From contig JSYX01000010.1 of NCBI GenBank assembly GCA_000787465.1, forward strand, positions 1 to 64,000: a stretch of DNA of 64,000 nucleotides. Reading direction: 5' to 3'. The position numbers were made by a program, and so were the translations under genes. Under the pieces are notes generated by a model. That model was not told the origin of the DNA, ran no database searches, and worked only from the letters and a program-made list of their open reading frames with translations. Positions 1-64,000 of the stretch are shown here, one piece after another. Source of the stretch: Thermomucor indicae-seudaticae. Its lineage: Eukaryota > Mucoromycota > Mucoromycetes > Mucorales > Lichtheimiaceae. The stretch's first letter is position 1, and each line of letters begins with the position of its first letter.

Positions 1-594
1 TTTAGTACAATCATGCCACGTTAAATGTCTCGGCCAAAATAGACACTTAAGCAGAGGGTGTCCAGTGAATGTAATACGTCTCCTTTCTTTCTTCTCAATA
101 CTCAGAAAAAGAACCTAACAATGTCAGCAGTCTATCCCTGCCGTATCAATATCCAAGTTATTGTTACAGAAAGGAACATGTCTTCACAGAAGCCTGCACT
201 GTTCAGTCAGGCACCGACGTTGGAGGCTATGCAAAAGGGTGTATGCTCCATGTTGGAAGGAACAAAGAAGATATGGAGTGCAATACAGGATATCTCTGAA
301 ATCACGAACGAGAATGCTATGGTGGAATGAGACCTTTTCTTTACATATCATGAACAAGATCTACATACTCAACCGACTATGTTATATAACGTTAGGCTCT
401 TTTTTGCATTCGGCATCCAAACGATATGCGAGATGATGGGGCTTATCCAATGTGTGACCGAAAGACAGGTCATCTGAGTACCCGATCAGCGAAACACATA
501 TATCATAACCCATCTGTTTTTGTTTTGGGTTCTTCTTTCTACCCTGCAATTTCATTCTTTTCTCCTAATAGTTCGCCGCTCTAACGAGACCGAC
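1..594. other. Intergenic stretch before the YAK1-like locus
   Basis: Only short overlapping reading frames are present and none has a recognisable motif. The last 100 bases are pyrimidine-rich and lead into the ATG at 595, so the 3' part is probably promoter and leader of the kinase locus. I see no repeat or RNA gene here. Confidence 0.4.
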
Positions 595-3645
<3,051 letters not shown>

Positions 3646-4103
3646 CTAACGGAGTGGCACTGCAAAATAAAAAAAAATTTCCGTGAACTGTAAATCATAT
3701 TCACACAAAGAAAAGGCATCTGCTCTTGTCGTGTGATCCTCGTTCGCTCTTTTATTGGCATCGTCGTGACAATTAAGCTTTTTTGATAAAAAATAACAAT
3801 TTGACACCTTTTGCCACGAGGAGTATGTTTGTTACTCGCAGAAAGTCTCATTCACAAACATCTTCAGAAGTAAATATCTCGAGCTGATACCGTTATGCAG
3901 AAAAGTTCATGGAAATGATGCGTACTTCACCAGTGTCACCCTTTTCATAGCGCCCTGTGGTGCTGGATTGTCTGTCAAGTTGGCGATCTGGCCGAGGATT
4001 CTGCTGCACCAATAGCATCCGAGAAGCTCTCTTTTTTTAGGCGACCCAAATTTAGATCTTCAAGGCACCCTGAACTCTGACCGTTTGTCAAAAAGGCACA
4101 TCA
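3646..4103. other. Intergenic: end of YAK1-like locus and SKN7 promoter
   Basis: This AT-rich spacer of about 460 bases between two plus-strand loci has no supported reading frame. It should contain the polyadenylation region of the kinase locus and the promoter of the downstream SKN7 gene. No clear operator was seen. Confidence 0.4.
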
Positions 4104-6317
4104 ATGGAAGACCCGGGATCGAGTACAGGCGCCAATGAATTCAAAGCAATCAAGAAGAAGGAAGGCCAACCAGGAGGCACCATACCCGAGTTTGTCAAAA
4201 AACTGTTCTGGCAAGTTTGGATCAGTAACGGGGGAGTGCGCGTAACTCGCCCTCCACTGCTAATATGTTTTGTTAACCTCATGTGCCTTTCTTAGCATGC
4301 TTGAGGAATGCGCATATCCTCATATATTCTCTTGGGGTAGCAAGGGCGATACCTTTGTGGTCAAAGATCCTAGCGAGTTCGCCAAAGTGATCTTGCCAAG
4401 TCATTTCAAGCATTCAAACTTTTCCAGCTTCGTACGGCAACTCAACAAGTATGATTTCCACAAGGTCAGAAATTCTGACGAGAGACGGCGACGCATTTAT
4501 GGTGATCAGGTATTCATGCTAGCTGGACCTGACTGAAATCAGAATTACGTTGGATTTGACAGTTTATGTACGGCACTAGGCCTGGGAATTCCAACATCCC
4601 AATTTCAAGTACAACCGGCGTGACCTTTTGGAGGGTATTCGGGTATGAATGACACTGTTTTGGCTCAGGGGTTCCTGGGATGAAATTAACTTCGGGTTTG
4701 TTGCATAGCGAAAAGCAGCTGGCAAGGCTGTAGCCTTGCGCTCCTCCACCGCTGCGTCAAGCAGCGCAAGCGAGGATAGCTCGTCACGAGCTTGCAACGA
4801 GCAAAAAGCTGCTTCTGGGCCGGAAAATCTCAAAGCACTTGCATTACAGTTACAGGATCAAATTGAACAATTACAAAAATCGCAGGCAAATATGTCAAAA
4901 CAATTGCAAGACTATGATACAAAGCACAAAGCAATACTGGATGCACTCGAGTTCTTCCGCACATGCATGGCCGCTCAGAGCGATCTAATGCGTGAAATGA
5001 TGCAGCAATATACCCAGCAGTCGGTCACAGGTAATTCGTGTATATCGTTGTCGGTTTTTTCTCTAATATGCTATATTAACAAGGTTTGGCTGCAGCAGAC
5101 TCTAGCGCAGAGAACCTGCAGAAACTGATTGCGACTTACGAAAACGTGTCGAAAGCGAACAAAGAGCAAATCGACAGAGTCTCTGGATTAATAAGGCAAA
5201 TACAAGGGGACGCGCTGGAATGTTCAGCTGTACAACAAAGTATACCCCTCCCAGCATCCTTGCCGCAAGGCGTTCCGGTTGAGACACCTGCAACTTTCAC
5301 GGAAATTCAGCCATCCACAGCGATGATGGGTCAGCCTGTATCAGTTCCAGCACCAATGCCAGTCACTTCGCCAATGGTTAGCCCGGCTAGGAGGAAGTCC
5401 AGCATTCCCGGATGGTCGATACCGCCACGCGTATTGCTTGTGGACGACGATCTGATGTTCCGGCGAATATCCACTAAACTGTTGCAAGTTGCAGGTTGTA
5501 TAATTGATGTGGCAGCGGATGGTTTAGAAGCTATTACAAAGTTAAACGCTGGCTCTTACGACATCGTGCTTATGGTAAGATAAAAGGTTGCCTTTGGAAA
5601 TATGTCTGTCCTTGTTTTAATAACTTTTCCACAAAGGATATTATGATGCCAAAACTGGATGGAATTTCCGCGACACGAAATATCAGGCAATACGATACAT
5701 GGACTCCAATTATATCCATGACGTCAAATACCACAGAACGCGATGTGAATGAATATATTCTTAGTGGAATGACTGACGTCTTGCCAAAGCCGCTGGAAGC
5801 ACAGACTTTACGCAAGCTGCTGGAACGTTACTGTGCTCATCTCAAGGTTGTAAAGCAAGGATACCCCGGTAAACGTATCGGTCTTATTACAAATGGGCCA
5901 TCCCAAACTGTGGATACTGGCGTTGCTGGAGAAGGCAGGCAGCCCGTTATATCTGATCAGCAGCAAATTTTCAACATGCCAATGAATATTGCAACCTCCC
6001 AATTTGGTTTCACGGGATCCATACCGCTGTCTTATCCCTCCAACTCTGAAATTCAACCGATTACAACACCTCCTATGGTAATACCGTCGTCATATATCGA
6101 GCCCGTGCATCCTCCGTCCGTAGTCCCAATGAACGTCCCATATGTAGATGACCAACAACAACAACAAAACATCCGTCGGTGGCAAGTTTTTGTAAATACC
6201 AACAGTTATCCTCCTCCTCATCATTGTCCTCAACCTTCCCTAAGCGAATTGGAAACATCAATGCCCGAAGCCGAACACCCATCCAAAAGGATCAGAACTG
6301 CTAATACGCAACAATAA
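4104..6317 (+). CDS. SKN7: SKN7/PRR1-type response regulator transcription factor
   Basis: Six exons (4104-4210, 4296-4509, 4580-4642, 4709-5030, 5084-5574, 5637-6317) give 625 residues. The N-terminal HSF-type DNA-binding domain starts at FVKKLF near residue 33, with [20 protein letters not shown] and a C-terminal [21 protein letters not shown] coiled coil (about 170-250) follows, then a receiver domain from about 349 with LLVDDD, the phospho-acceptor Asp400 in DIMMP and the conserved Lys in LPKPL. A Pro/Gln-rich tail follows. In yeast, Skn7 receives phosphate from Sln1-Ypd1 and drives oxidative-stress and cell-wall genes in the nucleus. Intron 1 must use a GC donor (TCTG|GCAAGT) to keep FVKKLFCMLEE in frame. 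Phospho-Asp400 is the first codon of the last exon. All three acidic-pocket residues and the Lys are present, so the receiver should be active. Confidence 0.93.
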
Positions 6318-9300
6318 TTTGAGCTTTTAATGCAATATTTACTTCCTTGTACACAGTACTTCCTGCATGAACCCTTCATCCTTTCTCATTAGAAGACTAG
6401 TCACCTTTCCTTCTTTTCTGTAACCTGTATTTTGGCTCTTTCCAGAGTGTTTGCACAAAGAGAACATTGACTTGCTCAAGGACAATGTGACTATGTATAA
6501 AAGCTTCACTTTGCTTACGTATATCTAATCGATCTTCGGATACTGTCTGAAACTGGCCTAGGAAGTAGTACAGAGAGAGCTCTACTATTTATTTGTTGCA
6601 CAACTGACTGCATTCAAGATGTTATCCATTATTTTAAGCTATAAGAGGGAGTGACCTAATCAATCAAGCCACCGTTTGTCGGGCAGAGCTTGTCGTCGGC
6701 GAGGGGCTGAACGCCGATTGTCGCTCGTTCCTTGCTATGGAGTCTGCATATTTTTCTTATGCCTGTTGTTGTTGCTCTTGCAGAGGAGTAGTGCCATCAT
6801 CGGAAAATGGAAGCAGCCTTTGAAGGCCTCCAGTGCCTTCTCGTGTCATTTCTCAGCTTTGCATCCGTCACCACCTTGATTTTATAAGTTTCTTTTGAGA
6901 GCCTCCACATACGCTTCAGACGACCATGATAGGGAAACCGAGACGTGCAAATTGAATCACTAGAACACCGGGTTTCAGATAAATGTTTGTGCTGCTGTAG
7001 ATGGTCTTGCGTCAATTGGGGACGCCATTTACGCTTTAGATAAACAAAATTTGCGTACATGAATTAAAAAAATTTGCATAAAATGACATTTTTATTTTGC
7101 ACTTACTTCTCGCGCAAATGCGAGCGCATCCGACGCAAAAGTCAACCCCGGCAGCATTAATGTTGTGTTTTCGTTATTCTGTCACTGTATTACCTCTTAC
7201 CGATCCTATTAAGAAAAGATTTAGTACGCCCGTCCGTTGGAATCTTGTATTACACTTACAAGAACACTCAACAGGAGAGTGTGCTATTCCGTATGTCTGT
7301 CCCATTGACAGAAGCCGCCACAGCACCGGACCTGTGAGAAACATTTTATCAGCATCGATATTAAATTCTAAAGATGATATACCTTACCGGTGTGGGACGT
7401 AGTGATTTTATTCAGCTTCGTTTGAATCGCTGAATTTTTTGAGAAAGGATGCAATGTCTCGCCAGTGAGCAAGAAGCTAGCACACGCCGAGCAACTCAGG
7501 GCCATAACGAGCACCGTGCAAGATGTCGCATGAATCTAGCTTATTCTATATAACCCTCTTCTAGCGGCCTAATCATGTTACAAACCTTTTTTATCTTTAT
7601 AAATACGTTACCCTTGGATTACTGACATGCGCAAAAAGAAGGAAAACTACATGAACTGCTGCGCTTAAGAAAAAAGAAGGGCGTAGTTTTTGCCAGACCT
7701 ATACTGAATATTGCTCATATTTGGTGCGCACATCCTCCAGCAAAAGGCCAAATGGAAAATGGAATCAGTGCAAAACGGCCTTGGCCAGCAACGCCAAAAG
7801 GTTTTCGTAAGCGCAAATCAGATGGAAAAAAGTTTATGGGGTCACGAGCATGAAGACATCATCTTTCTGTAAGGAGAGTGGTAGCAAGATAAGCGTTGAT
7901 GGATTTTTCAGGGCTTCTTCTACACTTTCAGTAAATGCTAGTCTACGCTGATGCTTCATGTAGCGTCTTGCAGCAGCTTATTATGTCATGAAGGATCAGT
8001 TTGGCAATGGGGGCATAGAACTATCGCTTCATAAATTTTGAGAATTTCAGTTGAAAGCTATATAATAAAGCACAACTACATTACTACTCTTTCCTATCCC
8101 TTCTTATCAAGTTTATCATCATTGCAAGTCATAAGCATTTCCATAGATAGCTATCTTCCTACTGGTTCAAGCTGGCATTGCCTAGCTCTTTCGCGTCATC
8201 CAGTGAGTCTACTTTATGCAAGCTACAAAACATCCTCTTGTTAGCAAGGTATCCGATCTGCAAGCGTCTTTCTGGGATGCTGAGTTCGTGGTTATCAAAT
8301 ACTGTACGATCGTGCATAGATTGCTTTGCATCTCCCAGATGGAAACTGTGCCTGTTACTCGATTTGTGGCTAGAATAAAGCAACGTCGCACATTCTTTCT
8401 TTCTTTCTTTTTTCGTAATGACCTACAAGTGGTGAATGATTATCTCCATTTGTTTCATGGCGAACTGTCTTTTCTTGGGAATATGATCCTCCATTTTAAC
8501 CGGCTTCCGTTTATTCTATGGGTATGTGCAGATTTCGTCTTTTGCGTACCCTCACCCACTTGCTTTTTAAAAGGAAATGATACATGCTTTACCGTAATAT
8601 ATATCAAATGGAAACAGACTTGCCAGTATGATAGGGAATTGCTTAAGCACAGCGTTACAGCGACATACCATGGACCATAGAAGGATAACTATGGATCCCG
8701 TTCTATGATGTGCATATCAACACGGAGGCTCGGACCGATTTCATTCAGAACTTCCATGTAACTCTTGGTTTTGTTTGTCTATACTCTCTCGCTACATACG
8801 TCACAAAGGTGAGGTATTGGTGTCCGCATTACTGGCCGTCATACATCCGACTATTTTGATGTTCGTTTTCATCGGTCTATTGCTCGTAGTTGCCAAGAGG
8901 AACCCCTTCCTTCGAAAATGCCTTAAAAAATCCCTCACATCCCCAAAGGATAAGTGTTATCTATCAGCTCGAAAATTTTCGGGGCATTCCGGAAAAAATG
9001 AGATAAGCTCGTGCCTGTCAAAAATGCTATAAATAGACACCCTTTTGACACTCGATTCCCACGCACCTGTTTCTCTCTTCGCAAAACTTCCAGCACTTAT
9101 GAACTCTTGATCACATTTTGTACTCTCGTATCCGTATCATGTCTTGTTGACGTATCTCAAACTGGTCTGGTCACTATATATTGGCCAAAACACTCGAAAT
9201 CCTTGTCACTGCAACATTTTCTTGCTTTTCAGTCCGCGATGTGCTTCGTATTGGGGTATGTTTGACTGTTGCTCGCTCTAACCTTCTGTGGATCCTTTTG

Positions 9301-10852
9301 TGGTTCGCAGCCATGAACTACCAGGCTTTCGGCATTCTTATCCTGTTGTGAATCCTTAGTCCGAATTTTGTCACTTATGTTATGGTCTCTTTCTTCGCGT
9401 TGGTCCGGCCTTCCTCTACCACTATTGGTTGGCTTGGTCCCTTGACTGATGATTCTCTTTACACCAGCAACTCCCGAAGAAATCTGCAGCCTAGTCAATC
9501 CCCGGCTCCTGTGTCCAGCATTCCAGGAGGGGAGTCAATAAAGAAAAGGGTAGGAGGGCTACCGCATGGCCTACCTCACATTGTTCTGCCAAGCAACAGT
9601 AGGCCCCCCATGCGGCGCTTGCGGGTGCGCTGACACGTCTTTGGATGAGCGATTGGCGGGTAACGAGCATCCGGTCATGTGTCCCTCGTGTTCCCCTGTT
9701 TGGTCTCCTCTTTGGAAACTTTCCAGGACCCATAGAGGCCGAGAACCCAGTTTCTCAGGTTGTCCCTTGTAGCCATGCCACCTTACCTGCGGGAGATACG
9801 AGGATGGACGCTCAAGGCTGATCGGCAACCCTTGGAGGCGGAAAAAGCGGAGATCACTGGGTGACCTTGGGACTCCAGATTAATATATTAATTCACAATG
9901 ATAAGCGATTAGCCTTACTGCGCCTGAATCAATACCGTTCTATTGACAGCAAACATGCGGTCGACACTATCCGCTGGGCCTCCAGATGACCTAGACAAGT
10001 TGCAGCTAGGGTACAGTGATTTTGGACATCAGCCAACGTATGCGTTGGTCTGTTCGTCCCCTTCTGGTTTCAGGGACAGCATCAGCATCTGACATGCCGA
10101 CAACTATAAACAATCTTTGCGATCCGCCGTACTGTGATAACTATGATTACATAGAGTTTCGAATAGCAGCTGCTCATCAGGAAGGAGGAGGCTATCAAGC
10201 CTCGTCGGCCATGTCATATTGACATGTGGCCCACTCTGGGACCTTTTAGACTTTGCGTTCTACGCATATCGAAGCTTACTCGGAGTTTATGACGTGCTAC
10301 TTCACCTTCCCACCATCATTATGTCTGGACACTCAGGACGGGAGGGACTCAGAAAAATGATGTCCTGAATTGGAAACTTGGTTCTGTCGTAACGCCCAGA
10401 TGTTAGTTTCATTAGTGACAATAGAAGACGGCAGTTAAAGACACCAAATTCATCAACAGTATTTAATGACTGTCCTCAACGAAAGTTGATCTCAAAAAGA
10501 CAAACAATGCGGTCTGCATACCGATATACACTGGTTCTTTTCCAGTCAATGGTTTGGACAGACTAAGCAATAGCAGCTCCCTGTTTATTACACACTTTAA
10601 GGATAACGACGCGGCGTGCTATGATAACGGTTCATACACGCATAGAAGTCCTGCGCACAGACAACGATTGACCTTGGCAAATCCAGACCATCAACGGAAA
10701 AACTTTCAGTCTTCGTTGCCTACGCTGTTATCCTCAAGTCTACTCAAGCCCATCGCAAAAATATCCCCAAGCCTATCCATGTCCACCTTAATATATTGCA
10801 GCCTTCCATTTCTTGGAAATGACTACCATATAGAGGTTTAATGATCTCCTTT
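6318..10852. other. 4.5-kb gene-poor region
   Basis: No reading frame here carries a motif I recognise, and none is longer than about 150 codons without stops. There is a short TTTC microsatellite near 8394-8412. A GC-richer block at about 9400-9880 contrasts with the AT-rich flanks and has Cys/Pro/Gly-rich translations with stops on both strands. The segment probably holds promoter DNA and old, unrecognisable repeats. Nothing can be assigned to a gene with confidence. Confidence 0.35.
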
Positions 10853-13800
10853 CTATTGGTAGGATAAGGATCGTATAAATCGCCGCAATGTCTCTGCCGC
10901 GGCCGCTCTTGCTGTCAACAGAGTCGACTCGTCCGTGACCACTGCATGGATTAGAACGAGGGGATGTTCTGGACTCGCAGCAATGAATTCATTTCCTATG
11001 ATTTCCACTATGTAGAATCCGATTTCCCTTGAAAGTATCGAAGCTGCAATTTCGACGGTGTCGAACGTCTGTCTGTACCATTGATGTTCATTCTGATATT
11101 CAAGCCACAGCTTTCCAAAGGATTCTGTATCCAGAGTGTCCTTAGCTTGTCTGCCTTGCTCAAACTCCAGGTCAATCAAGCTTGACATCATTGACTGGAA
11201 TTTTTATAGGGATGGGTTCGCGGGTTACTTTACAATTCGAGAAAAGATACACATGTTGGTTGATACGTTACCTGAGCATCAAATCCAGCTTCTTTGTATG
11301 ACGAGGAACGCGCTTTCATTAGCTGCTGTCATCACATATGGTTTAGCTGGTTCCCTTGTATTTACGTTTCAAATCTTTTGACGGACCTGATATCGTCTCG
11401 GCGATGGATACTGCAAGTGGCTATACTCAAAGTTCAGATTATTCCTGTAGTTTGTCATTATTACAGATAAGTATTTTACCTGGACACTGAAGATATTCCA
11501 GGAATTGGAGGAGAATATGTATTTGATCGCCGTTCCGATACTTTTGGATAAGAGCGGATGTCATTCACACCTTGCAGGACGCTGCCAGGCAACGAATGGA
11601 TCTGCGGACTGCAATTATCTAACAAAGACGGCGGCGGCGGTTAATGTTACCTTGCTTTCAGCTGCTATAGTACTGTCATGTTACCATCCTCGTCGTCATG
11701 AAAGCGATGGGGTTGGTCAGGCCTGTTGGGATTAGCTAGCAACTAGTTGAACCAAAAATTAAAAAAAGCGTTATCTTCTTGTACTGTACCTTGGTGATAC
11801 CACAAAGTTTACCTTTACAGGTCCTGAATCGATACTGACTGGGTCTTGAACCATGCGCTCAAACTCGGCGTCCTCCAGCAGACCTAGTAGTTCACGCGCA
11901 ATCTGTCTCGTGTGCATATTATCAGTCGCCAAATGTACCCAAAAGAACATGTATATAGGCTCAACTTTACCAACTGCTTCTCGGCAAGTGCTGATGTAAC
12001 AAAGCTTTGCAGGATTTGCTTTAGTCCCGGAAACCATGTCTTTGTGCGTTTCATACACTGCTTGATCGCCTGCAAACAATGTAACTGAAGATATTCATCT
12101 AAGCAGAAATCAGTTGCCCAAAATTTGGCAAAATACGCTTGTCATGAATTCTACCCTTCACTAAAAGCACCCATTTCTGCATTTGAAACATCACATCAGT
12201 CTCCTTGATAGTCCTCGGTAGATATGCATATTCGCCGAGCGTCTGTCCTCATAGTATCTGTAAACGTTTTCTCCTCCTACACGCGTGTCCTTACCACTTA
12301 CTGCAAACACGAACTTTAAAAAGACATAAGAAAGCTCATCGGAATGCCGTATTTTGAGATGATTGTAAAACTTTTTAACAGCAGTTTCTCTCAAATGCGT
12401 GGTCTCCAACTCCTGCTCCAAAGCTGTCAAGAAACAGTCAGGACTATTCTTTCAAAATCGTTCGCGCGATAATACCTTCCTTGATTCTACCACATACGGC
12501 AGACAAATATTCATCCTCAAGGTTTTTCTTCGTCGAAGCTATCGTATCCGCCAGTACTTCTATTTGCCAGTCCTCGAAGCTGGTCAACGTGATAAGCCCA
12601 GGTCAAGGATTCCCGAAAGTATATAAAAGGGAGGAACAAGTGAATAACATGAAAAAAGGATATTTCATAACCTTGTCGATAAACCAATGGGCGAGCTTCA
12701 CTTGATCATCTTTAACAGTTTGCATCTTCTGAAGTGCACTGATGATACGCTCGGATATCCTTTGCAAGAGGTCTGTATCGTTTGAAAGTTTGTCCAAAAG
12801 CGACATCGACTAGCACACAGCAGCCAAGTTTTACAGCATGCCAATTTCAACGATTCTCTTAAATTTACCTTTAGCACAATAGTATCATCATCAAAGGCTG
12901 AATCAATGGCTTCTGCGAAAAGCAAGCCTTGCTCCCATTCCGGAAACCAGAGAGTTCGGTCAATGTCTTGTACAGCAACCAGACCGAGATATTTCAAATT
13001 GTGATTCCGAGACCGAAGGTATCTGTCTATGACATTGAACGGATTTGGCTCTTCCTCGCTTTGTACGAGACTGCCAAGCAATAGTGAATCCATGCTATTC
13101 AGTAGGCGAATGCATGCCAGAGTAATCGCTGCAGAGATGGCTATTCAGATGAACACGTTCTTTCCGCATGGCTATTGGTCCTCACCATAAGCTGCATCCA
13201 CTTTACGTTCCATTGCGTTTAAACACTCAGTCACCAGACGAAACATATCCTGCTGTGACCTGAAGTAGTCCTATGAGCATTGAAAAGGCAATCAGAGAGC
13301 TCGCTAATTTACCCAACTCCGTAATTGATATAAACGCTTAGGATCTGGAGGCATGTAATCTGTGCCCATGGAGCTAGTACGCCATGATATTGAAAGGAGC
13401 GATGAATGCGTCGATCCATGATTTGTCTCAGGATATTGACAAACACAGTGAGCAGGTCCTCATACTGTTCAGCTTTCTCCTGGCTCTTGTCTTGGTTGTC
13501 AGCATTCGTCGCAGTAGTGCGAGTTAAAAGCAAACCTTACATTGATAATCTCTCGCCAAACGGACAATCCAGCAAATACAACGCTTGAATCCTTATCCAC
13601 AAGACTGGCCTTTAATAGAGGCTCCACTCGTTCGAGCACTTTTGGTGAACGTCGGTATAAATTGTAAAGAGCCAGAATCGCCTTTTTCCGGACGATTTGC
13701 CTACGCGTTCCCACCATGGGCTCAGTGAATTCTTCTGAACACTTCACATTTCATGAACATACATTACTTTGGAAATTCCATGCAGGCTATCACGGCGTCT

Positions 13801-14531
13801 AGAACGACATCCTGCATTTCTGGATGTTCTAGATAGCAGATAGCATTGAGCGCCGCACATCGATCCAAATAATTTGAGCTCCTTAAGTCCTACAACAAAA
13901 CCGCTCTGATGAGTTGCCTCTCTTCTTAATGACTTATAGTGCAAAGCATACCCTTTGCAGCGTATTAATCAGCATAATGCCCAACTCGTTGCTGCTTTGC
14001 AGAAACAGAGTACAGGCAAGATATCCTGTCAAACGGAAGAGTTATGCGTTATGTCTTTTCAAAAAGATACTGTGGACGCGTCTTACCCACTCGTCGCTGC
14101 GCCACAGTTTCACCACTTTGAGAGGCCATGATAGCATAAATGACACCAAAATCCACATTGTAGCCGAGCATAAAGCAATGAATTAAGCGTATCAGGTAGT
14201 CCTTCATCCGAGACTAGTAAGCGAAGGAGGCAAGAAATGTTACAAAGACGAATAGAACGAGAGTCTCAAAGAAGATATACCGAAGATACATCAGGAAGTC
14301 CCATCTTTTCTGCTAAAGCATTCAGCTCTTGCGAAACCCTGGAATGTTCTTCCTACAATCGCCAACTCAATCTATCAGAAAAATGTTTTCGTTGAACCGC
14401 ATAATGACGGGGAACGTTTTTGTTACCGCTTTGCTTTTAGCCGAAGTGACATCTCGGATGAATTCGTAGAATTCAGAGCTTAAACCAGACGCGAGAAATT
14501 CGGAATTGAACAACGAATGAACTTTCGGCAT
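10853..14531 (-). CDS. AP4E1: AP-4 complex epsilon adaptin (large subunit)
   Basis: The gene has at least ten short exons on the minus strand. From the N-terminus: ATG at 14531; GLSSEFYEFIRDVTSAKSKA spliced to EEHSRVSQELNALAEKMGLP; RMKDYLIRLIHCFMLGYN; GYLACTLFLQSSNELGIMLI; IVRKKAILALYNLYRRSP; FQYHGVLAPWAQITCLQIL; and HNLKYLGLVAVQDID. This is the helical-solenoid trunk of large adaptins. The C-terminus has FGKLWLEY and FYIVEIIGNEFIAASPEHP, which match the C-terminal appendage of AP-4 epsilon rather than the AP-1 gamma or AP-2 alpha ear. AP-4 is an adaptor at the trans-Golgi that sorts transmembrane cargo, with beta-4, mu-4 and sigma-4 partners. The exon joins around 11200-12200 are the least certain. 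The main alternative, AP-1 gamma, fits the C-terminus less well. Confidence 0.85.
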
Positions 14532-15835
14532 GTCTTCGTAAAGCTCTTCCTTGGAGACAGAGAGACAAATTCATGCGGTCACGCTCGTAGGACAGAGCGA
14601 CCCGGTTTCGCGTGAGTGGGGAATGTCTCTCCTCTTTGTCCTTCTTGACCAAACGCGAGCAAGCGTGACAACGTTTACACACGTTCTTTAGTGTTTTGCG
14701 CTTTAGTCTACGTCCAACTCGACGTTCATGTAGTGACACCAGATTCCAGAGCAGGACAAGAAATTCATGTTTTTTTTGTTAGGCTGGAGTAGAGCCGAAG
14801 AAATTCATGTGCTTCAGATCAGATAGTAACCATTTTCCTGACTAGATGTATGTACAAATACAATGTTAGTTATACACAGCGTACCAAAAAGTGACCTAGT
14901 TCCCCTTTATTAACGAAAGCGGGGAGAAAGCGACTCCAGCCATTGTACAAAACTACTGATACGTCGTTGCGATCACAGTGGTTTTCTCTTACAGAACCCG
15001 TCACTATAGGACACAATCAAAGATAGAGAATCAGATGTGTTCCTTTGGATAACGTTACGGTAATATTCTGAGACTGGCAATGAATATGCTCATTGCTATG
15101 ATACACCTCTGTAGCTACATATCTCTCTTGTTTTATGCTTGGTTTTGACATATAGTTACTATCCGAGTCTTGCTAAGAATCTGCTGCTTAAGCGTTGGTC
15201 TGAGCACTCACAAATAGTGAAAAGGGTTCTGGCTCTGTTACATAGCAGTCGGTTAATGATGAGCGTTTCCTTGTCGGATAGCCAATTCTTTATCTGATCC
15301 TCAGGTAGCACAACGTCCCCGGAAGATCTAAATCAATGCATTCTGCTGCCCGTTTACCAGGTAGAAGTAAACTGACATCGATGCAAGATACTGTCAGTAG
15401 CATTCACGAGCATGTACGCTTAATCGTCTGCCTTGACGCTCGAGAACGTTCTGAATTTCAATCCCGCACTGACTTGGTCCGAAAAGGGAAAGATGATCCA
15501 TGACAGCGAGTGTTTCATTCAAGGAAGATCGCGGCAGTTCACGACAGGCAAGGGCTATGTCGTGATGGCCGCTCTCGTTGATCAAGGTTGTTTAAAGGGG
15601 AATTCCATACCGGCCCGTAGTTTCGCCATGCACAAAACCCGACAGGCCACTGCTTGTGACAGAGACGTGATGACTCTGAATAGTGTTGTTAGGAACCTTT
15701 CTTTTCATGCCGGGCGCTGTACGAAAAGTTTTAGACTGGCGCACTGAGCCAGGAACCCGCAAAAGGGAATCTTCTTTTTTTCTGTCAATCCAGGGCGCAC
15801 CCACCCTGCGAAACAATAACCGAACAATATACCAT
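14532..15835. other. Intergenic spacer between divergent AP-4 epsilon and SLC41-like genes
   Basis: About 1.3 kb of AT-rich DNA lies between two divergently transcribed genes and should hold both promoters. Short reading frames occur on both strands but none has a recognisable motif. The plus-strand frame that enters the transporter gene is open upstream of its ATG, but this extension looks non-coding. Confidence 0.4.
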
Positions 15836-17982
15836 ATGCCTCCTCCTCAAAATAATAAACATTATGGCGCTGAGTATATAGAATTATCCAAGACCGATGC
15901 TCCACGGACCTCTTGCTCGTCCGCCTTAGATCACCAGGGCAACGATGATGAAGAAGATGCCAGTAATTCCAATGAACGACTTGCGATGCTTAGCAGTCGG
16001 GCATCCTCGGATTTACGAAATGAACGAACCCGATACAGCCAAGAGCGACTACTTGACAACGATATCCTGGATATACCAAAAAAAGGGAAATCCATTGCTA
16101 CGAGTTTAGCCTGGCAGGTAAAGAAAGGAAGAGGCAGGCATATGCGTATATCATGGAAGATCCAGTTACTGACCTACCCCTCTCTTTCTTTACTCCTTTA
16201 AAAAATAACATGTCGCACTCCTTTTCTATTTTCTTTACCTTCTTGTCCTTACATCGATCATGGGTATTCCATTATTCTTGCGTGTACTATATGTTTCCCT
16301 TGACATGTACTCCAATTTATCAAACTATTCAACCAAATCGAAATCATGGTTACACCAATACTTGACATTGCCACTTCAGGCATTGCCTTCACTCATCATA
16401 TCTGTCGTCGGGTTGATCATGGCCGGTGTCTTAATGGATCAATTTCAGGTAAAGAGCAAGGATGCTATATACAAGGCAATTGAATGGTATTATAGTAGCT
16501 GATATGTTGTGCTAGGGATGGGATGTATTTTTGAAAACGCCTGAACTCTTTATCTTGCTCCCAATATTGCTTAATCTGAAAGGCAATCTTGAAATGAACC
16601 TCGCTGCACGATTTTCTACTTCTGTAAGCACAATACGCATTTGCATGGGCGCGATTTCGAATTACTTAGTTATACCCACAAGGCCAATTTGGGCGAATTA
16701 GACCATGGTCCGACGAAACGAGCTCTGGTTGTTGGCAACCTTGCACTGTTACAAGTTCAAGCATTGGTGTCAGGTGCCATTGCCGGCGTGGCGTCCTTTG
16801 CTCTGGGATTGATTACGAAGCCAAAAGACGACATTAGTGATTATTACGAGAGCATGTACATGGCAGCCAGTGCCATGGTCTCTGCAGCCCTGTCAAGTGC
16901 CATCCTCGGAGTTTTCATGTGTGGTTTGATCTTGCTATGTCGTCGCTATAATATCAACCCTGGTAAGTGTTTCCTTTTCACCGTATAAGAAAAGCTCTTT
17001 GCTTACGTTGCCTCTAGACAATATTGCATGCCCTATGGCATCCTCGACAGGCGATATTGTCACACTGATATTACTTGCTGGGTCAGCCTTTGTCCTTCAG
17101 AACCATATGAGTAAGTCTATCACCCTGCCCCTCGCGTGGCCATCAGAATCTGACCAACAAGTTAAATAGACAGTGTCTTTAGTACTCTTGTCGTTCTCGT
17201 CATGTGCTGCTTTCTACCTCTCTTTGGCCTGGTTGTATGGAAAAACGTACAAGTCAAAGACCTACTTTTTGCCGGCTGGACACCCATCCTGCTGGCAATG
17301 GTAATCTCTAGGTATTTAAAGAAAATGGGACTTTAGATGTTTTCGTTTTTACCAAACTCGAGAAACAAGTTTGGCTGGCGTCGTCCTTGAAGAATACGTG
17401 GAACAATTCAAGGGCGTGGCACTCTTGACACCCGTGCTGATCGGCTTGGCAGGCAACCTGGGCTCCATTTACGCGTCGCGCATCAGTACCAGTTTACACG
17501 CTGAAACAAAGGAAAACTACCGCGTCGTGGAATATACACTCTTGGCAATGAATATTCCCGTCCAGATCATCTTCTTGCTCATCATTTGGGGTTTCAACAT
17601 GGGACAACTCAACTACAACGCCTGGTTCTTTATCGTTTATTTCTGCGTGTCCATGATATGCGTAAGTGACGAACCAGGACCGAATAAGAGCCTCCGACAC
17701 TTAATTTCCGTCTGTATCATAGACATGGATCTGCTTAAAGATGGGAAAAGCCATGACTTTGGTCTTCTGGAAATTTGGCTATGATCCTGACACTTATGTC
17801 CTTCCTTACTTGTAAGTTCAAATAAAATGTGAGATGGTTATTAACTGGCTGCTCACGATGTACCATATAGAACGGCAGGTATTGATGTCATTGGAACAGT
17901 TATGCTAGTCGCTGCTTTTGCCTGGCTTACATCTTCTGGCGCCGATGATATGGCCGCTCAACATGGACCCACGACGCATTAA
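15836..17982 (+). CDS. SLC41/MgtE-family divalent cation transporter
   Basis: About nine exons. A hydrophilic, Ser/Asp-rich N-terminus (residues 1-90) precedes two homologous membrane halves. The first half holds LPSLIISVVGLIMAGVLMDQ and the family signature LLPILLNLKGNLEMNLAARF followed by STSANLGELD. The second repeats it as LLTPVLIGLAGNLGSIYASR followed by ISTSLHAE. A further segment reads MASSTGDIVTLILLAG, and the protein ends with DPDTYVLPYLTAGIDVIGT. This duplicated pattern is that of eukaryotic SLC41 proteins, which are Mg2+ (or Na+/Mg2+) carriers. The exons at 15836-16117 and 16380-16448 and the joins after them are all in frame, so the gene looks intact. The ATG at 15836 was chosen because the open frame upstream has no conserved features. 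Substrate and membrane (plasma membrane or organelle) cannot be read from the sequence. Confidence 0.88.
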
Positions 17983-18756
17983 GCCCATCATTTTCTTCTA
18001 TAGAAGCCGGCCTTCTCTTTCATCACACATCATCATTTCCCCCTTCTCATACCCCTACCCCCGCTTTGTTAGTAGTTGCTGCATTGTAAAAGTTTCATAG
18101 ATAGACGTAACTCAATGGACCAGAGGGTGTTGGGAGCCACTTTTATTCCCATGGATATTACGTACGATCCAGAACTATTCGGTGGCCTTACTGTTACTGA
18201 CTGTTCCCTTCCATAATCATTGCCTAAATTTTGCTAACCAAAGACTTGAAGTGAGCAAACCTTGCATTATGAATTCTTCATCGGCGACATCAACATTGTC
18301 ATTATAACAAACCCACGGGTTCCATGGATGTACATAAACTTCACTTTTGTACGACTTTAAACCTTTGTCTGGATGGAGTGGCCCGCAGTTCAAAATGAAT
18401 ATTTCACTTCCTTGCCCTTGAGTACCTAGATGTGAAGAGAAAAAAAGAGAAGGAATATAAAGTTGCTTCGACATCGTAAACCACACTGCTTCCCCAATGC
18501 ACTCCAAAGACCATCACCCTCCGAAGCCTTCCGTTTTTTCTTTGTCTTGGCTAAATCAACCAGTCGACCCAGAAACGGAGATATCTAAGATTTTTGTCGA
18601 TGCAGATAGAAGAAAAAGCACGAAAAGAAAGGAAAAAAGAAAACTTTCCTAGGGTGCCATGGCACGCTGGGAAAAAAGGGAAAAAACCGCTCAGTCTAAA
18701 ATAATGCGCTGGAGCGACTATGGATCAAAAAGAGGTAGGAGGAGCAAGGTATATAT
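17983..18756. other. Convergent 3' spacer between transporter and OGT genes
   Basis: Two genes end toward each other here. A 96-codon minus-strand frame (18217-18507) starts at an ATG but has no motif and no clear upstream exon. I treat it as chance. The rest should be 3' untranslated DNA. Confidence 0.35.
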
Positions 18757-21700
18757 CTAAAGGTCGTCCGGATCAGTCACCCAAATGCAGCCAGCTGTAT
18801 TCCGGTCTTGATGAATGTCTTCGAATTCTTCTGCCGTAACCCACCGTCGCCATGCCTCGACATACCCACGCTCCAGATTCCGCGTCCACCTATATGTGTC
18901 AAACAAGCGACTAGTCTCTCGAGTACAAAAGAGTCGTTTGCGAAGTGATATAAGTGCTCCTTGACCTCTCCGTAGCACCTTGCCGTCCGGCGTTGTTTCG
19001 TATATGTATTTCACGCTTTGTGCCAGCTCCACTGCACGATCCTCGTAATGCTGTTCCGTTGCAACAACCATCTCACTTCCATAACCAGTTGCCTGCGCTA
19101 TACTAGCACCAACGCGCGAACACATCTTGTGCATGTACTTTGGATAGGTTATGATTGGTGTGCCAGACCATAAGATATCGGCTGCCGTTGTGTGTGCGTT
19201 ACACTCTGGAGTATCCAAGAACAAGTCAGCGACGCGCCCTCGATGAATATGTACATGTTTTGGTGCCACATCCGTAAAGATCACCCTCTGAGCAACTTGT
19301 GCCCCCGCCCATTCCGTTGCGCATCGTCGCAAATGTCGCTCACCGGCCGGCGGAAAGCGAAGTAACCATAACACAGAATGAGGCACCCGTTCTAATATCC
19401 GTAACCACATTCGGAAAGTTGCTGGCTCTAGCTTGTACAGTTGATTAAAGTTGGCAAATATTACGACATCGTCCGGCAGATTTGGGAAAACTTCGCGACG
19501 CATGTTCCACCTCCGTTCTTCTTCAAAGGCCCAGAGAGTTTCAGGATCATCGATGCCCGTCGATGGCCCAAGAATAAGTGAATTGCTCCCTGCTTGTCCA
19601 TCTTGTTCCCCTTCTTCCCGAAATCCCTGCTTGTGGTCGTTGACAAAGTATGAATGTGGCATGTAAATGAACTTTTCCGTATACACAAAGTCGTCTGTGT
19701 CTTCTTCCGGGTCGACGTCTCCTTCAAAATCCCCGCCATTGTCATTGTTGCCATACATGGCACGCCGCTGCCGCCATACTTCACAGCTGACCATCTCAGG
19801 AGGACAAACAATCGGGTCTGCAATGATCCAGTCGCACCAACCACCTCCAAGAGTCCCTGCAAAGCCCATAAACGAGCACTGAACTGGACTCGGCCGTGCT
19901 GCAAAGATTTCATTTCTTGCTCCCTTGGTATAACCGTTCAAATTCACCAGCACATGGATGCCGTCGCTGACAATCTGCTCGACAACTTGTTGGTTTGACC
20001 AGCTAGAGACATCTATAAAATGTTCCGCTTCCCGTTCAATCTTCTGCCGGTACGGTGAGTTATCGCTTGGAGTCGTCGCATAACAAAAGACCTCGAAGCC
20101 AGTTCTGTCATGGAATCCAAAAACAGATTGCATAAGATGTGCCAGAGGGTGGTTATTGAAATCTGACGACACATAGCCAATTCTGAGACGTGGCGATGGG
20201 GGTGGAGGAGGAGGATAGACATGGGTAGGAACCCAAGACGAGGTCAAAGTTCCATGTGATATACGCAACGCATTTCGATGGGAAATTAGTCTGACTTGTC
20301 GTGCCGTCAGTGGATAGGTGAAAGTATGGAATGGCAAAACAGTTGGTACAGGTGGTGCGGAGAGACTTGTGGGTATAAGCGGTCTTTGGTAGCGGTGCGA
20401 TGACTCCTTCGTGACAGTAATACGAGGCTGCGGAATATCAGTTTGAATAGCCCCACCATAGTGTTCCAGATACCAATTGCGCTGCAAACGTCGCATGATG
20501 CGTTCAATCAGTCGTATTAGCCAGCCGCCCTCGTTCTTCTTCTTGTGCGTTTCGGAGAAATATGCCAATCTCTTCGTCCACAGCTCCACTAGCCTAGCTG
20601 AATCGCCGTCTCGCACAACAGTGGCTTCCACGCACTTTTCTGCCAAATGCTCACCCAGCGATTTGCCGCTCTGATCAATCTGTAGTTTCAAAATTCCTAC
20701 ACCCCAGACTGCACCATCATCGAGCTGCTTCTCGACAATTTCCACGACACGTCCAATCCATCCACTCCTAGCCTTCTTGTCACCAGTGCTAGGATAAAAG
20801 TTGCCATATTGATCGACTGTCGGTTCGTCTCCAACTCCTCCACGGCCTCGCCAATCACACACCCCGCCAAGTGAATTGACCAGACCGCAGACGGCATCCA
20901 CAAAGTTGGGGTTGACTTCAACAGCCCGTCGATACCATTGGACAGAATCTTGCACACGGCCCATATCCTTGATTGCATTGCCCAGATTGGCGAGCGCCAC
21001 ATCAAACCGAGGATTGTACTCAACCGCTTTTTCGTACATACAGATCGCCTCGTTAAGGTGCCCCATGTCCTTGAGTAACGATCCCAAATTGGTGTATAAA
21101 TGAGGATGCCTAGGGTCAAGCTGCAAGCCATACATATAATATTGCATAGCAAGCATTGTACCCGTAATCGGCTGCTGTTGTTGCTGCGTATTGCCGGATG
21201 GTAACTTGACGGCCAAGGCTGCGCTAGCTCCCGAAATGTTGCTAAGAATAATACCAAGGTTATTGGCTGTGGAGGGGCTTGGATGCAATGCCAAACTCAA
21301 ATAGTACAGGGGCAGTAAAAGTGACAACGTCGGTGCCGCCCGTCCCTCAGCCGTGGCAGCTGCTGCCATAGCAGGTGCCGATGGATTCATCATGTCTTGA
21401 AACAGTTTCGCCAAAGTGAGCAGTATCGTCGAGGTAGTCTGATTCGCCTGCTGCAAAGCATTTGACGCGGAGCTAGCGTCAACACCTATTTGTGCAGATG
21501 CCGTCAATCCCGCCAAACCAGGCAAAACACCACACGTCCGCGGAAAAGCTATTTGGATGATGCGCTCCGCCTGATCAGGTTGAAGCAAAACCAGCGGTAA
21601 TGCTGCTGGTTCAAGCAACTTGCCATACCGGGCGGCTTCCAACACAGCTTGTGAACCACAGGTAAGGGCAATATGATTAGCAATCGCTAAAAGATTGCTG

Positions 21701-23482
21701 CCACCGAACGCCAACTCGAGCCCTTTTTCGTATTCTCGTCTCGCGCCTGAAATGTCACCTAGGGCATATTTAAGGTTGCCTTTTGCATAAAACAGGTTTT
21801 GAAGCCTTGGCAGCTGATGGATCGGCAGTAGTCGCGGTATCTTGATCGGTTCGTCCCTCCCCGATAATTTCGCATCTTCCTGGGTCTTAAAGAAGTATTG
21901 TTCGACGAATTCGCAGACGCCCAAGGCTTCTTTATACCGCGGATACACTTGCTGCTGTCGAGATTTGTCGTCCCCCAAACCGGTCTTGTTACGGTCACCT
22001 CCGTCTTGGTCGTTGGTACCGGAGCTCGTCACCGTAGAACAAAGCACGCCGACCAAGTTCTCCACAGCATCCCAGTAACCCGGGCGAAGTTTTACGGCCT
22101 GGTACCACCATTGCTCTGCCTCTGCTGTTCGTCCCATGCTGCGCAAAGTAGTTCCGATGTTGCTCATGGCTTCCACGTAGTTTGGATCGTACTTCAGAAT
22201 GAGTTGGTTGTAGCGAAGAGAAGATTGATAGTCCTGACGAGTGTAGTAAACGCATGCTAAAAGAAGCAATGTGGGAAGGTGCGTCGGGGACGCATCATGC
22301 AACAGATGCAGCAATGATAACAGTGCCGGACTACGTGGCGTACTGGAGTACATCGAATGAGCGTATTGTAGCATGCTTTCTCTCCATTCTTCGGTCCATT
22401 CTGCGTTGGCGAGCGGATGAAGCAGTTGTGAAGCGGTCCCTGTTTGTTGCGGTAATATAGCTCCAGACGAAGCAGCCGACGATGATGCATGCCCTACAGC
22501 AGCCGCTGCGAGATACTGATTGGAGGCAGCCACACCAGGAAAAGCATTCGAAGGCACAGATTGCAATGGTACTGCACTGTGCATATTTGGTAAGACTCCA
22601 GCAGCTGGCTGGGGTACTAGATTAAGGTCGTGACCGCCGAATTGATACATCTGTTGGCTGCTGTGTTTCGGTTTAGCTTGTCTCTGATTTTGTAGTGATG
22701 TGAAATCAGTGCTCTGTGGGACGTGGGATTGTTGTTGCGGCTGAAGGATCTGCTGCTGTTGCTGTGCTGCTAGTTGAGACTGTTGCGGATTGATGCCTAA
22801 GCTGTCCAATGTAGGAAGCACCCCTGTGCTTGTTGCAGCCCCATGCTGCGTTTGGGCATGCCGTTGCTGATAATATTGTTTCTGAAGATCGGGTTCCACT
22901 CGAGCTGATAGATACTGTCGCCGTTTCGGATCGTAATAGTGATTGACCCAGCCATTGGCACCCTCGAAATAGTAACTGGCAAGGGTAGGCGACTGTGGCG
23001 GAAGCATGATTGACGGCAAGTTTTGAGACTGCTGGAGGTTCTGAGACTGATCATGGTGCTGTTGATAGTATTGTTGATACAGTTGCTGGTATTGGTTTAG
23101 TGTCGCCGAGTACGAAGCGTTGTTCATGGGAATGTTTAAGAGCTGTGAAACATGTTGCGAATCTTGATCTGTGACGATGCCGAGCTGCTGATGCACAGAA
23201 CCTGAACCTTGTTGTGGGTATACGATCGATGAAGGGTCCAGCTGAATATACTGTTGATGATTGCGTGGAATCTGTGACTAAACCATACGTGTTAGGTACA
23301 CGATCTCGGATGCAAGTCTGAAATTCACTTACAGAAAGTAGATTCCTATCCCCATCAGTGTCCGTACGTAGACATTGCGAGAAGTCCTGTGTGTAAATAG
23401 GTTGCTTCTGATGATTATGGGGCTGTAGATAGAGTCTATCGGCGGGAAAGGCACCAGGCATACAGTTTTGCTGGAATAGCAT
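18757..23482 (-). CDS. OGT: O-GlcNAc transferase, animal-type (TPR plus GT41)
   Basis: Exon 1 (23482-23333) and exon 2 (23277-18757) give about 1556 residues; the single intron joins LLS to SQIPRNHQQY in frame. The first 340 residues are rich in Gln, with runs such as QQYYQQHHDQSQNLQQSQ. TPR repeats follow in two blocks (about 375-450 and 760-860). The GT41 catalytic domain begins near 1080: HPLAHLMQS holds the counterpart of human OGT His498, NGYTKGARNE the His558 region, FNQLYK the UDP-binding Lys842 (here about residue 1330), and LDTPECNAHTTAADILWSGTP the sugar-nucleotide site. The enzyme moves GlcNAc from UDP-GlcNAc to Ser/Thr of nuclear and cytosolic proteins. A Ser/Gly- and Asp-rich insert lies between the two catalytic lobes. 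No signal peptide is visible. All key residues are present, so activity is expected. SPY-type O-fucosyltransferase is the main alternative; the LYK and HPLAHLMQS context favours OGT. Confidence 0.9.
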
Positions 23483-26157
23483 TCGTAAGGAGGCAGACAG
23501 ACTGAAGTGGGTATGAACAGGGAGCGAGGTACCTCTTCGGAAACGAAATAGAGGTCACGGAGAATAACAAAGAAGCAGAGAAAAGTAACAAAAATGATGA
23601 TACAATCAAGAAAAGGAGGTGAGCATTATAATAAGGGTTTTTTTTCTGAGAGACGCGCACCAGAGGTGGTTTTTCAAACTGCGCTACGTCATGCCAGCGG
23701 TCTAGCCATAATTGGTTAGCCATGTTCGCAGGCTTTCTTCTCCTCTCCTTGTTCTGGTCTGCAGAACGATGACCTCCCCTATAAGCTTTTCTGCGTATAG
23801 TGCCTACTAAAGAATGACATAAAGAATTCGCCGTTGTGTTTCCTCGGTCATAAATGGAGCGTTTATTACGACACATACAGTATCTGTTTGGAGCCATCAA
23901 ACAAAAAACAGTACCGTGTCACACACACAAGAGACTAATGCAATAGGCGACCATCAGCCGCACCAAGCCATGTTCTTCAAAATATGATAATTAAAACGAA
24001 TAGTTGCACATAGATATTGCATTTGTAAGACGTTATATCAATAGCTAGCCTGTCCATACAGTCTTGCTAAACGGGAATGTTTTTCGACGTATAAGAAAGG
24101 AAAGAGTGTAGAAGTCAACGACAGAAACTTCCGCGCCACTCAAATGTACATTCTAGAACCGAGCAAGTTTTACAGACTGTTCGATTTACGTCGCCAACAT
24201 CAAGAATAAACATTTCGCACATACTTGGTTTTCGGTAGACCCAAGATGTGTTCTCGAGTAGGACTTGTGTTCAGCCATCAACCCCTTACTTCTTTTTCTT
24301 TGTCATATATCAGCGAATCGCGCTGATACAAAAGTTATCAGGGCTTGATTGAATTGATTGACTTTGTATGCACTTCAGAGGAGATGAAGCGAAGGCGATG
24401 AATTGTGTTTGTGTTTTGGCAAGTGCCATAATCACAAATCAATCCGGGCAATGTAGATTGGACTATAAAGCATCAACAAAGGAGTTGAATTAATCTTGCA
24501 GTAACTTCACAGTATTGTTGGATGGCTTTGACACAGTGATACAAAAGATGCTCATGATAAACGTGTTCAACTTTTTGTTGTCGTTTACGTAACACTAAGT
24601 CGCCAGGCCCGAACTTCGCACGGTTGCCGTCTAGCAAGGGCAAAGTCATTTCCTTGTATACAGTCATCCGCTCGGTTTTCGCGCTTCAGATTTTCCAACT
24701 TCGAGATAGCTTAAAGCGAGTACGGTTCCTGAAATGATGGGGCTCCGAAGTACGCCCGAGAGTTGACATACGTACCAAGATTGCAAAAATTGCTTTATGT
24801 CCTGGTGAGCACTCAGTCACCAACATTTTTCATAGAATCGGCATCAGGTCTGGGCATCGTGCACTTCTTGTATCGCATTTCCCGTGGCGGTACCTTAAGC
24901 AACCTTGATCCAACCTTCTTGCAGTGCGGTTCGTTGCCATGGACGAGAGCCAAGATCTTGCAAAGTCGGTAAAGCACAGGACATCTCCATCTGCAAAAAG
25001 CGGAAGTCGCTATGTCTATCGCCCACCACCCGCAAGAGTAATGAAGAGAATAAAGACGCGAAAGTGGCGACATAGTTCCTAACGCTCACTCCGCCGACCG
25101 CCGGCAGCTTGGTGATCTGACCCTTCAATTGCTCAGCAACGTGGGGACAGGTCTGACTGCTTTAGCAGCGAGTAGAAGCCGTGTAAAAGAAACTCTGTCG
25201 GTGGACTCAAGAAAGCGTGGATTATGCAGCGGTGTATGTTAGGACTATGGTCGAAGTGGCTGCGCTCGCGTACCCTGGCACGGCAGTTGGAGGCGATAAC
25301 GTGCCAATGGAAAGTGCACAAGCTCATCATCTTTTGCACCAAGCTTGTTGGACACATAAGAAGTTTCTCGCATACCGCAAGGCTTCTTTGTTCATACGGC
25401 TGTTACGCCGGAGCGGCTCGTTGTCTAAATGCTGCTGTTGCTGAAGCATGAAGTAGCTCTGAACTTTATGTGCCTGACAGCCATGCTCGAAGTTAGGGTT
25501 CCGAACAGGATGCTTAGCAAGGGTGGGGCACTGAGGACGGCCCCAGCTCAAGACAAGACCCAGAGCGGGAATATCTGGGAGAGACTCAAGAATATCCTGT
25601 CCGTTTAGACGACGTTTACGAACTGGGTATACCGGATGGTCGATGATTTGCCAATAACGGACAGCACGCATGGCGAGCAGCTTTTCGACGACGGAACCAT
25701 CGCTGATTGAGAACCATCGATATCAGCAGAGCGAGAAGCGTACGTTTTGGAGCGACATCGCATGGTGCGGCCCTCAAGGGACCTTATAAGTAAGCAGTAA
25801 TGGGAACGCGTACTTGCAGACGACATTGAGATGGCGGAAAGCCTAGGAAGAATAGAGAAGTTATGCAACAAACTATAGGGCTTATTCAGGCGTTTGATGG
25901 ATAGCCTACAAGCTTAAAAGATTGCTCATAAGTAGAGGTCCACTTTTCTTAAAGCCGCTTTACCCGACTACATCATCTGAAGCTTGAAGCCTTCGTTCAT
26001 TTTTACGCGAGCTCCGAGACATTTGAGCCTATTGTTCTCTTTTGCGAAGCCTTTGACAGAGGAAAGAAAGTCTTACTGTAGCGATTAAACAAGCGAGGAT
26101 AACAAGGAAGCAAGTAAAAAACTAAATCCAGACATTGGGATGGGAGGTGAGTTTAGT
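23483..26157. other. Gene-free region upstream of OGT
   Basis: About 2.7 kb. The first few hundred bases should be the OGT promoter; an open minus-strand frame at 23436-23900 overlaps the OGT start and has low-complexity content, so I do not call it a gene. The middle part (about 24470-25870) has weak retroelement-like traces listed separately. The rest shows nothing I can support. Confidence 0.35.
24473..25871 (-). mobile_element. Possible degraded Ty3-like retroelement fossil
   Basis: Minus-strand frames hold short pieces that resemble the end of a retroelement integrase. KFGPGDLVLRKRQQKVE near 24570-24630 resembles the GDLVLL box that follows the integrase core. A stretch near 25150-25230 (SPPTEFLLHGFYSLL) resembles the 'TGxSPFxLxxG' segment. 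The pieces lie in different frames and contain stops, and I found no LTRs, protease or reverse transcriptase motifs. This may be a coincidence of low-complexity similarity, so the call is tentative. Confidence 0.22.
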
Positions 26158-26160
26158 TTT

Positions 26161-26545
26161 CACTAGGGGAAAACTAATCCTTCAATCCAACGGATATATT
26201 CTTGAATACTCCTTGGGAACAATCCTTGAATAAAGCTTGCTTTCGAGCGATTCAAGGGTTATTCAAGGAAACTTTGAACTTCTACCGCCGGACTGATATA
26301 GCCAAGGTCCGAGTTCCCAACTCGAAGTTTCGAAACAACTCGTCTTCAAAGGTCATGCAAATGCTTCGGGTTGGGTGTAAACTACAGTTATTGCAAAAAG
26401 CAATAATCATTGAATTCAAGGATACGATCTTTAAATTATCATTGGACTAGTCCTTAAATCAACATTTACGTAACCTTTAATTCCAGGACATATTCTTTAC
26501 TTTATCCTGGCATAATCAAAATTCAAGGATTATTTTCCCGTAGTG
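26161..26545. mobile_element. Non-autonomous CACTA-type element (MITE)
   Basis: The left end begins CACTAGGGGAAAACTAATCC at 26161. The right end, read on the other strand from 26545, begins CACTACGGGAAAATAATCC. The inverted repeats run about 25 bases with few mismatches. TTT lies immediately outside each end (26158-26160 and 26546-26548), consistent with the 3-bp target duplication made by CACTA (En/Spm) transposases. The 385-bp interior has no reading frame with transposase motifs but repeats the 8-mers CCTTGAAT/ATTCAAGG several times in both orientations, a typical subterminal pattern. It lies about 65 bases upstream of the start codon of the next gene. Confidence 0.72.
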
Positions 26546-26611
26546 TTTGCATGAGTTATTGACGTAAAAAGTCAGAAAAGGGGAAGTCGAAAAGCAACGC
26601 ACAAATTTCTA

Positions 26612-28145
26612 ATGGAACGTCGATACCCTGCACAGCCTATTCGCCGATCATCCCGCACAAGCTATACCGACGATGACGATCAGCTTAGCCGAATGTCTGA
26701 TCTGGAAGGCGACTCGACCACACCCATGACAGTTCAACGAGGGACAGAACCCAATAGTTATTCTTTACGGCGTAGATCGTCTTCTGTATCCTTAACCGCT
26801 TCACCTTCTTCGTCTTCTCAGAAAATGAGCATTGACTCTGACGATGCACGATCTATTTCTTCGGTGTGCGCAAGCCGCTCACGTCAACTGTTTACACCCA
26901 CACAAGAGCCACCTCTTCGTCTCACACGTTCCCTATCTTCCGAACTGACAGGTTTGACAGGTTGGACAGGTGTTACGATGGAATATCCAATTGGAGAACG
27001 TACAGGCGTAGACGAAGTGATGATGGATCCGGATAATGCTAGGATGGGCTCTAACAAAAAGTCTCTGGCACCTGCGCCAAAAGGATCGCCGCGACCTATC
27101 GCATCCTCTTCCTCATCAACCGCGGAACGCTCACCCTATCGACATCATCATCGCTCAGCTAGCAGCAGCAGTGCAGAAGCAGGAACTAGTAGCTCAGGAA
27201 AACGTCCAGATCCTGAACGAAGAACTGTCAATCGTCGAAGCTCGTTGCTGGTAAGCATTTTAGATGCTCCCTCTCTCTCTCTTTCTCTCTCTCTCCCCTG
27301 TTATTCAATCCGAATACTCTATTCCGGATGGGAAAAAAGCCAAGGTCCAAAACACTTGCAAGAGTGCTTCGACAAGCTGATGTATGTCGAAAGATGATCC
27401 ATGCCGCAATCGTAACTCGCTGACCTGACGCTGTTCCTGCAGGAAGAAACACGACTTGCTGATCTTGAGATGCGTCGAGAGCACGATATCACACAACAGA
27501 TAAAAAACCGACTGGGAAAAATGTCAATGGATACGGACAGTAGTTTCAAGTCCTTGGTACTTGTTAGTTGAGTTTGAAGGGTCATATTTAAGTGCTGATG
27601 GGTATCGTCAAGGGTGCAGTGCCGGCAGCCGCCTGGGCACGAATTCGGGACGGTGATCCATCACCTACCATTGCGCCGTATCAGTGCTCTAAACTAAATC
27701 CAGAGATGGAGATCACGGTAATACTATATCACATACACACACGTAAAAGAGCTTTTGGAAGCGAATTAGCTGATAGGTTCTTCAGAACTTTCAGTTTGAC
27801 AACCTCCCATCTCCAGTACAGCAAAGCTTCAAAAGCGTAAAGCGAAAAGGTGCCATTTGACGTGTTTGTTCATAGCGCCATGATACTAACGAATCTTACA
27901 CTGAAACAGCATCGGAAGACAGATTTGATCGTTATCCAACCAGTAGCTTGAAACGCAGGGCTGTGTCACCCTCTGTATCTGCATCAGGGTCGCCTGTCCT
28001 ATCAGCCGTTTCCAGCCCATCCTATTCGCTTTATGGCAGTAGTCCTACAAGTAATGCTGCTGCTCGAGCGCAGCAAAAACCGTATAGCTCCTTTAACCTC
28101 CAAGATGCTAGTGGAGGAATAAGCAGAATGTCACTCAGCGAATAA
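26612..28145 (+). CDS. Uncharacterised Ser-rich protein
   Basis: I do not recognise a named family. Exon 1 (26612-27250, 213 codons) encodes a hydrophilic protein with RRSSRTSYTDDDD, Ser-rich runs and RRSS sites that look like basophilic-kinase targets. A phase-0 intron with a long CT-rich tract (27251-27442) leads to exon 2 (27443-27556), which holds a charged helix (EETRLADLEMRREHDITQQI). A third exon begins near GAVPAAAWARIRDGDPSP. The last exons read KRKASEDRFDRYP then SSLKRRAVSPSVSASGSPVL, ending GGISRMSLSE. The C-terminal KRK...KRR pattern suggests a nuclear protein. The exon joins near 27590-27840 are uncertain. The short distance to the MITE at 26161-26545 means that element may lie in the promoter. 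Confidence 0.6.
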
Positions 28146-28262
28146 AAAGGTTATACTCGCGTCTCTCATTATCATACCATTTTTGGGTTATCATGACAGT
28201 CGCGGAAATAGTCGAAAGTTCCCACAATCTCTCTTTTCCTTTTTCTTTTGTGTTTCCATACG

Positions 28263-29549
28263 ATGACAGGTCAACGTCTTGCAGGAAAAGTTGCTATCAT
28301 TACCGGTGCAGCCAGGTCTTTATATCTGTGAAAAAGTAAAAGACGCGTTATCGCACTTCTCGATCCTGACGACTTTTTGATGCCATAATAGTGGTATCGG
28401 CTTTGAAGCATCCGTTCTTTTTGCAAAAGAAGGTGCCAAAGTGGTGTGTGCCGACGTCAACGAAGACGGACTTCAGAAGACGTTGGCAAAAATATCAGAA
28501 CTTGTTGGCCCTGATCTCGCTATTGCATTGAAGACCGATGTGTCCAAAGAAGAACAAGTCAGCAAGCTTGTCAACACGGCGGTAGAGAAACTCGGTACAG
28601 AAACACATATTCGAGCGAGAAGAAGGTGATGGATCGGCTCAATCTTTTTTGGTTTGCTTAGGCAAGCTCGATATCATGTTCAACAACGCGGGTATCATGC
28701 ATCCTCAAGACGATAACGCGCTGACAACCGAGGAACGCGTCTGGTATGTACCACCCACCTACCTTACTATGGCAGTAATGCTTACGGTTGGATACAGGGA
28801 CCTGACGATGGACATCAACGTAAAGGGAGTGTGGTTTGGTTGCAAGCATGCCATTATAGCCATGCGAAAGAACGGGGGCGGGTCGATCATCAATACCGCG
28901 TCATTTGTGGCTCTGATGGGTGCTGCCACGCCGCAACTCGCATGTAAGCTGGCTGGATTATTGCCGTCTTCGCCTTCAGCTAATTCAAATGCGAAATGTA
29001 TCCTAGATACTGCTTCCAAGGGAGCTGTGCTTGCCATGACGTAAGGCTATCTCAAATGTAATTGTTTATTATACCATATCCCGGTTTCTTATCTTCAAAA
29101 TTACTATTACAGACGTGAATTAGCCATGGTCCACGCACGTGAAAATATTCGCGTCAATGCTCTGTGTCCTGGACCATTGAGAACTCCGTTGCTCATGGAT
29201 TTTCTTAACACCGAAGAGAAGAAGCAAAGACGTCTGGTACATGTGCCGCAAGGACGATTCGGTAACAAAGCGCATACGAGTGTCAAGGTGTCCAATATGG
29301 CATTGAGAAATTTCTTTTTCTGCTAGGCGAGGCTATCGAGCAGGCTTACGGAGCACTTTTCCTGGCTTCAGATGAAAGCTCATATGTTACCGGGGTGGAT
29401 TTCCGCGTGGATGGCGGTTTGGCTTCGGCCTATGTGGTAAGTACACAACAATACATGCCATGTCTCAACGTTCTTCTGACTTAAAATGAAACCAGACACC
29501 GGAAGGCGAACCCATCGGCCCTGTGCCAAAGAACTTTGCTGAAATGTAG
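28263..29549 (+). CDS. Short-chain dehydrogenase/reductase (classical SDR)
   Basis: About seven exons. Exon 1 (28263-28315) joins at 28392 to give the nucleotide-binding TGAASGIG. The later motifs come in the family order: a CADV segment after beta-strand 2 (an acidic residue here favours NAD over NADP), NNAG, a catalytic Ser in NTASFVALMG, and the YxxxK pair in YTASKGAV. The final exons hold NALCPGPLRTPLL, the C-terminal SSYVTGVDFRVDGGL and end FAEM. The catalytic Tyr is built across an intron: T before it and AT after it. The protein is probably a soluble oxidoreductase of about 270-280 residues. The substrate cannot be predicted. It lies between the Ser-rich gene and CDC123 on the same strand, with short spacers. 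Confidence 0.87.
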
Positions 29550-29824
29550 ATTAAATTCATGTTATGCATGTTTAATGCTTGGACGAAATCCTGGCTAAAG
29601 TTGGTTGATCATAAACACTGGCAAAGCAGAGCACTTGTAGAATGTCTAATTTCGGAACGAAGTATTTCCTCTGTCTATGACAATACATCTGCCTAACGCT
29701 GTGGATAGGCTCTGAAGAAGTAAAGCCATCCTGTGAGATCGAATTTGAACGTTGACCGCAGCAGAAACGTAAAAGTCACACAACGACACACTGCACCTCT
29801 ACATTCGCTTCCATTTTTTGAGCC

Positions 29825-31301
29825 ATGCCAGTGCCTACGCAGAGTGCTGGTGAAAATCAGCAAGGGATCAACACAGAGACGCCAGCATTACCGGCAATTA
29901 CAAGACAAGATATCATAAACTGTGCTTTTTCATCCTGGTACAAACGATTCGAAAATGTCACCTTTGAATCCCGAACAATTTCTTTACCCGAGACCTTTAT
30001 TGACTACCTGAATGCGGACGGAATTTACTTGCCTGATGATGGGTATGGACTGTGCATTTGCATGCTTCTTTTCGCTGTTCTCTTTTTGTGCTGATTGAGG
30101 ACTTCAGTCAACCACGGGCTGCATACGTTGAAGAAATTTCTGATGATGAAGACAGCTTTTCAGAAAGCGAAAACAAAGATACCGCCGAAATACAAGTAAG
30201 AAACAAGCGAAACGATCTCAATAGCGACGCTGAACGTGATAATAACAAAGGTACCTTGAAGAAACCTGATTTTCCAGAGATAGAAAATTTCATTCGCCAA
30301 TCAGTAAGAGAGTTGGGAGGCGCTGTGTTTCCCAAAATGAACTGGAGCTCGCCGAGGGTAATCACTGGACATAACGACAAAATGATATTGGACAACATGC
30401 TGACTAGGCTCCTCTCAGGACGCTGCATGGATTTCAGCTACGCAAACATTGCACTGTACTTCACCGTTCGACGTGTTTCTGCTCTTAAAGTCATCTGACT
30501 TTATCAATCATGACCTGAACCATGCCTTTGAACACTGCGAAGACGAAGCCGAGACATCAACCCCTAACGTCGAATACCAACTTGTGCTGAAAAAGTGGCA
30601 TAATATACAGCCGTCCATGGAGTTTCGAGTGTTTGTCAAGAATAAGGAAATTATCGGTAAGATACTGATCGCGAGATAGATAGAATTAGCTTCAGTTCAC
30701 TTGACGCGCAATCTTTAGGAATATCTCAAAGGGATTTAAACTTTTACGAGTTTCTACCACGAATGAAGGCGGAAATCGAAGTAACCATCCACAACTTTTT
30801 TGAAGACTGTGTTCGGGATACCTTTCCCAGTGATCACTGTAAGTAAAATGATCTAGCGCATGGTTTGAGCAATAATGACTTACATGGCAAAAAAGACGTC
30901 TTTGATGTCTATATCGAGCGCACCCGACGCAAAGTTTGGCTAATAGATTTCAATCCGTTTTCGCCTGCAACAGACGGGTTGCTGTATGATTGGGATGAGC
31001 TGGCAAGATGTAGGTCTCTTCGAAAGAAACAAACCGTCGATGCGGTCTAACGCCTGCCAAAGTCGACACAGGTAGTCCAAAGGAGTCAGAAATACGAATA
31101 TTCAATTCAGAAGAAGAAGCTAGGGTGCATGGTACCAACGCTCCACGATTCGCAATCAACATGGTTCCAAAGGATGTCATTGATTTATCGGACGGAAAAA
31201 CAGTAGCTGAATTCGCTGAAGAATTTCAGAGAGCTATGGTCTTGGCCGAAAGGCAGGCGGAGGAAAGCAGCAGCAGTGATGACGACGACGATCAGTCATG
31301 A
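29825..31301 (+). CDS. CDC123: CDC123/D123-family eIF2 assembly factor
   Basis: About six exons. The N-terminus includes RQDIINCAFSSWYKRFENVT and a YLPDDG segment. An acidic linker (EEISDDEDSFSESEN) is followed by GGAVFPKMNWSSPR, which splices (acceptor ctctcag) to DAAWISATQTLHCTSP and then FDVFLLLKSSDFINHD. KKWHNIQPSMEFRVFVKN joins GISQRDLNFYEFLP across an intron, and VFDVYIERTRRKVWLIDFNP carries the Asp of the ATP-grasp-like fold. The C-terminus is Ser/Asp-rich (SSSSDDDDDQS). In yeast and humans Cdc123 binds eIF2 gamma and promotes assembly of the eIF2 trimer in the cytosol. All joins are in frame. The stop at 31299-31301 is only 55 bases from the stop of the convergent SPC1 gene. Confidence 0.9.
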
Positions 31302-31356
31302 AGTGTATCTCTGTATTCCCCATTCTGCATATCATAATGCCCATTTTGTTTTTTTC

Positions 31357-31702
31357 TTATTGTGTGTTAGCATCTTTGGCTTCAGTTGCTGGTAGCCACT
31401 TTACAGGGTGTCGGTTGTACATCGGCCAAGGTGGAAGAACAAGCTATAAGAAATTAACTCTTAGTAAACAGTACGTCGTGTTTGGAGCGGTACTGTTCAT
31501 ACCAGCACCGTCAACCCGAAACCAGCTGCAAAGACTGCTAGCGTTGTTTGCAAAGACTGCAATGCATAACCGCTGACGAATGCGATAACCTTGTATCCTG
31601 GCTTAATACCGCGAATAGTTTCACCCTTCTCCAAGTGCTTACAGCAAACGAGATTAGAGTGAAATGAGTAATCTGATCAGCAAGCTTTTGCCCTCTAAAA
31701 TC
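31357..31702 (-). CDS. SPC1: Signal peptidase complex subunit 1 (SPC12 family)
   Basis: Three exons were joined by hand: 31702-31643 (DFRGQKLADQITHF), 31589-31503 (VIAFVSGYALQSLQTTLAVF, then AAGFGLTVL) and 31443-31357 (LVLPPWPMYNRHPVKWLP). The order is that of the family: a cytosolic RGQKLA start, two membrane helices, and the LPPWP-Y-R-PLKW motif. The protein is a non-catalytic subunit of the ER signal peptidase. About 80 residues fits. No ATG precedes GATTTT in frame; relatives start MDF/MDY, so the ATG probably sits in a separate first exon. ATG at 31948-31946 followed by GTGTGG is one candidate. The coordinates given here exclude that exon. Confidence 0.82.
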
Positions 31703-31948
31703 CTGTGAGCATTTACGGTGAGCGACTTGATGTGTTTCAAGGCGAAGGTAGTTTACGCACAATAGTACATTCAAGGACGTCAGCAAATGACATTTGGTTA
31801 TGCGAGGAACGTGTTGATGTTACCAGTGGATGCGGAACTTGAACTTGGCGTGAACTGCGGATCCATATTCTCTCATACGACTCTCAGACTGCCCTCTCAG
31901 AGCAAAAGAATATTCAATGAAACGGCCTCAAGCCTAGTACCACACCAT

Positions 31949-33428
31949 AAAAGAAAGAACGAAGAAAATCACTAACAATCCAATATACATATGTCTGAGA
32001 TAAGCAAGGTACCTCCCGCCCTACAAAACTCTGCAAGAGCTGGAAAAAGGTCGGGCTAGATTTTGTGCTCACTATCTCTTTTGGACAAGCAATAAGAGGA
32101 TTGAAAGCACGCTCTTTTTAGGGAAGGGGTTAGGTGGGTAACAGAGAGCTGGACCTTGATAATCAATGAGCTTTTTCACGTGTTGGGTGATATTTATATG
32201 CCTATAGTCCGTTAAAGATCAAAGAAACCACTATGATAAATCAGATCATTATATCGCAAGCTATTCCTGTATGTATCATTATTTATAATGCCGCCGCAGT
32301 TCTCGGATCATTGTTCAAGCTTAAGTAGCTTTGAGTTCTAGTGGCCGTCCTTTACCGTTTCAGGATCAGTGGCACCGGTAATACCTTGGACTTCCCCAAG
32401 CATCACCCTGATGATCTAGTTTTTGATAAATCCCTTTATAAGTTCTTGCAATAACTTTATCACTACGTGATGGCCCCCCCTTCCTTTTGTAAATTTTATA
32501 GCACATATACTATTAAGATTATATCACAACCGATAAACGCCATGTCCATCCTTCACGCAGCGTTTACCGTATTGCAGCAGGTCTTCCCCGCAATATATCT
32601 CTTCAAATCACTCCTAATTTCTCTGAACATGGGTTTGCACTGCAACCAAAGCCAAGGAATCAAAACACCAGGCGTAGCGAGACGTATATGAATGATCACA
32701 GATGAGCCGAAACCGGAAAGTTCCCGCGCCATGCCACGAGATTGACAGTGTTTATCTGCGACCCATCAAACAGAAACAGAACGAGACGCAAGCCCTAATC
32801 AAACGAGATGTGAGCGTGCGGGGGCAAATTCGTGAATTCATGTCTTCTCCTGTGAGCATATCGTGTGAAACGGAAGGTTGGCATAAGCATCGAGTCGTTT
32901 GCGGGGCAACCGTTGTGTGTAATTTGAATGGATCAATGATAGAGAATCGTGCGTGAATTAATTACCGACAACGTCTTCTTTCCACATTGCATCAGGCTTT
33001 TAGCACGCGAAACATCCACAGATAGATGTGTTTTCGAGGTCGCTTAAAGGCATATACGCTGCATCGAAGCATGCCCGTCTCAAGCTCATAAGCGTGCTTT
33101 CTTCAGGCTATCATCGCATCTTGACTCTTATCTCGAGAAGGCGCCCGTCTTGTTTTCCATCTATACATTCTGAATCATCCTTTAGCCGAAACAAATATTT
33201 CCGAATTCATCTTTGCCCTTTGTGAAAACAACATCGGAATGCCCATCTTAATATCCTGTCTATCCGCTAACTGTAAACAAAGATCACCAGCCATTCCACT
33301 TTTGATACGTCCTGGACCAATCTTGATTTGTTCGACGGTACCACATATAAATAGTTGCATTCCAAAATCCAGAACCACTCGTGTTTCCTTCTTCGTTAAA
33401 CTTGTTTTTTTTTTACTACGAAAGTACC
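31949..33428. other. Intergenic spacer upstream of the MFS gene
   Basis: About 1.5 kb without a supported gene. Short frames occur (for example near 32702-32956) but lack motifs and plausible splice partners. The 3' 100 bases, with a TTTTTTTT tract just before the ATG at 33429, are probably promoter and leader of the permease gene. Confidence 0.35.
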
Positions 33429-35211
33429 ATGAACAAGCCTGTTGATGACAACGATACCCTCGTAGTCGTGCCGAGCACCAAGATTGTGTCTAGCGAAACA
33501 GCTGTTGTTGAACAAGCTTTGGTGAAGCAGCTCGATATCCGGTTAGCGCTTTGGGGAGCATTATGCCAATTTACAAATGTTCTTCTCCGTACCAATATGC
33601 GCAAGTACACTCTCTATCCTACCCAATTGACGTAATCCTTGACTCACGTTGGTCATGTTGTACAGCAAATGCATATACCACAGGGATGAACATCGATTTG
33701 AACCTGACGGCTTCAAACTACAATTGGGGATTTTCAATTTTCTTTATCAGTTATTCAATGTAACGTGAGCCTTAATGGTACGCTGCAAGTTCCAGGAAAG
33801 CTTAATACTTGTCTGCACGCTTTAATAGGCTCCAAGTCCCTAGCAATATGATTATCAGCCGGGTTTCACCCAGTTGGTTTCTCCCATCCACAGCTGCAAC
33901 GGCCGGGATCTTGACAGTGCTGATGGTGTTTGCTAGAGACTATCGCGATCTATACGCGTTGAGGTTTTGCATGGGGATCTTTCAAGCTGTAAGCTTTTAC
34001 GCTCCTATACTACATACAATCATTTTTCTCAATATGACGCCTATCATATCAGGGATTTTATCCTGGCATAATCTATTTGTTAGGTACATGGTACACTCCC
34101 AAAGAGCTCAGTCGACGCGTAGCGATGGTTTCGGTTGGCACTCAGCTCTCAGGTGCCGCCAACGGACTATTAGGAGGCGCCATTGCAACAGCCCTTGACG
34201 GCATAGCCGGTATGCGAGGCTGGAAGTGGTTATTTCTGATCGAAGGTATCATGACCTTTGTCGTGGGCTTGTCCGGTTACCTTATCTTGCCCAATTATCC
34301 TGACAGCACGCCGTGGCTGTCCAACCAGCAACGCGAGCTTGCCCTGAGTCGAACAAAACCAAGTTCAGACCTTGTCCGAAAAAGCTACAGTATCCAAACG
34401 CAAGTGTTTCTTCGCCAGCAGGCAATGGTTACTGTATCATACGTCTGCTCGACTGACAACAATGAGTCTTCTTTTTGTGTAGGTGGAAGAATATATTCGT
34501 GACGCCTTACCTGTACCTCTTTACCGTTATCATATCTTGCATTACTTTTGCAAATAACATGGTGACCTATCTTGCCATCATTCTGAACCGTCTAGGTTTC
34601 CCAGTGTCAGAGGCAAATTACGCCAGTGCTTTCGTATATGCATTCAATGCAGTGCCAATTCTACTCTTGGGTTCAGTTGGCGGATACTGTTCCGCCAAGG
34701 AAATCCCTGTATTTTGGGCAATGACATGGTCGGCTTTTTGGAATTTGCTTGTCGCTCTGGTGAATGGTGGCCATTCTCCAGCATCCGTAACTATCTCCGC
34801 GTCGCTGATGATCACCGTTGCCAATGCGGTTGCACCCATCATTTTCGCCTGGGCCAACGACATCTTTTCATGCGACGACGACGCACGTGCTATCGTCATT
34901 GCTATCATGAACTCATGTGCCAATCTCTTTACGAATATGCTTAATCCATTTGCCTGGGACGTTGCAGACGCCCCAGATTTCTGTAAGTGATAGCATCAAT
35001 ACGTACATCACGGAATAAGCTCATTTCCCCTGTCCTTTCTTCATCAGATATTGGCAAGCTCTCATGTTTTGCTGCTTGCATGTTGGCCGCCGGGGTACCC
35101 TTTATCGTACGCATATGCTTGCGGTACAACTTTACTCTTCAAGACCCACGGGAAGAACGAGAACACGACGAGCTTATGTGGACGAATGCTGTTAACTACA
35201 AGACCTTTTAA
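33429..35211 (+). CDS. MFS permease of the DAL5 (anion:cation symporter) family
   Basis: Seven exons. Signature pieces in order: EQALVKQLDIRLALWGALCQ; NAYTTGMNIDLNLTASNYNW; ISYSMLQVPSNMI; RDYRDLYALRFCMGIFQA joined to GFYPGIIYLLGTWYTPKEL; GMRGWKWLFLIEGI; LPNYPDSTPWL; and VWKNIFVTPYLYLFTV. The sequence ends with a hydrophilic tail containing DPREEREHDELM. DAL5-family proteins are plasma-membrane carriers of allantoate, nicotinate, pantothenate and similar carboxylates, with 12 membrane helices; the substrate here is unknown. Intron 1 (33601-33665) requires a GC donor (ATGC|GCAAGT); the nearby GT site gives the wrong frame. Other joins are canonical and in frame, so the gene appears intact. The usual Asp in the first helix motif (FLDRxNIGNA) is Leu here (VLLRTNMPNA), a small departure. 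Confidence 0.87.
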
Positions 35212-35853
35212 GTTTGTATCAACCTCTGTACTTCTTTTTTCAAGGAAATAGAGCACCACCCCTTCAAAGAAAGCAATATAAGTTAATGTATCTGTTGCAT
35301 TAGAAAGCTGTCGATAATAAAAATATTGTCGGCAACTCTCATAGATCATCAGGCTCCTCGCGACCAGGTCTATAAATGTATGCATGTATTAAAGCCAGGC
35401 ATCTACTCGTAGACGCAAATCCGCGTCGCTGGTCGCTTTCGGGAGAAGCCTAGCTCTACGCCTCTCAGGTCTGCCTCCCACATGCAAATATAGCTACTAG
35501 ATTCCTTTATTAAGATGCTCTTATCGGCATCCGTCGTTACCGCAAAGTTTGCTCGGGTTTCCTGAAGAGCTTTTGTGCTGCCAAAACTACAATGAAGCTA
35601 GGCAACAATCACGATGTGCAGACTGAACATAGTTGTAGAACGAACCTTCAATCCTAATAAGCCCTTTTTACTTGTTCATATTATAGGATAATCGCACCAC
35701 TGTGCAAGTAGTCAGTGCACAAATCGAACCGCCGTGCTTGCCTGGAGTTGAATTTGCCGCGCATGAAGTGACTGCAAAACCAATGACGCGTCCCCTTTCC
35801 GTCGGAACGAGGCGAGAGGAAGAGCAGCTTGTGTATTACGTTATAAGAAAGCC
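35212..35853. other. Intergenic: MFS 3' end and proteasome promoter
   Basis: Around 640 bases with no supported reading frame. The 5' part should be the 3' UTR of the permease gene, and the 3' part the promoter of the proteasome subunit. No clear Rpn4-type element was recognised. Confidence 0.35.
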
Positions 35854-36986
35854 ATGTCCGGTTCGTACGATCGTGCATTGACAGTATTCTCGCCCGATGG
35901 CCACTTGTTTCAGGTGGAATACGCATCGGAAGCAGTGCGGAAAGGTACTTGTGCTGTAAGTTCTTCTCTGGAGTTACTTTACTCCATTTTCAGGCATCTT
36001 GAACGGAAATTCGACAGGTCGGCGTGCGTGGTAAAGACGTAGTCGTTCTCGGCGTCGAAAAGAAGTCAGTTTTGAAGTTGCAGGATCCAAGAACCGTACG
36101 CAAGATTTGCATGTTAGATGATCATATTGCCATGGCATTTGCTGGTACGAAAACTATCTGTCCCATTTTGTCGTCCTGTTTGGTCAGCGTGTTAAACAAG
36201 AAAGAATTCAGGCTTGACCGCCGATGCTCGTGTACTAGTCAACAAGGCAAGAGTCGAATGTCAGAGTCACCGACTGACAGTGGAAGATCCTCCAACTGTG
36301 GAATACATTACGCGCTATATTGCTCAAGTGCAACAGGCATGAAACAGCTACAAAAGCGTCGAACCATGGCATGAAGGGCGGCTTACATTGGGATTATTAG
36401 AAATATACCCAGAGTGGTGGTGTCCGTCCATTTGGTATCTCTACTCTCATTGTTGGTTTCGATGATAATAAGCCAAAGCTATACATGACGGAACCGTCTG
36501 GTATTTACACTGCATGGAAGGTACTATACTGCTAAAATCGAAAAAAAGAAAAGACTTAAACTAATATTGCTTTAGGCTAATTCCATCGGTCGAAGCTCAA
36601 AGACGGTACGAGAGTTCCTGGAAAAGAATTACAAGGATGATATGGATCAGAAAGAAACGATCAAATTGGCTGTCAAGTCTCTTTTGGAAGTAATTATCGC
36701 TGGCAATAAAGACGACAAGCAAGAGAGCTAAATAACTATATCATTTTACTTGCAGGTGGTGCAGACGGGCGCCAAAAATATCGAGATTGCAGTCATGTCA
36801 TCAGATAACAAAGTCAAGGTAAGTCATGTTTAGCAAAAGACGCTGTGCCTTTATTCATACCGGTTGCTGTTTTAGAACCTGGAAATTGAAGAAGTCGAAG
36901 CTGTGGTTGCAGAAATCGAAAAAGAAAAGGAAGAAGAGGCTGAAAGAAAAAAGAAACCATCTTCTGCTGCATCCGGCAGCGGTTAA
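35854..36986 (+). CDS. PRE6: 20S proteasome subunit alpha-4 (PSMA7/Pre6 type)
   Basis: Seven exons. The N-terminal gate segment [20 protein letters not shown] followed by [11 protein letters not shown] is the alpha-subunit signature. It is followed by [48 protein letters not shown] joined to [40 protein letters not shown] and a Lys/Glu-rich C-terminus ending SAASGSG. This subunit sits in the outer alpha ring of the 20S core and is structural. The exon lengths (102, 127, 125 and onwards) keep frame only if the third intron (36337-36400) uses a GC donor, CAG|GCATGA. Using the upstream GT would remove the conserved VQQ. The KKKP run near the C-terminus may add nuclear targeting. Expression should be constitutive. 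Confidence 0.93.
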
Positions 36987-37735
36987 TCCCCACGAATTAC
37001 GGGTTTATTTCCAAAGTTCGCACGAGAAAAAAAACACCTTTTGCGTAAAGAATATGTAGAATTTGCAGGATGTTGGAATGGTAATTGAGGGACGAAGCAC
37101 CTTTTGTTAGCGCCGTTGTCAATCTCGATAGACGTTCATCAATCTTACCTGTACGCCACACTAAGGAGGCAACCCTGGGGTCATCCGTCAGGGTTCAGCT
37201 TTACCCATTACTCATATGCGCGATGTTTGATAGTATTTTAGCGCAGATCTAGCTTGCAGTTGACGCCAAATGCATTTTCAAGCAGCGCAGTCTCACCATT
37301 TCCAGAGGCTTCCGGTAACTTGGCCCTTACGGGTTACTGCGATGTAAGTTGTAAGCCAAACATTTTCCTATTGAACCTGAAGGGAAAATAGTGGGAATCT
37401 TGGCTCCTACGCCAAGCTGATCGACGGTGTGGCGCTCCAGTCTCAAAGAGCTGAACGAGCCATTTGTTAGCTGGAGTAGAATGCAGCAACTGCAAACGCA
37501 ACATATTACCGGATCCCGTCAAAGAATGCGTGATTGAAGATGTTGGGGGGAGGATGAATCCTGAAACGTGCCTATGATAATGGTACCTGGGACTGTGTTT
37601 TGGCCCAGATTGACAGCTGTGATGCGCCTGAGAAAGTCTCGTCGATCTAAGCCCTATCAAGACCTTCAAAATCGTTACTGTATTAGCGAACTCTTTATTG
37701 ATTTTTGTTTTTCCCGCAAAGCCTCGATATCGACC
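36987..37735. other. Intergenic between proteasome and CHTOP-like genes
   Basis: About 750 bases. The plus frame entering the next gene is open from about 37568, but the translation upstream of the ATG at 37736 has no conserved look. A minus-strand frame at 37334-37669 has no motif. I see only promoter or UTR sequence here. Confidence 0.35.
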
Positions 37736-38277
37736 ATGCTGACCTATACGAACAGCTACAGCGTGCCTCAGTGGATGCCTTCAGACAATGATAGTAGAGT
37801 TGTGACCATTGAGAATGGTGGTCTTAATGAGAGGTAATACGACAAGTGCCAACAATGAGGTAAAGAAGGGAGGCCAGATATTCAAGTCGGCTGTGCAGGT
37901 TTAGTAGACTGTGCAGAGAATCCCAAGATGCTGCTGCAGCACGGTCAACAAGCGTTTCCGCGCGAAACAAAAGTCAGCGCAACGGTAACCGACAAAGAGG
38001 AAACCGACAAAGGACCGCAAACCGGTTGAAAAAGCCGTCAGGACGTGCGACTAAAGGGAGGATTTCTGTGGGAGATAGCAGACGACAAAATCAACAAAGA
38101 CTAACTGGTGGACGAAAAATGAACTCCAAGAGCAACAACAAGAAGATAGCGGTAGAGGAACTGGACAAGGCACTTGATGATTACATGATGAAAGACTCTC
38201 GGACAGCTCAGGCAAGGCTGGATGCAGAGTTAGACGAATATATGGGCGATGCAGAGGACATCTTGAAGAACTTATAA
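37736..38277 (+). CDS. CHTOP/FoP-like small basic RNA-associated protein
   Basis: Two exons (37736-37833 and 37899-38277) give 158 residues. The N-terminus reads MLTYTNSYSVPQWMPSDNDS. The centre is strongly basic and Arg/Gln-rich (NRQRGNRQRTANRLKKPSGR). The C-terminus carries KIAVEELDKALDDYMMKDSR followed by LDAELDEYM, a duplicated motif resembling the C-terminal duplication of FoP/CHTOP and Yra1-like TREX adaptors. These act with THO/TREX and the Mex67 pathway in nuclear mRNA export. The phase-2 intron joins ER to RFSRLCRES cleanly. The identification rests on the two 'LD-L--YM' motifs and overall composition; another RNA-binding adaptor is possible. Confidence 0.6.
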
Positions 38278-38640
38278 GTGAGCAATAAAGAGGTCAAGGG
38301 GCGGATGCGGTATGCCGTCCCCTTTCAACGATGTTGACAACTCTTAATAACAATAACGCAAAAAAAAAAAGGAAGAGAACTCACTTCATTGCGTAACCGG
38401 GCCGACTGCGCCGAGAGTGTTTGTTCCCGGTGTTGTGCGGAGACACTGATCGGCGAGACAGTTTCACCGAGCCAGGCGAAACTTCAAGAGCCAGCGTTTT
38501 CTTGCGGGATACATGTAAATCGTAGCGCATTACGCATTTAAATTCCTTAATTGCTGTTCTGGCTATTTAAACTTAGTCCCTTTTTCTTCTTGTCCCTTTG
38601 GCCTCCTCCACCTCTTTGTTCTCCTGACTAGTTGGGTGCG
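38278..38640. other. Promoter region of the RING gene
   Basis: A 360-base spacer with a 10-base A tract near 38360 and a pyrimidine-rich segment (38580-38630) just before the ATG. It should hold the polyadenylation signal of the CHTOP-like gene and the core promoter of the RING gene. Nothing else is visible. Confidence 0.35.
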
Positions 38641-40275
38641 ATGCCGTCTTCAGCCACCCTGAATCACCGCCATCAACCGTCTACGACGTCGACCACCTCA
38701 TCCACTTCGTCCACTTCCTCTACCCGACCAGCACTCCAACGTATTCTTACGAACTCCCCTTCCAATGCAGTCCATTTCTCAAGAAGCGCAGCGCCAACGT
38801 CACGGCGAGTGCGTTCTCACTGGTTCACCCATTTTGCGTTCAATTGGCGACGGAGCTCTCGAACGTCAAAGTTATTCCTAGCAGCTTCGCTGGTCATGAT
38901 GGCGCTGCAGGTATATATAAGGCGATTGACAAGTGAAAAGGGCAGAACCATTGAGTTCCCCACCTCCACACTCTTCCTTTTAGGTGGTTACAGCTATTGT
39001 TGTCCTAACTTTCTCCTGGGAAATGTATTGTGACAAACCGCTTCGCGTATTTGTTACCGTGTATATATTACGTCTCGTTCTTTCGTGTCCGCTCACTGTA
39101 TATCTGCATCTCGTCCCACGACGACGGCGACAAGCCAATTCTTCTTCTTCAGCAGCAGCTGCTGCCGCCGCCGCAAACAGTAGTAGCAGCAGCAATGAAA
39201 GCAGAGGAGAAATTTATGCAATGACCGAGCCGGTTCCTCAGCCTACCATCACAGCCACGTCCCCTTTACCAACTGTCATGCATCGAATACCTAGGCAAGA
39301 GACCGTAAACCGACCGTCTTCGGATGGGGACACTGTGCTGACTCAATGGATTGATCGGTCGGTGTGATATTGTCTTTTCTCTATCTATCTAGGTCTCATC
39401 AATCATCCATTACAAATATAGGGCAAAGTCCGCACTGGATTTATTTGCATTCCTTTGGTTTATCATTGGCAACTATATGTTGTTCACATCCACGACTTGT
39501 TCCGAAACGGCAGTGCCGCTTTATTACTTTTCCCTTGTACTTATCGTCTATGGTTACATAATCCTTACTGTTCCTATTCTACTGTGTACAGCCGTGATCT
39601 TTTGTCTTCCCTGTGTCCTGGGTAAGAACAGCCATCGGGCAGTGCATTTCTACATTGACACGTTCCATTTTTTACTGAACTTGAGTGTATAGTTGGTATG
39701 CGGATGATCCACGTCGGAGATGCTGTGGACATGGGTGGTGCATCCAGTGAAGAGATTGCCAAGATACCCGTTTATCAATTTAAACCCAACAACAAGCCAG
39801 CATCGGCCGTGACAGCCGCAACTGTCTTGGCATCATCAAGAACAGCACCGAGCTCAAGTGCGGTGATGGAAGAAATCGAAATACACGCGGTGCCACAGAA
39901 ACCGACGGTGCGGAAAGAGGAGCCACCGTCCGGTTTCATGGATAAGCTATGGCATCATCTTGGATTCAAGGATGTTTCTGATTCGGTAACCCACGAGGAA
40001 CCGGTGTATGACACGATCGAAATACCAAATGAACAAGATCAAGTGTGCGCCATTTGCTTATCAACGTATGAAAGCGGTGATATTCTTTGCAAATTATGGT
40101 AATTATTACTTGGCAGGACATCTGTTCTTTGTGCTAAGTGGTTTTCTTAAAATATAGGTGCAACCATCATTTCCACAAGACCTGTGTCCACGAATGGCTG
40201 GCATTAAATAGCCGGTGTCCAATGTGCAAGCGCGACTGCAGAGGCAAAGAATACCTGGGTCAAGATCCCGTATAG
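38641..40275 (+). CDS. Transmembrane RING-H2 ubiquitin ligase
   Basis: Five exons. The N-terminus is a Ser/Thr-rich cytosolic stretch. Four membrane segments follow: LFLAASLVMMALQVVTAIVV, FVTVYILRLVLSCPLTVYLH, LDLFAFLWFIIGNYMLF and a long one containing YYFSLVLIVYGYIILTVPIL. A low-complexity Ser/Ala loop (SSSSAAAAAAAANSSSSS) separates helices 2 and 3. The C-terminal RING-H2 domain reads CAICLSTYESGDILCKLWCN, then HHFHKTCVHEWL and CPMCK, giving the full C3H2C3 zinc ligand set. The intron between WIDRS and VSSIIHYKYR uses donor TCG|gtgtga. The domain order (four helices, then a cytosolic RING-H2) is that of membrane-anchored E3 ligases acting with E2 enzymes on membrane proteins. The specific membrane and substrates are unknown. 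The gene is convergent with SPO11, with stops 190 bases apart. Confidence 0.85.
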
Positions 40276-40465
40276 AAGAATTACATACCTCCTATATGGA
40301 CAAATGCTTTTGCCTTCTTTTTGTATTATACTCTTAGTGCATTTATTGTGTGTTTTGTTTATTTCTTCTTCTTTCCTTCTCCAAATGCATATATCATTCT
40401 TAAACTTGCAAAAAAAAAAGAAAAATAGAGTCCAGTCAAGACAAGAGGATACTTTATTATTATCC

Positions 40466-42572
40466 TTAAACACGTCCTTTTAGCTTTTTACGAATGTATT
40501 CGATCATGCCAAACTGGCCATTGGCACATAAGCCTTGAAGCTCGCATTTCAGGTTTAAATAGAGCATGGCTGCCACTTCGGCTCTACCGTAATCCCATTA
40601 AGTCGAGTTCTGGATAGAAAATTGGTGTACGCTTACAGGAACCTGTGATGGTCTTCGGACTCTCGTTGTGAATCTGTATCGAGCCAACCTTTTTCAAATT
40701 GACTATTTTCTTCTGGCGCCATGGCCTCACGTTTCTGGACCATGTTGATTGCTTTACGGCGATCAGCCGATGTCAGAGGCATAAAGCAACCTGGTGGCAA
40801 ACTAGAGACCCGAATCATCCAATAGATACCGAAGTGAATAGCAAGTGGTATAGAGAAAAGATAACGAACCACCTACCTTGACTTGTCTTTGGCGCTTAGA
40901 CCAAGAAGCTTCATTTGCGGAACCGTCAGATTGGGCGAATCGAACGCTTGTGCCTATGATGATGTCTTGTTGTAAGCATTTCCTTTCCTCTCTCTCTGCA
41001 CAAAACGAGATTTATTTACCCTGCTTCCCCATTTATAGACCGCATAGATATCGAGACCATACGGATCATAGTCCACCATGGCCCATATGGGCATCGATGG
41101 CTTCTGAGTCCACAGATACTTTATCATGTGTCGAGTTGCTATATCCTATTGAACTCGTTTAATGCGAGCCATCCAACCTTCATTTGAACTGATTTACCGG
41201 ATAACCACGACCCTATCAAAAGAAGGAGCTTGTAAAGCAAACAGTGAAAAAAGAGCATCTTGAGAGGCTTACCGTGATAAGAATGCCATTTGGGAAGGCA
41301 TACTGGAATCCCGCCGAAACAAGATGGCGGAAACTGGCTTCTTTCTCTACAACAAGGACAAAGTCTGCAAGGTTTTCGACATGTGCAATCTGAGCTACGG
41401 ATGGTATCAATACGCCCTACACAGAGATATAGAGACATTAACACACTCTCAGTCTTTCCTTGAAAAAAGGATCATCACCTGTTCATCGCTGCAGTATTCA
41501 TCATCGGTATACGTATCCGCTGCACAGTCAATCGTTTTGTTTCCCTTGAGAATGATTTTAACAGATCCATGAATAAGTCCTTTTGAGGCTGCCGTCTAGG
41601 AGAAGAAGAAATAAACACTGAGACCATGCCAGAGACTAAAGTAGAGGGAAGCACTGACCACATGAAGACTGGCACGTGGAACGTTGTAAAAGCACGACAG
41701 ATCATCGACGATCTGTTTTCCTTTCTAGTCAGTTAAGTCTTCCTTTAAACGTATCGATCTAGCCTTTTCTCACCTTATCAACTACTTTCTGATTGCCAAA
41801 CAGTGCAACGTCTCTATAATAGATATCGCGTTTTGTCACAATCACGTTGGAGGTCAAGGCTTCGTGTACGATTTCCATGACACGAAGGTAACGTGCTAAA
41901 AGCAGGATCAGTGAAATAACTGAAGCTGAAGGTATGTTATGAAAAGCCTTTCTTTACGTACCAAAAGATCGAGCAGATGAATTATTGATGAGGGAAAGAG
42001 GACGAGGTTGACGAACAAGTACTCGACTGGTTCCTTCCATGTCTTCTACATCATCTGGTTCGTCCAATAGGCGTTGCCTTTTACTATAAAGAAGTTTGCC
42101 CTAGTTAATCTTTTTCTCTCTTTCTACTTGTTGGATCGCGTTATCCTTTTTGCTTAACCTCGAGGTTACTGTTGTTTGATTTGCCAGTCCAGCAAGTTCG
42201 ACCGGTTGTCCCAAGGCCAACTTTTCTATTATTGACAGCATAGTCTCTTCAATGGCGTCAATGACCATTTGTCTTTGTATTCAATCCCGGTAAGCCTCAT
42301 ATTCTTCTTGTTCTTGCTTGAAAGCAGTTGTACTACCGTGGCTGAGGCTGTGTGCCTTTGTCTTCTTCACTTGATCTTTTGCTTCCCGTCGATCGGTCTT
42401 CTGCTGCGAGCCACGTGGCATCAAACTGTGTGTAACAACAGTCCTGGTTCGTCTGATGCTTTAGAATGTCCGGCTCCTCATGACGAAAGAATGAAAAAAA
42501 CTCGTCTGCAAGAGATCTCGTGACATCGTCTTTGTCAAAGAAGGATGACACCAATGTTTGTGACCCATCCAT
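40466..42572 (-). CDS. SPO11: SPO11 meiotic double-strand-break transesterase
   Basis: About ten exons on the minus strand, joined by hand. MDGSQTLVSSFFDKDD starts the protein; RQMVIDAIEETMLSIIEKLA and SSKRQRLLDEPDDVEDMEG follow. The winged-helix part holds RYLRVMEIVHEALTSN and the catalytic tyrosine pair in TKRDIYYRDVALFGNQKVV (near 41820), then DDLSCFYNVPRASLHV. The Toprim domain has VVEKEASFRHL (metal-binding Glu), GRGYPDIATR and AMVDYDPYGLDIYAVYKWGS (the DxD pair). The C-terminus ends EVAAMLYLNLKCELQGLCA and KKLKGRV. SPO11 is the Top6A-related enzyme that starts meiotic recombination by covalent attachment to DNA. All catalytic residues are present, implying retained meiosis. The first splice (CCACG|gtagta to acaaag|ACAAATG) is inferred from frame only. 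Confidence 0.88.
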
Positions 42573-42939
42573 GAGAAAAAGGAGAAAGAAAGAGTGACAA
42601 CAATTTTCCCTTCCGCTCTCTCTCTCATTTGCCTCTTCACAGAATACTACGCGTTCATTGTGACCTCTCTTTTATTCAAATCGATCGGTTTCGTTATACA
42701 GTCATGGACAACTATCCTAAGAAATTGCACTGGGAACAGAGAATTATTTATTCTCGTGCCAAAAGTCCGGCATGACCTAAATAGTTTGTACATAATTCCA
42801 AATGAAGTTTCCTTTCTATTATGTGTACTGTTATGGTTTTTAATTAAAGGAAGATATGTATCAGGGAAATGGAGGATGAGGCATGCATGCAAAGCGAAAA
42901 GGGGCGGGAGAGGATACCGTGGCGGGTTTCTTTAGGTGT
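42573..42939. other. Spacer between SPO11 and the CofD-family gene
   Basis: A 366-base AT-rich spacer between two minus-strand genes. It should contain the 3' UTR of the CofD-family gene and the promoter of SPO11. A 113-codon plus-strand frame in this interval has no motif. Confidence 0.4.
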
Positions 42940-44625
42940 TTACTGTACTTGTTCCGTAATTCGGCGAATGGTTTCGGAGAGGATACTTTCATCGTATATT
43001 GGGTAACCGTCTGTGCTCGATATTGAACCACTGATTTTCACACACTGAATTCCGAGGGCTACAATAGCGTCCACATCGACAGGTATTAATCCGTTCTCAA
43101 GATAGACAAGATGAGTGATAAAGGATGATGGTGGGTCGGGGACAAATTGATGATCAGGGAACGGTGGATAGTTGTGTGGTGGCGTGCCAGGCATGCTTCC
43201 GGCATAAGCAAACCCAGAAGAATTGCAAGAAGATGGAACGGTGCCGGCAAAACTGCCGCTGTCTGTGGTTGTTGTACTACTGCTGCTGCCACTGACGACT
43301 GTAGAGGCCACTGCAGAAAGCTCTGATTCTGTACATGACTGATAAAAGGCTCGTCTGGCATCTATTTTCCGACTCTGATTGAGAGCGTCTGTGATGGTCT
43401 TGATAAAGTCTAACGCGGTATAGCCACTCGTTTCGCGGTCATTAGATCCATTGAGCAGTAAGATTTTTTGCTTCAAGGAAGTAGAGTGGGCGATGGCGTT
43501 CCCGATACTGCGAAGAATGAGGCATGGCACGATGGATGTATAGAGAGATCCAATAGAATAGATCAATGTTCGTTTGCTAGAAAGCTGACTGATCACCTTC
43601 GGGTTGGGGACAGGATAGATCTCTTGGCCGTACTGATTGATGTAATAAATGCGTTCAATAGGAGACTCTAGTTTCTGTTCGACGTGTTTGGAAAAGAAAA
43701 GGTTGGAATTTCGTTCAGCTTCTGGTGAAATCGGCGATTCATCTTCGTTGCCTAACGCAAGGTGGGAAAAGGCATCGATGGGGTTGGAATGCGTCCAGCG
43801 GCAACCTGGCGTTACCGGTCGTCGGCTTCCGTTGGCTGGTGCTGGTGGAGGATGTGATATTTCATTTTGTCCTGCAAGGGTTGTTCCGTTGGCCAATTGG
43901 GCAGCAATGGTGGCTGTATGATTGGTGTTGATGACTGGGACAACGGCGGTAAGCTCTGATATACCAGTGATGGCCTTGAATAGGAATAGAGCGGCTTCGA
44001 GTGATCCAAAGAATAAGCGTGCACCGGTCAAGAAGAAGTTTCCGATGCTGCCATTACGGAAGTTGAACCGCTTATGCGCTCGTTTCAGAACCTCGCAATG
44101 AAAGCTTGTCAAGAATCCACGGATCGTCTCTCTTTTCTCAGTGGGGATTGGAGCCCAAAGCCTAATGTAGCAAACAAGGACTATTCAGTCACGAGGCCAC
44201 TGAAAAGGTGAGGTTTCCACATACTGATGTCGGCCTTCCACAATGGCTGTCCATTCTTCCTTGACCTCTTGTTCCGAAGCATCGGCAGGCAGCCGGTAGC
44301 TCAGCAACTGTTTAATGGCTAATCTTTCAGGAGTCCGCCCAGTCTCGACAATGTCGATCAAACGAGTAAGTCGTGATCGCAAATCTCCAATGCTTGGACC
44401 TCCAAGAACACGCAGAAGCTCGCTCTGTTAGAGGCCAGGTTAAGCCGCTCTGCGATGGAGTTGCTCTTCGGAGAGTTTAACCACTATATTTACCGATGAG
44501 CCTCCATTGTCGGAAATGCCCAACACATAGCAAACATCGTTGGCGACGGAGTCGTGGAAAGCACGAGCAATATGGTTACAGGCCGTACCGCCCGAGAAGA
44601 TAATAAAAGATGCACCGTTGGTCAT
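42940..44625 (-). CDS. CofD/YvcK (UPF0052)-family protein
   Basis: Three exons on the minus strand. The first has FSGGTACNHIARAF and YVLGISDNGGSS, the Rossmann-like nucleotide-sugar or phosphate-binding start of the family. The second has GGPSIGDLRSRLTRLI. The third, 390 codons open, has FNFRNGSIGNFFLTGARLFF, AVVPVINTNHTATIAAQL, an inserted Ser/Pro-rich loop, IYSIGSLYTSIVPCLILRSI and a Thr/Ser-rich insert before VDVDAIVALGIQCVKI. The bacterial relatives are CofD (2-phospho-L-lactate transferase) and YvcK (UDP-sugar-binding gluconeogenesis regulator). Fungi have uncharacterised homologues such as yeast YNL011C. I infer a cytosolic nucleotide-sugar-binding protein; the real reaction is unknown. 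The long inserts are eukaryotic additions. Confidence 0.82.
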
Positions 44626-44781
44626 TGGTGTAGTAGTAAAAAGTAGAAGGGGGGCTTGTTTCCAGGTCGTCCCATGTACGTTTGGTCTATAAGCACAGGC
44701 GGTTCGGAGATCTCAAAATGCCACTCGAAGGCCTTATCTTGAACTGATAAGCGGCCTTGACGACCAATGGAATTGCTAATT

Positions 44782-44803
44782 TATTGATTGATTGATTGAT
44801 TGA
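44782..44803. repeat. (TTGA)n microsatellite
   Basis: Five tandem copies of a 4-base unit (ATTG/TTGA) can be read directly. It lies upstream of the CofD-family gene, outside any coding region. Confidence 0.9.
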
Positions 44804-45226
44804 TGAAAAAATTCCAGACGGAAATTTTCAATGCGGGGTCCAATTCCCTTCCCCCGCGAAAGTCTCCATTTTTTTGCGCTGACTCTTGCGTCGTTCAAAT
44901 CCCCGAGCTCTTGCATAGCGACGCTCTAAAGCTTGCAGTAATCGACACTAAAAAACACACAGCAACCTTCAGAATGGTGCTGCTCCCATTTCTTTTATCC
45001 ATTGTACACTTATGAGCACGGAAGTGGAATGGATGGTGATTGGCATTGTATGTATGCGGGGTTCAATGTACTGGACAAAGTAACTGGTCTGGTTGAAGAG
45101 GAAAAACGCCGAATGTCGAAACATCCTACGGTCTTGATATTAACAGACGAGCGATGACAGAACCGACATAATGAGCGCAGTCGGGGTAGCATTTGGAACG
45201 TCACGTAGAGCAAATGTAGTGACTAT

Positions 45227-45424
45227 TCAACGACGCTTTGTCGGGCATGCTGACTGCTTACGGTCGCTGGGCAGTCTCTTTATTGGCGCATTTCTTTCAG
45301 CGCTTTCGAAACAGGGCAGCAAATCCATGGCGATGTCGTTGTCCGCGTTGAGCTTGTTGGCCACATTCATGAGATCCTCGATGGCGGCGTCGTCGTCGCT
45401 GGAGCTGTTTGAGGGTGCTCTCAA
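45227..45424 (-). other. Short GC-richer reading frame of unknown origin
   Basis: This minus-strand frame of about 65 codons has no ATG at its start. It translates to an acidic helix (IEDLMNVANKLNADNDIAMD) ending in a basic tail (KQSACPTKRR). Its codon use is more GC-rich than the surroundings, which hints at real or once-real coding sequence. I found no upstream exon with a start codon and no family match. It could be the last exon of a small gene or a fragment of a duplicated one. Confidence 0.25.
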
Positions 45425-46136
45425 GCACGCAAGTCAACGTCGTCTTTTACCTGTATTGGCAGGTATATTTGAGTCACCGCCGTAGCAATTCCGAAACAAG
45501 TGTAACCTGAGCGTCCCCAAGATAACTTCCAATAAAGGAAGGAAGCGAGAGACGACCCACCCGTCGTCTCTCCACGCTTTTACATTTATCATTAGCTTCT
45601 TTCAGGCCCCAAAGAATTACTTTGGATCAAAGCGAACTCTGGTTTGCTTGTCTAAGATATGACCAGTAAGAACGATATAAATCCGCCATTTTATTGGCAT
45701 TGTTTTCAACTTTTTCGATGATTCCTTTACCAATGGGTAACAATCACCAGCATTCCTTTAAATTTCCGCCCCTTCAAACATCGTTTTTCTCTCTATTTCT
45801 CGAGCAAATAAGGGCTCATCACGTCTACAGTCATCAAATGACACACCCTAATGTTTGTATAGAAAGAGACAAGTCAAACACCAAACCTGAAAGCGGAAGA
45901 GCTCCGAGTGTTAACCACTGGCCCAGCACATGAACCCGGACACTCTCTGCTTACTATCGGCAAACCGCAGTCTTTAACTATATTCTGGAATATATTGGTA
46001 TTTACTATCTCATCATTGAGCATTTTCTCTGAATGGAGCTGCAACCTCTTATGCCCCTGGGTGAAGCAAAATTGGGCTTAGTGGTCTGTCTTAACAGTAT
46101 TATTCTGACTTGACTTTTCTTCGAAATTGTTGTATA

Positions 46137-46220
46137 CAGTGGCCCCTGTTTAGTCCCTCCTCGGGTCCCTTATCGAAGATGAAATAACTGAGGGGTGAAT
46201 TTGAACGGTGGGGACCGCTG
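46137..46220. mobile_element. 84-bp TA-flanked inverted-repeat element (Tc1/pogo-type remnant)
   Basis: The left end reads CAGTGGCCCCTGTTTAGTCC. The right end on the opposite strand reads CAGCGGTCCCCACCGTT. Both ends are flanked by TA (46135-46136 and 46221-46222), as expected for Tc1/mariner/pogo insertion. CAGTGG-type termini are common in pogo/Tigger elements. The inverted repeats are imperfect beyond about 14 bases, and there is no coding capacity, so this is a very short deletion derivative at best. Confidence 0.45.
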
Positions 46221-46222
46221 TA

Positions 46223-48329
46223 TGTTATGTAGCCAAAAGACGGTTCAGATACGCCAAGAATGACGCGAAACAGTCAAATTGTATAAAATTATGACTGATA
46301 TCGTCAGATCGTATAAAATGGACCAGAAAAGCTCGTTTTTGACTTCTTTCTGTTACTTTTTCATCTTTTCTTAAAGACACTCTACCTTTCATCTTATGTA
46401 TTGCGTAATCAAATTTGGTGGCGTAAGCAAAGAATCAGGGTCGGGAGATTTCACATTGTGCCTCCCCAATACCTTTCTTCCCACTCTACATTGTAAGTTG
46501 TTGTTTCAGTTAAAACTTGCACCGTAACGTTCATCGTTAGAGCAGTGGTCAAGGATTGCAGTTGCTTATTCCCAAGGAACCGTCTTGGTGAAGATTTGTT
46601 GACGTGAAAGTCATTTTCTTGCGACAATGGGACGAACATGATCGAGCGCTTTCGAAGCCCTGTGAAGTCCGGGTGGAACGACCCTCCTGGAAGCTCAGTC
46701 GGCGCTCCCAGTGCCTGTGACAGTAGCTGCTAGCTCATGTGCGAGATAGCGGTGTTTCAGGGTTTGAAATGTCTTTGCACACTATTTGTTTGCATTCGCC
46801 AATCCTCAGTTAAATATCTCGAAACGATGCACATGACGGTGACATTAACGTGGCTCTTCCAAAAGATGATAAAACTTATCTTGTATATCAAGTCAAAGAC
46901 GCAACGTCAACAATGACACGATCGTGACCAGCGTATGCACAACGTTTAGCACGACTTAAGAAGGGACCTTGGCTTTTTATTTCGGTCACTCCGGGGCAGG
47001 TAGGCACATGAGTCTCGAAACAGAAGGAGACTGGTTGCTTAACAATGCCAAACCTTTAACTGAAAGAGAAAGATCGAGGAGGTACTCACTGCTTCGAGCA
47101 GGTGAGTTTATAGAAGCTTTAACAGATATGCAGCTTACCAGCCACTCAGAGGCAGAACGGAACCAGCACATGCGCAGTAGCAATCCTCCAGTCAAAGGAT
47201 TGAGCGCTGTTGCGGCATCGCCCACTACAGCCCTGATACGGCCCCATACATCCCTTTGTTGAGAAGTTCGAGGAATCCCAACACCAAGCGGCCCGCCTGG
47301 AACTAGTACTACCCGCGCAGATTTTGTCCATAAGGTCGTCACAACCCCTGCAAATTTACGCAGGTTCTTAGATCGTACACAAATAAGAGATCGGAAATTT
47401 TTATAATACGTCATCATTTATTTCTTGATGCGCTCTTTTCCACCTTGTCACCCCTGATGACCTATTATCCGGCGCAAATAATCACATCAAAGCCGTCCTA
47501 AGGCGTCTTCTGCTAATGTTTTGAGGACTTTGATGCATACAATGCCAATTAGCAACCACTCCACTTCTATGCTCATAGTTATACAATGAATAAAAATGGG
47601 AGTGACACCGTTCCTAGTGTTGCCTTCTTTTTCTTTGACTTGGTCGCTGCAAACTTGGGATTGTCGCCGTATAAAAGCCCTTTTCTCATGAGGGCAAATA
47701 ATTTGAACAAACAACGCAAAGTAAAATCAAGAGTTAGCGCAAATTGGTCTAACAGCCTAGCGCCAAAAAAGTTCCACAAAAGCCAATTGCAAGGAAAAAT
47801 CTAGTAATCTGCGATTTCGGAAAAAAGCAACATCTAGCTTTTTGAAACAGGCAGCCGTCAGTGCCTGACAGAATTTATATACATGCCGGAAAAATTCCCG
47901 AAATATTCCTATGGGAAACCCACAGAAATTCACCGCGAACTACCCTGGGAAAATGACTTGGAAACCCACCAATCTGTCTCAATTGGCTGTTGCGGATACT
48001 GACAAATCGACCAATGTTCATGCAATCCATATGTAAACCCTTATATGAGACTTCTATCGATCGTTTCAAACCCGGCGACTATTGTTATTTTGCATCGCTT
48101 GGCCTTTTAACTATCTAGTTCGATACTTGCATAAACTCCCCCATCCAAAAAATTTACATACGGTTACACACATTTTCGCTGACTGCAGATATCATTCGAT
48201 TTTTTTAATCTCGGAATACTCATGAACATGCATCAGCTATGACATCTATATTACCATCATCGGAAGAGAATATCGTATACATTCAATTAATTAAACTATC
48301 AGAGATTGTACAAAAAGTATTAATAGAGA
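46223..48329. other. Gene-poor region between element remnants
   Basis: About 2.1 kb without a supported gene. A minus-strand open frame of 143 codons (46986-47417) has alternative frames of equal quality and no motif, so I do not call it. The sequence at about 47880-47960 contains several GGAAA/TTCCC-type inverted pieces that may be an old repeat. Confidence 0.35.
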
Positions 48330-48960
48330 GTATGATCCCCACGAGCCTTTATGACTGCACGGCGTCTATCGCGCATGCTGTTGACAAGCTTCTCACAGAC
48401 GGAAGAAGAAACATTTACCCACTGACTCCAGAGCGGGGACCAACTCCTCCTTCGTTTTGATTATGTGTCTTCTCGTCTTGGTTCGTCGCTCTATTTCATC
48501 GCAAAGGTGCTCCATGCGGTTTAGGTTGGAACTTTGCGCAGGCCACCAAACGATCGTGGGGATGCCCATTTGGCGCTCCCACCACGTCACTGAACTGCCA
48601 GTGGAGCAGCTGACACCGTCTTCTTTAAGCAAGAACTCTACCCCTGATTTGATCGCACCAAGATTTTGGAGGAAAAGGGTAGAGATCCTTGGACAATACA
48701 TTGACGTATCCGTCTTGGTCCAAGGTGCCATCAACAGTAGTCATCGGGTCCACTCCGGAAGCTGCGAAGCAACTCAGATCATTGCTGACCCGACTTCCAT
48801 GGCTTATCACATAGATAAATATGCACTCATTCCTCAACAAACAATGTCTTCCATGAGCTCTGAACAGTCGACTATGGTTACCGAGGAAAGACAGACGTAG
48901 AAGAAGCGCCCTCTGCGGTGTGGAATGCAGATCACTGGTCATTATTCTCTGGATGACAGC
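48330..48960 (-). pseudogene. Tc1-like (DD34E) transposase fossil
   Basis: Minus-strand frames carry Tc1/mariner transposase motifs. In order: MTTVDGTLDQDGYVNVL, then (new frame) FLLKEDGVSCSTGSSVTWWE, IPTIVWWPAQSSNLNRMEH and TKEELVPALE, then (another frame) EKLVNSMRDRRRAVIKARG. The usual WPAQSPDLNPIEHLWDE box is altered to SSNLNRMEHLCDE, and the first catalytic block near 48930 contains a stop. At least two frameshifts (near 48670 and 48425) separate the pieces, so the gene cannot make transposase. I could not define terminal inverted repeats. Confidence 0.8.
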
Positions 48961-49352
48961 GACAACTCCGGTACCATCGCAACGATTTCCTTATCGTGCT
49001 TTTAAGCGCCAGTGTATGAGGGTAAGGACTTGAAGGCTAGTTAAGGCTCCAGCTTATCGACCTGCTAAGAAGACGCCTTCAATACCTAAAGAAGAGATAT
49101 GTTTATCACTTTTCTGGCCCATGTAACTGATCACTATATCCAGCAGGCCACTGTACCTGCCTGGTGACAGTCCAAAATCGGAAAAGGGATTATTCGTCTT
49201 TCTCTCAATGTACAGACAGTCCGCAAAATGCATTGGTTGAATGAATGTTCAAGAACGCAAAAGCATACGACGCATAAAGCAAAAGGACCTTCTTTCACAC
49301 GCAAGCAAACACCTTTTTATGCAAGTAGACACATAATCTATTTGAAGTATTT
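48961..49352. other. Spacer between transposase fossil and Twinkle gene
   Basis: About 390 bases. It probably contains the 3' UTR of the minus-strand Twinkle gene and the 5' end of the old Tc1 element. No reading frame with a motif was found. Confidence 0.35.
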
Positions 49353-51670
49353 CTATTTCCTTCGCGCAACTGTATTATATGAAGGTCGTCTCATAGTAGA
49401 CGCTTCACGCTCGATCTCTGCCTGTAAGTCTGATAGCTCGTCTGCAGTAAAAGGACGAATCTGTGCGGTAAAGGGAACAATGAGTTTTACTGCTGGTTCA
49501 CAATTATGCCTTGTAACTTTTACCTTTAACGATTTATCGTTAAACTTGTAAGGTATGGAGCCAAGAGTACCGTCAAATCTATGGGCTAATGTTATAATCA
49601 CGAACCTTTTTTTCCCGATTACATGTGTTTCCAGCACTAACCTGTTTTTCTTTACGTCCAAATATCGAGTACCGCCAATATTGTCACCTTTTTGGATAAT
49701 GATGACATTATCTGCTTCTTGGGTTACTTTTGCGCTGCCGAACACCGAGTTTATGTCCAAAACATCACCAGGGTCCTTTCTTGGATGCACAACAAGCGAC
49801 ACATGAACATCCTGTTGTGTTGCAAACTTTCGCAGCTCTGCCACGGCATCATCTTGCAATTCCCAGCGGTCTAAGTGTGATCGACCTTGTTGCGATAACA
49901 TAAACTGGAGATTATCCAGGATTATATGGCGAACATCGTAGGCCTGAACTGCGTGGTGACATGCTTTCAACACATCTCTGATGGATGTGCTGCTGAAGAA
50001 CTTGAGAAAGTATAAAGGAAGCTGATTGGATAGAGAGAGAAAGCATATTGGTAACAAGCCTTTGCAAAATTAGTTAGAAGTACCTGCTCAAATTTGTCGG
50101 CCCAAGCGTCGAATTCGCGCGGACATTCACTGAGGTCCTTGCCAGCAAATTGACAGAGCATCTTTTTGGCCAAACGCTTGTTCATAATCTCAAAGGACCC
50201 CCAAAGCGTCGGCACTCCGCTTTTGCAATAATCAAGACTGAGCTGACTGATGATCGTTGTTTTGCCAATACCCGTTGGCCCCGTCAAGATTGTCAATTCA
50301 CCAGGTCGGTGCCCTTTAAGGATCTTGTTTAACGCCGGGATATCTTTCGACTGTACACCCTGTGTCTGTTCAGGGTTTAGTATTTCGCGGTAAACTTCCT
50401 CTCTGAGATCATGGAAGTCAAGAATTTCATCATGCCGAAGCTTTTTCGCCGTCTTTAATATCTGCTTAAGATCCTTGCCTTGCAACCACGCCTCAAGTGC
50501 ACTTTTTGGTCCCTTACGGTCTCCTTGCCGTGTGCGGACCAATAAGCATCGCCCTATGCCAAGCCTTTGAGCGAATCGGTCGGCAGCCAGCTGTCCATCC
50601 ACATCGTCATCAAGCCACAAGTATATCCGCAAGAACCGTCCAAGAAGTGGTAAGACTGATTCTTGAAGTTGATAGTTTGGCGTTGGAATTGAAAAGCTCG
50701 GTATCCCGGTGGCCTCGTAAGCTGCCATAGCATCGAGTTCTCGTCGCGTTATAATAACTGTATCGGCTTCTGATGGGGCCGTATGATAGCCGAATAACCC
50801 TGCCGACCCTGCTTCGTTTGCCGCCGGCGGATCGAAAAGCAAAACATCATTTGGGTTAGCGATCGCGCATGCTTTGATGCGTACAGTCTCCACTTTAAAT
50901 TCGTACTGTGCGCTTCCTTTTTTGTTTTCAGTGCCGGAATAGGTCAATGTCGTCTGTGGAAATGTTAAGCAAGGCTTTTCCAAATGTTCCATTGTATCAG
51001 CACCCTCTTGCGCCGCTTTAAGGTATTCGTTTGGATCAGTGTAGCGTCCGAGTCCAACCTTGTACAACCGAAGAGTTCCTTCTTTCAGCTTGAATCGGCT
51101 CTGCAAGTCCTCGACGATTGCAGTTTCCTGAAATAGCCTATCTGGGTATTGTTCAATCTCTTCGACAGGCCGAGAGTACTTTGGGGTCGGCTTTCCGTTC
51201 AACATGTCAGCGGTCGAGTATAAAGCATAGTTGCCATTTGCCGAGCCTTCTCGGACACTCTTTATTAGGGCTTTCGAGAACTGTCTCCAACTGCCGCTAG
51301 CGCTGCAGGTTTTGCACTTATAGCTACCGTCATGGAGATCGACATAAGCTGCAAAACTTTTTTTTCTTACGCCCAAACAATGAGGGCAGTTGGTTAGAAT
51401 AACGTTCGATTTCCCGGTCGGTATCGGTCTTTGCTTGTTATTGTATAGAAACGAGATAATTTCGTCTTTAAAACTGCTGCTGTCCATGGCATGTGCCTCG
51501 GATTTCGCAGCCTGCGCTGTTCCTGACTTCGGTATCACAACGCTTGAACTCGACCGCGATGGTTTCGGGGATGGTTTCGACGTGGCAAAGGTTTGGCGTT
51601 GACAAAATGCTATTGATCCATAGGATCGTCGTGTACATGCTGTGACTAGACGTGCTCGAAGGCTGAGCAT
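49353..51670 (-). CDS. TWNK: Twinkle-type mitochondrial primase-helicase
   Basis: Exons 51670-50084, 50000-49642 and 49578-49353 give about 723 residues. The start at 51670 (MLSLRARLVTACTRRSYGSI) gives a basic, Ser/Arg-rich mitochondrial targeting sequence; an in-frame ATG at 51805 would overlap SMG8. A zinc ribbon (CPHC at about residue 92 and CKTC at about 117) precedes a Toprim-like domain (TRRELDAMAAYEATG near 312; WLDDDVDGQLAADRF near 355). The RecA-type helicase has Walker A GPTGIGKTTIISQL (near 465), LWGSFEIMNKRLAKKMLCQF, HIILDNLQFML, VVHPRK and FGSAKVTQEADNVIIIQ. It unwinds mtDNA ahead of the replicative polymerase. The 63-nt second intron (49579-49641) is in frame and stop-free; removing it restores KNRFDG, as in human Twinkle. 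Confidence 0.9.
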
Positions 51671-51791
51671 GCCGAGATCGATCGAGGAACATTCAAAGGG
51701 ACGAACTTTTCCCGGGCAAAGTCCTTTCCTTTTCAGGACCCGACAGTAAATGATGAGTGTATCCAGCGCGTAAGGTTCCGTCGCTCTGTTG
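51671..51791. promoter_or_regulatory. 121-bp bidirectional promoter, Twinkle/SMG8
   Basis: The chosen start codons of the two divergent genes are only 121 bases apart, so the same short segment should carry both core promoters and both 5' leaders. No TATA box is evident. The inference depends on the Twinkle start at 51670. Confidence 0.5.
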
Positions 51792-54700
51792 ATGGAAGAA
51801 ATCAAAAAGCTACTTCATGATTCTGGACTTGCATCATTGAGGGATGCTGGCATCACAATAGTTTCGATTTTTGGGAATTCCGGTTTTCGTTCCCTTTCTG
51901 CTTACGCCAGCGGCGAGCTGACAAACATTGCGACTACATTAGCAAACAGAATAGTTGGCAGCTCCGTGTTCGTGTCTCCGAATCAGGTAAAGCTGCTGGT
52001 CGCGGAAAGTTATAGCAAACAGGAAACCGACCAAGTTAATGGACCTAGCCTCGGAAATCTTCAAAGTCTTTAGAGGTATAACGCAACTGTCATCGATCTT
52101 CTTTTACCGAACGGTTATTGATCCAACTCAAGATTACTGAAGGTTTGCAGCTTTATGTGCATCAGAAATCAAAAACGGCATATCTGTTTTTCGATGCGGC
52201 AGTGAATACTTCGTATTTGGCGGACGCGTGTCGTCGGCAGACCTTTGATTCGTCGAGCGATTCTGAATGTAATAAGGTTTGGCGACTTATTTCAGCTCTA
52301 CTCTTTTCAGTCGAATAATGACAGGCCTTGTAACTAATGCTCAGAGTTCGTTTATTTAAAGAGTTACATATCTTCGTTTTTACTGGATCGGCAGTCCATC
52401 GCTATGCGAAACTTATTACTGATGTTTCTGGTGTCGCATCTAGTGATTGTAAGTGAGTGATGTCTAGAAATTGACATTTATTCGCTAAAGTTCGCTTCGA
52501 ACTAGCCTATCCTGCCGCCGAGAATATTACCTTCGGAATTCTTGTCGACTCTGGTGACTCTATCCCAGGTGAAGCATGGAATATATACTCATTTGGCACA
52601 ATTGCAATTGGCGTGCTGGAAATGCTGGGATATATCCGTGCCGAGTGCCTTGTTTGAGCGTAAAGAAATCGAGAGCAGGCGCGACAGAGATCGGATGCAC
52701 GCCAACCTAATGGGCTGGTGGGGACCAGCAAAAGGCGTTCCGCTCATGGTTTTCGTTGCTGCAGATGTAAGAAGCCGATTATGGAAAGAATGCTCCTAAA
52801 CTTACGTGAACATGGGGATGGCTAGGTCTGCATACCCAACTTGGAAGGCTTAACGAGATCCAGTTTGCCAATTGTTATGAAGCGTTGTCAAGAATCCATT
52901 CAAGGCAAAATAAAACATATCCTTCGTGCATCCCATCTTGTGCCGTTGGTAGATGACAATATCCATCATGAACCCATTGAAGTTAGGTCTGGCTTAGGAA
53001 CTCATCTTAGTCTCGATTATTAGCTAACTGTATTCACAGATCGCTGTTTACGTTACCTACAACAACGCAGCCATTTGTTCATGTGATACCAGCAACGCCG
53101 TTTGCGACTACTGTATCGTATGCTGACCAAATTGTTTGCCCACAAACATTCACGTTTGATGACCCTCCTTCATTGTCCTCTTGGTTACGAAATCACGGTG
53201 AGCAGAATTCTACTCGCCAGGATTTCAAGCGCAAGGAGACCTTTGCGCAACCGATGGAATCGCTGATAGACGATTGTGGCGACAAGCTATTGCGAAACTT
53301 TGTAGCGCACTGGATTCGGGCAGCAACAACGCGACATCCACTGCATGTACAAATGCTGGCTCTATCAGGGCGTAAAGCAAGTGATTCCAAGCCAGTCAAT
53401 GTACCTTTGCCGACTGGTATCCAATTTGCTTCATCACTGATACCCTTGAAAGATTTGATTATTGGCATGCGGAAAGAAGACGACGACGACGACGCCATCC
53501 AGGGCTTTAGAAAAGATGTCATTGCTCAGTCACCTGGAGCGAAGGGTATGATTCAGCAGATTCAGGTTATACTACGAAAAAAGATACGGGACACCCTTGA
53601 TATTGAGCGTGTGTTTTCGCGAAGGTAAAATCATGAACAACAAAATCCAGCTATCAAAACTCACCAGGCGATAGTCATTCCATCGAAGTCATGCGCAAGT
53701 GTTTGGAAGCATATATACATGAGGCACCGCCTTGCTACACTCGGCAATATCACTTATGGAAGGTACACGTTGACGAGTTTTATCTAGCTGTGAGATACTT
53801 CTAACCTTAAAACTGGAAATCAGCGTGAAAACGCATTAAGATTATACAATTCTCTTGCTCGTGGTCCATGCGCGGCGGAGTTCGCGGCGTGTCTGGAGAG
53901 GGAGTGCGATCTTATTTGGAAGCAAGGCCGTCAAAGCTGTGAGCAAATCAGTTTGACGGGCAAAGTTTGCAGACTGAAGGTAACTAGTGCTAAAACCAGG
54001 ACTATGTCAAAATATTGATCGGATTGCTAGGCTGGGCACGAAATCGTAGAAGAAGTCTCGTCAAAGCACGCTAGAGATATTGACGGCACCAAGCATAGCA
54101 GTGGCTGTAGCTTCTTCCACGCTTGCACATGTGGGAAGACCCAGAAGCTGCGCGAAGATCCTTTTACCTTAAAGGTATGTCCGCATTGACATTAAGGAAT
54201 GTGTTTGCCTTATTTAAAATGCCTTTCGAACAGGATGCCAACGTGACATTTTATGAACGGTTCTCGTGCTGTTTGGGAAATGGGAGACTAGCTATTGACC
54301 TTGAAAGCTCTGACTTCGGTGAAAAGCAGAATCTCCAATACATTGAAGATCATTTACCGGAAACAGATTCAGTGCTGCTTTACCTTGGACCGGCGTCTTT
54401 GTACCGAAATAGTATTGGACTTGATAAATACGAAGGCTTTACGAATAATACAAACTACATGCTTCCATGGAGCCTAAACGCAGCTTGCAAAGCATTGAAA
54501 AACAATAAACCGGCAGCAACTCAGGAGGATAACGTCAGTAGCAAATCCGAGCGCGAGATGGAGGACGCGGAAAAAGAAAATAGTCTGGATAAAACAATGG
54601 ATGCAAACGAATGGCCAGTTCTTGGCACGGAGCCTCCAAGTAAGCATAGATACATCGCTCCTTAATTGGCTTATTACTAAATATTTATACAAAGGTCGGA

Positions 54701-55530
54701 AGGTCACTAACTCTGAAAATGTGGTGAAACCCGCAATACCCTCCGTGGTCAATATGGATGCCTTTCCCACTCTGGGCGAAGCTCGAGCCCAAACTGATGT
54801 TTCGAGCCCTGCGACGGTGAAAGCGATCGAGGAACCTACGTCTCCAAAGAAGGAGAAACGCCGACGAGATGGCAAGAGAAAAGAGCGTGAGCATCGCCTT
54901 GAAGGATATGTCCGTGGGTATGTCGGTTTTGAATACGAATGTCCGTTGGGCCATCGTTTCTTGAGCTGTGGAGGGGGACGTGTGTGCAAGCTTGGACACA
55001 AAGGACATCCAAAGGTACGTTTTGCAAATGCGACTAAGTCACAGCAAAAAAAGTAATGCATAGTGTAGGAACATGCAAATTACGTTATCCATCAGGATCT
55101 TCCTCTGTATGTACTCTGTCCTTGTAATGCCGCGAATAGCAAGTCCGGCCCTCCAGAGGTCACTGCTCAGCTACAAAGATGCTACGTGGTTACACCAGAT
55201 GCTCCTATCCCTATCTTGCTCGATCCAAGAATCCAGGTATGCTAGCTACGTCACAATACGCTGCATTGTTAAGTCTTAATGACTTGTAAACAGTTTAATC
55301 TGCCAGGATCCAAAGAACCGTTGCAGGTGGATTTGGGCTTTAAAGGACCAGTCGTGCTACCTAGAAATGGCTTTTACGTTCTACGACTACCTTATATCTA
55401 CAAGGACGCGAATAGTGATCCGATTCCGATGGAAGCTAATGTTGAAAGACGGCTGTCAAGTGCCGTGTTGTTGAAGGATTGCTTCCGCACACTTTCAGCC
55501 ATTGATGCACGTGCCCACCAGAACCGCTGA
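51792..55530 (+). CDS. SMG8: SMG8 nonsense-mediated decay factor
   Basis: A multi-exon gene. The N-terminal G-like domain starts with AGITIVSIFGNSGFRSLSAY. Later exons have GLQLYVHQKSKTAYLFFDAA, MGWWGPAKGVPLMVFVAADV, the segment FRKDVIAQSPGAKGMIQQIQ, then EAPPCYTRQYHLWKRENALR, LARGPCAAEFAACLERECD and the conserved Cys/His region GCSFFHACTCGKTQKLREDP. The C-terminus has YECPLGHRFLSCGGGRVCKL, TPDAPIPILLDPRIQ and NGFYVLRLPYIYKDANSDP. These match SMG8 in order and content. SMG8 with SMG9 binds SMG1 kinase and restrains UPF1 phosphorylation. SMG8 is absent from baker's yeast, so a SMG1-type NMD pathway is implied here. Exon joins between 52070 and 53080 are the least certain. Confidence 0.87.
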
Positions 55531-56936
55531 TTATTACCACTCACGAGATTCATGACAACATTACTCGCCAAGACACCACTCTCTCTGGTCGTCTCTGAAA
55601 ACAATAAGGCGGCACACATTATATGCTTGGTTTTGTCAAGCTGATGGAGATGTTGGGAGGGATTATACCGTGCGTCCCGTTGGAATACTGCTCTTGTTTT
55701 ACCTTTTACCCTTTATCTGCTGCCGGAACTACAGTCCTTTTGGATTTGTAGATTCTGTCTGAAGAACTCTATGGTTAGATAAATTCATGCGACGTCGTGT
55801 GGCCTATAATAAATTAATTTTCCAAAGTTTTATCAATATTCAATTGGCGTGACTATTTGTTAACAATACCCAGTCTGCTTGGCCATAGCTATTCTCTTCG
55901 TCCTGTTGTTTTCGTCTCACGAAGATGAGCTGCCTTTATTGCAGGACATTCGAAACTTTGAAATTCTGGCATATTTGCGGTCTTGGCCCAGTGCACGCCA
56001 GCTTTGCTGGAGACGAAAAGATAGTACTATATTTGCGCGCAGGATTATTAGCGGCTAATGGTGAAAACCTACATATTGCATCGTAAGCGGTATGGAGAGC
56101 AGATACTAGCATCCTGTTTGAGGATACACGTTCCCCAAGATCGTTTCACCAGATAGCTTACTGGAACTCGGACTCTTTAACAAAGAGAAGAAAGTATATC
56201 ATGCCTAGTAGTGCCTGTCTCAGTCATAAATTTCAAACAGTTAGAACGGAAAAGGAAGACTATTGTTCCTTTCCAGGAAATTGACACCTGACAGGGGTCA
56301 AATTTGACACTTGATGCCGCCTTTGACTGACATCTGGATTAACGGAAAAACAACCCTTTAAATTGTAAGACAGAAAGAAAAAAATACTCATCTTGTGGAC
56401 GAGCGACTGCCAAAACTAGGAAAAGAATGTCTTCGAACACACTTTCTCACAGTCTTTTGACCTACTCAATAAGATATAGCGATCAGGGTACCGTTTTGCC
56501 TTGTGATTTTGGCTATTTCCGATCTCTAATGCAGTTCCTCTGGAGCGTAACCTATTGGTCTCTCTCGCAATCCTAACTGGTATGGAGAGCAAGAGCGGAT
56601 ATATGATCGTCTGATCTAAAGAATATGTTTTGCAGAATAATCGTCAGTATAAGGAATGCGTTAAGCAGAATCTGCCTTTTACATGAGACGCTTGCAATTC
56701 CCCGTAACACGCTTCATAATATATAGTCCCGTGTACACGACGTCATTCAACTGCTGAATTTTCTGTACCGACAAGACAACGGTATCCAGCGCACTCAAAG
56801 TCTTCTGATGGACAAATCAGACAATAGAAATTTCATTCCAATCTATACTTTGGTTTCTAGACGAACAGCTCTCTTGAGGAGCTATCCATATGCGACTGGT
56901 ATATGTACGGTTTAGCTAAGTGACTGTTGGGGATCA
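55531..56936. other. Gene-free convergent spacer
   Basis: About 1.4 kb between the SMG8 stop and the stop of the convergent metallo-beta-lactamase gene. No open frame longer than 60 codons was noted in most of it. AT-rich DNA with no repeat structure I can support. Confidence 0.4.
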
Positions 56937-58243
56937 TTAAAAGTGGATTACTGTTGGTGTTTCGTCTAGGTAAGAACACTCGGTGATAGTCCTGTCATTA
57001 TCATTAAACTGGACACGCAGCCCGTCAAAAGCGGGTGCCACCCGCAATCCTTCTTGGGTTTCCAAAGCTTGCAGCTCCTCGGTGAGCTCATAGTGATCGA
57101 TACGGTGTGTAGTACCGACGAGATACGTCTTGATGGGTTGTACTGTGCGAGCCGCTTCTAATGAGTCTTTGAGTGCAAAATGGGAAGCGTGCGTAGGACC
57201 GACTGCGAAACAGAAATGTTACAATAATGTCTGACAAGCAGAATACTAAGAAGAAAGAAGTTCACCTCTTAAACAGTCTATAACGAATATCCGAGTGGAA
57301 CCTTTTATACGTTCCATGGTTTCCGGTGGAATATAGTTGGTATCAGAAATATAGCTTACTCCATCCATTTTGAAGCCATAGCACCAGTATGGCTTGCCGG
57401 TTGAAAGGTATATTCCATGGTGCACTATGTAGAAACGCAAATGGGTTTGTATATTGCATTTAATGCTCAGCAACGAACTTGTTACCTGGGAGCGGTATAA
57501 ACGAGAGACCTTGAATATCGAAAGCTTCGTCAGGTGAAATGATATGATATTGGAATGTCGCAACATCGCCTCCACCTAGTTTGGGAAGTTATCATGGGTC
57601 AAAACAAAATGAAAAAGAAAAACTGTAATGTACAGATAGAAAAGCGACAAACCTGTCGCGTGTCGAACATCTACAAGAAAGGGAAAGGTTATCTTGATTG
57701 TATCCATTGTTTCTCTAGAAAGATAAATATCGATTGCTGGTTGGATTGCACCATGCAAGGTCCATTGCCGAAGTCCATCCATGCCGTAGCAGGCATCCGC
57801 GTGGCCATGCGTCAGTATCACACCGTCAAGTTCGCGAATACCGTAGCGCGGAAACAGTTCCAGGGCGCTTTCTGCAGTATCAAAAAAGGTAGGATCAACG
57901 GATATAGGAGTCCGTTTAAAGTCATCGCGCTGGTCCTTTACCATAGAAGGTTTTGCCGCAATCAATCAGCACATTGCTGTCAATAAGTGTCTTAATCAGG
58001 ATTCTGGTTCTTGGTTGGTTTTTGCATGCCATCCTTTTACCGTAAACGCGCATCTGGAGGATCGTCATGTTTCCGGTACCGAACGAGCAATGACGTGTTC
58101 TTCTTCATGTTCTTCTTTCCAGTTGGTGTCATGGCTGACAGACACACTTTACATGACTGTTTGGGATCCGTTAGGCAGGATACGTTCGGTATTGCTCCTG
58201 AAGTTCCTGTGCCCAAAAACACAATCTCCGTAATGGTCGCCAT
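56937..58243 (-). CDS. Metallo-beta-lactamase-fold hydrolase
   Basis: About five minus-strand exons. The ATG at 58243 gives MATITEIVFLGTGTSGAIPN and a Cys cluster (CLTDPKQSCKVC). NVLIDCGKTF is followed by the fold's metal motif in VILTHGHADACYGMDGLRQW (HxHxDA in place of HxHxDH). Later exons have KPYWCYGFKMDGVSYISDTN (Asp ligand), FVIDCLRG and THASHFALKDSLEAA (His ligand), and the protein ends LDETPTVIHF. This is a metallo-beta-lactamase-fold protein of the group with GTGTS at its start, related to RNase Z and cyclic phosphodiesterases, but lacking RNase Z length and exosite features. The physiological substrate is unknown. It is the third of three closely packed minus-strand genes; the spacer to the upstream PQ-loop gene is 132 bases. 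Confidence 0.83.
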
Positions 58244-58375
58244 CGCAGTAAACAAGCCAGTCAGAAAGATAAAGAACTGAATTTTTTTTCGTTGTCTTTA
58301 TTGTATGCTAGCAAAACCCCGTCTTCTATGGGGTAATCTTATGTAATGCACAGGATGACGGATGCACCCTCCCTG

Positions 58376-59644
58376 TTACTGCCCCAATAGCTGCGTCCGT
58401 TCGTTAGGTTCTGTTTCATCCGTGATTCGCGCACCATGCAAGTCGTCGATACCAAGACGCTTGTTCCGAACGTGCCAGACGATGCATAATACCAATAGAG
58501 TTCCCTGCAGCAAGCCAGTGACAAGGTAAGTAATCCAAGCCGTCCAGTTGGTCCCGGGTCGAACCATGAGCGAGTAGACAAACAAAGCAGAACCTTTAGA
58601 CGGTATATGTCAGTGATGGCCCTTACGGGGCATGGCGTCTTCTTTTACCTGGGGTCTGCAGTAACATCATCGGGATACTCAATGCTCCGACAGACTACGA
58701 AACAGTTAGCGCAATGACCCTTTTTGATATGTGTCACAAGTCAATCCATTACCTTGCGTTTCCAAGTCTTGTAAATCTGCGGTAAATATTGAAACGATGC
58801 AAGTACCATACTCAAAAGACCAAGAAAACCAGCCCAGTAGTTGGTCTGCCAGTGCTCGGAAGGACTTCCGACGAGGGCCAACAATAGAACCGTGATAAAG
58901 AAGGAAAGGGCAAGATGACCAATACAAGCAGCAGCAACAAACAGGGAAACTTTCCATTCAGCAGTTAAGGGGGCCATCTGTTGGACCTTGCTAGGTAATT
59001 CAAGACCAATAGTAGGTGCATCACCGTTATTAACCACACGCTTGCGGTTTTCGGGGAAATAGATCAAGAACAAGATGAAACTTGTTGTCAAGAAGGTTAA
59101 AGTTAGGAATACAAAACTTATGATCCGGGTACCCTGCTTGCCTGTCAACTTACACAAGACTGAACATGGCCCATTGAAGCATGATTTGAATGACGCCCAA
59201 AAGACTTTCTAGACATGCTCCTGTGGACTATATGCCAAGATGTCTTCAGTTATCACGTAACTAAATATCAGAAGGAGGGAACTCACGAGATATCGACAGC
59301 AGACGATTGCATCCCACTGCAATAGGATGATATTGAAAAAGCTTGAAGTTGACGAGACCACACCGAGAAGAAGAAACCAGGCACTAAAGCCTTCGCTTGT
59401 CTTGTTCACAATAATACGATAATGCTAAAGAACTCTATAAGCACATTGTTTGCCTTTTCATAAGTTATACGCATAAATTCTATCTCACCTGTGGCAGATA
59501 TGAAACTACTAGACCAATGCATAGGAAAACGCTGATAGCTGTCGTCATTTTGTCTTGATGCGAACCACATTGCGGCCTAGTCACCGTCACCGCGAATGTA
59601 GGTAGAATGCCATTCTGAATGGCACCTGCAACGGAATCGATCAT
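58376..59644 (-). CDS. PQ-loop repeat membrane protein
   Basis: About four to five minus-strand exons. The N-terminus has RPQCGSHQDKMTTAISVFLC, then GLVVSYLPQ, the first PQ motif, followed by IVNKTSEGFSAWFLLLGVV. A long middle exon reads SLFVAAACIGHLALSFFITV and FLGLLSMVLASFQYLPQIYK, the second PQ motif with the usual TWKRK after it. The C-terminus has GTNWTAWITYLVTGLLQGTL and a hydrophilic tail ending ERTQLLGQ, which looks like a dileucine sorting signal (ERTQLL). About seven membrane helices are expected. The PQ-loop family includes cystinosin, Ypq1-3 and Any1; the subfamily is not certain from motifs alone. The terminal dileucine suggests a vacuolar or endosomal location. Confidence 0.83.
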
Positions 59645-59834
59645 GTAGAAACTGAAACTGAGAAAGAAGAACGCAAAAATGTCAAAAGCTTCGGCTCACC
59701 AATTTTACACGTTACTTTTCCCGAGGCAAGATGACTTTATTTAACCTATACTTATGCGAGATAATAAGACTAGTGAAATAACCATGTTACAGAATGGAAG
59801 AGATGGCTCTTCTTTAATGTCATTTGGATTGATA

Positions 59835-61516
59835 TCACGCAGAAGATGCCAACATGGCTGCCAATGCAGCGCCAGTGCCATGACTATCACGGGTGCTCTG
59901 CATAATTTGCCACTTAGTAACTAGCAAGGATCGTGTGATGCAGTATCATTACTTACACCAATGGTAATCCGGTCGATACCAGAGCCAAGAATAGCTCTCA
60001 GTGACTCGTTGACGCGGTTGGGGAAGTTAGGATAATGCTCGTATATGTTCCCTTCGACGGCTTAAATAAACCCTTTTAGTTCTCTCGCTCATTTAATAAA
60101 CCAAAGCGATTGAAACTTACTTAGCGTAACATCATTATCTAAAGCGTTGCATTTTTCAAGGATCGCACTCATTGCAGCGGCAACAAGCTGAGACGCTCTT
60201 TGACCCACAAGCTCACACATCTTTTTTACGGCTCTTCTGTCATTGAGTGTGGTTGAAGGCAGACCCATGATCTCCTCGAGGATATGTTGCGTCTCTTCCA
60301 ACTGTGATGTCTGGTCCGACTCGATCGTACTCATATAGGAGACCTCGAAACTGTAGGGTGTGTTCAGTTCTCGTGTGTATTGACAGTTGAACAAAAGGCG
60401 ACGGTCGAGGAAATCAATCATGATGTTTCGTACGAGTTCTCCGAGATACAGACCAGACACCATCTTCTCAAACAAGTGCACACCTGGGTTCCAGGACTCG
60501 CGGTTAAGCCGGTTGTCATAGAACGTTCGTGGCAGAAAATCGGCGTTCTTGTCGCCAAATGATCCCCACTCCGTGTTAATGATCATTTCCTCGGCCTCAG
60601 TCGCATCAGCGACTTTCTGACATTCACTAATTCTTTCCCAATACGCTTCACAGCAGTATTCAGTCAGACATGTGGTCCAAACTCCGGGAACCTGCATATC
60701 TTTTACCTGCGTTGGTTCCAGTACTGATGGTGCAGCCCAATAAGGTGTCCAGACTACGATAGCTATGCGCCAATAAACACGCAACTATAACATAGTTTCA
60801 GCCATTAAACCAGATACATGAATTTATGCGAAACCTTACCGGCACTGTTCAAAACTGCTTTAACCACCACAGGTAGTTCGCGTCGCTGAAATGCTGTTTG
60901 TAACATGTCAACAATGTTCTTGCCATCAGCACCAGTGATTTCGAAATCTTTGGTCCACTGAATCACGGACGCCTTGTTCAAAGCTGTTTGTTGCAGTGGA
61001 AACGAAATGACGAAGCCCAAAGCCAAGGGTGTACTGGGATTGCTCCTGGCCAAATGTGACAGGAACGTGTCTACGGAGATCGCCAAGAAATCAATGAGCT
61101 TCGATACTGGGCCTTTTTTGAGATCATCGTGTATATGATATTTCGATTGGTGTTTAATCTTGATGCGACCTTGTCCTTGCAATTCCACAAAATAAATGCG
61201 AACATACGACCCTGACAAGGGAAGAAAAAGTGGTGAGCTGCCTCGGAAAGCAGAATTGTCGAGGTGGGTCGCGTGATCTTTTACCGCTTAATTCCAAACC
61301 AAGGTATTCGCCAGTCTCTTGGCCAGTCGGTCGACGCGTCACCCAGGAAGGCAGCATGGGCACGTTGCTGCGATCGCTCTTCAGACCCTCCTCCATTTCC
61401 TTTTGAAGTCTCTGGGAGAGCTGTTTTAGCTGCTCAACAGAAAGCTGTAGCTGCTGTGAAAGCTCCTCAAGAGCCTCAGCTAGTGCTTGTTCGTAATCGG
61501 TCGTTAGTATTGACAT
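59835..61516 (-). CDS. Hexokinase-like protein with degenerate active site
   Basis: Six exons (61516-61285, 61211-60840, 60784-60707, 60645-60121, 60060-59957, 59897-59835) give 457 residues, all joins in frame. The hexokinase frame is clear: LPSWVTRRPTGQETGEYLGL, ALGFVISFPLQQTALNKASV, IQWTKDFEITGADGKNIVDM, RRELPVVVKAVLN, TISTGTNAAYWE, MIINTEWGSFGDK and FEKMVSGLYLGELVRNIM. Two key sites differ. The first phosphate loop LDLGGTNFR is LELSGSYVR, and the catalytic Asp of the NDT motif is Ser200 in LNSAVAC. The later IFGTGTN is TISTGTN and the last DGSGxGAA is DSHGTGAA. Glu in EWGSF is kept. The protein is likely inactive, comparable in principle to the fungal atypical hexokinases XprF/HxkC and HxkD, which regulate protease genes. 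Confidence 0.85.
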
Positions 61517-62117
61517 GTCGTGGTGGCGGTTGCTGGGAAAACTGGTATTCCTCCAACGCAAATGAACTGAAAAACACAGGCAACGGCACGGGACCCGCCT
61601 TTCCCTCTCTGTGTAACGTTACGTCAAGAGAAAGGAAGAAACAAAGACGTTACATCGGCATGACTTCAATCACCAGCTTGCTTGTATTTTAATCTACCGG
61701 GAAAAACATGTGCATTGTCCCAAACAGTTGTTTAACAAAGTCGTCCAGGACCGGCTGGCATCCCATGGAGCGCAAATCGACCCCAAGCAAACCAAAAGGG
61801 CTCCAATACTGTTATCTTGTGCATTAGGCACAAGCATCAAGGGACATGACAGCGAACGATTCCGAAGAAGAGTATTTCACTGTAACAATCACCAACCAGT
61901 ATATATATTCCCAGAATTGCAGTCTATCTTTCAACTCCATCACGCACCCAAGAACGCGCAGGTTTATCAGTGGCAAGTGGAAGACTGTTACGTCACTCTG
62001 TTTGTAACCGGAATTCCTGTCATACTGTTAAAGCCGGAGAAAGTGGTCTATGTGCCAGAAAATCACTTTTCTCTCCGCACTCCTTCCTCTTTGCTTACGC
62101 GTTTTTACTGCAACACA
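61517..62117. other. Divergent promoter region, hexokinase-like and coiled-coil genes
   Basis: About 600 bases between divergent start codons. The plus-strand frame is open from about 61710 into the small gene, but there is no ATG with conserved downstream sequence before 62118 and the translation changes character there. I treat this as promoter and leader. Confidence 0.4.
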
Positions 62118-62348
62118 ATGTCACCGTCCGCTGTTCAATCTAATAGCACCAACAAAGCGTCGCCAGTAGTAGAAGACAATGCGGCTGATTGCGACTGGCA
62201 AAAGTGGCTCAAGGAAGTGGAAGGCGCAGAGTCTCTCATGGACCAACTGGAAGCCAAGGCGGATCTCTTGCAGAACAAAATGACTGCATTGCTCGCTGAA
62301 ATGGCGGAACATGCCAAGCAGAACGATACAACACGGCCAAGCCAATAA
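62118..62348 (+). CDS. Small coiled-coil protein, unrecognised
   Basis: From ATG 62118 the frame encodes 76 residues: a short Ser/Thr-rich start, the conserved-looking DCDWQKWLKEVEGAESLMDQ, then a heptad-type helix (LEAKADLLQNKMTALLAEMA) and a polar tail. The open frame extends upstream to about 61710 without an obviously conserved sequence. Acidic, coiled-coil small proteins of this kind often join larger assemblies. I do not recognise the family. It lies between the divergent hexokinase-like gene and the convergent kinase gene, with its stop 179 bases from the kinase stop. Confidence 0.5.
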   Translation: MSPSAVQSNSTNKASPVVEDNAADCDWQKWLKEVEGAESLMDQLEAKADLLQNKMTALLAEMAEHAKQNDTTRPSQ

Positions 62349-62526
62349 TAGCCCCCCGTTTGTTATATCTTTTTGGATTTTTATTGGGAGCAGTATAAGT
62401 AGAAGAGATATAAATAACGGAATGGATGCGAAAAAGAAGGGAAACTATGTACAATCGGGGGACAAAAAGGGTGGATGGGTGGGGTGAATGCATGCTATTA
62501 GATAGGCGTGTATATACATATTATTA

Positions 62527-64000
<1,474 letters not shown>

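Follow-up and report, generated by a model that had tools for sequence, protein, structure and literature searches.

The question raised by this locus is what keeps in place a gene whose product has the full architecture of a hexokinase without the residues of phosphoryl transfer. The window, i.e. the whole stretch of 64,000 nucleotides of Thermomucor indicae-seudaticae DNA that was analyzed, carries such a gene at positions 59835..61516 of the reverse strand, and we conclude that it is an intact, selectively maintained and, judging from its residues, predicted non-catalytic hexokinase. The gene was rebuilt from the DNA as six exons, all on the reverse strand: exon 1 (61285..61516, with the ATG at 61516), exon 2 (60840..61211), exon 3 (60707..60784), exon 4 (60121..60645), exon 5 (59957..60060) and exon 6 (59835..59897, with the stop codon TGA at 59835-59837). 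The introns are 73, 55, 61, 60 and 59 bases long, all five with GT-AG borders, and the coding sequence of 1374 bases, including the stop, has no internal stop codon and encodes 457 residues, as the earlier note had described. The same five introns were obtained by homology-guided splice alignment of the window DNA to a Rhizomucor pusillus protein (P0001), and the two models disagree at the ends only, where the alignment starts two residues late and carries a spurious terminal piece. A 25-base version of intron 3 was abandoned for the 61-base one, which is also the one in the homology model and yields the aligned sequence GTNAAYWER. The Pfam profiles Hexokinase_1 (E 1.2e-59; 201.9 bits, cut-off 24.3) and Hexokinase_2 (E 7.7e-77; 258.4 bits, cut-off 24) both match the protein with full coverage, and the NCBIfam profiles gave only a sub-threshold match to allose kinase. 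The downstream neighbour is a gene for a PQ-loop membrane protein (58741-59695, reverse strand) and the upstream neighbour a protein kinase gene (62498-63097, reverse strand); a 75-codon open frame that lies between these neighbours and the hexokinase gene, at 62121-62345 of the forward strand, has no Pfam match.

The lesions concern the catalytic base and both phosphate loops. Where the catalytic Asp is expected, the protein has Ser200, encoded by AGT at 60844..60846; the codon and its coordinates are those given earlier. The phosphate-1 loop is degenerate, reading LELSGSYVR (residues 74-82, spanning intron 1, 61198..61297) in place of the LDLGGTN.R of catalytic relatives, and the phosphate-2 loop reads TISTGTN (residues 220-226, 60711..60731), with Ser222 in place of Gly; both replacements, SGSYVR where GGTNFR is usual and TISTGTN at the G-T-G loop, had been reported correctly. 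The predicted sugar contacts, on the other hand, are retained in ISFP (residues 146-149, 60997..61008), WTKDF (residues 163-167, 60943..60957; Thr164 and Lys165), TISTGTN (Asn226), NTEWGSF (residues 251-257, 60557..60577; Glu253) and HLFEKM (residues 284-289, 60461..60478; Glu287), all on the reverse strand. Splicing does not repair the lesions: of 10,144 candidate GT/GC-AG junctions 20-1000 bases apart, only a few create GG[TS][NH] (11), NDT (3), NDA (4) or GTG.N (5). Among those listed, the first of each class, these sequences are misplaced or in the wrong context, and none brings back both motifs in the gene's reading frame.

The assembly that holds the window (24.77 Mb, 735 contigs) was searched with the two Pfam profiles, which identified 11 places, the window gene included. 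Two of them, the window gene and L014 (contig C545), belong to the group that we call family A. Every residue checked is retained in L009 and L015, so that the catalytic service is covered by other genes. L012 and L013 retain NDT and GGTHLR and have Gly at the site of Thr168, and L012 additionally has Ala at Gly227. L010 (G000:C459) and L011 (G000:C374) form part of a second group, family B, with a different set of lesions. Finally, L016 (G000:C65:8646-10284) looks decayed, with stops within conserved stretches, as do L017 (G000:C18:28831-29103) and L018 (G000:C31:95316-95525), whose short matches are interrupted by stops and frame breaks; hexokinase copies thus do decay in this genome when they are not needed.

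In order to delimit family A, the spliced window protein was compared with 7,995 candidates, which gave 152 matches, of which the best 120 were listed. Among the matches listed, where each cluster carries one name, family A is named in at least 31 genera of the Mucorales, Umbelopsidales and Endogonales, and the closest named relative is R. pusillus (71% identity). A search with L009 gave at least 120 relatives of the catalytic type, including Glomeromycotina and Mortierellomycotina. The residue alignment contained 239 proteins (nine matches longer than 640 residues were omitted, and P0108 was kept outside the compared groups), and 82 family-A rows were compared with 122 catalytic relatives and 30 more distant matches. 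From here on residues carry the numbers of human glucokinase, assigned by motif. None of the 80 family-A rows that can be scored has Asp205 (Gly in 73, Ser in 6, Asn in 1); Gly80 is lost in 65 of 65 and Gly227 in 80 of 80 (Ser in 79, Arg in 1), whereas all 122 catalytic relatives and all 30 distant matches retain the three residues. The catalytic Mucorales hexokinases of the L009 and L015 types therefore differ from the window protein in these residues, while sharing its fold, its domain architecture and about 40-45% identity. The rows are database clusters that include many close species and some fragments, so that they do not stand for 82 independent events, and one loss explains all 82. The boundary of family A was initially drawn by match number when the residues were already known, which makes these residue counts circular; a tree built without the motif columns recovers the same division into 29 family-A and 45 other rows.

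The residues that hold the sugar follow a different pattern. Thr168, Lys169, Asn204 and Asn231 are retained in 80/80 family-A rows, Glu256 and Glu290 in 82/82, and Phe152 and Pro153 in 79/80. Ser151 is retained in 71/80, including the window protein, and is replaced by Ala in 8; the one F/Y/V reading at Ser151-Phe152-Pro153 probably comes from a misaligned fragment (P0118). The catalytic rows have the same set, with Thr168 and Lys169, in 122/122, except for Pro153 (117). The window protein thus retains every hexose contact residue except Asp205; the column of the further contact Ser336 is uninformative, as it varies in catalytic rows also. At the ATP-contact sites, family A retains Thr82 in 10/65 rows, Asn83 in 20/65 and Ser411 in 1/65, with Thr228 in 57/79 and Gly229 in 79/79. 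The contacts are those of human glucokinase, for which PMC2706991 lists Thr82, Asn83, Ser411, Thr228 and Gly229 for ATP, and Asn204, Asp205, Glu256, Glu290, Phe152 and Lys169 for glucose. Nine other sites are fixed differently in family A and in catalytic rows at 90% or more, as expected from an altered yet constrained role.

Family B shows the opposite lesion. A profile made from L010, L011 and P0108 gave 134 matches, the best 120 of which were listed, and residues were counted in 80 rows of at least 380 residues from the 111 taken as B. The catalytic Asp is kept in 77 of the 77 rows scorable for it, whereas in all 80 rows Lys169 is replaced by His or Tyr and both Thr168 and Ser151 are lost, as is Pro153 in 78/80. 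Arg85 is also lost in all 80 (Tyr in 78, Phe in 1, Asn in 1), the DGSG motif is mostly HSRI, and the ATP loop is lost; Asn204, Asn231, Glu256 and Glu290 are retained in 80/80. The two families therefore share a non-catalytic state by residue, a distribution across the Mucoromycotina and possibly a sister-group relationship; they differ in that B keeps the Asp and loses Ser151, Thr168 and Lys169, and A does the reverse. Among the matches listed (P0108 and P0241-P0331), B is named in at least 35 genera, which include 30 of the 31 genera named for A. Jimgerdemannia is named for A without B, and Lichtheimia, Gongronella, Hesseltinella, Parasitella and Bifiguratus for B without A, these absences being weak, with one name per cluster and 7,995-7,997 candidates scored in each of the A, L009 and B searches. 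The fact that A is unnamed in Lichtheimia, Gongronella, Hesseltinella and Bifiguratus, though B is named, suggests that A may be dispensable. In the databases, proteins of both families are called "hexokinase-domain-containing", "glucokinase" or "hypothetical".

The explanation that we consider probable, with moderate confidence, is that family A acts as an ancient regulator, non-catalytic but able to bind sugar, and signals through movement of its cleft. Family A would have lost the apparatus of phosphoryl transfer (the catalytic Asp and the Gly of both phosphate loops) while keeping the residues that hold the hexose. A hexose entering the cleft would move the two lobes, and this movement would change the choice of partner, be it a further copy of the protein, a catalytically active hexokinase or some signalling protein, with no ATP consumed. 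The inactivity of the protein, its sugar binding, its movement, its partner and its pathway are what we infer from the pattern of losses and retentions: loss of the base and of the phosphate loops, together with retention of SFP, Thr168 and Lys169, argues that the hexose is still held. Such a sensing device can work, as shown by catalytically dead AtHXK1 G104D and S177A, which still signal according to PMC6306471, and by yeast Hxk2 dimers, which glucose breaks without ATP (PMC10228819). AtHXK1 S177A moreover binds glucose in the crystal (PMC8256278). These mutants share with family A the lost phosphate-loop Gly and the retained sugar pocket, and sensing has been reported for them; they were, however, engineered from an active wild type, whereas family A is natural and fixed in fungi. 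On the opposite side, PMC6306471 also records that catalytically inactive KnHXK1, an engineered hexokinase from the plant lineage, failed to signal, and PMC10228819 that the transcriptional (repression) role of yeast Hxk2 is disputed. Asp205 also counts against a sugar-sensing role, since it contacts glucose itself and is lost in family A; in human glucokinase, Asp205His leaves no activity, and the Asp205-glucose contact is required to trigger the conformational change (PMC3265476).

The same residues allow a second reading, in which family A provides a scaffold or a regulatory subunit, non-catalytic and blind to sugar, whose pocket residues are kept for folding or for an interface with active hexokinases. 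We regard it as possible, though distinctly the less likely. Asn204, Asn231, Glu256 and Glu290 are kept in family B as well (80/80 each), despite the loss there of Thr168, Lys169 and Ser151, so that these four residues may be structural, the inference of sugar binding is weakened, and it rests mainly on SFP, Thr168 and Lys169. The absence of the sugar contact Asp205 and the documented dimers of yeast Hxk2 (PMC10228819) fit a scaffold too. What stands against it is that Lys169 and Thr168 are retained in 80/80 family-A rows, though the fold of B manages without them.

A more far-reaching version of the sugar-binding regulator takes both families together. One hexokinase would have given up the use of ATP before the radiation of the Mucoromycotina and split its dead site, A providing the sugar grip without the base and B the base without the grip, to give a two-part hexose sensor. 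This is speculative and rather unlikely as a whole; if true, sensing and catalysis would have been separated naturally in hexokinases. The possible sister relationship of A and B has support of 91/93 in a tree of 52 rows, which is not conclusive. AU tests did not reject a placement of A with hexokinases of the L009 type (p 0.109), and gave p values of 0.021 for A placed with the L015 type and 0.009 for B placed with the L015 type.

It is also conceivable, although improbable, that the window protein is still an enzyme, either by a relocated base, Asp166 beside the Lys of WTKDF, or by another phosphoryl donor. This Asp is the family-A substitution for a Gly that is fixed elsewhere: it follows Lys169 in 72/80 family-A rows, where 122/122 catalytic and 30/30 distant rows have Gly. 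The remaining 8/80 rows have neither this Asp nor the normal base, so that a relocated base was rejected as the general reason for upkeep, and the glycines of the phosphate loops are lost as well. The exceptions are the Endogonales rows P0057 and P0073 (Gly) and P0079 (Glu), Dichotomocladium P0044 (Gly), and rows of Absidia, Halteromyces and Cunninghamella (Ser/Thr). As Endogonales rows are without the replacement, the Asp probably arose later than the loss of the base.

The age of this loss was approached with trees. A maximum-likelihood tree of 74 proteins, built without the motif columns, unites the 29 family-A rows in a single clade (100/99), in which the Endogonales branch first, then the Umbelopsidales and then the Mucorales, and the window protein is sister to that of R. 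pusillus (100/100). The 52-row tree likewise has a clade of 12 family-A rows at 100/99. One motif-free clade with the Endogonales first places the predicted loss of catalysis before the separation of the three orders, which took place hundreds of millions of years ago.

As precedents for inactive hexokinases with regulatory roles, the earlier note had named HxkC/XprF and HxkD of Aspergillus. The comparison is fair as regards inactive proteins with a regulatory role; of the hallmarks of those proteins, the window protein shows those on the ATP side only. As described in PMC3821154, HxkC and HxkD (XprF) are negative regulators of XprG-dependent protease production in Aspergillus nidulans; their adenosine-binding domain contains an additional stretch, and they lack some of the sugar- and ATP-binding residues. 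What they share with family A is that both are fungal hexokinase homologues without catalytic residues, with a regulatory role that for family A is presumed. Compared by description, HxkC and HxkD have the insertion and the sugar-site losses, whereas family A has neither, except for Asp205, and belongs to a different lineage, the Mucoromycotina. Measured between two chosen anchors, the adenosine-binding region of the window protein spans 64 residues; of 56 long family-A rows, 55 have 64-66 and one has 87, against 64-72 in 112 catalytic rows. Six loci of the NDT80_PhoG family, that of XprG and Ndt80, are present in this genome (on C206, C344, C91, C13, C19 and C32), against 6 in Mucor circinelloides and 7 in Rhizopus delemar according to PMC4683649; as they match Mucorales numbers, an XprG-like partner is conceivable and we put it no higher. 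Orthology of the window protein to HxkC or HxkD would agree with the similar kind of lesion and with these six loci, XprG being their thought route of action; it is nevertheless most improbable, given the absence of the extra stretch, the retained sugar residues, the grouping with Mucoromycotina rows only (in a tree without HxkC and HxkD), and the lack of named Ascomycota among the best 120 of 152 homologues, some of which are nameless. Function in the manner of HxkC and HxkD is possible; membership in their group is not supported, being set apart by the printed descriptions. When 56 long family-A rows were scanned for basic clusters (K-K/R-x-K/R), 6 had one, the window protein not being among them, and a nuclear-import mark on it was rejected.

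The proposal that selection keeps a non-catalytic protein was borne out by a comparison of the window gene with its own paralogue L014. Both are non-catalytic and lie within the family-A clade, so that their divergence accrued without catalysis. They are 64.7% identical over 450 aligned codons (the L014 model is automatic, with its third exon edge and ends approximate), and differ at 27%, 17% and 62% of first, second and third codon positions. The selection measure named earlier, run here on the paralogue, is not neutral: pN is 0.22 and pS 0.81, with dN 0.26 and dS saturated; the catalytic paralogues L009 and L015 give pN 0.35 and pS 0.84 (438 codons). In 500 simulations without constraint at equal third-position divergence, no sequence had fewer than 8 stops (mean 20) or more than 18% identity. 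Conservation between orthologues agrees: in 8 of 9 hand-picked matched species pairs, family-A identity is within 5 points of that of the catalytic orthologue, the exception being Jimgerdemannia/Umbelopsis (51% against 67%, i.e. 16 points lower). Together with the family-wide losses, the loss of catalysis and purifying selection on the window gene are well supported. A recent pseudogene or an artefact of the gene model, which the decayed-looking copies L016, L017 and L018 might bring to mind, was rejected as hardly credible in view of the open and intact frame, the five canonical introns at positions shared with L014, the 71% identity to the R. pusillus protein, a pN far below pS and the stops in the simulations.

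Inactive regulatory hexokinases as such are already known; a description of a Mucoromycotina-wide family A or B was not found in the literature searched, whose scope left out many subscription papers. The points that go beyond the earlier note are the retained sugar contacts, the sharing of the lesion across the Mucoromycotina and the unexpected presence of a second family with the opposite lesion in the same genomes. The argument on whether sensing can be separated from catalysis has so far used engineered yeast and plant mutants, with conflicting results. Family A represents a natural counterpart of those mutants, with the base and the phosphate loops gone and the sugar grip kept, evolving about as slowly as the catalytic enzymes and fixed across an old fungal lineage. 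Work on this protein and its genes would open the question of sensing versus catalysis to direct test, and might show by what means sugar is sensed in these fungi.
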